From Gossypium raimondii (lineage: Eukaryota > Streptophyta > Magnoliopsida > Malvales > Malvaceae), in NCBI RefSeq assembly GCF_025698545.1, contig NC_068571.1, forward strand, positions 30,723,733 to 30,787,732: DNA of 64,000 nt, in the 5' to 3' direction. This document shows positions 1-64,000 of this stretch, one piece after another. The notes under the pieces were generated by a model, which was given only the letters and a program-made list of their open reading frames with translations, made no database searches and was not told the origin of the DNA. The position numbers and the translations under genes are program-made. Numbering within the stretch: position 1 is the stretch's first letter; every line of letters starts with the position of its first letter.

Positions 1-1792
1 TTGATTTAAATCACAAGATCGAACCATAACAATATAGATATATATAATCTAAAAAATAGAAATTGGGAATAAAGTTATATCGAAATTGTGTACTCATAAG
101 TAGGCAGAAATCCGACTAGTAGTTGAGGCATGTTTTCACAATTTTCTTAAGATAGATTCAGCCGCTTCTTTGGTACTGGAGAAACGTTGGTCAGCTGCCT
201 CTTAGGATACAACAACGAGATGAGTATGGTAGTAGCACGACTGCAGTGATCAACACACTGTAGCCTAGCTTTCTTCTATCATCGAAAACAAGTTCAAAAT
301 ACGCAGGGAAAAGATCTCGAAATTTTTGCAGGAAAAATAGAGAAAAATCTAGTGTATATATTCTCCTGCAGATTATTTCGGTTTAAATAAAATATTCAAA
401 ATGGAAGAACTTCTGAAAATTTTGACTAATGGAGTCATTAACGTCTGTGAATTAAAGAGCCATTAAAAAAACCCCAAATTAACATATGAACTAAAGGAGC
501 TATTAAACTCAATTTAACATTTGTCTTTTTAATTCTAAACAGAATTTGAAGAGATAAGCTTTGAGGAAAAATAAATTTATGTATTGGGTTAAAATATCAG
601 CAGGCCTAGAAGGGACCGACCGGTTCGAACATTTTGTGTTGTGCGGGTGTGCCCCCAACCCCGACGGGTTTGGATTTGCACTCCTACACGCGAGGGAGAG
701 TATTAGTTTAGTCATTTAATAACCACCAAGTTGGTTCATATATATATAAACATATTACACACTTGATATCTAACCAATGTGGAACTAAACTTTCCATTTT
801 CCTCAACATAATTCACAAGTGGCTTACTTTGAGTATCAATTTCTCATTCATCACTCAACCATTTTGAGCACATAATATACCGTTGTAAAGGTCTCATGGG
901 GTAGAATATAAAATCATAGTTTTATGATTCAAATCTCCACCTTTGCCAATCGAGAATATGCCTCAACGCTTCCAAAAATATATTTTTCCAACAATAAAAA
1001 CTTAATTTAGAGAAAGATTTATACTAGGTTATATCACTTTTTATAATACGTAAATTAAGTAAAAATAATATAAAATGTAAAATATATCACCTTTATTAAA
1101 AGGTTTTATAAATTATCCAAAACTTTCATAACATTTCTTATAAATAATATAACTTTTGCCATAAGTTTAAAAAGTTATTTTTTATAAATAAGCTATGATA
1201 AAACTATAACATTCTTTTATGAGTAAGTATATTATTAAGTATGTTATTTTATAATATATAACATGGATATAAATAAGTTATGTCCATACTTCTTGGACAT
1301 AGCTTTTTATAAATAAATATATTATAACATACGTAACATGTAAATTATTTTTATAATAAACTTTTTGACCATAACTTTGGAAACTTTTTAAGATTTAAAT
1401 AATATAATTTTTTATAACTTTATAAATTACAAAATTATTTTTATAATATAATTTTTAAGATTTAGAATATAATTTTTTATCATAACTATCCCAAGCATTC
1501 ATACGTGTTCATGCTTATAATATATATCTTTTATAATTGTTATAAAATATTTTAAAAAATTGTATTTAAGTGTAATTACATATGTAATTACTTCAATTCT
1601 CACCGTCTAAAAATCAGAAAGTGTAATTTGGATGCTCAATTACACCCAATTTAGTTACAATGGTTACTCAAACTTGCCACTCTTACGAAATTACAAGCAG
1701 ATGTACCCAAATCCAATTACTAGAAGCCTTTCCAAATACTACCTTAATGTTACATGAAAGTTAATATTAAATTAACCTAAAATGAAGTACTC
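1..1792. other. AT-rich intergenic DNA, no gene recognised
   Basis: I find no convincing coding exon or RNA gene here. Roughly 1020-1560 is very AT-rich, with many related short motifs built from ATAACTTTT and TATAATATA, probably decayed repeat DNA. A less AT-rich patch at about 600-700 could be the edge of an old transposon, but I cannot assign it. Confidence 0.5.
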
Positions 1793-1795
1793 TTA

Positions 1796-2728
1796 GGCTC
1801 CGTTTGTTTCACTGAAAATGGCTTCCGGAAAATATATTCTGGAAAATGACTTACTTTTCTAGAAAAACTAAAATTTTCTGGTGTTTGAATGAATTTGTGT
1901 AAAATATTTTCTTTTGTTTGGCAGGTTCTTTAAAAATATTTCATAAAGGTCGTTTTCAATTAAACAAACATACATTTGAGATTTTTTATTTTTCATTGTT
2001 TAATTGAGTTTATTTTATATCTATAATTTTATATTTTACATTGTTTTACATATATTAAAAATATTTTGTTAAATTTAGGTTCATTGCAACGATCATTTTT
2101 ACTTACATGACTATCAACTAAGCATTTTTTATTTAAAATGTGACATTAACAAAATTGACAAAAAAAATCAACAATGTCGTAGTTAGACTTGATTTTCAAA
2201 TCTGGAAAGTAGAGGACTAAATTCTTGAAAATAAAAGTACAGAAACTAAATTGCAAATTTGTGAAGAGTATATAGTCTTATGACATATTTTAACATTTAT
2301 ACTACAAAACATTTATTATTAATATATTTATAATTGTAATAAATATTTAGTATTAAAATTAATATTGTTATTTTCAATAATATGTGAATAATATTATTTT
2401 AAAATTTACTATTAAAATAAAATTTAAATATTAAATAATTTATTAAAAATAATAAATTATATCAATTATATTAATAATTTATTATATAATAATATTAAAC
2501 TTTATTTAAGTTAATTTTTATATAAAAGTAAAATTATCTATTAAGGAGCTCTTTTCTGGAAAATAACTTACGCTTTTCAAAAGGGTAAGTCATTTTACAA
2601 GGAAAATGCTTATTTTCCGTTGACCTGTAAGTCATTTTCCGTTGACCAAACTGTTTTCTGTGAAACAAACATAAGAAAATGCAGAAAACATTTTCCGTAA
2701 AACTTTTTACATGTAAACAAACGGACCC
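1796..2728. mobile_element. PIF/Harbinger-type non-autonomous element (MITE), 933 bp
   Basis: The ends are inverted: the left begins GGCTCCGTTTGTTT and the right, reverse-complemented, begins GGGTCCGTTTGTTT. Both sides are flanked by TTA (1793-1795 and 2729-2731), the 3-bp target duplication typical of PIF/Harbinger elements. Subterminal regions are rich in GGAAAAT/ATTTTCC motifs in both orientations. The centre is AT-rich and non-coding, so any mobility must have been driven by a transposase elsewhere. Confidence 0.8.
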
Positions 2729-2731
2729 TTA

Positions 2732-3816
2732 GTTTAATTTCCCCAACATCACGCATGTTCCCATATTTGGTTGAGCTAGCTTACATCCCGACTTATTTGA
2801 GTACTTACGGATTTGGATCAACTAATAAGCCTTGGCTTTTGAAAATAAAAATGTATTTGGGCATCTTTACATCTTCGATCACACATTAAATGAATCATTT
2901 TCGAACATTGTCCACTCTTTTGATAACGCTCCAAAATTTTGCATCAATCTTAATATATTTTGGTAATACTTCTACTCGTATCGTACGATAGAATAGGTAA
3001 GGTGGGTTATGAAAAGTATTTAGTTGGTACTTTAACTTGTATTCCGTCATTTAGGTTGGTACTTTTGTAGGGGCGAAGCCAGAAATTTTGTTAGGGGGCA
3101 AAATTAAATTGTAATTTTTACTATAGTAAAAATGTAATTTTTAAAGGATTAAATCAAGATTTTATTATTTTAAGGGGGTCAAAGTGTAATTTTACCTTTA
3201 CTAATTTAAAATTTTAAAAATTTTAAATAGTCAAAATGGAAAATTTTAGGTGAAGCCGGGGCCCCTGCCAACCCTCTAAATTCGCCCATTGTACTTTTGC
3301 ACTAACACCATTACTTTGAGCTGATGTGGCACTAATAGCCAATCTAGTGGTAACATGTGGTAGCTTCTCAACATGCCACGTGAAAAACCTAAATAAAAAA
3401 TATTTAAAGATATATAAATTAATAAAAAAATGTAATTTTTTGACATCAATAATGAACTTGGACAAATGTTCATTTGAATCTAGACATTAATTTGTCTAGA
3501 TTCATTCTAGATGTGTTTTTTAGTAAGTTGATATAATTTATTTTTGTCATAAAATATTAGTTTTTTTAGGTTATTATTGTTTTAAAAAATATATATAAAT
3601 GATATATTTATAAAAATATAAAATATACACAATTACAAATATATAAAAAGTCTATAATATTTCGGAAAATGTATGAAAATTAATAATATGTAACATATAA
3701 ATTTATAAAAGACCTAAATTTAAAAATAATTTAAAATTGATAAATTTAAAATTATAAAAATATATAGATATATAAAAGTACTAAAAAGACTATCTAGAAT
3801 GAATGTAGATAAATAG
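2732..3816. repeat. Left arm of an older inverted-repeat DNA element
   Basis: From about 3030 to 3480 this strand matches, in inverted orientation, the sequence right of the gypsy element (about 16480-16640). Shared landmarks in order are a CACTAACACC/GACTAACACC stretch, a TGTGGCA motif and an AACATGC motif, then a run of TAAATTAATAAAAAAAT. The gypsy element at 3817 evidently inserted between the two arms. The outer ends and target duplication are not clear by eye. TCTAGA-containing motifs near 3478-3512 and 3790-3812 recur around 23265-23345. Confidence 0.55.
3068..3290. mobile_element. Mutator-type MITE, 223 bp, 9-bp TSD
   Basis: The short element begins TAGGGGCGAA, and its right end read in reverse begins AATGGGCGAA. 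It is flanked by identical 9-bp copies GTACTTTTG (3059-3067 and 3291-3299), the duplication length expected for Mutator-like elements. It sits inside the left arm of the older inverted-repeat element and interrupts sequence alignable to the right arm. No coding capacity. Confidence 0.7.
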
Positions 3817-5037
3817 TGTATAGCCCAAATTTACCCGGGGCCCAACAAACCCAAACTTAAACCTAAATAACCCAATAACCAACCTAAAACCCAAATATAA
3901 CCCAACAAAATTAAACCTAACACCCTAGCCCAATTATCAAAACCCAATCAGCCCAAATCAGAAAACAACAAAAAAGTAACCCTAACCCTAGGTGCGCCGC
4001 ACCTAGGGTCGTCCACTTGCTCTGCCGCCGCCCTAGCCCACAGCCACCGTCCCATCCGCACCTGCTCTCTGCCTCTACCATCGCCAGTCTCCTGCGAACA
4101 CACAACAAAAATCAACAAGACAGTAGCAAAAAGAGATTTCTTTTTCTTTTCTTTCGACTATAAAGCCGAATATTGTAAAGGAAATGGGGGATTTTTTTTG
4201 AAATAAAAAATAGAGAAAGAAATTTGTTTTTGAAAGGTGTTTATTCGCTCTATTTATTTTTATTTTACAAAGAGATCTGAACAAAATAAAAAAAAAAAGA
4301 AAAAGGAGAGGTTTTACCTATTTTCGACGGTGGTGGAGAGAAAGAACCGAAAGGTTTCTCTCACTTTCGGCCCGATTTGTCGAGATCTCGACGTTTCTAG
4401 TCCCAAAACGGGACTCCTCGTGAAAGGGCGCTTAGAAAATGCACTTTTAGTTTAAGCACGGCCACCAAACAGCAGCGTGACAGCATTGCCATGATGGTCG
4501 TGGCCAAGCCTTCGCCGAATTTTAGGCTAAGAAAGAAGGGGGAGAGCATTTTTTTGTTTTTTTTTTTTTGAGAAGGAAAAGAATGAAGTTCTTTGTCAAA
4601 AAAATTGAATTTTGTAGGCCCCCAAAACGACGTCGTTTTGGGACTGACCTCAAACGCCCAAAACGACGTCATTTAGCCCCTCAACCCGCGCATGCGACCT
4701 AACCCGCCAGAGGATCCGCTCGTTTTCTACTTTTGGGCTATTTTCGTGCGCGGTCCTTCCACTTTTACAACGTGTTGCGATTTGGTCCTTTTTCTTTCTT
4801 TTCTTTTATTTTAATTTAGCCACATAGTTTTAATTCTGTTTCATTTTAGTCCCACACAAAGTAATGCGTTTTGGAGGGCGGGATATTTACTATTTTGGTC
4901 CCTCTATTTCATTTGCGCACTCAATATAGTCCTTTCTTTTAATTATTTTCGAATCCGCCCCATATTTTTCATTTTTAATTCAATTTAGCCCTTTTTTGTT
5001 ATTTTGGTTATTTTATTATTAAAATCAATAAATTTGA

Positions 5038-5082
<45 letters not shown>

Positions 5083-6450
5083 TACTATTACTATTATTAT
5101 GTATATCTTTTAATTCCAAATTTCATTATATATATACATACATATATTCTTCGATATTTTACAATTTTATGTATATACACATACTTATATATTTTTATAT
5201 TTTATAATTTATATACATATCTATATATCTATATGCATATTTTTTCATTTTCATAAATGTATATATATATTCTTATATATATTTTTATATTTTATAATTT
5301 GTATATACATATATATCTTTTATATTTTTATAATTTTATTCATTTTCTCTATTTTTTATTTTTTATTTATTTACGTTTTCATTATTATTTTGAAAGAATG
5401 TTTTATTTTATTTGCTTATACTTGTTATTCGCATGTTATTAATTTGTCCTTTTTATTCATTCATTTTATTGTTGTTGTTCATATTATTTTTATACTATCG
5501 TATTCTATATTGCTTTGTACGAGTATTAATATCGAGTTTTGTTTTTACTATTTCATGTTAGATTAATTTTATTCAATGCATAAATTATGATTTTTGAATA
5601 AGCAAAATCTCGTGTTTAGATTTGAGAATGTCGTACCCTAACTTACTAGGTTTCGATTTTCACAATAAATCTAAATACACGAATCTTTTCAAACTCAAGT
5701 TTTAAACGATCTCCAGAATTAAGAAAAGATCGTGTCCTAACTCACTGGGCATGATCTCCTTTTTTAAAATCCGAGATAGCCAAATATTTTCTTGAATAAG
5801 TAAACTTTTCAGCATGTATTCTCGTATCGGGAATTCAATACGTTGTGTCCTAACGCATTGGATATGACATGTCGTTTTCTCGAGATGAGGATTTTTTTAA
5901 AATAATAAAGACAATATTTTGCATTTGGAAATTTAAGAAAACGTGCCCTAATGTGTTGGGTTTCGATTTTTCGTTTAGCCAAATAGCCTGATATCCTTTT
6001 AAAATTTCAAAGTATGGGTTTTGGAACCATAGGACGATCTTGGTTTTGAAGGTTTTAAGTATTGTATCCTAACGTGCTGGATGTGATATTTTTTCAGAAC
6101 AAGAGAATCCTAAATTCCAACCCATGTTATTCAAGTATTTTTAGGATCATATTTTTAAAACTCTTCAAAGTTTTCAATCTCCGACATTAAGACATTAATT
6201 AATCAACTAGGTACCAATTTTGGGCGTTACGAGGGTGCTAATCCTTCCTCGTATGTAACCGACTCCCGAACCCGTTTTTCTGAATTTTGTGGACCAAAAT
6301 CGTTGTTTTAATTAAATTGTTTATTAAAAACAACCACTTTTCAAGGTGACCCGATCACACCTCATCAAAAAAGATTGGTGGTGACTCCCATGTTTGTTTT
6401 TATTTTTAAAATCTAAGTCGACCCCGTTTTATCAAAAAATGGTGTCACCA
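3817..6450 (+). repeat. 5' LTR of the Tat/Ogre-like element
   Basis: The 2634-bp LTR begins TGTATAGCCC and ends GGTGTCACCA. It contains a perfect 11-bp-arm palindrome around CCCTAGGTGCG (about 3987-4009), the 18-bp palindrome CAAAACGACGTCGTTTTG (about 4623-4640), a (TTA)n microsatellite at 5038-5100 and five spaced CCTAAC...TGG hairpin motifs between about 5635 and 6090. A block at about 4454-4511 does not match the 3' LTR although the flanks do. Confidence 0.92.
5038..5100. repeat. (TTA)n microsatellite in the 5' LTR
   Basis: About 60 bp of near-perfect TTA repeats with a few C interruptions. The matching tract in the 3' LTR (about 14837-14879) is shorter, so length has changed since insertion or between templates. 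Confidence 0.9.
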
Positions 6451-6453
6451 GTT

Positions 6454-6472
6454 TGGCGACTCCACTGGGGAC
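6454..6472 (+). other. Primer-binding site of the gypsy element
   Basis: TGGCGACTCCACTGGGGAC lies three bases after the 5' LTR. It starts with TGG, complementary to a tRNA CCA end, and resembles the tRNA-Arg-type site described for Ogre/Tat elements (family knowledge; the exact tRNA was not checked). A related TGGTGACTCC/TGGCGACTCC sequence also occurs inside the end of the LTRs. Confidence 0.75.
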
Positions 6473-7636
6473 TTAAAAAGAGAGTCAAGCTACGTGTTGA
6501 TTACTTTTTGTCTTTTTGTCGAAAATCGAGAATTTGATTTAAATTTACGATCCTTTCATTGTATTTCATTCGTCTTTATTACAATCTTCATCATTGTAGT
6601 TTTATAATTGTAATGTTGGTTTAAGTTTTGATGTATTTCTGCACACTGCATTGCATGACCGTTGGTCACACCTTTTTAAGTGGGAGTGAGAAGCTACTCC
6701 TTCGTAAGGTTTTCGCCTCCGTGCAGGATAGCGAATTGCTCTCGGGATATATCTGTACCTATGTCTTCGTGAGATTTTCATCTCTGTGTAGCCATAGGGA
6801 AATGTATTCCCCTGAACTGAACTCGGTCCATATGAGCCTATAATGGGTGAGGATCAAGGAATTTGCTGGTTCAGGTACCTTTACTTTAGAACCGAACCGC
6901 ATATAGTAAGGCCTAGGAGCCTACCCTAGGTAGAACCACGTCAAAACCCTAGTGCTCACCCGAATAGGTGCTTTATTTTTTTTTCTTGCTTGTTTTTCTT
7001 TTGTACTAACCTATTTTCTTTTATTTTGGGTCATAATTGCTTTGCATTCTCATCATAAAAAAGAGGTGTTGATTCAAATTTGATTGCTAAATAGAAAATC
7101 TTGTAATGGAAAACGAATTTCTTGATAAAATGGAATATAATGCGACTGCCCGAATATGGTCTGATTAAACACAACAAGAGAAGGCTGAAAGTTCGTGGAG
7201 GAATATACGACTATGCTTCGCTGCTTGAGGATTCAAATCGACAAATATTATTCGAGAGCTATCACGTCTCAAAGAAACTAAATAGCATTGCGGGGTGATC
7301 AATGGGTCATGGTTCGGATCAAACAAAAAGGAGATAGTAGAGACAGATTTTGGAAAATTCACAAGATTTGATACTAGCATCCATATATGAAGAAAAAGAT
7401 TGATGTTTTCGCCTGGAATATGAGGGCAAAGCCGCATATGTAATCTGTTTTATATAAAGAAATTTGTTTGTCAGAAAAGTTGTTCTGATGGAATTGAATT
7501 CAGAATCAATGTCTCTCTTTCTTTTTGCATTCATTCCATACATTTGCATTACATTGCATCATATGCATTAGATTTTCACAAAAGGACCCTAATTAGGTAA
7601 AATTATTTCAGTTAACCTGGAAACCAACAAGAGTCA
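6473..7636 (+). other. 5' leader of the gypsy element, no clear gene
   Basis: The stretch between primer site and gag shows no domain I recognise. Short ORFs occur on both strands but none is convincing. Some Ogre-type elements carry an additional ORF before gag; I see nothing here that I would call one. Confidence 0.5.
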
Positions 7637-9525
7637 ACCAATCGAACATCACTACGGTACCCGTCTCAAGACAAAAGTAATGGATCAGAGGTTAGAAATA
7701 TTGGAACAATTGCAAAAGGAGATTCAGGATCAGATGCAGGAATGATTGGATAAAATCCAACAAGACATGCTAGAATCTTAAAAAAACTATGATGAGTCAA
7801 TTGGCGTAGTTATTGGCGGGAGGGAATGATAAAGGAAAAAGCCATGTAGTTTATTCTGGGGTTGGTCATGAGGACTCTGTTTATCCTCTAGGTTTCACCC
7901 CGACAAGCACCCAGGCATAACCAGATATGTGTCCGCAAAGAATACCTGTCAATATTAGACCTCAATATCAGGCTAGTGCCTCGATACCAATGTACTTTCA
8001 AATGGGCTTGGGTTCTAATCCCGGCGATAACCATACCAATCTTCTGGTTCATGATCTCGATGACGTGGCAGAAATAGAAAAAGCAAGAATGGACCTACCA
8101 AAACAACTTGAGGACCGGTGTAGATGGATAGAGGAAAAATTTAAAGCCATGGAGAACATCGACTACCATTGTGGAGTTGACACCAAGGATCTGAGTTTGG
8201 TCCCTGATTTAGTGCTCCCGCCTAAGTTCAAGATGCCGGAGTTTGAAAAGTATAACGGGACTAGTTGTCCTGAAGCTCATATCACTATGTTCTATCGAAG
8301 GATAACAGGATACGTCAATAATGATCAACTGTTAATCCACTACTTCCAGGACAGTTTGATCGGGTCGGCTGCCAAATGGTACAACCAGTTAAGCCGTGCC
8401 AATATTCACTCATGGAAGAACTTGGCACAGGTTTTCATGAAGCAATATGGCCACGAAATAGACATGTCACCTGACAGAATTACACTGCAGAACATGGAAA
8501 AGAAGAAAAGTGAGAGCTTCAGATAATATGCCCAAAGATGGAGAGAGGTAGCGACACAAGTCCAACCACCTTTTCTGGAAAAAGAAATAATGATGCTTTT
8601 CATTAACACTTTAAAGGCCCCATTCATTAACCACATGTTGGGAAGCGCTATTATGAGCTTCTCAGATATGGTAATGTCTGGCGAGATGATTGAGAACGTC
8701 ATAAGAAGTGGGAAGATAGACGCGGGAGAAAGCGCCAAAAGATCAACCCTAAAGCACAAAGAAAATGAAGTGAGCAACCTAAGCTTGTATAATAAAGGAT
8801 ATTCAAAATCAGTCACTGTAGGCCAGCCAAGGACGGTAGCTGCTAGCTATCAAGGCCCCTCAAGGCAAGAATCTAACTCGAGGCCAAATACAAAAAGACT
8901 TCAGTTCACACCTATCTCAATGACGTATAAAGAACTGTATCAGAATCTGTTTGATGCACATGTAGTAGCTCCGTTCTACTCAAAACCCATGCAACCTCCA
9001 TACCCTAAATGGCACGACGTGAATATCCAATGCGAGTATCACGCAGGAACTACGGGGCACTAGATTGAAAACTGCACTACATTTAAAAATTTAGTCGAAA
9101 GGTTCATTAATATGGGCATCGTGAAGTTTGACGATCCATCTGGACCTAATGTGTCAGAAAACCCGTTACCTAGTCATCCAGACCCAGGAGTAAAGGCGAT
9201 AATTGAGAATGGAGGAAAAAGAACCAAAACCAATGTTGCAGAAATAAAAACCCCACTAAAATGGGTTTTGAAACAAATGATGAACATGAGATTAACCATT
9301 CAGAATTTGGAGAAGAGACCAAAAGGGATGAGGAGCTACTATGAGTTCTACGCTGAAGAAGGCCATGAAATCCAAGAGTGTGCTGAATTCAAAACCTTGG
9401 TGCAAAGTCTAATGGATAATAAAGAGTTAGAATTCTTTGAAAAAGTCAAAGGCCCGGAAGGAATGTTGGGGAATTTGAACATTAATACTGTATCCGAAGA
9501 GGGAGCCGGGAAAGAAAATTTATGA
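7637..9525 (+). pseudogene. gag: gag of the Tat/Ogre-like element, decayed
   Basis: Capsid/nucleocapsid precursor of a Ty3/gypsy element. The reading frame is recognisable in three long open pieces (about 7927-8526, 8590-9063 and 9112-9525), preceded by a broken N-terminal part rich in Gln (about 7680-7920). The central piece carries the retrotransposon gag core, including KFKMPEFEKYNGT and HYFQDSLIGSAAKWY, followed by a QYAQRWRE-like helix just after the TAA at about 8524. C-terminal Cys/His clusters (QCEYH...GH...ENC and EEGHEIQEC) look like the nucleocapsid part. Stops at about 7747, 7779, 7819, 7918, 8524 and 9061 and small shifts interrupt it. Several stops sit where CAA, CAG or TGG would be expected, consistent with C-to-T or G-to-A decay. 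Not functional as it stands. Confidence 0.9.
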
Positions 9526-10760
9526 GGCATCTGCCCTTTGTACACTTGGAAGTGTTTTGAACAATGGGACTGTGGAAGAGATCCCTGTATTTTTTAGACC
9601 AAATTTTGGAGTAATGTCCAAAACACGCTTATTGCTCTAAGCCTAGGAGCAATAAGAATCCTTTTGTAAGATAGGCTTATGTTCAAAATCTTAATTTCAA
9701 TAAAATACATCTTTGTTTCTCACTTCGAGCAAATATTCTTAGATTATTTTCATTTCATTCATAGTCATACTATACAGATAAATATTCTTAGATTTCTTTA
9801 TTCTTTGGATCTGGCTTCCTCCCTATAACAGGTCTCCAGATATCAATGATATGAGCGACACTGCTAGACTGAAAATCTCATTTTGAGCAAGATATGTGTC
9901 CAGATGAACCTCAAGACTTTGAAGATTACTGAGACTGTAGCTTATCCCCTGATTTGTTAAGGATGGTAGAACAAGATCCTACCTTACAAAGAGCCAATGG
10001 AAGTCATGGCTTTTCTCTATGTGGGGCACGGATGTTATTGAGCCAATCTCGCCTAAGGTTTTTGGTGATCATCAATTCATCTCTATGGTCGTCGACTATC
10101 TCACTAAGTGGGCAGAAGCTGCTTCATATGCCGATGTCACAAAGACGACGGTCAGCAAATTCCTGAAAAAGAAATCATATGTCGGTATGGAATGCCAAAA
10201 GGCTCATATCAGACAATGCATTGAATTTGAACAACAGCACGACATTAAAAGTTTGCAGTCTGTTCAATATTAACACCATATCGCCCCAAAATAAATAGTA
10301 CAGTGGAGGCAAAAAAAACAAAAAACAAAAAAAATAAAAAAACAAAAAACTCTACCGGGGCAACTCATTTCTCATTGTTATATGGAATAGAGGCAGTTTT
10401 CCCCATCGAAGTTGATATTTCTACCCTTCGAGTCTTGTCAGAGTCGAAGTTGGATGAAATAGAATAGATCCAAGCCCGATATGATCAGTTAAAGTTGATT
10501 GAGGAGAAAAGGTTGAAAGCTATCCGTTATGGTCAAATGTACCAAAAGCGAATGATGCAAGCTCACCTAAAAAAAGGTTCCCTCCAGAGAATTCTATGAA
10601 GGGGACCTGATATCGAAGAAAACCCTCCCCATACAAAAAGGGCTTTAGAAGAAAGAGGATATCAAACTAAAAAGGACCTTATGTGGAAGGTTTTATCTAG
10701 AGAAGGGTTGATTTTGACCAGAAAGGATAGCAAGGACTTACCTGATCCTACGAGTTCGAA
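9526..10760 (+). pseudogene. pol: pol remnant: integrase pieces only, protease/RT/RNase H deleted
   Basis: After gag come a spacer and a short fragment resembling the region before reverse transcriptase in this family (about 9890-10005, LLRMVEQD, and in another frame KILPYKEP). At about 10005 the sequence jumps directly into the integrase core: MWGTDVI and VVDYLTKWAEAASYA (about 10019-10130), then ISDNAL (about 10208) and, after frame changes, a C-terminal stretch with GIEAVFPIEV and QMYQKRM (about 10385-10560). The expected protease, RT, RNase H and integrase N-terminus (several kb in complete relatives) are absent. A second gap at about 10290-10350 is filled by A-rich sequence where the third catalytic-residue region should continue. 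Many stops and shifts; cannot encode an active enzyme. Confidence 0.88.
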
Positions 10761-12049
10761 TTCAATCAAAGAATGTTAAAAAAAATAAAAGAAAAATAAA
10801 AGAAAAATAAAAAGAATAAAGAATAAAGAATAAAAAGAAAAGAAAAAGAAAAAAAGGAGAGGCCAAGGTGAAAACCCACAAAGGGCGCCTTGAAACCAAA
10901 AGGGTTTTGAATTGAAAACCCATGAATGGGCAATTCAAATTTTGTTCAAAGGTGGGGCATGCGGTAGCCTTATCCTCTCTGAATTAATAAGAAGGTGAGA
11001 CGCTACATTTCGGGGCATCAACAAAGTCTTCTAGGACTTCTAGACACATATCAAGTTCAAAAGGGTCATCAAGAAGCTTATGTAGAGAAGTTCATGTTGC
11101 GATATCTGGGGCACCTGCTTTCATCTTATTCATTTCGTATCTTAGCAAAATTTGCTATCCTGATTAATTTATTTGTTTAGAGCTTTGCTCTCAATAAAAT
11201 TTCATCTTGTCCATTGTGATAATCTTTTTCAAGCATTTTCCCATTGAAATAAAAATTAAAAGGGGTCGTTAATATTCAACCAAAAAGAGTTTTGTATATT
11301 ACTCTGAAAGTTTCTAAATAGTATAGGAACCTGAAGCATGACTATTGTTTAGAACACACCAAGTTTAAATGGTGAAATGTCTAAGAAGGAAAAGTCTAAA
11401 TTAATACTATCCTTTCGGATTTTGGTTGTCCAAGCATGGATTGAACAAAACGACGAAATGTCGTGTTGGTGACAAAGCTTCAATGAACAAACGAGTAATG
11501 ATCACCGAGTGATAAAAAGAGGTTTCTTGGAAGAGAAAGTTCTACAATTGTGCATAAATATTTGGTACGACACCCTGGGAATGGTGTAAGAGACCAAAGA
11601 GATTCAGATCCTATATCCCTAAATTACAGTGAGAGAGGATTGAGAAAAAGCCAGATCTTATACTCAATGGGAGAAAGATGGTTCAAATTTTATGTTCCAA
11701 AATTACAGTGGACTTAACCTTGAAGACTACAGCGGATTGAACTTTGAAGATTACAGTGAGGGCAATCCGGTTAAGTAAGAAATGAATGTTACTAGCCGAG
11801 CAAGATAGCATTTTGACGTGTTGGCAATAAAGCCTTATTGAGCAATGAGCAATAACAACTCAAACATTGAGGGATCATGTCTCATGACATTTCATTTTCA
11901 TCTTACATTCATTCATACACACCTAGTTAGGAGCATTTGATTCGTTCTGATCATAGCATCCTAATCATTAAGCATAAATAGGTTCATAAAATGGACTTTA
12001 CAGGTCATGTTCCCCAGAGAACAGATCAATGAAGTTTCCCATATCCCTG
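10761..12049 (+). other. 3' non-coding region of the gypsy element
   Basis: A purine-rich AAAGAAAAATAAAAG-type stretch (about 10785-10860) is followed by about 1.2 kb with no gene. TTACAGTGAGAG/TTACAGTGGA motifs at about 11625-11760 look like diverged outliers of the tandem repeats that begin near 12050. Confidence 0.6.
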
Positions 12050-13480
12050 AAGTTGCGATGGGATGGATTGAAGTCATCATATCAAGTCCTATCTCCCTGA
12101 GCAGCAGTGGAGTAGGTTGAAGATTGTAGATCTTATCTCCCTAAGCAGTAGTGGAGCAGATCGAAGACGGCGAATCTTATCATCCCGAGATAGTAGGAAG
12201 CAGATTTATCGCATCCAGTCTTATCTCCCTAAGCAGTAGTGGAGCAGACAGAAGAAATTAATCCTATCTCCCTGAAGTTGCAGTGGAGCGGATTAAAATC
12301 ACAGATCTTATCTCTCTGAAGTTGCAGTAGAGCAGATCGCATCCAGTCTTATCTCCTTAAGCAGTAGTGGAGCAGGAAGAAGAAATCAATCCTATCTCCC
12401 TGAAGTTGCAGTGGAGCGGATTAAAATCACAGATCTTATACCTCTAAAGTTGCAGTAGAGCAGATCGCATCCAGTCTTATCTCCCTAAGCAGTAGTAGAG
12501 CAGACAGAAGAAATCAATCCTATCTTCCTGAATTTGAAGTAGAGCGGATTAAAATCACAGATCTTATCTCTCTGAAGTTGCGATGAGCGAGATCGTATCG
12601 ATCTTATCTCCTAAGCGATGAGTGGAGCGCATGAAGAAATCAATTCTATCTCCTTGAAGTTACAGTGGAGCGGATTAAAAACACAGATCTTATCTCTCTG
12701 AACTTGCAGTAGAGTAGATCGCAACCAATATTATCTCCCAGGTAGTGTAGTGGAACAGATTGAAGCTACAACAATGAATCTCGCTTCCCTGACATTACAA
12801 TTAAAAGATTAAGGCCACAACGGTGAATCTTACTTTCCAGGCGGTGCAGTGGAACAGATTGAAGCTACAACGGCGAATCTCGCTTCCCCGACATTGCAAT
12901 TAAAAAGATTGAGGCCACAACGGCGAATCTTACTTCCCAGGCGGTGCAGTGGAACAAATTGAAGCTACAACGGTGAATCTTACTTCCTCGACATTGCAAT
13001 TAAAAAAATTGAAGCCACAACGACGAATCTTACTTCCCTAGCGGTGCAGTGGAACAGATTGAAGCTACAACGGCGAATCTTGCTTCCTCGACATTGCAAA
13101 GATTAAAGTCGTAACGGCGAATCTTACTTCCCAGGCGGTGCAGTGGAATAGATTAAAGCTACAATAGCGAATCTTGCTTCCCCAACATTGCATTTAAATA
13201 GATTGAAGCTACAACAACGAATCTTACTTCCCTAGTGAACAGATTGAAGACAAGCTACTAATCCTATCTTCCTGAAGTTGCAGTGGAGCGGATTAAAATG
13301 ATGAATCCTACACCTTTGAAGTTGAAGTAGGTCGGATTAAATCTACCATGACACGTCTTACCTCCTTGACGTTACAGTGGAACAAACTAAAACCACGAAT
13401 CTCTTCCCCTTGAAGTTGTAGCAGAGTGGATTGAAGCTACAAGTCATGTCCCTCTGAAGTGTAGTGAAATGGATCGAAGT
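12050..13480. repeat. Compound minisatellite in the 3' region of the gypsy element
   Basis: Two adjoining tandem arrays are present. Array A (about 12085-12740) repeats with a 126-128-bp period, each unit made of three related blocks of about 43 bp around TCTTATCTCCCTGAAGTTGC and AGTGGAGCAGA. I place unit starts at about 12261, 12389, 12517 and 12643. Array B (about 12725-13245) repeats with a period near 100 bp, made of two 50-bp halves around CGGCGAATCTTACTTCCC and GGTGCAGTGGAACAGATTGA. Copies begin near 12826, 12926, 13026, 13120 and 13220. Both arrays share a TYCCY...GCAGTGGARCRGATT core, so they probably come from one ancestral unit. Tandem repeats in this position are known for Ogre/Tat elements. 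Confidence 0.88.
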
Positions 13481-13609
13481 AACAAGACCCAGCGGACTTG
13501 AATGAGCCTACTTGAAGAAGAAAGGCACCGAAAAGTCAAGACTTGGCGAGACCGGGCAAATTTGGTCTTTCTTAGTCTTTGTTTCATTCCCGTTACACGA
13601 AAATGAAGC

Positions 13610-13622
13610 AAAGAGGGGCAGC
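13610..13622 (+). other. Polypurine tract of the gypsy element
   Basis: AAAGAGGGGCAGC immediately precedes the 3' LTR (TGTACAGCCC at 13623) and is placed and composed as the plus-strand priming site. Confidence 0.8.
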
Positions 13623-14837
13623 TGTACAGCCCAAATTTACTCGGGGCCCAACAAACCCAAACTTAAACCCAAATAACCCAATAACCAACCTAAAACCCAA
13701 ATATAACCCAACAAAATTAAACCTAACACCCTAGCCCAATTATCAAAACCCAATCAGCCCAAATCAGAAAACAACAAAAAAGTAACCCTAAACCTAGGTG
13801 CGCCGCACCTAGGGTCGTCCACTTGCTTTGCCGCTGCCCTAGCCCACAGCCACCGTCCCATCCGCACCTGCTCTTTGCCTCTGCCACCGCCAGTCTCCTG
13901 TGAACACACAACAAAAATCAACAAGATAGTAGCAAAAATATATTTCTTTTTCTTTTCTTTCGGCTATAAAGCCGAATATTGTACAGGAAATGAGGGATTT
14001 TTTTTAAATAAAAAATAGAGAAAGAAATTTGTTTTTGAATGGTGTTTGTTCGCTCTATTTATTTTTATTTTACAAAGAGATCTGAACAAAATAAAAAAAA
14101 AGAAGAAAGAGGAGAGGTTTTACCTATTTTCGGCAGTGGTGGAGAGAAAGAACCGAAAGGTCTCTCTCACTTTCGGCTCGATTTGTCTAGAACTCGGCGT
14201 TTCTAGTCCCAAAACGGGACTCCTCGGAAAGGGCGCTTAGAAAATGCACTTTTAGTTTCTCCCCGGCGGCGCCGGCGACAGGCGGCCGCCACGGTGGTCC
14301 AGCGCCGAAGCTTTCGCCTGATTCTGGGCTAAGAAAGAAGGGGGGAGAGCATTTTTTTGTTTTTTTATTTGAGAAGGAAAAGAATGAAGTTCTTTGTCAA
14401 AAAAATTGAATTTTATAGGCCCCCAAAACGACGTCGTTTTGGGACTGGCCTCAAACGCCTAAAACGACGTCGTTTAGCCCCTCAACCCGCGCATGCGACC
14501 CGATCCGCCAGAGGATCCTAGCGTTTTCGACTTTTGGGCTATTTTCGTGCGCGGTCTTTCCGCTTTTGCAACGTGTTGCGATTTGGTCATTTTTCTTTCT
14601 TTTCTTTTATTTTAATTTAGCCGCATAGTTTTAATTCTGTTTCATTTTAGTCCCACGCAAAGTGATGCATTTTGGAGGGCGGGATATTTACTATTTTGGT
14701 CCCTCTATTTCATTCGCGCACTCAATATAGTCCTTTCTTTTAATTATTTTCGAATCTGCCCCATATTTTTCGTTTTTAATTCAATTTAGCCATTTTTGTT
14801 ATTTTGGTTATTTTATTATTAAAATCAATAAATTTGA

Positions 14838-14870
<33 letters not shown>

Positions 14871-16225
14871 TATTATTATGTATATCTTTTAATTCCAAAT
14901 TTCATTATATATATACATACATATATTCTTTGTATTTTTACAATTTTATGTATATACACATACTTATATATTTTTATATTTTATAATTTATATACATATC
15001 TATATATCTATATGCATATTTTTTCATTTTCATAAATGTATATATATTCTTATATATATTTTTATATTTTATAATTTTATATACATATATATCTTTTATC
15101 TTTTATAAATTTATTCATTTTCTCTATTTATTTATTTATTTATTTATGTTTTCATTATTATTTTGAAAGAATGTTTTATTTTATTTGCTTATACTGTTAA
15201 TCTGCATGTTATTAATTTGTCCTTTTTATTCATTCATTTTATTGTTGTTGCTCGTATTATTTTTATACTATCGTATTCAATATTGCTTTGTACGCGTATT
15301 AATATCGAGTTTCGTTTTTACTATTTCATGTTAGATTAATTTTATTCAATGCATAAATTATGATTTTTGAATAAGCAAAATCTCGTGTTTAGATTTGAGA
15401 AGGTCATACCCTAACTTACTGGGTTTCGATTTTCACAATAAATCTAAATACACGAATATTTTCAAACTCAAGTTTTAAACGATCTCCGGAATTAAGAAAA
15501 GATCGTGTCCTAACTCACTGGGCATGATCTCATTTTTTAAAATCCGAGATAGCCAAATATTTTCTTAAACAAGTAAAATTTTTTAGCATGTATTCTCGTA
15601 TCGGGAATTCTATACGTTGTGTCCTAACGCATTGGATATGACATGTCGTTTCTCGAGACGAGGATTTTTCTAAAAAATAATAAAGGCAATATTTTTCGTT
15701 TAGAAATTCGAGAAAACGTGCCCTAATGTGTTGGGTTTTGATTTCTCGTTTAGCCAAATAGCCTGATATCCTTTTAAAATTTCAAAGTATGGGTTTTGGA
15801 ACCATAAGGCGATCTTGGTTTTGAGGGTTTTAAGTATTGTATCCTAACGTGCTGGATGTGATATTTTTTCAGAACAAGAGAATCCTAAATTCCGACCCAT
15901 GTTATTCAAGTTTTTTTAGGATCGTATTTTTAAAACTCTTCAAAGTTTTCAATCTCCGACATTAAGACATTAATTAATCAACTAGGTACCAATTTTGGGC
16001 GTTAAGAGGGTGCTAATCCTTCCTCGTACGTAACCGACTCCCGAACCCGTTTTTCTGAATTTTGTGGACCAAAATCGTTGTTTTAATTAAATTGTTTATT
16101 AAAAACAACCACTTTTCAAGGTGACCTGATCACATCTCATCAAAAAACATTGGTGGCGACTCCCATGTTTGTTTTCATTTTCAAAACCCAAGTCGACCCC
16201 GTTTTATCAAAAAATGGTGTCGACA
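13623..16225 (+). repeat. 3' LTR of the Tat/Ogre-like element
   Basis: The 2603-bp LTR starts TGTACAGCCC and ends GGTGTCGACA. It is co-linear with 3817-6450 apart from a shorter TTA tract and a GC-rich block at about 14259-14312 that replaces unrelated sequence in the 5' LTR. It keeps the CAAAACGACGTCGTTTTG palindrome (about 14426-14443) and the repeated CCTAAC...TGG hairpins. Confidence 0.92.
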
Positions 16226-16230
16226 AATAG

Positions 16231-17230
16231 TTTTTCAATGTATTTGACTCTAGTCAACTCTTTGTTTAAGTTTTTTTTTATATGAGTTTTTTAATAATTT
16301 ATATATTTTAAATTTTTTATATATTTTTAATTTCAAAATAATAATAGTAATAATAATTTGATATTTTATGAAAATAAAAACATATAAATTTACTAAAACA
16401 CATTGGAATGAATCTGTGTACTATATGTATTTGGACAATCATTTATCTATATACATTTTATGTTAAAAATTATTTTTTTATTAATTTATATAATTTTAAA
16501 GAGTTTTTCATTATTTATATTTTTCAAGTAGCATGTTAAGAGCCTTTCACATATCACTTCCAAATTGATTATTAATGCCACAACAACTTAAGCTATCGGT
16601 GTTAGTCTAGAAAAAAAAGAGTACAAATTAAGTAGTTTTTGATAAGTTGAGGGTTAATATATATATAACCCAATAAAGTTTTCTAGTCGATGCTTAGGCA
16701 GGCTTCACTTCGGTATGCAAGGCCCATTTTTAGCTTGAATTGGACCTGCCCACAGCCTGTTCACTTTTCTTATGTGTTTTGTTTCCTTTTGAAGAATTTC
16801 TTTTCCTAATTAAAAATCATATCTATTTTAGGGTCGAGTTATTTACAAAAAAAATTTAAAACTGATTAGACAAAAATAATAAGTTTGAAAAATAGGCGTG
16901 GCCAAAAAATTAGACTTGTTTAAAATGCAGGTCTGACTCAAATTTAAACATTTAATGTCGGAACCTGACTTGACCTATTTTCTAAGTTTGTAATAAATTA
17001 TATTATGACATTTTTATATATTATATAATTCATTACACATAAAAATTAATCTTAGAGGAACATATAATACTACAATATAAATATTTGAGAAAGTTTTAAA
17101 TTATTTATATATAAAATTTTAATAAAATAAAGTTATTAAATATTAAATTAGAAAATAAAAATAAAAATATATATGCTGTTCTAAAAGTAAACTTGAATTA
17201 ATTATTTTAAAAATTAAGGGCCTTGAATAA
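16231..17230. repeat. Right arm of the older inverted-repeat element plus AT-rich DNA
   Basis: Up to about 16640 this is the inverted partner of 3290-3816. Beyond that I see only AT-rich sequence with no exon; a diverged transposon edge may lie near 16680-16780. Confidence 0.5.
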
Positions 17231-18488
17231 AATTTTATAGGGTAAATCACCTTAGTTGTTCACTCAATTTTTAGGGTTTTTTTATTTTGGTCATTCAAAA
17301 TGAATTTTTGCAATTTTATCACTAACTTTTAGGGCACTTTCATTATAGCCACCCAAGTATTAAATCTTTAACAACGGTTAACTATAAAGGCCACATCATG
17401 TTTACACGTTCATTTTGGTCACCCAAAATATATCCCTTTTAAAGATTGATTAGGGTAAAAAGAATAAATGATTAAAGTGAAAAGTAGTAAAACTAGAATA
17501 ATGCAAAAAAAATATATCAATTTTTACTTGTTTATTCCATTGCCAAAATTCTAATTCTTTTAATATTGAAAATTTGAATTTCAAAACATCAAAATAAATT
17601 GTTTGATTTTTTTTCCATAATGTCAACCGATTTGTTACGATAATATTAAAATTAATTAATTTAATCTCCTTTTAATTTTTAAAAAATTTGAAATTAACTA
17701 AATCAACTCAAATAACTCATATTTAATAATTGTTTACAAAACTTAAATTTATTTTGATTATATAATCTCGAATCTTCCTAAAAGTAAATGAAAATATCCT
17801 TTATTAATTGTTTGTTATTCATTTGGGTAAATAAGTGATGAAAAAAATTATGAATTTTGTTTGGCGTGATAAAATTAATCAATTAAACTAATTGCAATGA
17901 TTTTTCTTTACTTTTAATTTAGTACGGAAGGTTCAAGATCATATAGTGAAAAAATTTGGATCTTGTAGACAACTATTAAAGGCAATAATTTTCATTGATA
18001 ATTTTTAACATAAATTCAAAACATCAAAATAAATTAAATAAATTGTTAAAAAATTATCCATGAATAGTGACAAGCGATTTGTTACAATAATTTTGAATCT
18101 TAATAATTAAAGTTTTATATTCCAAAGCCCAAATCTAGAATTTTCGACAATGAGATAAACAAATACAATTTGACAATTTTTGTATATTATTTTAGTTTCT
18201 ATCGTTTTTCACTTTAATCCTTAATTTTTCTTACCCTGATCACTACTTATACAAGATATTTTTTGAGTGACCAAAATAAAAGCAACCTACAAGTTGGGTG
18301 ACCAAAATGAAAGTACAAATATGATGTTGAGTGTACAGCTAACCATTGTTAGAGATTTAACGCTTGAGTGATTAAAATGAAAGTACCCTGAAATTTGGGT
18401 GACCAATTTGCAAGGAGTTCATTTTGAGACCAAAATGAAAGCAGCCTAAAAGTTGGGTGACCGACTAGATAGTTTACCCAATTTTATA
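17231..18488. mobile_element. Mutator-like MITE with long terminal inverted repeats, perfect 9-bp TSD
   Basis: The element (17240-18479, 1240 bp) begins GGGTAAATCACC and its right end read in reverse begins GGGTAAACTATC. The inverted similarity continues for roughly 200 bp, built from repeated TTTTGGTCACYCAA-type blocks. Identical 9-bp copies AATTTTATA flank it (17231-17239 and 18480-18488). This fits a Mutator-like TIR element. The interior is AT-rich with no transposase, so it is non-autonomous. Confidence 0.88.
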
Positions 18489-18540
18489 TTTATATTTGGG
18501 GCCAAATTATGTTATGAACCTGAGACATAGATCCCCTCGA

Positions 18541-18994
18541 AGGCTGTGTTTAGTAATATTTTTTAAAAGCACTTTTGATATAAAAAATACTTTTGAACCA
18601 AAAATAATGCTAAATAAGTAATTTTTGAAGGAAATTTTTGGTTGTTTAAAAGCACTTTTTCAAAATAGGGAAGTTAAAATTTTTAGTTTTTTTCTCCCAA
18701 AAGCACTATTGATAGTTTAATTACGTTTTCATCCCTCCAACACCTCTCTGGTTAATTACTTAAAAATATTTAAAATTAAATTTTCATATATTAAAATATT
18801 AACAACAAATTATAATAAATTATTTTTTTATATTTTTATTAAAATATTAATAAAATATTATTTAAATACTTATTTATTGCTATAAAACACTATTCTTTTT
18901 TAGAGTATTACTAAATACATTTAAAAAAATATTCCCGAAATCACTTTTCCAGAGAAGTTTTAAACTCAGTTTTCAAAAACAATCCTAAAGAGTC
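18541..18994. mobile_element. Harbinger-like MITE related to the 28-36 kb transposon
   Basis: The left end starts near AGGCTGTGTTTAGTAATATT and continues TTTTTAAAAGCACTTTTGA. The right end in reverse reads GACTCTTTAGGATTG then TTTTTGAAAAC. The interior at about 18755-18870 closely resembles 36470-36600, the subterminal region of the Harbinger transposon (shared AAATATTTAAAATTAA, ATATTAAAATATTAAC and TTATAATAAATTATTTTT). It lies about 100 bp upstream of the U11/U12 gene transcript. Exact ends and TSD are uncertain. Confidence 0.6.
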
Positions 18995-19097
18995 TGATTT
19001 TTAATTCATCCCACTTAAATCCCGTAAATGTTTGGTGTTTCCTCCAGATCCTTACTTTTAGCGCCATCTTTCGTCTCAAAATCTCGTGTGTTTGTGC

Positions 19098-19105
19098 TAG
19101 GGTTT
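19098..19105 (+). promoter_or_regulatory. telo-box (TAGGGTTT) in the leader of the U11/U12 gene
   Basis: TAGGGTTT (AAACCCTA on the other strand) is a motif common near starts of plant genes for translation and RNA processing. It lies in the likely 5' UTR exon, which ends at 19143 with CAG|GTACGAG. A 5' UTR intron then spans 19144-19283. Position and motif are visible; function is inferred. Confidence 0.4.
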
Positions 19106-19285
19106 GAAGTTCACAGTTCTTCAGAAAGAAAAATATAAAGCAGGTACGAGTTTTGATATTCTTTCTGTTTTATTGTTTTCCTTATACGAACCCATCTCTA
19201 ATTTGAATAAAACCTCTAGCTATCCTGTTATTAATTCACAATGTTTATCTAATCATTGAATCCAATTTTTTAATCATATTTAGCA

Positions 19286-22039
19286 ATGAATCCGGTTCAC
19301 TTCCAACCCGCGCCGCCTCCACCTTGGTTCCCAATGTTACCGCCGGAACCACCGAATTCGAGTACATTTTGGGAGACCAGAAATGTGCGTGATCGCCTTA
19401 GAGAATTGCAAGATACCCTCAATCTTGCCAACGCCGTGTACGCTAGTTTTGTTTTCTTATATAGTTCGCTAATATCAACTATAAGTGCCGTATGCCTTTG
19501 AATTTCCTTTTAACTGTGAGTAAAATCGATTGGTTCCTTAGGCAAAAGGAGTTGGAAATACTGACGATGATAAAAGATGGGTCGATGGACCCTTCAGTTT
19601 CTGAGTTCTTGAAGTATCTAGAAGATAGGAGGATTGATTTGGAAACTCAAGAGCTACTGTCTGTGGAAGCGGCGAATGCATTGATGTCAAAGCTAAGAGC
19701 TCAGTTAGAGCCCTTTAGATATGTTGCAGATGAAGGGATCCCGTGGGAGGAGAAATCAGCAGTAGCTAGACTGACCAATAAAATTAAGAAGTCTAAAAGG
19801 AATAACCTTTGGAGGAAAAGAAAGCGGAAACGAATTGCAGAATTGCTTGCAAAGGTTGTTTTTCTTGGTTTCTCATTGTAAGCTTTCTCCTTATCTTTCT
19901 TTTTTTCCCCTATTGGCCTGTGTGGGAAATAGCTAATATTTTCAGCTTGTTATGCATGTTAGGAGCATGAACAATTTGATCAAGCTGACCGAGAAGCTGA
20001 TGAGTGGAGAGCTAGGGAGATTGCCAAGGACATTGCGAGCCGCAAGGTACTTGTTGTGTTCTAGGAGGGTTTTCTTGCTATGAACATACTGACAGATTTT
20101 CGTTGATTCTTCCATTAGATGCCAAGAACTCAAAAGTCCTTTTTTGTCTTGTTTTTGTAAGCTCACTTGGTAATGACTACTAAGTTGATTTGCAGGTCGA
20201 AAAGATGAAGGAAATAGCAAAGCTTAAAGCCAAGGAAGAAAAAAAGAGACTGGAATCTGAGGTAAAGGATTTGAAAAACGACAAGTTTCTTTCATCTATG
20301 CTGTTAGTTTATACTTATATTGTCGACTTTACAATTTGGTGGAAACATAACAGTTTGATTGTAAAAACCTCCTTGATGCTTCTCCCATGTACTTCTCATA
20401 CAATACCATTTTTTGTATTATCTCTTAAACTGTCTTTTCTAGGAAGATTAACATTAGAAAAGTGCTAATTTTAGGGGTTTCTTTTATTTTGATTTTTAGT
20501 TATTTCTTTCATTTCTTTTTGTTTATTAATATTGTACGTCTTATGTGTCAGCTTGAACTAGTTTTGATGGTGGAGAAGTTGCAAGAGTTGCGCTCAATGA
20601 GGATCCAGAAATTGAAGAAACAAGGTACTGTAACAAAATTATACTCACTTTAATTTGTCAGACTGAATTAGCTACTGTCACTTGTGATAAGATTTTTTGA
20701 TTCTTTTCTATCTAATTATTCAAGTAGTTTCTAAGTGCAAACAATTAAGATTGATTTTAACTGCTAAATCCAGCAACTAATATGCAGGTTATCATAGATG
20801 CTTTCCTTTTATATTTCTCTAGGTTATCATAGATATGGTTGATTGGAAACATCCATCACAAGTATATTAGCAAATAGTCAAGACTTTCACATGCCAAAAA
20901 GGAAGGGGGGGCGGGTTGGTTGGCATTACCTTAATTTTCCTGCTGTGTGCAGAATGATTATGTATATGTGACCTCAACAGGTTAAACTGTCCTAGATTCT
21001 ACTGAAAATTTAAGGTTGCTTTCGACTTGTGCAGGCCATTTTCTTCCAGAGGAGGATGACAAGTTTCTGGAGAAAGTTCGAGCTGCAGTTGAGGAAGAGG
21101 AGAGACAAGCTTTGGCTGCGGCAGATACAGATGCTGCTAAAGATGCCATTGCAACTGCTGAGGAAACTAGGAAGGCCACTCAGAATCAGAGACCCCTCTC
21201 AAATGATCCTATGACTGATCAACATGAAAACAAGGAGAGAAAAGACCAAATAACACCAAATGAGGACAAAAAGGGCTCTGGTACAGTCACTGATATGGAA
21301 TCTGGCAAAAATAAATTGGAAGGACATGGTTACACTCGGGCATATGATCCTTTGACTAATTTACCGATTGAGTTCTATCACTATTACCATGGAAGCAATT
21401 CTGACATGGGCACACTTATTGAGGTATTTTCAGCTATTTTTCTTCAAATTCTAGATGCTCTGTGCATGGTGCTATGTTTTCCTTTCTAGCGGCATATGTA
21501 GTAGCTAGTATTTGCATTGCTTTCTCCACTTGCATGAATGATGCATGTTGGATGGTGATTAATTTACCAGCATCCGTGTTCAGGTGCATTTACTCAAATC
21601 TCCTATTAAATCTTCACGTGCAGGTTAGAAGGACATGGGATGCTTATATCAGACCAGGAGGAAGGTAAGTACAGCAAGCCCTTTCTCCAATTGCATTTCA
21701 TTAACCATGAGCAATTGTATACATATGCAATGCCCCTATCTTTTTTATTTTTGGTGTTATTATCACTGTCAACTGTTGCAACTTTCAGTACCACCACTCT
21801 ACTAGGTGTCTTTTTCATCAATATGCGCTTATGGTAAACTGCTATTTGACACTGCATTACAAGACAAATTTGCATGATCATTGGCTGCTAGCTGTTTTAG
21901 GATGCATCATACAGCATAAGAACATTTGAGTAGCTGACTTATTATACAACTTGAGTGCAGCCGCATTCCAGGCCACTGGGTCCAGCCACCTCCTCCAGCT
22001 GATGACATATGGGCATCCTACCTGGTGAGGCCTAAATGA
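19286..22039 (+). CDS. U11/U12-59K (PDCD7-like): U11/U12 snRNP 59 kDa protein (PDCD7 homologue), minor spliceosome
   Basis: Component of the U11/U12 di-snRNP that recognises U12-type introns in the nucleus. Coding exons joined by GT-AG introns in consistent phase: 19286-19437, 19542-19854, 19963-20046, 20196-20261, 20552-20624, 21035-21423, 21624-21664 and 21961-22039 (398 aa). The start has a proline-rich N-terminus (PAPPPPWFP). A long, charged, Lys/Glu/Arg-rich helical region spans exons 2-5 (WRKRKRKRIAELL, EIAKLKAKEEKKRLESE), as in PDCD7-family proteins. The C-terminus carries the family signature RRTWDAYIRPGGS then RIPGHWVQPPPPADDIWASY. Just downstream of the start, the next in-frame ATG is in exon 2, so 19286 is preferred. 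An alternative end exists: the donor-like CTG|GTGAGG at 22025 could join a downstream acceptor near 22428. No damage seen. Confidence 0.9.
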
Positions 22040-25000
22040 CATCTTACTCTGTAAAGTTCTATTAGCACTTTAGATCATAGGGTTAGAGCAGTAGCTATTT
22101 TAAACTTCAAAACATCGAATGATGTTTGTTTTCTTTATAGTCTTCCTATTTCCCAACCTTTAGTTCTTTGTCATGGATACTTTTCTGGAACATTGCAGAT
22201 AAATTAAGTTTAAAGATTCCCGAAAGTCTTGTTTTAGGCTGTCTGTCTATTGAAATTTAACGGTTTAGACTGTGAGGTAAGAATATTTATTTCTAGCATG
22301 CATTTTTAGATGTATGGCCATTCCAAATAAATCCTTATTTTTCATAAAAAAAAAAAAAGAAAGAAGAAAGGACCTTGTTAGTTCCAGCATATATATTCTC
22401 CAATGTTTAGGGGATGACTTTTGTAGGAGTACTCAGCAAGGGAGCCAACAATCTTCCTGGGAAATTAAATCCTCCAACTTCGTATCTGAAGTATGGCACT
22501 AGGAACTGTTGTATGTCCTTTTTTAAGTACAATAGAAACCGAGGCTCCCAATGACATCAATTTCTGGTGGATCCCTCCGACTGATCCACGAAAATTCAGT
22601 TTAGTTTAAAGTCCTTTTGTTCAAGTAAAAAGAAAATTGTAGTTTTTAGGTTTAAATCAATGTAGTCGGTCAGTTTCACACTGGTCCGGATCGCACTGAT
22701 TGGTGCAGACCGTTCTAGTAGAAAATTGGAATAACCAACTCGTTCCGCATTGATGAAAATTTCAATTGTACTGGTTGCATCAACTTATTCCCGGTTGGAA
22801 CATTGTTCAAGTGGTGTATGAATAATGTTAAAATAATATACTAAAAACCATAAAAATTAGAATTTTTTTTATAAGAATTGTTAGAAAATAATTAAAATAA
22901 TAAAATTTTATAAGAATTAATTTCTCATTTTTATTAAAGTATAGCCATTGATTATTAATTCAAAAGAAAAAAAAGCCATTCATCATTACTAAGGCTTAAC
23001 ATTTTAGAACTTTCAATAGTTTGAGTGAGAAAACGAATTTCAATGTTTGGTATCTTCATAAAAATAATTTATTTTTATAAAATTTTATGGTTTTTAATTA
23101 ATTTATAACAATTTTATTATTAATGATATTTTCCTATTTTTCTGGTTTTAAATAAATTATTTTAATTAAATTTTATGGTTTTAATTAATTTATAATAATT
23201 ATTATAAATTATTATAATATTTAATGTCTTTTTATAATTATAATTATTTTTATTTTTATAAATCTAGAATGAATCTAAGCAAATGCTTGTCCTGATTTAA
23301 ATGAACATGGACAACCATATGTTCAAATTCATTATGTATTATTTAAAAATAAATTTTCTATTTTTAAAATTTTTATATTTTACTAATATGGCAGTCGATG
23401 ATGATGTCATACTATCACGTTAGCCTTTGGTGATGATGTGGAAGAACTACATCAATGATTAGTGATGACATGGCACTGTCACATAAATAAATAGTGTTGA
23501 TGTGGTGTTTGTTAATAGTCATGTCAGTGTTACCATTAATTACTAATGATGAACATTAGTCAAGAACCTATTTGACGGTGTTAGGTCAAGAGTTCAAAAA
23601 TTTTGTAGGATTTAGTTGATTTTTTTGGAAGAAGTTAGATGGCGAAAATACCATTAAGTCTAAAAAATAGTAAAAAATTCAACCATCCAATACAAACTTT
23701 AAAATTGAAAGTAAAAATTAATAAATAATAAAACAAGTTAAGAATTTACCTTTTCTTTTTCTCTTTTGTTTGTTATATAAACACACACGAAGCTGTTTAA
23801 TTAAGAAACTAATAAATTTATACATTAAACAAGTGTTTTTTGAAGAACATTAAACAAGTTTCAGCTTCATCTGTATGTTTATATGGAATTTCCATTTTAT
23901 ATTAATAATATGAGATAATTTTGTTGTGAATAACCTTTGTTTAATGTATGTAATGATTTATTTATTTGTTTATTTTGAATTTGTTATTAAATTTTTACGA
24001 AATTTATTGATGTATATTTTATATAATTGATGAATATTTTATTCATTTTTTATGTATATGTATATTATTTAATATTTTATATGGTGCGAGGGAAGTTGAT
24101 GAGAATGAACTGAAGTATATGTAGAGAAATGTATGATAAAAACAAAATAAAAGAGTAGTAATTCTTTAAATTTTATAATATTTTAATAATTTCTAGTAAT
24201 TTTATTAACTATAATTTTCTATAATTTTTATAATGTTAAGGTGATAAAATATTTTTTTATAAATTTAATAAATCTTAAAAACTTAAGATTTAAAAAAATT
24301 AAAATTAGCAATTAAGCCGATCATATTATATTTTTAAAATTAGCTGCCACGTTAGTATTTAATTGCTTGTTAAGAACTTCAGCTGAAAATTATATCTTAA
24401 TGAGAGCCAACCAAAAGGTTTAATTATGTGTTTTCTAAATTAAGGATTGAATTGATTTTCATTATTCTATGAGAGTTTTTATATTATTGATTTTCCTATT
24501 ATTTTATGATAATTTTTGGTATTCTACTTGGAAAAATATATGAGAAATGAGTAGTTTCTATTCTAATGCATAAAATTAATCATTTCAGAGTGAAGAGAAA
24601 ATAAAAGATGTATATGAGTTTAAAATCATACATTTTATTTTCTCTTATTTTCAATTTCTACTAAAAGGTAATTTTCTATCTCTACTACCAACCACACACC
24701 TATGCAAAATTTTTTACTCCCTTCAATCTTTCATCATTTTAATTTTCTTTCCACCGCAAAACCTTAAGTTTAGGTTTTAAGAGAATAAACTTCTAAAAAC
24801 AACCATACTAGACAAGTAAAACGTGAGGTGACAACTGTATCTATATTTAAACCCTTGACCGAGTTAGTGTCACGTGTCAACTAGGCATCAACTTAATTAA
24901 GGGAATTAAGAAAATATTTTTCTGTATTTAAAATAAATTATATTATTTTAAGGTATTTTATTTTTTATATTTTAAAAAACAACAAATAATTTGCACATGG

Positions 25001-25660
25001 TGAAATTTAAACCCATAACGTTTGGGTTGATAAAAATTTTACTTTGTCACTCAATCAAAGCTTTATTTTAAAATGTTTTGTATATCTTAATTTTATCATG
25101 CACACTTTATTACTTTCATCAATTGTATATATTGATAATGTTATTTATTGGTTTAGTGTCACAAGTTAACTCGACAACATCAAGATTGATAACAACACTA
25201 TGATAAACAATAGTAGTATGTACATTTAATATTCTTAAGCTAACGAATTTAGATGTTTAAATTTCAATTTACTCACTATTTAATCTAATTTTTTATTTTA
25301 ATATCATACATGTATTATTATTAATTAGTTTCAAGCTATATGTTTCATATGTTGTTTTTTAAACACACCTAAATACGTAGTTTCCACACTTAAATTTTTA
25401 GTATAATAAAAAAGCTGATTGTTATTCAAATAAAACAAGTTTTACGAAAAAAAAAAAAAAAACAAACATCACCTTCTGGTGCAACCTGCAAGCTTGGCCT
25501 ATTGCTAACAACTGATTTGCATTTAGAGATGTAATTTGAAATCAAAACTTTTGTAAACAATTGATTGAGGAGGAAGTGTCTCCAGCTAATGTGAACAGAC
25601 AACACTACAACAACCAGGACACCCAGAACTACCGAAGAATTTTTAAGGGTTTAAACACCT
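22040..25660. other. Downstream region of the U11/U12 gene and AT-rich intergenic DNA
   Basis: 22040-22520 probably holds the 3' UTR, with a possible extra exon after TTTTGTAG at 22427. Beyond about 22540 the DNA is AT-rich with no exon recognised. About 23265-23345 contains TCTAGAATGAATCTA and AAATGAACATGGACAA motifs also seen around 3450-3510, so a relative of that inverted-repeat element probably lies here. A poly(A) run is at about 25446-25461. Confidence 0.5.
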
Positions 25661-25667
25661 GAGCCTT

Positions 25668-27232
25668 CTAAACCTTTTTGCTCTTCAAGGGACCTGTAGG
25701 AATTTTACTCAGAACATTGGCATCAAAAACTGCATATTGCTTTTTTATCTCAATCACTGCCTTCTCTGCAAATGGGTCAACCTTGTCCTCATACTTCTCA
25801 TACAAAACAGGTACCGTATGCAGCAACACGAAAGCTGATTTCCATAGAGAAGATGGATCAAAATTCAGTATGAAATTTGTATAGATAAATGAACTTGGCA
25901 CTAAAAACAAGAGACCAGTGTCATTACATGTGTAGAACAAGGTCAAGAAATTGCACCAACTCCCCACAACCGAGAGGACCCAAAAAGCTGCTACAACCTG
26001 AAATCAAAGAGAAGGATATAGTGACTCCCTAATCAAAATGCAGTTCAGATTAAGACTTAAACCCTAAACACACCACAAGAAACTTCTTCAGATTTCTTCC
26101 AGATGCAATATCTCGCAGCAGTTCCAATGCCTGGTTAAGTTCAATTGTCAGAGCAGAGGCGATCTGAAGGAATGGCTCCTCTGGCAAATGAACTTGTGGG
26201 ATGCGAGGTGGAGTCCTGTGAAGAAAAAGGTCATATTATATTCTTTAAGAAACCATCAATATGTTAAATAGATTAAAGCTCCTGCAAAGACCCCCAGAAC
26301 TTACTTGTGGATAAAGGTATGGACATTGGACCAGAGGAACAATACTGCAAGAGAGAGTATCGAAATGTGACAGAGCAGAGTAAGTAGGTGGTATTCGATC
26401 AACTCAAAAAGGACCCAGATTGCAGTTGCTCCACCAAGAACCCCAGCTGATATCTTCTTGTTCCTCCACAAGAACACATCAGCAGCTGCACCAAATCATT
26501 ACCCAACAAATGAAATGGAAAGAGAACACCATTATCTAATTCTGACACAAACGAGAACCATTAATCTAAGACTTTTCTTAAACTCCTTGTGTGCTTAAAT
26601 GATTAGATAATCTTGCTTTTAAAGGACTGGTCTAGAAGATGTTATACTTTGCTCCGTTCCCAGAATGCAAACAATAAAAGGCAAAAGCAAACCCCAAATA
26701 TTAGTCTGAAGTAGTTTGGTCCTTAAGCAAATTTCAAATTCCACTAACAAATACAAGAACCAATCAAATCGAAAAATGAAATTCATTTTCGTAACTACCA
26801 AACAGATCGTGAAGTGGCAAATACTAAAACACAGATGAATTGATCTTCCATAAAATTAACATTTCATTTTTAAATTCACTCTAACAACTGCATTTTTGTA
26901 TTTTTTACTCGCATTTCCATCAACTTCGTTAAAAACAAACCTAACAATAAAATCCTGATCACACTAACGAAACTTGCAAAAAGAAAAGAAAAGTGAAATG
27001 AGAGCTTAGAGGTCGTACGCTTTCCACCACCGAGAACGTGATGAAGAGGTCTCTCCCTACCAAACAACCGATAAATCTTAGCCTTAACGGAGCTAGGGGA
27101 AGCTGGTTTCTCATGATCTGAATCCGAATCCGAATCCGAAGAAGACGATGAATCATGGCCGTGGATCTTCTCGCTGATCTTCTCCATCACCGACTCCACC
27201 GCCGATTGCATACTCTCCGTTTCCTCCGCCAT
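25668..27232 (-). CDS. RTNLB: Reticulon-like protein (RTNLB family)
   Basis: ER-shaping membrane protein whose hairpins bend tubules. On the - strand the coding exons are 27232-27019, 26485-26305, 26215-26074, 25997-25928 and 25834-25668, all with GT-AG introns and matching phases, giving 257 aa. The N-terminus is cytosolic, acidic and Ser/Asp-rich ([15 protein letters not shown]). The reticulon domain starts at about residue 71 with [15 protein letters not shown]. The first long hydrophobic hairpin is about residues 86-122 and the second about 177-212 ([19 protein letters not shown]), followed by [15 protein letters not shown]. The C-terminus ends PLKSKKV; other plant members often end in a lysine-rich ER signal, so the final Val may weaken a strict KKXX reading. 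Length fits plant RTNLBs (roughly 250-275 aa). Intact. Confidence 0.95.
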
Positions 27233-28288
27233 TGGTTAAAAAAAGTCCGGACCAGTGCCCTAAAAAGACGGATTCTTTATTGACTGTCAGGGTGTCCGAA
27301 CAGTATACAAGTGAGTGCGAATGCCAGTAGAACTGTAGGGTTTTAATAAAGAAGGGAATGTATAAACCTTAGGCTTAAATTTATCAAAATGGTTATATTT
27401 TTTGAGTTTTTTCTATTAACTTTTTTTCAATTTATTTTTAACATATTTAATGAATAAATTCAAATGTTTAAAATTTTTGTTCTTTCAAAATTCCATCTTC
27501 TATAGGTTTGTTTATTGATAAATTTTTTATTGAATTATTATTTTAGATAATTATGTTTATTTTCTTTAAATTAAGAGTTATTTTTTATTTAATATATTAT
27601 TTATTTATTTTATTATTTTTCAGTGTAATTATCTTATTAGATTATCTTAGTAATAAATTATATCTCATTAAAAGTTTTATATATGAAATTCTAAATCAAC
27701 CCCATTAATTTTTTTAATGATATTTTTATTAAATTTGTTAGGAAAAATAGATTAAAACAAATAAAAATGGATGGATAAAAAAAACTTAAAAATACAATTA
27801 AAATAATTTTGATAAAACAGTGGCTAAAAAGCGGTTTGGAGCCAAAGCTGATGGTTGGGGGAGAATTTGAAATGTTGAATGAGGTATGGTACAGTGGGGT
27901 CTAGAATAAATTGGATTCTTTCAACTGATTTACTGAGGAGTGATGACGCAGAGAGAGAGAAGGGTGCATTTTGTTCTTTGAAGAGTTCATCCTAATAGGA
28001 CACGTGGCGACAATTTAATGGGACAATGGGGTGGCATGGACAGCAATCACTTTTCAGTGGTCGTTTTGGAATTTTTACTTTTTTGCATCAGTTGGGCTCC
28101 ACGTTAGCTTCATATTTGTTTGTTCCGCTAGTGTTTCTTTTTTTTGGAAATAAGTGTTTACCATCATGTGCTTTATTTTTATGAGTGAAGATAAAAATTT
28201 AAACTTTATGATTAAAAAATGAGATAAATAATTACTACATTGTATTAATAAATTTTATTTTATTATTTATTTTTAAAACTATTTAAAT
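27233..28288. other. Promoter region of the reticulon gene and intergenic DNA
   Basis: On the - strand, upstream of the ATG at 27232, lies AAACCCTA (27336-27343, telo-box) and, about 770 bp upstream, an ACACGTGGC element (28000-28008) of the G-box/ABRE type. The remainder is AT-rich, with nothing coding seen. Confidence 0.45.
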
Positions 28289-30578
28289 TTAGGCTTCATT
28301 CTCCTTTACTTTTGCAATAAAAATACTTTTTTAAAAGCATTAAAGAACAGATATTATTTCAAAAAATTTCAACTTAAAAAATTCTTTTAGCATATAGAAA
28401 AGTTAAAATTTTAATTTTTATTCAGCCAAAAGTACTTTTGACTTCTATTTATCTTTTAACCTTTGTCTTTTCCAAAAAAACTTCTTTCCTCTAGTTCTTT
28501 GGAGCTAAATCTATACCCATTTTTTCACATTTTCTCTTTTAAAGAACTTTCCTCTGGTTCTTTGTTCCTCTTATAATTCCTATGGTTCTGGTTCTTTGTT
28601 CCCTTACTCGGTTGTTCTTCCCACATACAGGTATGAATCTAGCTATTTATACAGTTATCACAAAAGTGAAGAAACTTTGATTTGTAATAAAATAGTCTAT
28701 GGGATGGATTTATTGGGTAGCTATAGTAGACCAAACTTTGGCAGTCTGCTGCTATTATGTAGTTAACTGAGATGAATAGATGATGAGAGAATTGAAAGGG
28801 GGGAATCATAGTGGAAGAAAGTGATACTGAAACAGAGATCTTGGTTGAGAAATTTGGAAATAATATTGAGGTAGAACAGCAGTGGGGTATGTTTTGTTGG
28901 AGGCTTTGGGGATGGTTAATATTGTTTTGTGAGTTTAAAGTATGCGACAGTTTTGGTGTGAATTTGGTTGCTTAGCTGGTCAAGAAAAATTACTTACGGA
29001 AACTGTCGATAGGGTTGTGAAAAGTATCTTATTTAATGCAATTGGGTTTTTGTGGTTAAAATACTATTGTTAGGTAATGCTGGCTTGGTGATGGATTGAA
29101 AAAGGCTTGATCTAAGATTTAAAGAAATAAATGAGAGCCTTTTGCCAAGTGTGGAATCAACAAGACGGGTTACTGAACTGGATTGCAAAGCAAGAGAAAG
29201 AAAATAAGAATTGAATCCCATGTAGTTTTCATGGATGTGATTCCTATGGTTATTTCATTATGAAATTATAATGGCAATCACAACCCACTGAAAAAGCCTT
29301 CGAAGATGTGGAGCTCTAAAATATTTTATCCGAACGGAATCTTATCACTCCTACAACACAAAGATCTATCTTATTAACACCTAACACTAAACACGCCTGA
29401 TATATAAATGAAAGAAAGGTACACTGATCTTTCTCAGCAAACTGCCAATAAATCACCGACTTTTCAAAGACAAAAGCAATACAACTAACACTGCTAAATT
29501 TTATTGTAAGTTAGATTATGTATAGATAGGACTCATTTGTGTACTATCAACTATTGAAACTCTTTAACCACTTTTTATTTTAGAAATGTACTTAATTAAA
29601 TCCTGGTGCTAAGAACAAGCTTTGGCAAACCTTTGAAAGGCCCTTCAAAACCTGCTTTTGAATGCCACTCCAGATTTTATTTACAGAGTAAGGAGCAGTA
29701 GATGCCCAAAAGTGGCGTGTATATCTGTTGTCACGATCAAAAATGAAAAATCTACAATGGTGTTGTTTTTGCATTTCTGGACATTGTTTCGGCTGTGAGA
29801 ATGCTTCTTTTCTAATATATTAATGCCAATTGTTGAAATTGGTGCATGCCAACTTGGTGTCATTTATGGTAAAAACCTGTGACTTTCTTAATCCTGACTT
29901 CATAACAACCAAAGGTGCAATGCTTCCATACTTTTGTTTCATGTCTTTTTATAGGACATTTCAAAAATTACATCTATCCTATTTTAATTTTCAAGATTGT
30001 TTTCATCTATATTTTAGACAAGTTTTATTGGGTTTATTTTTCAGTCAAGTGGCTGTGTTGGGGTTTAAGTTTATTTATACTTGCATTTTATTTGTGCAGC
30101 TCAAGAGATACAATTGTGCTCACCTTGAGATTATTCATCTTACGGGTATTACTCTCCTCTTTCTATACTTTTTTTTCTCTTTGTACTCTGAGAAGTGTGC
30201 GACTTTGTTATGCTCACATGCACACATCTACATAGAAACGTAAAACTGATGAAGAGGTTAACTAGTTTCAGAACATGCTGAGTACAGATGGCGACAAAGA
30301 TTAATCATGGCGACCAAAATTGAAGTAAAAAAAGTTTATGCATTTGTGGAGTTGGCAACCATTGATATAAAACAATGCATTTTCAGTTTTAGAAGTTGAC
30401 AACTAGTGTCAATCTTATAGTTGCGTTTGGCTATAAATCCACTAAAATAATAAACAATGAAAAATTCACAATATTCATGACTACATATTTTAATTGCTTT
30501 GAAAAAATCAATTAGAAAATTGTTTGATTTTTTTGATTGCTTTACTGGCTGAAACGAATCTGTTCGTATACACAATAG

Positions 30579-31598
30579 ATGAGTACTTCGACGGTTGAAG
30601 TTGGTGGTGAAAAAGTGAAAGCAATGTTGGATAAGAGATTGATAGAAATATTTTGTGATATTTGTATTAAAAAGATATTGAAAGGCAATAGGCTTGATAC
30701 TCATTTCACAAAAGATGGATGGTTGAAAATAATGACCAACTTTGAGAAAGAAACGGGCAAGGGTTTTTCACAGAGACAACTTAAAAATAGGTGGGATGCC
30801 CTAAAAAAAGAATGGAAAGCTTGGAAGAAACTTAAAGGCGAAGATACTAGTCTAGGGTGGAATCCTATAAAAAGAACTGTTTATGCATCGGATGATTGGT
30901 GGGAGAGTAGGCTACAGGTACATTAATAATTTTGAATATTTTTGTTTTTTTCTTATTTATGAGGTTACTGATAATTACTGTTATTAAACTATTATTTTAT
31001 ATGTAGGTTGTGCCTGAAGCTTAAAAATTTAGAGCATCGGGCATTGATCTTGAATTCGAAGGGAAGTTGGACCAAATGTTCATGGGGATAGTTGCAACAG
31101 GTGATAAAGCATAGGCACCTTCTTCTGGTACACTCCGTAGTGATTTTTTTGAGGATGTTAACAACGAAATACCTGAAGAGAATGAAGAAGAAAATGTGAG
31201 AAATGATGTTCACATTTCAAATGATGTTCAAATTGATGGAAACGATCAAAAAAGAAAAAAATCCTGAGATATCAAGTTCACATTTTAAAACTGGAAGAAA
31301 GAAATCCTCAAAGCAAATTGGAGGGGCTGCAAGATTGTCCAGTCAAATAGAAAAATTATGCAATGCAGCTGACAATATGAGTCAAGCCACATCTAGTTTG
31401 ACTCCTGTTATGGATCCATATGGTATTCTACAAGCAGTCAAAGTGCTTGACAGCATGTTGGGAGAAGTTCCAAAAGCTAGTCCGCTATACTTTTTCGCAC
31501 TTAAATTATTGCTCAATAAGGACAAGCGAATTATGTTTTTATCAATTAATCCCAAGATTAGAGTTTTGTGGCTTAAGACGGAAATGGAGGATAGTTGA
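30579..31598 (+). pseudogene. Harbinger ORF1: SANT/Myb-like DNA-binding protein, decayed
   Basis: This partner protein is needed with the transposase for binding and movement of PIF/Harbinger elements. Exon 1 (30579-30917) encodes the Myb/SANT-like domain, with WLKIMTNFEKETG, QLKNRWDALKKEWKAWKKL and the ending ASDDWWE. Donor CAG|GTACAT joins acceptor TATGTAG at 31006, keeping frame. Exon 2 has an in-frame TAA at 31022 and a TAG at about 31112, both at codons where Gln and Trp are expected, and a shift in the A-run at about 31249-31261. The C-terminal part (to TGA at 31596-31598) remains open and contains SSQIEKLCNAADNM and DPYGILQAVKVLD, typical of plant ORF1 tails. Non-functional but young enough to read. 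Confidence 0.85.
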
Positions 31599-31931
31599 AA
31601 ATTTTCTGATTTTCTAGGGTTCAGAGATATCTATTATGTGACTAAACAACAATGCTAAACTAGTTTTATCAATAGTTATTTATGTTTGGTTTTTGGATAT
31701 TGAATTTACGTTTTACTTATTTATGTGTAATCTAGTTTTATCAATGGTCGTTTATGTTTGGTTTTGGATATTGAATTTATGTTCTACTTATTTATGTGTA
31801 ATCTAGTTTTATTAATAGTTGTTTATGTTTGGTCTTTAGATATTGAATTTATGTTCTACTTATTTATACTAAATTAGTTTTATCAATAGTTGTTTATATA
31901 TGATTTTGGATATAAAATTTATTCACAGGTG

Positions 31932-34900
31932 ATGAGTATAGTTGAGAATTACAGCGGTGATGAAAGTAATGATGAAAGGGAAGATAAAGAGATTTTACAA
32001 AGCATGAAATGTTTTAACCGATTATTTGTTGTTGCATATTCTTCCGTATAATTATATTACGAGAAGTATATATTGAAACAACCATGCATGGATTCAAAAC
32101 AGTCAGATGAGACATGGATCCGAGAGATCCTTGACGGTCACGAATCACGTTGTATGATTAATTTTAGGATGTCTAAAATGGAATTTGTACAAACCAATTT
32201 TTGACCCGGGCCTAGTACCCAAACTAAAGCCCACTAACCTAAAACCAAACTTAAACCCAAACCTACCCCAGCCCACAAACTGAAAAATTTTCAGTAAGAA
32301 AACCCTAAGGCCGCCGCTCCTATCTCTGCCCAGATCCAGCACCTCCAAACGCCACCGTCGCAACTCCGAATGGCCGATTTCGTGTCTGTTACGTCTTGTC
32401 AGCACCTGCAAAGATGCAATAGACAATATGCAACCAAACAAGGCACAAAACGACAACAATAGAGGAGAAATATAAAAACAAAAAAAATGATTATGAATCG
32501 TTTTTTTTTGAAGTCGGCTATAAAGGCCAAAGTCTTGAACATGTATTTCTTCGGCTTGGACATTTTCACGAGCATTCAGAAATAAATAAAAAACAGAATA
32601 GAAGTTTTAAAGGTTGAATTTTTACTGTTTATTTTTATTTTTATTTATTTATTTATTTTACAATTTCGTTTTAACGAAAATAGCAAAAAAAGGAAGGAGC
32701 TCACCTGAATCGTTCTGTGGCTCCGTCGACGGAGGTCCTCTCGCCGTCGTCGAAATCGGGTCTAAATGGGGTGCAAGGCTCTTCGTTCCCTCCGTCCAAG
32801 CCTGACCCCATAGCCCGCCTAGAACCGGGCTTTAAAAGACCTTCATCACGCTTCGTCGACCGTCGGTTTAGTGGCGGTGCGGTGGACGGATGAACGGCGG
32901 TGTGAAGCCCAACCGTCGGAAGGCATGGGGGAGGCTTTGAAAGGGTTGCTGCAGTTTTTTTAGTGTGAAGGGTGGGAAAATAAAAAAAATAAAAAAAGGG
33001 TTGTTTAAATAAAGACATTAAAACGGCGCCGTTTGGAGGAGGAAGACCTGTGCATGCTTGCCTTGATGGGTAATTTACGCCTTTGGTCCCTCCGATCCTG
33101 CGGCACATTCAATGCTGCCTTTTGTTTCATTTTAATTTTGGCCACATAATTTCTCGCTTGTTCCAATCTAGTCCTGCGCAAGGTGATGCACATAAGGGAC
33201 GGGGAATTCTCACAGTCAGTCCCTCGTTTCCTCAGCGCGTTTCATTTCGGTCCCTCGCTCCATTTTTTTTAAATTTTCAATTATGCCTCTCAATTTTATT
33301 CTGATTCCAATCGTGCCCTTGACCTTTTAGCCCTATCTTTTTTTTATTATATATATTCTTAACTGTTTCTTTTGTTATTTAGGATTTTTTTACATACATT
33401 ATTTTATTTCAAATTGTTTAGATCAATTAGTATTTATATTTATTTCAAATATATGTGTATGCACTACCCATTTTAAATTTATATATACTATGTAATTTAA
33501 ATTGTTTCTTATGCTATTTATTTTGATATTCTTTATATTGTTCATTTCAAACTGCTTTATTTTTATTTATTTCAAGTTTTTGTAAATTAAGAACTTTATA
33601 CATGAAATATGTTATATATTATATATATGTTAATTATTTTGAAATTGTTTTATCCTTTTTTTACTCTATTTTTTCCTTTAAATGTTTTATTTATTATCCA
33701 TTTTAAGATTATTTGTCCTTATTTCACGATTTTTGCATGTACATATGCATTATTCATTTTAAAATTTTTCATATATAATATTTTTGAATTATTTTATATA
33801 TAGTTGATTCTCAAAATTTCCTTTTTACAATATTTATTTAAAACTCGTTTATTATTATTTTAAAATTGTTCTACATTTTATTTATTTTAATTTGTTCTAT
33901 ACCACTCATTTTGAAATTGTTATATATGTTATTGAATTCATTCGTCTTTAATTATTAATACTAGTATTCAAATAATGTATGTTGAGTGTGTATTGTCATT
34001 GTGTGTACCATAATTAGTTTACTCGTATTTTCATATTATTGTCATACATTTGTGTAATTATCCATGTATCATTATTCCATGTTTATTATTATATTGTTAT
34101 TTCACGTCATCATATTGTAAATTAAACTCCGACATAGTTATCCAACTTAGGTTACTTTATTTTATTCCAAACAAAATAAATGCTTACCTTCAAATAGATT
34201 ACTCGCTATTATTCAAATGGAATTTTGCTAAATAAGACAATATTTTGAATTTTGGAAATTTGAGAAATTGTACCCTAACTTACTGGGTCTCGATTTTCTT
34301 GTTAAACCTAAATAGAAAAATATCCTTTTAAATTTCCAAACACATAAAATTTCAAAAATAAAGGTAATATTCTATATTTAGAAAATTCGAGAAATCGTGC
34401 CCTAACTTACTGGGCTTCGATTTTTCTCGTTGATTATAAGTAACCGAATATCCTTTTAAAATTAAAATAAATGAGGTTTAAACAAAAAAAATAAAGGCAA
34501 GCTTACTCTCGAAAATACGAGGTGTTGTGTCCTAACTTACTGGACGTGACATCTTGTTACTTCGAGATAAGGAGGCACTTTCCATTTTGATTTATTCGAG
34601 TAATTTTAAAATAACACAATATAAAGAGGGATCGTATTTTTAAATTTTTTTCGAGTTCTTAATTTTTGACACCAAGACATTAATTAATCAACTAGGTACC
34701 AATTTTGGGCGTTACGAGGGTGCTAATCCTTCCTCGTACGTAATCGACTCCCGAACCCGTTTTTCTGAATTTCGTAGACCAAAAGCATTGTTTTAATAAA
34801 TCTAAACCGTTTATTAAAAACAACCGTTTTACGAGGTGACCCGATCACACCTTATAAAAAAGATTGGTGGCGACTCCCATTTTTGTTTTCATTTTTAAAA

Positions 34901-36158
34901 TCCAAGTTGACCCCGTTTCACAAAAAAATGGTGTCAGCAGTATTCACAAGTTTGTTGAGAGTTTTGGAGACAAGATACAACTTGCAAACTTCAAGAAACA
35001 TATCTTCTAGTGAAATGTTGAGAATTTTTTTATACATCTTGGGCACCGGTGCAAAAGTGTCCCAATGTCGAGAAAGATTTCAAAGGTCTAGATCAACAAT
35101 AAGTCGACACTTTGCAATTGTGCTTGAGAAAGTTTCAAGGATGGCCACTGATCTAATTGCATCCAAAGATCCTTTTTTAGCTCAATATCCGAACAAATAC
35201 GTAATGATTCTAGATATATGCCGCATTTTAAGGTTAAAATTTAATTTTATATTATTATATTTTAATATATTTGGTCGACTAAAAATATGCACAAGACTAA
35301 TATGATTATTTGTTCAGGATTGCATAGGTGCACTTGATGGTACTCACATTGCCGCTATTCTTCCACCAAATGAACAAATTCCATATATTGGAAGAAAATG
35401 TATCTCGACTCAAAATGTTATGGCAGTATGTGATTTTAATATGTGTTTCACCTTTGTCATGGCTGGATGGGAAGGATCGGCACATGACACTAGAATATTT
35501 CTTGATGCAATTCGAGATCCAAAATACAAATTTCCGCACCCACCAAATGGTTAGATATTTTATTTATATGTGATTTTTTAAATAATAAAGTATCTTTAAT
35601 TGATAATTTTTATAAAAAAAATTCTTGAATTAATTGTTTGTTATATTATGACTTGTAGGAAAATATTATCTTGTTGATTTTGGGTATCCTCAAATGAAAG
35701 GTTATCTTGGACCATATAGAGGTCAGCGATATCATTTACCTGACTTTCGTAGAGGTAGACCGGTATCTAGTGAAGAAGGGATATTCAATCATTCACATTC
35801 ATCATTACGTAGTGTGATTGAACGAACTTTTGGTGTTTTGAAAAAAATGGGCCATTTTAAGGGATATGCCAAGTTATAGTTTTGAAAAGCAAACGATGAT
35901 CATTGTTGCTACAATGACGATACACAATTTTATCCGAAAACATGTCGGTCGAAATGATGCAGATTTTATGGAATACGAAGATTTAACTGGGCATATGAGA
36001 ATATTATTGATTAAGAAAATGCGCATGGTCGAGAAAGTGATGATGACAACGACGAAGATGATGATGGTGATGATGACGGTGAATCAAACAATTCAAGTGG
36101 TTTTGAAATGAAATTAACAAGAGATGCTATAGCTTCTAGTTTAATGAATTCACTTTAA
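31932..36158 (+). pseudogene. Harbinger ORF2: DDE transposase, split by a solo LTR
   Basis: PIF/Harbinger transposase of the DDE_4 nuclease type. The N-terminal piece is 31932-32185 (one in-frame TAA at about 32049), then the solo LTR, then coding resumes in the same frame at 34945. Introns are predicted at 35201-35317 and 35550-35658, both GT-AG and phase-consistent. A helix-turn-helix-like stretch is CRERFQRSRSTISRHF. Catalytic residues are visible: D in DCIGALDGTHI (35318-), D in GWEGSAHDTRIF (about 35463-35498) and E in [10 protein letters not shown] (about 35818-35847). A one-base shift lies in the A-run at 35842-35848, after which the frame continues as [10 protein letters not shown] and IHNFIRKH. 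Another shift near 35985 restores an Asp-rich tail ending at TAA 36156-36158. All three catalytic residues remain, but the gene is broken. Confidence 0.88.
32181..34944 (+). mobile_element. Solo LTR (Tat/Ogre-like gypsy) inside the Harbinger transposase
   Basis: The LTR is 32186-34939 (TGTACAAACC...GGTGTCAGCA, 2754 bp), flanked by GAATT (32181-32185) and GTATT (34940-34944), a 5-bp duplication with one mismatch. Its last 300 bp closely match the ends of the LTRs at 3817 and 13623 (CGTTACGAGGGTGCTAATCC, TTGGTGGCGACTCCCAT). It has an AAACGGCGCCGTTT palindrome (about 33021-33034) in place of the CGACGTCG one, and three CCTAACTTACTGG hairpins (about 34268, 34400 and 34526). No internal region remains, so it arose by LTR-LTR recombination. 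Confidence 0.9.
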
Positions 36159-36720
36159 ATTGTAAATGCTATTGTAAAATTTTTAGTATTTATATTTGGT
36201 GTATAAATATTATCCCTTTTTAAAACTTTAATCCAAATATATGTAATATTTTAATTTGTTAGGTTTATGTTTTCTATGTTATGTTAATATCTAATATGAG
36301 TTATATATTCAAATACATTTTAAAATAAAATAATACAAATTTGTTAAAAGCAATAATTTTAAAATAATACAATTGTGTCAATATCTAATTACAAATATTT
36401 AATTATTATATTTAAATATTTAAATATAGTTTATATATTCTAATTAAATTTAATAAATAATTAATATTAATTACTTAGAAATATTTAAAATTAATAATAT
36501 ATATTAAAATATTAACGATAAGTTATAATAAATTATTTTTATATTTTGCTAAAATATCATAATATTAACTAATTTGAACATTATTTAAATACATATTTGT
36601 TAATTTATAATATCATGTCTAAAATGGACATTTTATTTCTCAAAAGTACTTTTTGACAGCAATACCAAACACTCAAAATTTTCAAAAACACTTTTCAAAA
36701 GAATGAAGAACTGGCCCTTA

Positions 36721-36976
36721 GATTCTGAGCTGGCTGAATGTGATAATATTATTTTTTTAAATTTTATTATCGTGTATTTTGTAGTATACTTATCATTAAC
36801 ATCGTAAAATACTAGTAAAATATTTCTTTTTAATTGTTAGTTACATTGTATTGCAATTAAATCTAGTCAAGTCAGTGAAATGCTTAAATATAATATCTTG
36901 TAAAAATTAAATTTGTAGTTAAATCAACTAATTTGGTTAAATAATTATAAAAAAATATATAAAAAAATCATAAATG
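36721..36976. other. Short AT-rich spacer between two transposons
   Basis: Only about 256 bp separate the Harbinger TSD from the copia TSD. No gene or motif recognised. Confidence 0.6.
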
Positions 36977-36981
36977 GTTGA

Positions 36982-37185
36982 TGCTAAAAGTGTTGGAGAT
37001 GACTAGTAATTGATGAACTACAAAGCTAGACTAGTATTGAATCTGAATGAAAATATATTGCAACACACTTAAATTACAATAGCAAAGTGTTTTTATAGAT
37101 TGTGTTCAACTAACTGCTAACTGCTAACTAATCTAACTACTACTAAAAACTTTCTTTTATTAGCCAACTACCAGTATCTTTAACA
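36982..37185 (-). repeat. 3' LTR of the copia element
   Basis: 204 bp. On the + strand it runs TGCTAAAAGTG...TCTTTAACA and matches 46050-46254 along its length with scattered changes. It lies next to the purine tract at 37186. Confidence 0.92.
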
Positions 37186-37209
37186 CTCTCCCTCAAGTTG
37201 GAGGGTGAT

Positions 37210-38040
37210 AAGATCTTTGACCCCCAACTTGGACAACAAATACTCATGCTAATGCACCCCCAGGGCTTTTGTCATCAAGTCTACTATTTGCTCACTGGAT
37301 ATGTGTCGTGTTTTAACCAACCCCTTTTTTATTTTCTCCCAAACAAAATGACAATAAATTTCTATGTGCTTAATTCATTCATGGAATACTGGATTGGTTG
37401 CAATTTGAAGGGTTGCTTGATTATCACAAAACAATATTGTTGGTTTCAGTTTGTCGAGACTAACTTCTCCCAACAGACCACTTAACCAGATTATCTCTGT
37501 AACTGTCAAGGCTATGTTTTGATATTCTACTTCCGCAGATGATTGAGAGACTGTGTTTTGTTTTGTTTTTTACTTCCACAAAATGAGTGAATCTCCAAGT
37601 TTGATGCAGTATCCTGTAATCGACTTCCTAGTCATTGGGCATGTTCCCCAATTTGAGTCACAATAAGCAACAATCTGAAGCTTGGTTGAAGCTGCCAACC
37701 AAACACCTTGTCCAGGGTCCTTTTTAATATATCTAACAATCTTGATCGCAGCATCAAAGTGTGATTTTTTCGGCTTGTGCATGAATTGACTCAAGTGTTG
37801 CACTGTATATGATATAACTGACCACGTATTTGTCAAGTAAAGCAACCGCTCCATAAGTCGTTGATATTTTGACACACCCAAGTACAACTCATCATCATTA
37901 CACCCACGTGATATGAACTCATCATATTCTACAAAAGTAAGCCTCTGATTTTTCTCCAATAGCATACTCGCTGGCCTTGCATCCTCTAGAACAATGTCTT
38001 GAAGTAATTCCAACACATATTTTTCTTTGATTTAGCACAA
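37210..38040 (-). pseudogene. pol: copia RNase H domain, mostly readable
   Basis: RNase H part of the copia polyprotein, which degrades RNA in the RNA/DNA hybrid. An open stretch (38016-37570) shows KYQRLMERLLYLTNT, YCDSNWGTCPMTRKS and ITGYCIKLGDSLILWK. Downstream in the same direction come SSAEVEYQ, FCDNQATLQIA and an altered HIE segment, with stops. The domain order and motifs match Ty1/copia RNase H. Ends near the purine tract. Confidence 0.85.
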
Positions 38041-40041
38041 ACCCTTCGCTTGAACACATGACCTCAATCCCCAAAAAATATTTCAACTCACCTAAGTCTT
38101 TCATTTTGAAATTTTGATGAATAACCTTTTTTAACTCTGTTATCATCTCTAAGTTATTACCCGTAATCAACAAATCATCCATGTAGACTAGTAAGACAAC
38201 AATCTGACCATCATGTCTTTTGGTAAACAAGGAGTAATCATACCGACTTTGCTCATAACCTACTTGAAGAAGAGCCTCGGTAAGTTTCAAGTTCCATTGG
38301 CAAGAAGCATGTTTTAACCTATAAAGAGATTTGAGTAAACAACACACCCGGTTCTCCCCCTTTTTACAAAACCCATCTGGAAGGTCCATGTAGACTTTTT
38401 CATACAAGTCACCCTATAGAAAAGTGTTATAAACATCCATCTAGAAGAGTGGCCAATCAAGCATAACAACCACACTGATGACAGTCCGTAATATGAAGTA
38501 GAGGAAACAGAAGAATGATTGAATTCAAGTTGTTCGACTCAAGAAGAAAAGATTTATATGTGACTTGAAAGGAAGAAACCAAATAAATTTAGAAAATAAC
38601 AAAGGAAATAAGAAGAATAAGAAAAATAAAAAAAAACTAAAAGGATAAATATTCAAAATAATAACTAAATAGCAAAAAAAAAATAGATTAAATCAAAGTG
38701 GAAGGTGAAACGATAAACTGATGGATATGATGGATAAAAGGATAAATATCCAATTGAACTTTTTAAGATATAAATCCCAACAAACTCAACTAATGGCTTT
38801 AATCAACACTCCAAGAAATAATCCTTGGCAAATTGAAGGGTGAAGAATGAATTCCTACAACTCTTTGAAGAAAATTGAGAAGAAAACTACTTCTAAAAAA
38901 TCGCAAGAAAGAAATTTTGCACAAGAAACAAACTCGCAGAGTTGAAAACTTTATTAATGAAAAAAATTGTTTGATTTGTGTACAATGCAAATGCCTATAT
39001 ATAGGCTAGCTAAATAAATCTAAATAAAACTCTTAAGTATACTAGAACTCTAATTAATCTTAACAAGAAGTAGTTTTAAACTAAACCTTCTTGTTGACAT
39101 AAAACTCCTAAATAACTTAAACTACTTAATAATTATTAAAAATTCAGAATAATAAAATAATAAGAGCTAATAAATACAATACTAGGCTCATATATAATAA
39201 AAATTAAGCTTCAAACCCAAACCCAATATGATTTAAAATTGAGTTAAAAGCACAAAACTCGTAATTCCAGTCATAATCCCATCCAAAAATTCTACTCAAG
39301 CAATCTTCACTAAAACGATTATAACTTGAGCCCCCGAACTCCAAATCGAGTGATTTAAAGTACATTTCAAAGCTAAGAGATAAATATTCGAACGCCATGA
39401 AGACATCTCAACCCAGAAATACCAAGATCCCATCTAAAAAGTCATTGCAAGTTTACTGATTTCCCAAGCTTGAAAATTGGCAGCTTTGGTGAATGAAATT
39501 TAATAAATTTCACCCAATCCGTGCACGTATCAGTTTGAACTGTAACTTTCTTTGCAACCGGGGAAAATGTCTCCTGAAAATCCACCCCAGCTTGTTGTTT
39601 GTACCCCTTGCCCACTACTCTGGCCTTAAAACATTCAACAAACCCATCCAAGTTATATTTGATTTTATAAACCCATTTGCAACTAATGGGAACCTTATCA
39701 CGGGGCAACATAACCACCTCCCACGTGCCATTATCCTCCAACATATGCATTTCCAATTGCATGGCTTCAACCCACTTAGTATCCAACCAAGCCTCCTCAT
39801 AGGTTTGAGGTTTAGAAAGAGCAAAAATGCTAGCAGCAAAATCTTGAGAATGTAAAGGTAAATGGGAAATAGGATAAAGATTCATATCAAGTGGCACAAG
39901 TGAAGCGGAAGGTTGATGGGAACATACATAATCACGAAGCCAAGCTGGTTGTTTAGTGGCCCGAGAGGTTCGACAAACAGGGAAAACATCACGAGTGGTA
40001 GGAATAACATCGCAAAAAAGGTGATGTGGTGGATGGGGCAA
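38041..40041 (-). pseudogene. pol: copia reverse transcriptase, split by a solo LTR
   Basis: The RVT_2-type reverse transcriptase is read from 40041 down. Before the break are CKWVYKIKYNLDGFVE, KARVVGKGYKQQ and FSPVAKKVTV (to about 39538). The sequence resumes at 38488 with the equivalent of TVISVVVMLDW, then LYEKVYMDLPDGF, LKSLYRLKHASCQWN and the catalytic LLVYMDDLLITGN (about 38200-38160), with an intact DD pair. A stop at the expected FLYGD region (about 38415) and the loss of frame near 38020 disrupt it. The integrase C-terminus and linker precede it (about 40041-39780). Confidence 0.9.
38484..39537 (-). mobile_element. Solo LTR, 1044 bp, inside the copia RT
   Basis: The insert is 38489-39532. 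On the - strand it begins TGATACGTG and ends CATATTA, an apparent decay of TATCA. The flanks are GTCCG (38484-38488) and GTTTG (39533-39537) on the + strand, a 5-bp duplication with two C-to-T changes. Joining the RT across one copy restores the conserved frame, supporting these borders. A TATA-like CCTATATATAGG (about 38993-39004) lies mid-LTR on the - strand. No coding region, so I call it a solo LTR rather than a full element. Confidence 0.75.
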
Positions 40042-40099
40042 GGGTGAGTGATCAAGGTCAAGAAAATCGGTGTTATCATGAATGAGAAAGAAGGGGGAA

Positions 40100-41035
40100 G
40101 AGGTTGCAAGAAATATAAAAGGAAAAATTGTCTCATGAAAAACAACATCTCAATTAACAAAGAATGTTTTGGACACCCTAATAGCCCATAAAAACAGTAG
40201 GAATAACCTTAGGCAAGAACTTATCAGTGTAATGTGGTTTATTAGCATAGCATAAACACTCAAAAATGCGAAGGATAGATAAATAAGGGGATTTGTTATA
40301 CAGAAGTTCAAACAGACTTTTCCACTATAACAAGGAAGTAGGTAAACGATTAACAAAAAAACACAAGGTTAACATACACTTTCCCAGAATTTGCTTGGGA
40401 CATGGGACTGGAATTTCAAAGACCGAGCAACTTCAAATAAGTGATGATGTTTACATTTAGCTACCCCATTTTGTTGAGGGGTATGAGTACATGAATTTTG
40501 ATGAATGATGCCTAACGAATCAAAGTAAGTATTACATTCTGTACTAAAAAACTTATACCTATTGTCACCGTGTATACTTTTGACATTAGTGGAAAATTGA
40601 GTGTTAACCATAATAAAAAACTGTTTAAGAGAAAAAATAGCATCACTTTTTAACCGTAATAGGTACAACGAAGTCATTTGGGAATAATCGTATACAATAG
40701 TTAAGAAAAAATGATGCCCATTATGTGTCAAGACCTTATAGGAACCCCATAGATCAATATGTATAAGTAAAAAAAATAAAAGTTTCACGTGTGGAACTCA
40801 AGGGAAATGGCAGCCTGGTTTTCTTTGCAAGAGGACATACAATACACTGATGAATAGAGTCATTATTAGACCAAGTACAAGGAATATTCATCTTCTTTAA
40901 CCTTGATAAAGGAGCATGGCCGAGTCGCGCATGCTAAATAAAAGAACGATTGAGAGTTGTATGAAAAGAAGTAGCTGTTAGCGAAGGTACGAAAGGTGAA
41001 GATGATTGAGCTGGGGAAGAATGGAGAATATAAAG
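40100..41035 (-). pseudogene. pol: copia integrase with altered catalytic Glu
   Basis: A GAG-pre-integrase segment with HARLGHAPLSRL and a Cys pair (about 40930-40830) is followed by the integrase core: HIDLWG (first Asp, about 40760), IHGDNRYKF (second Asp, about 40570), and HTPQQNGVAKCKH (about 40470-40430), where copia enzymes normally have Glu. Here the catalytic Glu is Lys, a change explained by G-to-A. The frame is open 40788-40369, then decays. Upstream the coding region is cut by the solo LTR at 41036-44511. Confidence 0.88.
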
Positions 41036-44000
41036 TGTGACACCCCAAACTTGACCAGGACGGATCGACCCAAATTTGAAGTGTTGCATTAGCCACCTAA
41101 GTGACTCTCTGGCTAACCACCACCCAAGACACATCCCAACCTTATAACACCTCAATCGTATCTGAATGTTAGTTATCTATTATCGTGGAAGGTAATTATG
41201 AGCCAACTTTAAACTTTTCTTAGGTAATTTAACCTAAGGGCATTTTTGTCATTTTATCACCTATGGTAAAACTAACCCAATTTTAGATCTAAATGTTTAC
41301 CGACCTTCTTTTAGTCAAAATTATACAAGCCTAAAAATTTCAGCTTAAATTGAGTTCGTTTGCTATGCCTAATTCAAGTTTTACTATTAGGGACTAAATT
41401 GTAACAAATACAAGCTATCAGGATCTATTCTGAGTTACAAATTATGTGTGTTTTTATTGAATTTTACCCATTACGAGACCAATCCTAAATTATTACTAAG
41501 TTTCCTTATCATCTAGGGATCTACTTAGACTAATAAAATTTTAGGACTAAATCATAACTTAAACAAATTAAAATACCAATTTAAAAATACAAAAATTCAA
41601 CCCCAAAAAACCCACACGGCCGTGTCGCCCAGACTGTATGTCATTAAATGCCTGTGTTCATGTCATGAAAAGCTTTTTGACAGATTGCACATGCCTGTGT
41701 GGAAATCCCACACGCTCGTGTGTGATAGCTCTAGTTTCCACACGCCCGTGTCACTTACCCACATGCCCGTGTGCAACCCCTCACACGCCCGTATGGACAG
41801 GCACACACCTGTATGAAAACCACTACACCTATTTTTGTAAAAAACTTGATTTAAAACTCGATTTTGCATTTTTAAATGGCCAATTTAACCCGATTTAACT
41901 AACATACATATACACACAACTTCAATTGAATTTATTGACATCAATTAAGCCTCAAATAATTAGAATTAGGCAGTTATTTTCATGCACATCAAACATCAAA
42001 TAAATCAAACAAGTGGCGTACCTTAGTCGCTAGTAAACCACTCCATGGAAGTTTCAATTAAACAATCGTTAGTATAAATTTCATGCTTCACACACTGTGT
42101 TATCAATCACCGTGTTATCAAGCAACAATACACTGTAAATCATTCAATAATTAATCTCAAACATGCCTCAAAATTATTATAAAACCATCTAAAATAAATG
42201 TCCAATGTCCAAAGTCCAATTACAACCGAAATTAACTAATTCTCTAGAATTCCACAATGCCCGACTACAGTCTCTAAAATGACTAATAAAGTCTCTACCA
42301 AGCTTAGATCTCTTGGAACTCTCTTGCTCGACTCCTCAGCTCCTCAATCCTGATGATTATCTGCACGAATGTGAGGGTGTAAGCTTTAAAAAGCTCAGTG
42401 AATGTTAATAAAAATAAGTAAAGTAACATCCAATTGTCAGCCAAAAATAATTAATCATGTCAATTTAATTTCCAGAAGCATTTCCAGTACTAAAAATCAA
42501 TTATTTGTGGCTTACAATTACCAAAGGATATAGCAATAATCACACAAAAATATATTGGCATACATTTCTCATGGCTTAATCGGGTGATCATACATCGGAT
42601 AAACGAATCTTCGAACTCACACAAATATCAAATACAGTCCATCGAGTTAAGCGGGTAAAAGCACACGCTCCCTTATAGCGCCTCAAATAATCCATTGAGT
42701 GGAGACTTATGCTCAACACTCCCTTATTTACTCCAAACAAATCAGTCCACCTAGAGCCATATGCTCACAATGTCACAAATAAAGGTAAGTACCCACTAAT
42801 CTTATGGCATGCCAACTATATCTAATGGATCCACCATGCATGTTGCCAATATATTCAATCAAACATAGCATATAAATCAATCATTAGTGTGCTCAATTTA
42901 ATGTGACAAGATGCTTATGTGTAACATGTAACATAGCATTTAATATCCAATTAAATCAATCAATTCATTTGCCAATTTCTAACAATCAATTGCCAATTGT
43001 AACTTCAACATGACATGATAAAAAATTTCAGTACAAATGCTTTAAATTATCCATAAGATTAATCTAATTAAATAGTACAACACCACCCAAAAGCTTACTT
43101 ACCATTTTTTTTCCAACATAAATTCAATTTTTGCACATATAATACCAATCTTGCAAAATTAGCCATTCAACCATAATTAATTAATGAATTTATTAATTAA
43201 GCTACTAATTAAACATAATTGAGGGTAAATTTACCAAATTGCCCCTAGAAATACTCACCACACAATTTTATTCTATCACAACAAGTGATCAACTAGGCAA
43301 TTTCTAACTTTAATTTCGGTTATCTCGGTCCTCTTCAAGATTTGAAGCTTCAACAGAGGTAAAGTAGACATTACCACCTTTCCAAAGCTATATTAAACAC
43401 AATTTTTAATTAACTATGCTAATCGAAATTCACTCACAAAGATACCTTACCGAATTTGTAACATCAAGTCAAAAACTCAATTCCTCACAAAATCGATCTC
43501 TCCAGCCCTCCTAATCACTTCCAAAAATCAATACTAAACCACATATACATAAACTAAGCATAAATTCCACATTTAAATCAATTTCACAAAAATTCAACAA
43601 ATTAATTCAACAAGATGATGAAATTCAGATTTCTTCAAATTACCTCACAAATCATGTTTAATCTTGATAAATAAGACCAAAAACCTTCTAATAGATCCAT
43701 CTTGAGTTGGAACATCCATTGATTTGTGGATTTCCTCTCAAAATTGAAAATCCACCATTAAAGTACCTTAAGCTTTTGAAGAAGATAACATTGATAAAAA
43801 AAATCCTTTAATTGACTCTCAAATCATGTAAAAATGTTTCTAATCTTCATAAAAACAAGTTTAGGAATAATAATTACCTTTGATTGAAAATATTTACATC
43901 AGAGAATAATTTCGGGTGAATTGAGAGAGTATTTTGAGAAGAAAATTAGTTGGATCTATTCTCTGATGATAGATCTTTAAAACTATGCAAAGAAAATGAA

Positions 44001-44516
44001 TTTTATAGCTCTCCAATATGATGTAAATGATTTGTAAAGTAGGCTAGATGCATTGTGTTTAAAATTGAAACAACCCACCAGAATTTAAAAATTGGGGAAT
44101 TTGCCTAATGGCCACTCCCACATTTCCCTTGTTTTACCAATTAATCCTTTCCCTCCAAAATTCTAAATTTTAAGCTTTATTTGCCAAATAAATACTCTAA
44201 ATTTTCCCTTGTTTTACAATTAAGCCCAATTTAATTAATATTTAAATTTAACTCTAATTAACCCCGATAAAAATTATTTTAAATTCTCTTTCGACCCAAA
44301 TTAATTATTTTCATTTATAATTATCTAATTAATTTAAAATTAATTTTGCAAAAGTATTTTTATTTTTCCAAATTATTGTTTAATTGATTTTAGACGAAAT
44401 TAACCACTTAAATTAAATTAAAAATTACTAGAAACCCCATAATTTCCTAGTTTTACACTAAGAACTCAAAAAAAATACCTGAAACTACTATACTGATTTA
44501 GGGATATTACATAAAG
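41031..44516 (-). mobile_element. Solo LTR of a gypsy (Tekay/Del-like) element, 3476 bp, in the copia
   Basis: The LTR 41036-44511 reads TGTGACACCCC...GGGATATTACA on the + strand and carries perfect TAAAG duplications (41031-41035 and 44512-44516). Orientation is inferred as - because the terminus GGGGTGTCACA resembles known LTR 3' ends in this group. It is entirely non-coding. At 41612-41825 it holds a cluster of CACACGCCCGTGT-type imperfect palindromes. A second region (about 42590-42790) has CGAACTCAC and GCTCCCTTA motifs of the same LTR type. Lineage assignment is inference. Confidence 0.88.
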
Positions 44517-44564
44517 GTTGCAATGCTCCCTATCAATCCCCTTCATCATGCCACTTGAGAGGTC

Positions 44565-44924
44565 CTAGAGAATACAAAAGTGTGGGTAAAATGTAACAAC
44601 ATAATGCAAGTCTTTGGTGAGTTTTGAAACAGAAACGAGATTACATTGAAAATAAGGTATATATAACACATATTGAAGAGTTACACCGGGATAAAAGGTA
44701 TACGATCTTGTATGTGTTATGGGTGTGGAGGAGCCATTCGGTAAATGGACACACAGTGAATTAGAAGCACATGCAACAGGAAATTCAAGGTGTTGGAAGC
44801 TAGAAAGCATGTGATTAGTAGTACTAGTATCTAAAATCCATTCACAAGATGTACTCATACCTGCTAAATTTGCCCCAGTTGCCATATTTGCAATCGTTGA
44901 GACCAAGGATTCTTTGTTCAACAA
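44565..44924 (-). pseudogene. pol: copia protease region with altered active site
   Basis: Aspartic protease part of the copia polyprotein. Open over 119 codons, with CEWILDTSTTNHM where the usual motif is D-S/T-G-A-T/S; the active-site Gly is replaced by Ser. The downstream LHYVVTFYPHFCIL and LVSVSKLTKDL are typical. The change makes activity unlikely. Confidence 0.85.
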
Positions 44925-44929
44925 GCTTA

Positions 44930-45907
44930 ATATTTACTGATATTATTCCTGTGTGAACCTAGGAGCTTGAACCACATTAGGAGAACTTTGAATGTTGTTG
45001 GGCACACTGCTATCAGCCACTATCCCCTCATCTACTACTACGTTTTTAGCACTAGTCCTAGACATAGAACATTTTTTAATGAATTTGAAATCGAGGAGAT
45101 ATCCAATTAGTCTATAACAACTTTCTCTCTTATGGCCCTTAACTTTACAATGATCGCATACACCATTAAATCGCTTTTTATGTGGATTGACATTTGCTGA
45201 ATATGAAGAGGTAGGGTCAACAACAATTGGACTTGATACATTCTACCTCTGTGAGTTTTCTTGCACAAGCATGGAATATGCTTGATTGATCATAGGCAAG
45301 GGGTTCATTACAAAAATTTGACTCTGAACAGCACCATAAGTTTCATTTAAACCCATAAAAAATTGAAACAAATGCTTCTGCACAATATAATCAACAACCT
45401 ATTTAGTCTGCACACAACCACAAAAAGAAATATGAACTAAAGAATCATACTCATCCCACAACAACTTGAGCTTGGTGAAATAGGTTGAAATCGAAGCAGT
45501 TCATTGAAGATGAAAAGAAATTTCTCGATGCAAAAAGTAAACTCTTGAACCATCAATCTTGTTGAATTGCTCACTAAGATCCTGCCAAACCACTATTGCA
45601 TTTAAAGTAAAAACTATACCTACAGAGAGCTATTTACTAACCGTGTTCAAAATCCAAGATAACACGATAACGTTGCATTGTTCTCACTGTGAATACAAAT
45701 CTTCTACAGCAAATCTTTAGAACAAATACCGTCAATGAAACCCAATTTATTTTTGGCAATCAACGCAATTCGCATCACACAACTCTAGATATTATAGTTT
45801 TCAAATCCAACAAGCTAATGAGAAACTAACAAAGTGCTAGGTGTATCGGATGGATGTAGATTGAGATAATGGTTATAATCAATGGGACCTTTAAAACGAT
45901 TTGTCAT
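44930..45907 (-). pseudogene. gag: copia gag with CCHC zinc knuckle, decayed
   Basis: Read from the ATG at 45907: an N-terminal MTNRFKGPIDYNHYLNL-type start, a UBN2-like gag body with stops, IAVWQDLSEQFNKIDG (about 45600) and a C-terminal zinc knuckle CDHCKVKGHKRESC (about 45160-45120) of the CX2CX4HX4C type, which binds RNA. Several in-frame stops. It sits directly upstream of the protease region on the same strand. Confidence 0.85.
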
Positions 45908-46049
45908 TACAACAAAGACTAAAAAAACAGAGACAAAATGATAAAGAAAACACAAGAAACAGATGCCAAAAAAACTCAAAGAAAAATAAAGGAAAAATAC
46001 TCAACTCGCCGTCGCCAGAATAAGACAATCGACGCTGGCTCTGATACGA

Positions 46050-46254
46050 TGTTGAAAGTGCCGGAGATAACCAACAATTAATGAACTACAAAGCTAGACT
46101 AGTATTGAATCTGAATGAAAATATATTGCAACACACTTAAATTACAATATCAATGTGTTTTTATAGCCTATGTTCAACTAGCTACTAACTAATAAGTAAT
46201 CTAACTACTACTAACAGCTTTCTGTTATTCAACCAACTACTAGTATCTTTAACA
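46050..46254 (-). repeat. 5' LTR of the copia element
   Basis: 205 bp. On the + strand it runs TGTTGAAAGTGCC...TCTTTAACA. It is co-linear with 36982-37185 and adjoins the primer site at 46038-46049. Confidence 0.92.
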
Positions 46255-46259
46255 GTTGA

Positions 46260-46771
46260 ATCATTAGTTTTCTGTTTTGATTCTTGATTTTTATCGGTTC
46301 TACAACGATTAGTTTATTTTTGGTTATTTATCACCAATTGGACTACCTGTTTTCAATTCAATTGGTTGGTTTAGTTATATTATGACAAAACTGTCTAAAT
46401 GAAAAGCAAGCGCTCTCAATGTTATTTTCTATCTATAAGACTCGAATTGAAATTCAAGAGCTTTTTACATCAATAATTCAAAAGGAATTACAAAAATGAG
46501 GTGTAAAACAAATTATTTACGAGAATAGGTCGTTTTGAACAGTAGAAAACGATGTTGCCATGTTGTTAGATGACACCACCCTAAAAAGTACACCCATCAT
46601 GAGTCTATGATTTCAACTGATTTTTTTAAACTACTGTCGCCACCCTAATTAGCAACACCAAAAATTTTAATTTCTTAATATATTTCCCAATTTCCCTGGC
46701 CGTATATTGTGGTGGAAAATACTAGTGTCATCGAATGGGTGGTGACACCACTTTTTGACCCTGACCCTCCT
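46260..46771. other. Spacer between the copia element and the next LTR
   Basis: About 510 bp with no gene. Repeated GGTGACACCA/GACACCACC motifs near 46580-46755 continue beyond the LTR at 52985-53030, showing that one older repeat was split by the LTR insertion. Confidence 0.5.
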
Positions 46772-49700
46772 ACATGTGTAACAGCCCGATTTTGAGTCGA
46801 GTCGGAATAGTGGTTTTTGGACCACAAATCCGACGAGGAAAAATGTAATGGCCTAAATTTTTAGAGGTGTCGGAACGGTGATTCCAGATCACTAAATTCG
46901 ACAAATGAATAGAAAATATTATTAATTTAGTGAGTATAAGTTAAATGTGAAGTTAGGAAAATTTTTGAAATGGTGAATAGTGCACTAGAAATAAATATTA
47001 AAATAATTAGAATAAAAAACGAGATATCGAGACCTCAGAGATTTTAAACCGAGCCATAAATATTTTTATAAATATTTATGGAGTGTTAAAAAATTAGTAT
47101 TAAAGTTTTGTTAAGAAATTTTAAAGTTCCAATAATTAATTGAACAAAAAGGACTAAATTGTAATAATGCAAGATTATGGGAAATGATTAAATAGCTTAA
47201 ATGATAAAAGGAAGAGAGCTTAAAAGGAAAATAGACCCAAGGTCTATTTGGGCTGGACGGCAAAGGTACAAAATCAGCAAGAAAATAAGGAGAATTAAGG
47301 GCAAAATTGGAATATTGCAAAATTTACTTAATAAAGCTAGGATTGAAGTGGAATTATCTAGATTTCTCTTTATTTTTCTGCATTCTCATCAGCTAAAACA
47401 CCATAGAAACGTTTCCTTAAGCTGTTTCTTCATATTTTTACTACAAGTAAGTTCAATTCTTGATTATTTCTTGGAATTTTTGTGTTTTTGTGACTTTTAC
47501 AACTAGGCCCACTTGTTGTATTCATTAATTTTTGATTCTATGAAAGAATTTGAAAGTTTCTATGAATACATGCTGGAAGTATATGATTATTTAGCATGGA
47601 ATTAGAGCTTTAAATTGTTCATATGCTGATTTTATTGAAAGAATTGAATAGAAAGTGAATGTTTGAGACCTAATAGTAAAAGAGTTTGAAGTTAGGGTTA
47701 TATGTGGAAATTCTGAATTTCAATAGTTTTGAAATAACTTATAATGTCTAGGTAAAGTAATAATTGAGAAAAATTAGCTTAATTGAGCAAGGACTGAATT
47801 GTATGAACTGTGAAATTTGGGGCAAAATGGAAATCAGCATTTTGCACTAAAACAGTTTTGGACAGCAGCAGTGGTTTAACTTTGAAAAATCACCAAAAAT
47901 TGTGGGAAGTGAATTATAGGGTGAATAAAATATGAAATTTAAGCTTATTGAGTCTAGTTTCTCATAGAAGAAACGGTGTAAGTAATGGAATTGTAAATTA
48001 TGAGATATTATAAATTTTGTGAGACAATGTCAGAATGATTTTGGGTTCCCCTGTTCTGACTTTGGAAAATTATAAAAAATTTAAAAAAAACAATTATGAG
48101 TTATAATTTATATTTTAGAATCCTTATTGAATCTATTTTCAAAGGAAACAAACAGAAACATCATCCAAATTATGTACAATTAGATAATTCATTTTTAGTG
48201 AAGAGTGGTCGGAACTATCTGATAGCGAAACAGTGGAAACTTTAAAAAATAAACTGTAATATTTGGCTAAACCAAAATTCTAAAAATTTTATGGTAAGAA
48301 GATATATGAGTCTAATTTCATGGAAAATTAACGGATCTTAATTTGGAGCTCTGTAGCTTCGGATAAAAATAATTTAGTGACTTTGACTCGGATAAATAGC
48401 TTTGAATATACATGTGAGTGAATAGTAAAATTATAGTTAATGTTGTTTAAGTTTGTTATACACATTAAGGATGTGGAATGGAGAGGAGGAGGAGGAAAAT
48501 TGGGAAATATATGAATGATTTATGTATAATTGGTCATATGCTTGATTATAATTGATAAACGATGAAATAAAAATGATGCTTATATTTATGCATTATTGGT
48601 CATGGTTTAAGCTCATGTGTGAAAATAAAGTTTCATAGTATGTGTGTATGGTATATTCGGTATATGATTTGGCATGAAATAATGTCATGAATGGTTTATG
48701 AATTAACATATGTTGGTAAGTGTGATACATGAATAAATGTTGTGCTCATCCATGCTTATAATGCTTATGCTATATGTGTATTTGGCTAACATATTTGGTG
48801 TACATGCTTAGGCTTTGGCTAAGTAGTGGCTAGATTATGCCACGTTAAATTTATAAGTTATGCATTGAAATGGTAAGTGCCTAATTGAAAATATGCTTGT
48901 GATCATGAAAAGGGTGGTAAGTTTTAAATTATGTAATCTCTAGTGAAATGGTTTATCATGTGGTTAGTTCAAAAAAAGAATTATGTTTAAATACACTAGC
49001 TTGCGACTATGGTTGAATGATATGTTTATATCTTGTGTGATGTGCATAGGAAACGAGTGTGGAAAGGTAATGAAATAGTAAGTTCATATGGCTAAAATTT
49101 AATGATTAAATGTTAATTTCACGAATTATATAGTATATGATGATATATATTTGTTGATAGATTGAGAATAAAATAACAGTACGAAAAACCGAATAAATGA
49201 TCAAATTGAACGGAACATCGGATTTGAGTACTTCTAATCAGTGACAAGTGATAAGTGGTAGCTTTAGCTACACTTATCTAATCAGTGACAAGTGACAAGT
49301 GATAAGTGGTAGCTTTAAATTGATGCTTCTATGTTAAGACAAGAACGATTCATCTTGAACTGTCATCTTCATTCCTATTAGTATGCTAGTTGATCTTTGG
49401 CTAGAGAGGCATTTCATTTCATTTTCATTTGTGAATTCTGGAAAATGTTTTATCTTATTTCTTTTTTAGAATTTGAAACGTGTTGGAAACACCACACAAA
49501 TTGGGTTGTTCTCTTTCGGTGCTGCTAAAGAATTGACACATCCTCACAGTTTTGTCCCCTGGTTCTAAAGAGAGCCTAGGGGTGTCTCTTAGGTTGCTAA
49601 AGAGCAAATCCAACCTCTATATCATAGAAGTCATGGTTTTTATCCATGCCTTGCACTCTTCAGCACCATAGATTTCCATCATACATCAGTTCTTCAGTAG

Positions 49701-50099
49701 TTTGAGATTCCAAAAAGATAAGCATGTTTGATTGTAAAAAATAGTTTTAGAAATAAAATCAAAATTTAACATTTCTCAAACTCTGTAATTACACAGCTCT
49801 TACATGTCTGCTTGAGATCTAGTGGATAATGTTTTATGGGAAGCAGGACTTTTAAATTGTAATTGCTCACATTTTCTATTATTTACAGTTGTTGTTAATA
49901 AAAGAAGTTGGAACTAGTTTATCCATCTACTAGCACGTTTAGAGAATTAGAGCTATTACATGTGGAAGTTTGAAGTTTCAAATGTTTTCTAAATGATAAA
50001 AGTAAAAGTTTAAAGTTTCAAATGTTTTCTGAATGATTGTATTGCCTTAGTACTATCTGTTGTGGCTAAATAGTAATATCCATGCAATTTGATTTACAG

Positions 50100-50312
50100 G
50101 TGTTGATGGTGGATTTGACAACAATGAACTAGAATATGAAGAAACTCACAAAATAGTCATTTTGCCTAGCTATGAAAATCTTCCTTTTCCATCTGTGGAG
50201 TTGCCTGAGAAGGTATGGATTGTTTCATTTTTTATTTTTAAAGAATTTTAAAATCAGAAGGCTGGCAGTTGATGCTATTTTAATGGCTGAGAGTGCTGAA
50301 CGGAAAGAGCAT
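50100..50312 (+). pseudogene. UBP14: Captured fragment of ubiquitin protease UBP14, two exons
   Basis: Exon A (50100-50212, acceptor TTTACAG, donor GAGAAG|GTATGG) reads as part of the UBP14/isopeptidase T N-terminal region, with EETHKIVILPSYENLPFPS and VELPEK. Exon B (about 50260-50309) reads LAVDAILMAESAERKE, the next part of the same protein. The start of exon B is altered next to its acceptor. UBP14 recycles free ubiquitin chains in plants; this piece lacks the zinc-finger and catalytic regions, so it is not an enzyme. Identification is from memory of the family, not a search. Confidence 0.8.
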
Positions 50313-51300
50313 ATGGGTATTAAGGTGATTTTTTTTAAGTGTTTCTAACTTTTTTTGAATAATTAAATTGGGGTTTTCTTTTATTTGAAATATTGATCGA
50401 TGTTTTGGCATTTGAATTTCATGATTAGGGTTTAACGAAGCTTCTAGCAGACAATGCGCCAAAGGCCATGAAGGAACAGAAATTAGAGAGCTATTTGCCA
50501 TAAGATTGCCATTGACGCCTTGACATGAGCATTTACCAATTTCTCGTTTGTATATTGTTCCCTCGAAAAGAAAAAAAATGAAAGTTTTCTCTTTTATATC
50601 CATTTGAGAGCTAAGACTAACTACTAATGTTTTTTTTTAAATTTTGGGTTGACTGTAGATTGTGGTGGGTCGTATAGGGACTGAAATGCTCACTAATGAA
50701 GCCGGTGAAGTTACCAAGTTTTTAATATATTTTTCTCTTCATTCATTATTTCTTTTTTATCTTAAAGAACTATCGTTAGCTGATTCTTATTTTATTTTTT
50801 TACCTTTTCAATTAAATTTTCATTATTTGGTTCATAAAATGTTTACATGGGTTCTGCTGGCCTAATCCTTAGTCATTTGCAAAGGCATGTTTACTCGGAC
50901 AATTCGGCTGCTTGAAGCTGGGCTTAAACCTGTGTAATGTATTTCTTTCCCTTTTCTTTTCATTTTCCTTAGAAGTTAATTAGTCAGTCATTTTAACACA
51001 GATATTTTCTGCCTTATGTTGCCTATACGGTACCACATCCCAAAGGCCTTTTATTTGCTAATTCTTGTGGTATTTTCTTTCAGCTATGTTTTTTATGGGT
51101 AGCCTCCAGATTTGAAAAAAACAAGAGCTTGCTAAGCGGTACTTTATTGCAAATTATTCAAATTGTCTTTTGTTGGTTTCCTTCAATATGACCTGAGCTT
51201 GAGGAGTAGAATGTTGCTTTTTCATAATTTTATACTAATTTTGTCATGTAGTTACTCAAAGAGGGCAGATGCTACGGAGGATTTGCAAGAAGCCGTGGAG
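50313..51300 (+). pseudogene. FEN1: Captured 5' part of flap endonuclease FEN1, six exons
   Basis: FEN1 removes 5' flaps during replication and repair. Six exons with introns kept: 50313-50324 (MGIK), 50429-50545 (GLTKLLADNAPKAMKEQK...SIYQFL), 50659-50717 (IVVGRIGTEMLTNEAGEVT), 50873-50933 (HLQ...TRTIRLLEAGLKPV), 51084-51138 (YVF...PPDL...ELAKR) and 51252-51300 (YSKRADATEDLQEAVE). This is roughly the first 115 residues, the N-terminal nuclease domain. Damage: stops in exon 2 (about 50503), a one-base gain in exon 4 near 50880, a TAG in exon 5 at about 51100 and an extra A near 51120. The first Asp of the active site region (IAIDAS) is lost by the exon 2 damage. The ATG joins the UBP14 fragment in frame. 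Confidence 0.88.
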
Positions 51301-51852
51301 GTATTTTTCTTTGGTCACACATGGAGTGATAAGTAAAGTTTTCTTTTGTTGTTTCACCACTACGGAAAATTAAGGTGCTGTTGTTTTTAAATAAGGACGA
51401 CATTGAGAAATTAAATATGTAGCCAAAATTTTGTCACCTGTCAGTAATAGATACTCGTAGAGTTCAATCAATTCAACGCTGTAAGAAAAGGGAAGCATAT
51501 GTATAATAACCGTGTATTGTAGTACTGATTTTTGTTATATATTATTGAAAAGAATATATGTTCTTTTCCCGTATAATGAAATTTATTTATTTATATATTG
51601 TTAGGAAATTTAATTGTTTATGTTAACATTATATGCTATATACATTATTTTTATATACTAATGATCTATAATTAATTAAATAATATAATCAATTTAAAAT
51701 AAGGTTAAAGTGTAAATTTGTTGCCATATTATAGGTGAATGATGAAATTTATTACTATAATTTATTTTACTTTTATTGTTAATGAAAAGTAATACATTCA
51801 AAATAAAAATTGACCTTTCTATTTGTTATTATAAAAATTCATTTAATAAAAA

Positions 51853-52180
51853 TGCTTTTAGTGGCTTTTTTCATAAACGCCACTAAAGAACGGTACTTTT
51901 AGTGGCGTTTGCGATAAAAGCGCCACTAAAGGTCATGCTTTTTAGCAGCGTTTGTGAAAAAAGCGTCGCGAAAGATCATGTCTTTAGCGACGTTTTTTGG
52001 GTAAAGCGCCGCTAAAGGTCATGTTCTTTAGCGGCAATTTTTATAAAAACGTCGCTAAAGGTCTTTTTCTTTAGCAGCGTTTTTATAAAAGCGCCGCTAA
52101 AGGTCTTGTTCTTTAGCGGCGTTTTTTGCGGCGCTTGTGGAAGTGACACAAATACTTTTAGCGCCGCTAAAGGCCTAAAA
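51853..52180. repeat. Subterminal hairpin array of the CACTA-type end
   Basis: About seven units of 38-45 bp, each an imperfect hairpin of the form CTTTAGCGGCG...CGCCGCTAAAG with a T-rich loop. Such subterminal repeats near CACTA termini are transposase-binding sites in En/Spm elements (family knowledge). The array lies on the right side only; no counterpart is seen after 51358 or 49318. Confidence 0.8.
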
Positions 52181-52971
52181 AATGCTGCTAAAAACCTATT
52201 TTGGTGTAGTGGTGGTAGCTTTAGCTACACTTATCTGATCAGTGACAAGTAACAAGTGATAAGTGGTAGCTTTAGCAACACTTATCTGATTAAGGACAAG
52301 TGAGAAGTGATAAATGTGATCTGTGTAAGACCGTGGCAGTGCTAAGGCTCCGAAAAGTGATAAGTGATCATATGCAAGGCCATAGTTATACTATGGCAAA
52401 GTGGAAGTGAAGTACTCAATTTTCCATAACCGTTCCCTAATTTGATTAAGGATGGTAAGTGACAAATGGGCCCAAAAGAATTAAAGTAAATGGATAAGTG
52501 GTAGTGTATTTATACCAGAATGATGTTGTTATTTAAGCTAAAGTGATATTTTCATTGCAAAATTGAGAATTTCATAAATGTGTTAATGAATGGTATAATC
52601 GATAAACGTTGAGTTAAATGGTAAATCCGTATTAGTGTTAAACTTAGTGACATTGAATTGTAAGTGAATTAAATGGAAATTGCTAGTGATATGATTTAAA
52701 TTGTGAGCATGAGCAATTGCGGATTGAATGAAATGGAAATGAAGCATTGAATTGCATGAGTATGTATCGGGTCTCGTAGGCCCTATTTATTAATATTATA
52801 ATATTTTGAGGATATATTGTGAAGAGTTATAAAAGCATGTTAATAATTTTGAAAGTTTTAATTTAGATGAAATTTTATAACTCGGTTAAATATGTTCACA
52901 AGTGTATGTGTTTTGGTAATGCCTCGTACCCTATTCCGGTGTTGGATACGGGTAAGGGGTGTTACAACATG

Positions 52972-55900
52972 CGTGCTTGAGCAACAATCAATAAAATTTG
53001 AATGGTGTCGCCAACAAGGAAGGTGTCATTGAATTAATATTTTAACCCTCTTTCTCAGCAAAAAACAAAAACTTCGATTGTTTTGGATTTTTGAAACAAA
53101 CAAAGAGAGAACAAAATTGAGTTCTTAAGAAATACTAGGTTCTAAATAGTTGCAGATGTCTTAAACTTGGGTTCCTACACCTATTTGAAACCATGGTTGA
53201 AGATAAAAAATAATTGTTTTTCATTTCAGAAATCAAGTTTGAGTTGATAAGGTTAGTTTCTAATTGATTTTTATGTTATTTCATTTATTTTTACTAGTAT
53301 GTATAGTTATGTTACTATATGGTGATAACGTTGGAAAAAATTAGATTTGAAAACGGTTTTCTTGTAGAGCGGAAAAATAAAAAGTTTGAAAATCGAACTA
53401 ATTTGTGATATTTATAGAAATAAACTTTTTCTCAAAATAATACTTGTGTTTTGAGCAAGACTGATCCTAGACGTTCTTATCTTTCAACTGAACAATTTCC
53501 TCCGCTATTCTCATACCACAAACTGCTTCGAGTGTTGGCTTGAACAATTACGAATCAAACACGGAACAAAATAACTTTCTTACTTTCAGTAGGAAAGTAA
53601 ATCTCTTTCTCTTATAGAAAACAATAGAACTGTTATTCCTAGGGGTGAACGTTCGATCGAATCAAGTGAAAAAATTTTGAGTTCATGAGTCCTACTTTAT
53701 CATCCTAACTCAATTTGAATTTTTTTTAATCAAGTCGAGTGAAATGAAATTTGAGTCGAGTCGAATTGAGTAAAATTGTTCAAGTTAAATTAAAAAATTA
53801 AACATGTCAAATAAAAATATTGTTATAGTATAACTAGTTCAATGTTTGAGCACATAAATTTTAAACCATATATATTTGAAAAAGATTTCAAAGGAGAATA
53901 ACAATAAAAATAAGATACTTGAGTATGATAAATTTGAATAATTAATTAGGCCCCAAAAATATTATTTTAGAAATGTTTTAAAATTTGAACTTTTAAAATA
54001 TTTTAGAATTTTTAGAATTTCTTTTAAAAATATAAAATTTCAAATTTTTATTAATATTTTGAACTTTAAAAATTATTTTAAATTTTTGAGTTTTTTTTTG
54101 TAATTTTTGTTGAGAGAGAGACCAATTTGCTTATTTTCAAAGTTGACAGGGATCAAAAGATTATTTAAACCAATCTGTTATTAGAATTATTCGAGTTATT
54201 CAAATTGTGAAATTCAACTCGACTTGAACTCAAAACTCGAATTGACTCGAATAATTCAAATAACTCGATTCGATTAACTCGAAATTCAATTTTTTTCGAT
54301 TTTTTTGAATCGAATCAAGTTTTGCTCACCCTAGTTATTTCTGAAAATATAATTTATACTTAGAAATAAATTCTGACAATTTTTGGGCTGAATAACAATA
54401 TCTCAAAATTGTATTTTTAGCCTTATCGGTGCCATCTATTTATAAGAAGAAGAAGTAAAACCCTAGTAAAATTAGTAGAATGCAATTAATGCTTATTTCA
54501 TAGAAAAACAATCCCCTAATTGAACTGGAAGAGAGAGGGGTTTTGGGCCTATTTTGTATCAGGTCCAATTATACGTGCTTCCCTGACTTTTAACCCAACA
54601 CTTTATAATTTAATCCAACCCAATATATATTTTTCTATTTCCCAAAATATACATTATTTATTAAATTAATTTTAATTAATTAAATTTTCCATTTAATAAT
54701 TTTATTTACTCAATTCTATTTCCATCATGGTAACTTTACCTTTAGAGAATCTATGAAAAATATATTTAATTTATACATTCAACGGATTCACAATGACAAA
54801 TTAATTTAATTCTATTTTCGAAATTCAATTATTTACTTAAATAATAAGTCGAAAAACTTAAAATTAACCCTCAAGTCATTTCCATACTTAGTGAGAAACC
54901 ATATTTATTTCCAAATGTAACTCATTTTTCTAGCTATATCATTTCGATCAATTTCTGTTCATTTGATTCAACATGCAATTCATTTATGCTTTCAATGAGT
55001 TAGCAAAGGGACCAATTAGACATATGTAATTAGGGCTCAAATGATTTATAATTAAGTTTTAGCTTTTCACCTATTAATTATAAACTCAAGTAGTCACGAA
55101 GTCATTCTTGTATAGTATCGTGACTAAGCTCTCCTAAATAACATACCATTACGAAAGCTACTCGATCAGTGCTCGTCTAATGACCTTGTCATAAGTGTGC
55201 TACCCTCATAGGATATCCTTAATATCTTTGGGATCAATCTGCTCTCTCAATATGATATTATTTTATATCATGGTAACCATTACATCTTCCTTTATGAAAA
55301 GTCAATTACTATCAAATAGTAATTAAGTTATTCATCACAAAGAAAAATTATCTCTGGCCACATTTACTTTTCATTTATCATGTAATACCAATGAGAGGAT
55401 ATCATTTACCAATATTCTTTATCTATTTGAACCCAGGCTTTTACTTACATCAAAGTATATGAGTCACGCATACATAGTCCATCCTCAACTCAGGATTAAT
55501 ATATGCCACACTATGAACGTTAGAAGTGAATAAATCTGTAAACAAATTTAAGATCTATTCTACTTGGGTCTTGTCCAATGTACTTTCAGTCTAGTCAGTC
55601 ATATGTATGTCTCTATCTTCTAGGAGTCATCCGTTCAAATGCTTAAGACAAAGCATCTCCCCAAATAAGACTTGATAGACGAAATATTAGCCCTTCAATC
55701 GGTTTGCTCATTTTCGATTAGACTACAGACATGTTTAAGTTCATCTAATAATATAAGTTATTTTTCTTTATTATGATCCGACTACATAATACCGCTTAGT
55801 ATTAGTTAAATATTAGATAACCAGTGAGCCAATATTTGCTTCCATTTTTCTTTGTTTTTGAAAACCATTGAGGACAATATACAAATGATGTAATTTATAG

Positions 55901-56099
55901 ATAATTTTGTCAAACCAATTTGTTCGAGAAAATATAAGTATCCGAAATGAATATACTACACTTAGGGCACTAGATCCAATAATAGAAATGAGGTTTAACG
56001 ATGGAGTAAAACTTGATGAAATCAAAGAAAAGATTGGTGCAAAAATCACTTGACGTTTTAGGAGGAAAATGTTCAGACTATTCTACAAATTTTTAGTTT
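52972..56099. other. Non-coding repeat DNA with one hAT MITE
   Basis: No intact gene. On the - strand a TATA-like TATAAATAG (about 54437-54445) and the surrounding composition suggest an LTR-type promoter, so the block may be a decayed retroelement LTR interrupted by the MITE at 53640. I could not find its ends or a target duplication. Confidence 0.4.
53632..54341. mobile_element. hAT-like MITE, 694 bp, 8-bp TSD
   Basis: The element 53640-54333 starts TAGGGGTGAAC and ends GCTCACCCTA, inverted ends of the hAT type. It is flanked by GTTATTCC (53632-53639) and GTTATTTC (54334-54341), an 8-bp duplication with one mismatch. The subterminal parts are rich in TCGAG/CTCGA and GAATCGA motifs. No transposase. 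Confidence 0.82.
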
Positions 56100-58555
56100 T
56101 GTAACACTCGGTTTCCAATTAACCTAGAAACTTGAAATAATTGAAGAACTAAATTAAAAGAGATCGCAAGTTAGTGGCCTCTATTGAAAGAAATGGGAAA
56201 GTTGGAAACTGAATGGACATGGTTGAGAACCAGACTTGGTTTGGTTAGAATGGAACCAACCGGTTCCTTTGTGAGGGACAAAATGATTTGAAATGAATGG
56301 TTCTCATAAGGTTAGTAATAGCGCGGGAAGGGCTATAAATAGTTAGGGAATGACTTTTTAGAGATGATTTTCATTCCCGAATCTGTTTCATTTTCTTTCG
56401 TTCTTCATCTTCTTCGGTAGCTTGAAGAAAGAATAGCCATGGAAGGTTCTGCATAGAGCAGACTTCATGAGGATTAAGATGGAAAAGTAGGGAAACCAGT
56501 AAGCTGGTAAAGTTCTTAGCCCTTTTGTGTACATAAAAGTTAAAGAAATGAAGTTATAGACTTTAGAACCATTTTAAGGGTTCTACATTTTTATGGAAAA
56601 AAATGGGTTTAAGCTGAGAATATCGAGTATAACCCATGATTCTGGTTGGAATGTTTAACTGCTAGGAGAATGGAAGCTTTGGCGTTCGATAAGGCTAAGC
56701 TATGGAGATGATGAAGCTTCAGGTAAGTTTCTAAACTTCAACCATAGCTGTTTTGATTGATGTTATCTAAGTATGCCATGAAAAGCATATTCACATGAAT
56801 GTTCACAGTCTGCATGACAATATGCATGAGGTAGATGTGTGCATGATTGTATGATAATTGTGAAAAAAAACCTCCATTGGATAGGTAAAGTTAGGAAGGG
56901 AAATGGGGAGTGATCCTGTTATATACCACAACGGGCAAAGCTTTTGGCCTTGCGGAGTGGACATTGTGATATTCGAACATCAATGTTAGGTGGTGTAAAG
57001 GAGGAAATGGGAGAAGGATTTAGGAAATAAGAATTATGAAATGGTGTTTACTACGACGGTGGTATCGATTGGTCGTTCAGGACGACACCGTGACGGCGGT
57101 ATGTGGTGTAAAAAATAAATTAAAGATGTTATGATAGTCTAGTATGAGGTACGCAGCGTAAGACCATGGATGAAAGATGCCATGGTAATATGGTACAAGG
57201 TATAAGGTGTACGGTGTAAGACTATAGATGAAAGATGCTACGACAACCAGTTATAATGAGTAAGACCATGGATATGAAAGACTTCATGACATCGTAAGAT
57301 AGTACGCCAGGATGACAAATCGATGTAAGATCATAGATGAAAGACTCCATGGCATCTATAGAGATAGTTTGCTAAGACAATAAACACAGAACAAAGATAG
57401 TTCACTGGGACAGTAAACACAAAACATAGACAATCTACTGGGACAGTAAACACAGAATAGAGATAATCCGCTGGAATAGTAAACACAGAACAAAGATAGT
57501 CCACTGGATATTAAACATGGGGTAAGTTTAATGGGACGCAAAAAATAAGGTAAAAAGGGTGTAAAACCACAGCTCGGCTGTGGCATCCAACAAGGAGTCT
57601 GCCAAAGTAATAAACACAGAGTATTCCACCAGGATGTTCCAATGATGCAAACCCCAAAGACGGTAAGTGTGAGTTATGATACACAGGGCGACAAGTAAAA
57701 CTCGAGGAGTTTGCCAAAAAAGGACAAACAAAATTAGAAAAGGAAAAATTTGTCAGAGGATTGACATAAATGACGATAAGGCAGGTGGGTAAGGACCCAG
57801 TAAGAATCAGAGAAAGAATCGGGGACTTGTGAATGACCTGTACATAAGCAGTGCTGATGAGAAGCCTCCAAGGATCACAAGAAAGGATCCACAATCAAGA
57901 GCCACCAGGGAGTGCTCAATAAAGGTGTACACAAAAAGCAAATCTCGTGGGAGGGATGGGAATTCCACTCCTAAGATAAGGATTTTGTCCAACGAAAAAT
58001 ATGTCTGTCAAGACTATTCCTTTTTAAGGAAGACCTATCATGGGTACATTGCCACGGTGTTAGCACCGTCGGGAAGAATCAAGCAAGTGGGTTGACAAAC
58101 TTGTATAGTGGCACGAGTGATAACCTTTTGGTTCAACAAGTCAGATCGACCTTCACTTATCAGACAAGTGAGTTTCCAAGTAAGGGCTAGAGTGATCGGC
58201 AGATTACTTAGAGTAATTCCCCCCACTCTTACCAATAGGGTGGAACGTGAATAGGTTCGTTAGAGTGGTGGGGACTGTTGTGAGTTTTCCCAATATGGAA
58301 ATGTCAACGAGTTCTTCAAGATTATGGTATGGAAAGAGGGGAGTCTGCCAAGGAAGGTATAACCTAAGGATCCTTGGACGGGAAGCAAGGAAAGTTACCA
58401 TAGAGGCCATCGAACACCCTGTATGTAGGGTGTATGAATGGAAGGAAAAACGAGAAGTAAGGATAGGACTCGCTGGTATAGTGAGGTGTCTAGATTATGG
58501 GAAAGTGGAGAGTTCGAGTAAAGGAATGTCTTATAGAGTTTAAGTTTTTATTTTA
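56100..58555. repeat. LTR-like non-coding block with minisatellites
   Basis: It starts with TGTAACACTCGG (56100), like an LTR start. A TATA-like CTATAAATAG follows at about 56332-56341 and a pyrimidine-rich leader at about 56385-56415. From about 57165 the sequence repeats AAGACCATGGATGAAAGA-type blocks, then at 57362-57518 a 35-bp tandem (core CACTGGGACAGTAAACACAG). No coding domain identified. The right end and TSD were not found, so solo LTR status is inference. Confidence 0.5.
57362..57518. repeat. 35-bp minisatellite, about 4.5 copies
   Basis: Copies share AGATAGTCCACTGG and ACAGTAAACACAGAACA with small changes. It lies inside the LTR-like block and produces repeated CVYCPSELSLF-type peptides on the - strand, which I consider spurious. 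Confidence 0.8.
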
Positions 58556-58939
58556 TTTTATCTGATATTCATGTCATCAATATGGTTGAATTAGCCTTTA
58601 AATGTCATCAAAACAAATCCATAAACATGGAAATTGGAATTCTTGTATCTTTCTTTTGTTCTGCTAGACTTTAGGGGTTCTGATTCTAGCTGTTACTGAA
58701 TCTGATTGATGATAAAAGTACTATAACAGTCCCTATACCATACCTTAAATTACATATTGATCCCCTATTGAAAAATGTTGATATTAGAGGAAGGGGCAAA
58801 TTTAGTATTATAACAGCCCCTATTATTTTTCAATAAGAAATTATAAGGTTTTAAAAAAATAGAAATGACAGATTTTTATTTTTATTTTAAAAAAATCAAA
58901 ATATTTTTTTTCAAAGCTATAACTTTTAGCTTTTAGATT

Positions 58940-59024
<85 letters not shown>

Positions 59025-60571
59025 GCTCGATAAAGTTTAAAAGTTTTTAAATTTTAGACAAAAAATCTTTAAAATTCTATTTTTTAAATTTCAAAAATTA
59101 TGAAAAAGTTATTCAAATTTTAATAAAATTATGTAAAAATACATTATAAATTATAGAAATTTTTTTGAATTTTCAATAAGAATTCTAAAATTTTCTAAAA
59201 TAAAAAATTATGAAAATAATCAAACTTAAAATTGGAAAAAGTATTATTTTGATAAAATTAATGTCTTTATGAGAAATATGAAAAGAAGGTAAAGAATCAT
59301 TAATATTTTAATACTAATTTCATAATTAAGTTAATTTTAAAGGTTTTGTTATTTTTGTTTTGAATTTTAAAGAGTTTTCAATTTTTTCAAAATTATTTGG
59401 AAATTTTAAAATTTTATTTTTAAAAAATAAATTCTTTTTCATTTTTAAATGTGTAAAAATTTTATTGAAAATTTGAAAGTGTTTACAATATTTTGGTGAA
59501 GGATCTACTTACAACCTTCCGTACTTCGTACTTCTTTGTACATTTAATATTTTAATGATCTAATTTTGAATTTACATAATTATACTTGTCAAGCATGTAA
59601 GTTTTTGAATTAATCGATATTTCTATCACGTCGATCTAACATTATATATAAATATTTATCAAATGGTTAGAATTTTTTAAAATAAAAACTAGTTGGAAAT
59701 TTTTAAAATAAAAAATAGTTAAAAATTTTAATTTTAATTTTAATTTAAGTTTTACACCGATACAAGTGAATTTCTCTCTTAATAATTTACATTTTATACT
59801 TTTTTTAATTTTAAATTTTTTTCATAAATTTTACAATTACTAAATTATTTGTTAACCCAACTAACCTTATGAAAATTATTTAACGGCCAATTTACTCCAA
59901 ATAGAAGCCAAATTGAATGAAGATTTAAAAGTCAGAAATTAAATTTTTATACCTTAATATATAAATAAATATTTAATTGCACAATTTCCACAAACGAAAT
60001 ATTATGTTCTTTCATCTAATTTATAAAATAGTTGGGTTTTTTTTTTTTTTTTTAGCTTTTCATTAGAGACTAAAATGCAATTTGAGAAACAAAGCCATTG
60101 TTTGGCGGAGAAGTGAAGTTGTTGACTTCTTGCATCCGAAATTCCGGATGCATTCCATCGAACATTGCGAAGCGTCAACATGGACTCCGTAACGGGTAAC
60201 GGCAGGCAGGCAGGCTCTACTTTCCAATCATCACCATTGACAAAATTGGCTCTGCACTTCACAACCCAATAGTAAAGTAAACTGCACTTCCTTCGTTGGC
60301 AGTTTTATGTACAGTACAAAAAACAGATAGGACCATAACATTTGAAAAGACTGAAACAAGACACCATTCCCATGAAAAAAATTTAAGTTAGTGTTTACAA
60401 AATTTGGTACAAATTTCAAAAATAAGTTAGGAGAAATGAATTCCATGGCTCTCTAATTGATTTCATGCTCAGAACTGAGCCTCTTCTCCCCTAAAGAATC
60501 AAAATCACAATCCATTGACCAACCTCCATCGAAACTGAGAGAGATGTATTTTAAAAAAACTCAAAAAAAAG
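58556..60571. other. AT-rich intergenic DNA and 3' flank of the ATL67-like gene
   Basis: Contains the (AAT)n tract at 58942-59023 and, at about 60132-60151, a GCATCCG/CGGATGC inverted repeat. The stretch nearest 60571 probably holds the 3' UTR of the - strand gene. No further gene seen. Confidence 0.5.
58942..59023. repeat. (AAT)27 microsatellite
   Basis: An uninterrupted run of AAT units, about 82 bp. Likely length-variable between individuals. Confidence 0.95.
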
Positions 60572-61114
60572 TCACCTCATCCTCCTCCGGTCCGCAGCGT
60601 GCTGAGACAAAGGCACGATTTCCGACAAAGGCGTAGAAAGCGGAGTTGGAAGCGGCGAGTTCCGACAAATGGGACAAGACCCATTAAGTTTCAACCAAGC
60701 ATCCAGACAAGAAACATGGAAATAATGCCTACACTCAGGCATCATCCTCAACATCTCCAAATCCCTATACTCGCATAAACAAATCGAACACGTCGTGTTA
60801 ACGTTAGTAGAACCCACAGCAGCAGCCTCTTTAGTGAACTGGAACTTGGGGTATGAGTTTATAACGGCTTGATCGAGCCCAACGACGACGTTCTCATCGT
60901 CCTCATCTTCAGCAACGAAAACAACCCGGGGAAGGATGATTCCATCGGAGACGGGGGTAGGGTTGGGAGAAAAAGAGGAAGAAGGACGGCAGCATATGTA
61001 GGAAGCGAGGAGGACGATGGAGAGGAGGACAAGGAAAGCAAGGGCAATGGCGATGGAGTAGCCGAGGCCTAAGTTGGTGAAATAGAGAGGGGAAGAATGG
61101 GAATGGGTGGACAT
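60572..61114 (-). CDS. ATL67: RING-H2 finger E3 ubiquitin ligase, ATL67-like
   Basis: Membrane-anchored E3 ubiquitin ligase of the ATL family; it transfers ubiquitin from an E2 to unknown targets. Single exon, 180 aa, as usual for ATLs. Features in order: a hydrophobic membrane segment at residues 17-40 (LGLGYSIAIALAFLVLLSIV), a basic/Ser-rich linker, an acidic patch (AEDEDDEN, 69-75), the GLD motif at 79-81 (VVVGLDQAVINSYPKF), and a RING-H2 domain with zinc ligands C109, C112, C128, H130, H133, C136, C147 and C150 and the E2-contact Trp at 140. The C-terminal PLPTPLSTPLSEIVPLS tail is characteristic of ATL67. The ATG at 61114 gives the expected length. A CT-rich leader precedes it on the - strand. 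Intact. Confidence 0.95.
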   Translation of the reverse strand: MSTHSHSSPLYFTNLGLGYSIAIALAFLVLLSIVLLASYICCRPSSSFSPNPTPVSDGIILPRVVFVAEDEDDENVVVGLDQAVINSYPKFQFTKEAAAVGSTNVNTTCSICLCEYRDLEMLRMMPECRHYFHVSCLDAWLKLNGSCPICRNSPLPTPLSTPLSEIVPLSQHAADRRRMR

Positions 61115-61325
61115 TTGAGGAGAGGAATAAGAGAATCCATTTGATTAAGGAAAAAGAAGAAAAAGAAAACGGAAAAGAAGGTGGGGGAGATTTAATGCTC
61201 CAGCTGCAGCATTTATTTACTCACTTTCCAACATTTATTTCTGCGTTCTAAATTACAGAGGGTTCAAATAACTTCAATTTTAAATTACCAACTGACGTAT
61301 ATTAGCCATTTCCTTTTATCATTTA
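61115..61325 (-). promoter_or_regulatory. Probable promoter/leader of the ATL67-like gene
   Basis: On the - strand a pyrimidine-rich stretch (about 61140-61190) lies just upstream of the ATG, with a TATA-like GTAAATAAATGC (about 61209-61220) before it. A transposon begins about 210 bp upstream of the ATG, so the native promoter is short or has been altered. Inferred from composition only. Confidence 0.4.
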
Positions 61326-62629
61326 ACGGCATGTTTGGTTGGGGGAATGTTGGGGGAATAGGAATGCATTCCCCCAATTCTGTGGCCCATCCTATTCTAT
61401 TGTTTGGTTGGCTATAATGGGCTATTACAGCCCTATTCCATACAGCCTTATTCAAGGTAAAATTGCCGTTTACCATTCGGCTCTCTACCTATGGAATACC
61501 CATTTAGCGTGTCTGAGTTTCAACTTTACCCTTCTCTCTCTTTTTCATTCTCACGTCTGAACCACTCTCCCCATAGGTCTGAGTTTCAATTTTACCCTTC
61601 TCATTTCTTTCTCACGTCTGAAGCATCTTTTCTTTTTTTTTTTCATTCTTCTTCCCATTTCCTTCCAACCTTCTCCCTCTTTTTCATGCTTTTATCCTGA
61701 CCAACTCTTTGACAAACCCTAACAACCCTCAACAAGACATATTACAATTATAGATGTACTACGTGTTACGAGGCCAAGCATCCATTACCAAAATAAGAGA
61801 ATCAAATTTCATTAAATTATGATAATGTATGCTCCATGTTTTAGCAAAAGCAGAATGTGTTGTCAAATATTCAATTTGTTTTTTTAGAATAATGATTTTT
61901 ATGATACGCATGTAGTACACTTCTATATTACTTATATTGTCTAATTAAAATTATAATTAAACAATATTTTATATTACTTATATTATTTGATTAAAAATTA
62001 TAATTAACACTACAAAAATTATCTCAACAAACGAAACAAAAAAAAAGTAAAATGCTACAAACAAATCATTTTAAAAAAAAGGAAGATATTTAACACACTA
62101 TATTAATCAAATGGGTATTTTTTAAAAAGTAATTATTAAGTCATCAATTAATCAAATCCACAAAAATACATTCTTTTCTTTTCTTTTTTTTTTTTTTTGG
62201 TGATTGATAAAGAAATGAATTTCAAGTTTTTATAGTATTATATATTATAAAGTAGATTATATATTATTTTTATAGTATTATATATTATGATTTTAGTAAA
62301 TTTATATAAGAATAATTTTATTAAGAATTTTATTAAATTATATATTTTATTAAATTATATTTAATAATAATTATGTTAAAATATGATTAAATTATTTATT
62401 ATTTATATTAATAATCTTATTAAAATTTAATAATAATAACAATAATCATCAACCTAAAAAAATTTCTGCTAAGGGTATTCTAGTCATTTTAGTTTTTTTC
62501 TCATGCTAACCAAACACAAGAATACTATTACAGTTCTATTCCATTCCATTCAACCAAACAATTGAATTACTATTACAGTTATATTCCATTACAGCTCTAT
62601 TCCATTACAGTGAACCAAACGTGGCCTTA
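61323..62629. mobile_element. Harbinger-like non-autonomous element upstream of ATL67
   Basis: The ends are inverted: the left reads GGCATGTTTGGTT and the right, reverse-complemented, reads GGCCACGTTTGGTT. TTA lies on both sides (61323-61325 and 62627-62629). Subterminal ATTCCATTACAG/GTAATGGAAT-type motifs recur on the right side (about 62520-62605) and GGAAT motifs on the left. Internal DNA is AT-rich and non-coding. About 1.3 kb. Confidence 0.68.
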
Positions 62630-63200
62630 AAGTTTTACTCGTTATAAGATTCGATTTTTTATATTTTATTTTAAATTTTTATAACAACAATTTTCATAGT
62701 TATGAATTTCGCTATTTATTGAATTAATTTTTTATATGGTTTAAATTTTTAAGTAAAATTATAGTAGATAGTAGATTTGGATCAGTTTTCATGTTTTCAG
62801 GTTAGGTAAATAGTAGATTTGGACTCAGCATCTTACAAGAATCTCGTACTCAACGTCGGTGATGTTCCCTTTTGTGTTTTTGGCATGTACCTAAGGGGTA
62901 TTAGTTGATTAAAATCTTTTGATTATAGATTGTTGTATAGGATGTTTTGTAGTAGTATCTTGTGAATATGTTATTGGTGTTTTGGTATATATATATGTTT
63001 TGAAGTTTGTATTTGGTTTGGTGAACCTTAACACTTCACTAAGTTATGTCATTTTGGTACTTTAAAATGCTTGTAAATAAGATACTCTTGGTATGTTGAT
63101 GATAGTTTGGAAATGGTCATTTATGGCATAATTGGCACATAATTGAACTAGGTTATCATGCATGAATTGAGACAATATTGGTATGTTTTGATGGTTGAAG
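62630..63200. other. Intergenic DNA, no gene recognised
   Basis: AT-rich, with no domain or repeat that I can name. Confidence 0.5.
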
Positions 63201-64000
63201 TGTAATAGCCCGATTTTAGGCTTAGTCGGAACAGTGGTTTCGGGACCACAAATCCGACGAAAAAAAAAATGTAATGGCTTGAATTTTCAGAGGTGTCGGA
63301 ACGGTGATTCGAGATCACTAAATTCAAAAAATGGGTAGAAAATATTATTAATTTAGTAAGTAAAAGTTAAATATGAAGTTAGGAAAATTTTTGAAATAGT
63401 GAATAGTGCACTAGAAATAAATATTAAAATAATTAGAATCGAAATGAGGTATCAAGACCTCGGGATTTTAAACTGAGCCATAAATATTTTTATAAATATT
63501 TATGGAGTGTTAAAAGTTAGTATTAAAGTTTCGTTAAGAAATTTTAAAGTTCCGATAATTAATTGAACAAAAAGGACTAAATTGTAACAAATGCAAAATT
63601 TTGGGAAATGATTAAATAGCTTAAATGATAAAAGGAAGAGGGCTTAAAAGGCAAATAGACCCAAGGTCTATTTGGGCTGGACAACAGAGGCATGAAATCA
63701 GCAAGAAAGTAAGGAGAATTAAGGGCAAAATTGGAAAATTGCAAAATTTGCTTAATAAAGTTAGGACCCAAGTGGAATTATCTAGATTTCTCTTCATTTT
63801 TCTGAATTCTCATCAGCTAAAACACCATGGAAGGGCTTCTTCAAGCTGGTTCTTCATATTTTTATTACAAGTAAGTTCAATTCTTGACTATTTCTTGAAA
63901 TTTTTGTATTTTTATGACTTTTACAACTAGGCCCACTTGTTAAATTCATTAGTTTTTGATTTTATGAAAGAAGTTGAAAGTTGATATGAATATGTGCTGG
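63201..64000 (+). repeat. Start of a second gypsy LTR (same family as 46777), cut by the window end
   Basis: Starts TGTAATAGCCCG and runs parallel to 46777-47580 with roughly 90% identity by eye. Whether this is a solo LTR or the 5' end of a full element cannot be seen here. Confidence 0.88.

Follow-up and report, generated by a model that had tools for sequence, protein, structure and literature searches.

Fused UBP14 and FEN1 fragments in a probable Pack-CACTA copy without a left end, inserted in a cotton solo LTR

The window, the 64,000-nucleotide stretch of DNA analyzed here, contains a solo LTR that is split by an insert carrying pieces of several genes next to a CACTA terminus. No Rfam match reached the gathering score in the window. 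The features of the locus are as follows.

46772-46776 and 52967-52971: ACATG, 5-bp duplication flanking the host solo LTR
46777..52966, + strand: host solo LTR (TGTAACA...TGTTACA), split by the insert
49233..49317, + strand: LTR minisatellite units (about 44 and 51 bp), left of the insert
49313..49317, + strand: CTTTA, found in the LTR as well as in the source of the 387-bp fragment; left-junction microhomology of 5 bp
49318..52211, + strand: insert, read as a Pack-CACTA copy without its left end
49318..49704, + strand: 387-bp fragment, no gene identified, matching C8:44126810-44127194 (96%, K2P 0.032)
49723..49894, + strand: 172-bp intron piece of a mitochondrial ATP synthase subunit gene (96% match to C11:58812135-58812307)
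49893..50311, + strand: UBP14 fragment, donor C8:2245631-2246130
50100-50212 and 50258-50311, + strand: UBP14 exon and partial UBP14 exon
50307..50317, + strand: UBP14/FEN1 fusion point GAGCA-T-ATGGG, in frame
50313..51412, + strand: FEN1 fragment, introns retained, donor match C10:49362504-49363619
50313-50324, 50429-50545, 50659-50717, 50873-50933, 51084-51138 and 51252-51300, + strand: FEN1 exons 1 to 6
51390-51412, + strand: FEN1 exon 7, part only
51413..51857, + strand: AT-rich element sequence 3' of FEN1, common to the family
51858..52194, + strand: right subterminal region with GCGGCG/CGCCGC hairpin units
52195..52211, - strand: right terminal inverted repeat CACTACACCAAAATAGG
52212..52214, + strand: GTG, which may be the remaining half of the original 3-bp target site duplication, judging from the duplications of relatives

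The initial annotation described two UBP14 exons and six FEN1 exons with introns, and all are present, the second UBP14 exon being partial, together with the start of FEN1 exon 7. Some FEN1 exon limits were set by hand reading of the sequence. When read across breaks, with X at gaps, the FEN1 exon translations matched Pfam XPG_N (2.2e-25) and flap endonuclease 1 structures (2.3e-39). The 57-aa UBP14 peptide had no Pfam match and only a weak match to USP5 (E 0.0017); against the Gossypium UBP14 protein P0158, it agreed at 36/38 residues in one exon and at 16/17 in the other. P0158 aligns in ten pieces to a locus of the same genome (L028), which the UBP14 part of the insert also matches. Judged by residues, the kinship of the captured exons is mixed: among 120 FEN1 relatives compared, only the four Gossypium proteins matched FEN1 exons 1 and 2 at 26/26 residues, and another plant was better by one residue for FEN1 exon 3 (18/19) and for the second UBP14 exon (16/17).

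The annotation also proposed locating the donor loci, adjacency being the outcome that speaks against capture. In the 751-Mb genome of the window, the donors are unlinked and not adjacent, with UBP14 at 2.25 Mb on C8 and FEN1 at 49.36 Mb on C10, in agreement with the Gossypium protein names from A08 and A10/D10. The capture of these two genes was thus borne out; that they are the only two pieces was not, as the 172-bp ATP synthase intron piece and the 387-bp piece are also present. The position at 44.13 Mb on C8 is the only full-length match to the 387-bp fragment elsewhere in the genome, at least among the 40 of 2852 candidates scored, and the fragment is absent from every other family copy found. 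Its divergence from its match (0.032) is in line with the values for the other pieces (0.027-0.036, and 0.057 for the UBP14 piece of the window), and age therefore does not separate earlier capture from late addition.

UBP14 and FEN1 are joined exon to exon, and the in-frame fusion translates as ...ERKE-H-MGIK.... The fusion sequence GCATATGGGTATTAAG was found in neither donor and is exact at at least seven places on six chromosomes (C7, C4, C5 twice, C11, C10 and C1). These correspond to 8 of 48 loci, or six places besides the window, L001 being the window's own place and L002 and L009 a single one; because 40 of 2852 candidates were scored in the genome search, such copy counts are lower bounds. 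Of 17 aligned copies, 15 have the joint between FEN1 and the element tail at the same position, and 5 of these (L022-L026) show a small gap there; of the two exceptions, L014 is deleted at this point and L020 is only partly shown.

The CACTA terminus with hairpin subterminal repeats that had been placed beside the captured exons is confirmed at 52195-52211, with repeats at a 43-bp spacing from 51874 to 52148. Inside the block, no second CACTACACCAAAA match was found at up to 3 mismatches, and the looser consensus CACTACRMSAAAA matched only at 3 mismatches. The window copy has the right CACTA end only; its left terminal inverted repeat was not found, nor was a matching 3-bp duplication, the GTG of the right flank having no left counterpart. 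Two candidates for an internal terminus were rejected. The first, CACTACAAGAAAACAG between FEN1 and the right side of L009, is a later change, since CGCTGCAAGAAAACGG predominates among the aligned copies. The second, CACTACGGAAAAT at 51358, belongs to a normal FEN1 intron and is found in the donor too.

Both CACTA ends are present in six of the seven relatives whose left flanks were extended (L016, L018, L022, L023, L025 and L026, not L024). The initial description of a CACTA-ended insertion therefore holds for the right end and for the family, but not for the window copy as a complete element. The left ends of the relatives read CACTACACCAAAACAGGCTTTTAGCGGC or close variants, with subterminal repeats; the window copy has the right array. 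Matching 3-bp duplications (GTC, ATT, GTA, CCT and AAT) flank five of the six two-ended relatives, where the chance of one such match is 1 in 64, or 2 in 64 in L026 with its two right ends. L022 has both ends, yet its flanks are mismatched (TTC/AGA). The fusion is carried by three of the five relatives with both ends and a duplication. In nine further copies with unextended left flanks (L009-L012, L014, L015, L017, L019 and L020), no left end was found in the examined part, and the right end of L009 was likewise not found at up to 2 mismatches.

The relatives differ in content. Pieces of UBP14, FEN1 and the ATP synthase gene all lie inside L022-L026, L016 and L018 contain FEN1 only, and an RPAC1-like piece occurs in L025 alone among the seven elements searched. 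No transposase domain was detected by Pfam at E<=1 in 13 open reading frames of at least 75 aa from L023, L025 and L026, a set in which one frame was given trimmed (67 of 76 aa) and one was joined to part of its neighbor; shorter transposase pieces may be present.

The 3-bp duplications differ between copies, and the fusion stands at several insertion sites. Together, the unlinked donors, the fusion at seven places and the two ends and 3-bp duplications of the relatives indicate a Pack-CACTA family that is mobile, rather than a locus duplication or a patch made a single time. They uphold the initial proposal that a CACTA element captured UBP14 and FEN1 jointly at the DNA level, and the suggested search for other copies yielded other insertion sites. 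The block is thus very probably a left-truncated member of a nonautonomous Pack-CACTA family that unites fragments of at least three unlinked genes. The ancestral element would have joined the ATP synthase subunit intron, UBP14 and FEN1 fragments, introns included, between its ends. Capture may have followed excision, through gap repair with template switching, or neighboring insertions may have fused. A CACTA transposase acting in trans would have moved the element, and one copy would have inserted at GTG in this solo LTR. End joining at CTTTA would later have removed the left end and at least one LTR minisatellite unit. The 387-bp fragment on the left may be an earlier capture or filler added during that loss; since no other copy found contains it, part of the block may not derive from the mobile unit.

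The initial annotation also noted that a 12-bp direct repeat flanks the block. The repeat GTGGTAGCTTTA is exact at 49306 and at 52212, where it starts right at the CACTA terminus. The same word occurs at 49255, within the minisatellite stretch that also includes the 49306 site, and at 52263, a consequence of the tandem repetition of the host LTR in this region. An alternative is one-ended insertion, in which the incoming DNA was a linear fragment bearing a CACTA terminus solely at its right end; it would have entered a 12-nt staggered break, and filling in that break would have produced a genuine 12-bp target site duplication. This would account for an exact repeat that starts at the terminus, and counting the repeat once leaves 200 bp between LTR anchors, within the 149-251 bp of related LTRs. 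However, the LTR array itself contains this word, so that the repeat would be seen even if nothing had been duplicated, and five of the six two-ended relatives have 3-bp duplications. The 5-bp microhomology on the left suits a deletion scar, though it could arise under one-ended joining too. Related LTRs without the insert have 4, 3, 4, 2 and 4 minisatellite units (L043-L047) or 12 units (L038), and with the unit number so variable, they alone do not separate a duplication from a deletion. We therefore consider one-ended joining, and with it a true 12-bp duplication, unlikely, and we read the left junction and the repeat as a probable deletion scar. The repeat stands as described, but the LTR minisatellite and the loss of the left end explain it, and it does not point to a new mechanism. 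When an LTR carries a minisatellite, repeats flanking an insert in it can look like an unusual target site duplication.

It is very unlikely that UBP14 and FEN1 were copied into this site as filler during break repair at a CACTA element. Filler DNA has been documented where plant transposons excised (PMC4423477), and the 387-bp left fragment may be of this kind, but the identical fusion at seven places means that the fusion was not made at the window site, which refutes this origin for UBP14 and FEN1.

Helitrons have TC...CTRR ends and make no duplication. It is highly improbable that the genes were gathered by a Helitron or MULE and that a small CACTA simply landed next to it: L009 does have CACTACAAGAAAA between FEN1 and the right side, but the common form at this site is CGCTGCAAGAAAACGG, the change in L009 being later, and in three fusion-bearing relatives UBP14 and FEN1 lie between outer CACTA ends that are flanked by 3-bp duplications. 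Segmental duplication of a normal locus with UBP14 and FEN1 as neighbors can be dismissed almost entirely, as nothing was found in its favor and it is refuted by donors on different chromosomes, and the junction falls inside coding exons and a CACTA end bounds the block.

The Pack-CACTA reading makes the block a further example of a known phenomenon, transposon gene capture. As described for Pack-TYPE transposons, Pack-CACTA elements of Arabidopsis, rice and maize contain pieces from several loci, the most distinct loci being in maize Pack-CACTA (PMC8903248). The cotton family resembles them in its CACTA ends and enclosed host gene fragments and differs in its host and donors, in a window copy without a left end and in a capture mechanism that we infer. 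GrTEdb holds 275 CACTAs of Gossypium raimondii, of the same superfamily and from a close or identical host, whereas its non-LTR and DNA elements were found via transposase similarity; the words "captured" and "gene fragment" are absent from its text (PMC5467567). In the portion of the literature searched (Pack-CACTA, CACTA with Gossypium, UBP14 with FEN1), no cotton UBP14-FEN1 element was found, in line with the initial view that the pair is undescribed, although this does not prove absence; the terminal inverted repeat string had no literature match. With named donors, breakpoints placed nearly to the base, and full-length copies beside a truncated one, the family is a traceable case of gene capture, and its copies with differing fragment subsets could be used to order the captures and test models of CACTA gene acquisition.

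On wheat chromosome 3B, 140 CACTA-mediated capture events and 17 genes potentially from exon shuffling are reported (PMC4290129), some captures being transcribed and under selection. In contrast, the captured cotton FEN1 looks, from its sequence, like a neutral passenger, with exons of the window copy diverging from the donor (15/373 differences) about as much as introns (23/719). It seems quite unlikely that the fusion is a transcribed chimeric gene formed by exon shuffling, or that it gives rise to small RNAs targeting its donors, FEN1 and UBP14. FEN1 splice sites in the window copy retain 5' GT at 6/6 and 3' AG at 5/6, the sixth 3' site being deleted. The captured FEN1 exons of L009 have no stop and no indel, with GT at 6/6 and AG at 5/6.

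The DNA at 49318-52211 is a composite insert that splits a solo LTR (46777-52966), itself flanked by its own 5-bp duplication, ACATG. The pieces of the insert are as follows (window coordinates).

49318-49704, 387-bp fragment, the leftmost piece of the insert
49723-49894, 172-bp fragment (ATP synthase piece)
49893-50311, UBP14 fragment
50313-51412, FEN1 fragment
right of FEN1, an AT-rich stretch followed by subterminal repeats
52195-52211, right CACTA terminus, the right edge of the insert

The FEN1 exon translations matched XPG_N in Pfam (2.2e-25) and FEN1 among structures (2.3e-39). The UBP14 peptide had no Pfam match and matched USP5 weakly; in one exon, 36 of 38 residues agree with the Gossypium UBP14 protein P0158. 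When 120 relatives were compared, FEN1 exons 1 and 2 gave a 26/26 match only in the four Gossypium proteins; for two other exons, another plant was one residue closer than Gossypium.

The genome searched, which is Gossypium-like, comprises 750.8 Mb in 281 contigs, and counts from this search are lower bounds, since the best 40 of 2,852 candidates were scored. The UBP14 fragment matched C8:2245631-2246130, and the FEN1 fragment matched C10:49362504-49363619. The C8 locus (L028) is the UBP14 gene, since P0158 aligned to it in ten segments that together span most of residues 1-509. The FEN1 gene spans C10:49359646-49363502. With both donors located, on C8 and C10, they are therefore not neighbors, and the possibility that UBP14 and FEN1 simply adjoin in the genome, which would have undercut the initial annotation's joint capture of unrelated genes, does not apply. 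Judging from their names, Gossypium FEN1 proteins belong to A10/D10 and UBP14 to A08; provided that the contigs follow the same numbering, this would agree with C10 for FEN1 and C8 for UBP14. A second FEN1-like locus (L032, C13:35553399-35555601) has in-frame stops in several search matches and is possibly a FEN1 pseudogene.

For the 172-bp fragment, the match is C11:58812135-58812307, flanked by exons that, when joined and translated, match Mt_ATP_synt (4.6e-48). A 65-bp part of it has a second match, at 100%, at C8:29686039, inside another CACTA element (L048). Over its full length, the 387-bp fragment matches a single other place, C8:44126810-44127194, where no gene was identified; its remaining matches are partial. 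At that source (L027, about 4000-4300), part of the sequence is repeated beside it in inverted orientation, forming a hairpin of which only one arm is present in the window insert.

The whole-genome search returned at least 115 matching pieces, from which 20 regions were fetched and seven were extended leftwards. The exact fusion sequence, GCATATGGGTATTAAG, was found in 8 of 48 loci. Thus, the pairing first noticed in the window (C7) recurs at six further places, a minimum among the best candidates scored: C4 (L009), C5 (L022 and L024), C11 (L023), C10 (L025), and C1 (L026). The donors differ from GCATATGGGTATTAAG at the fusion point. The point at which FEN1 meets the tail is identical in 15 of 17 aligned copies, with a small gap at this junction in L022 to L026; the junction is deleted in L014, and the alignment covers L020 only in part.

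Both CACTA ends were present in six of the seven extended relatives (L016, L018, L022, L023, L025, and L026), giving elements of approximately 5.9 to 7.6 kb, and five of these six have matching 3-bp duplications (GTC, ATT, GTA, CCT, and AAT). In L026, a pair of right ends lies at extended coordinates 8413 and 8462, a spacing of 49 bp, and only the outer of the two gives a matching duplication. L022 (extended coordinates 1720-8698) is flanked by unmatched TTC and AGA and is perhaps a recombinant between two copies. No left end was found within the extended stretch of L024 or in the fetched parts of nine further copies. The left CACTA terminus that the initial annotation proposed to look for is present in these six relatives and was not found in the block at 49318-52211. 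The window copy lacks two of the features used to assign Pack-CACTA membership, a left end and a 3-bp duplication, and its relatives have both. We file it as a truncated derivative of the family.

L022 to L026 contain UBP14 and FEN1 along with some of the ATP synthase piece. L016 and L018 contain only a FEN1 part, beginning in intron 4. L048 (C8:29683000-29690000), whose right end matches the family's in type, carries roughly 740 bp from the gene for the ATP synthase subunit. Members therefore differ in the subsets that they carry, and L048 suggests stepwise captures. L025 (element at extended coordinates 798-8385) carries RPAC1-like exons and other gene-like open reading frames (ORFs) to the left of its UBP14 piece; the RPAC1 piece was looked for in the remaining six extended elements and not found there. 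Three full elements yielded 13 ORFs of 75 amino acids or more, none with a recognizable transposase domain.

The initial annotation noted a 12-bp direct repeat around the block that is not a standard CACTA duplication. The word, GTGGTAGCTTTA, is native to the host LTR, whose minisatellite, with units of about 44 to 51 bp, accounts for its four occurrences around the insert. Insert-free related LTRs (L043 to L047, the five best of 88 matching pieces once the window's own is set aside) have 4, 3, 4, 2, and 4 units. Another LTR of this family, also without the insert, begins at 63201, runs to the window's edge at 64000, and ends in L038 (1-2356); it has 12 units versus 3 around the insert. When an insertion falls into an array of this kind, an apparent direct repeat beside it requires no duplication mechanism. 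At the left junction, CTTTA is common to the LTR and the source of the 387-bp fragment. Because of this sharing and the 3-bp duplications of the relatives, the simplest reading is that a CACTA element inserted at GTG in the LTR and that its left end and some array units would then have been lost, with the ends joined at CTTTA. A true 12-bp staggered insertion is improbable but keeps a small share, since the unit counts do not separate the two models.

Distances of the pieces to their donors are similar: 0.032 for the 387-bp piece, 0.036 for the ATP synthase piece, 0.027 to 0.033 for the UBP14 pieces of five relatives (that of the window copy is at 0.057), and 0.033 for FEN1 in the window (0.010 to 0.044 in other copies). 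Window FEN1 differs from its donor at 15/373 exon sites and 23/719 intron sites, and its exons contain 1 stop as well as 11 indel bases, a pattern that a neutral passenger would be expected to show. FEN1 in L009 differs at 10/380 exon and 21/732 intron sites; its exons have no stop or indel, and one acceptor AG is changed to AA.

UBP14 (GAGCA) is joined to FEN1 (ATGGG) with one extra T, and the ATP synthase piece overlaps UBP14 by 2 bp as read from the sequences. These junctions resemble products of end joining or of template switching, in a sample too small to name the mechanism. Models of capture in the literature are fusion of neighboring insertions (PMC8903248; PMC13317346) and repair with filler DNA (PMC4423477; PMC3445842). 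Pack-CACTA elements with pieces of several loci are described in PMC8903248; in maize they hold fragments of more distinct loci than any other Pack-TYPE elements do, and the present family resembles them in its multilocus gene fragments. CACTA capture is also described in wheat, with possible exon shuffling (PMC4290129), and in Chenopodium (PMC8978399). Since such captures are already described, we file the family under the known Pack-CACTA kind.

Elsewhere in the window, 3817-6446 and 13623-16221 form a 2.6-kb direct repeat pair with 93.5% identity, which is likely to be the LTR pair of a different retrotransposon. A 190-amino-acid ORF on the minus strand at 60572-61144 appears RING-finger-like by eye.
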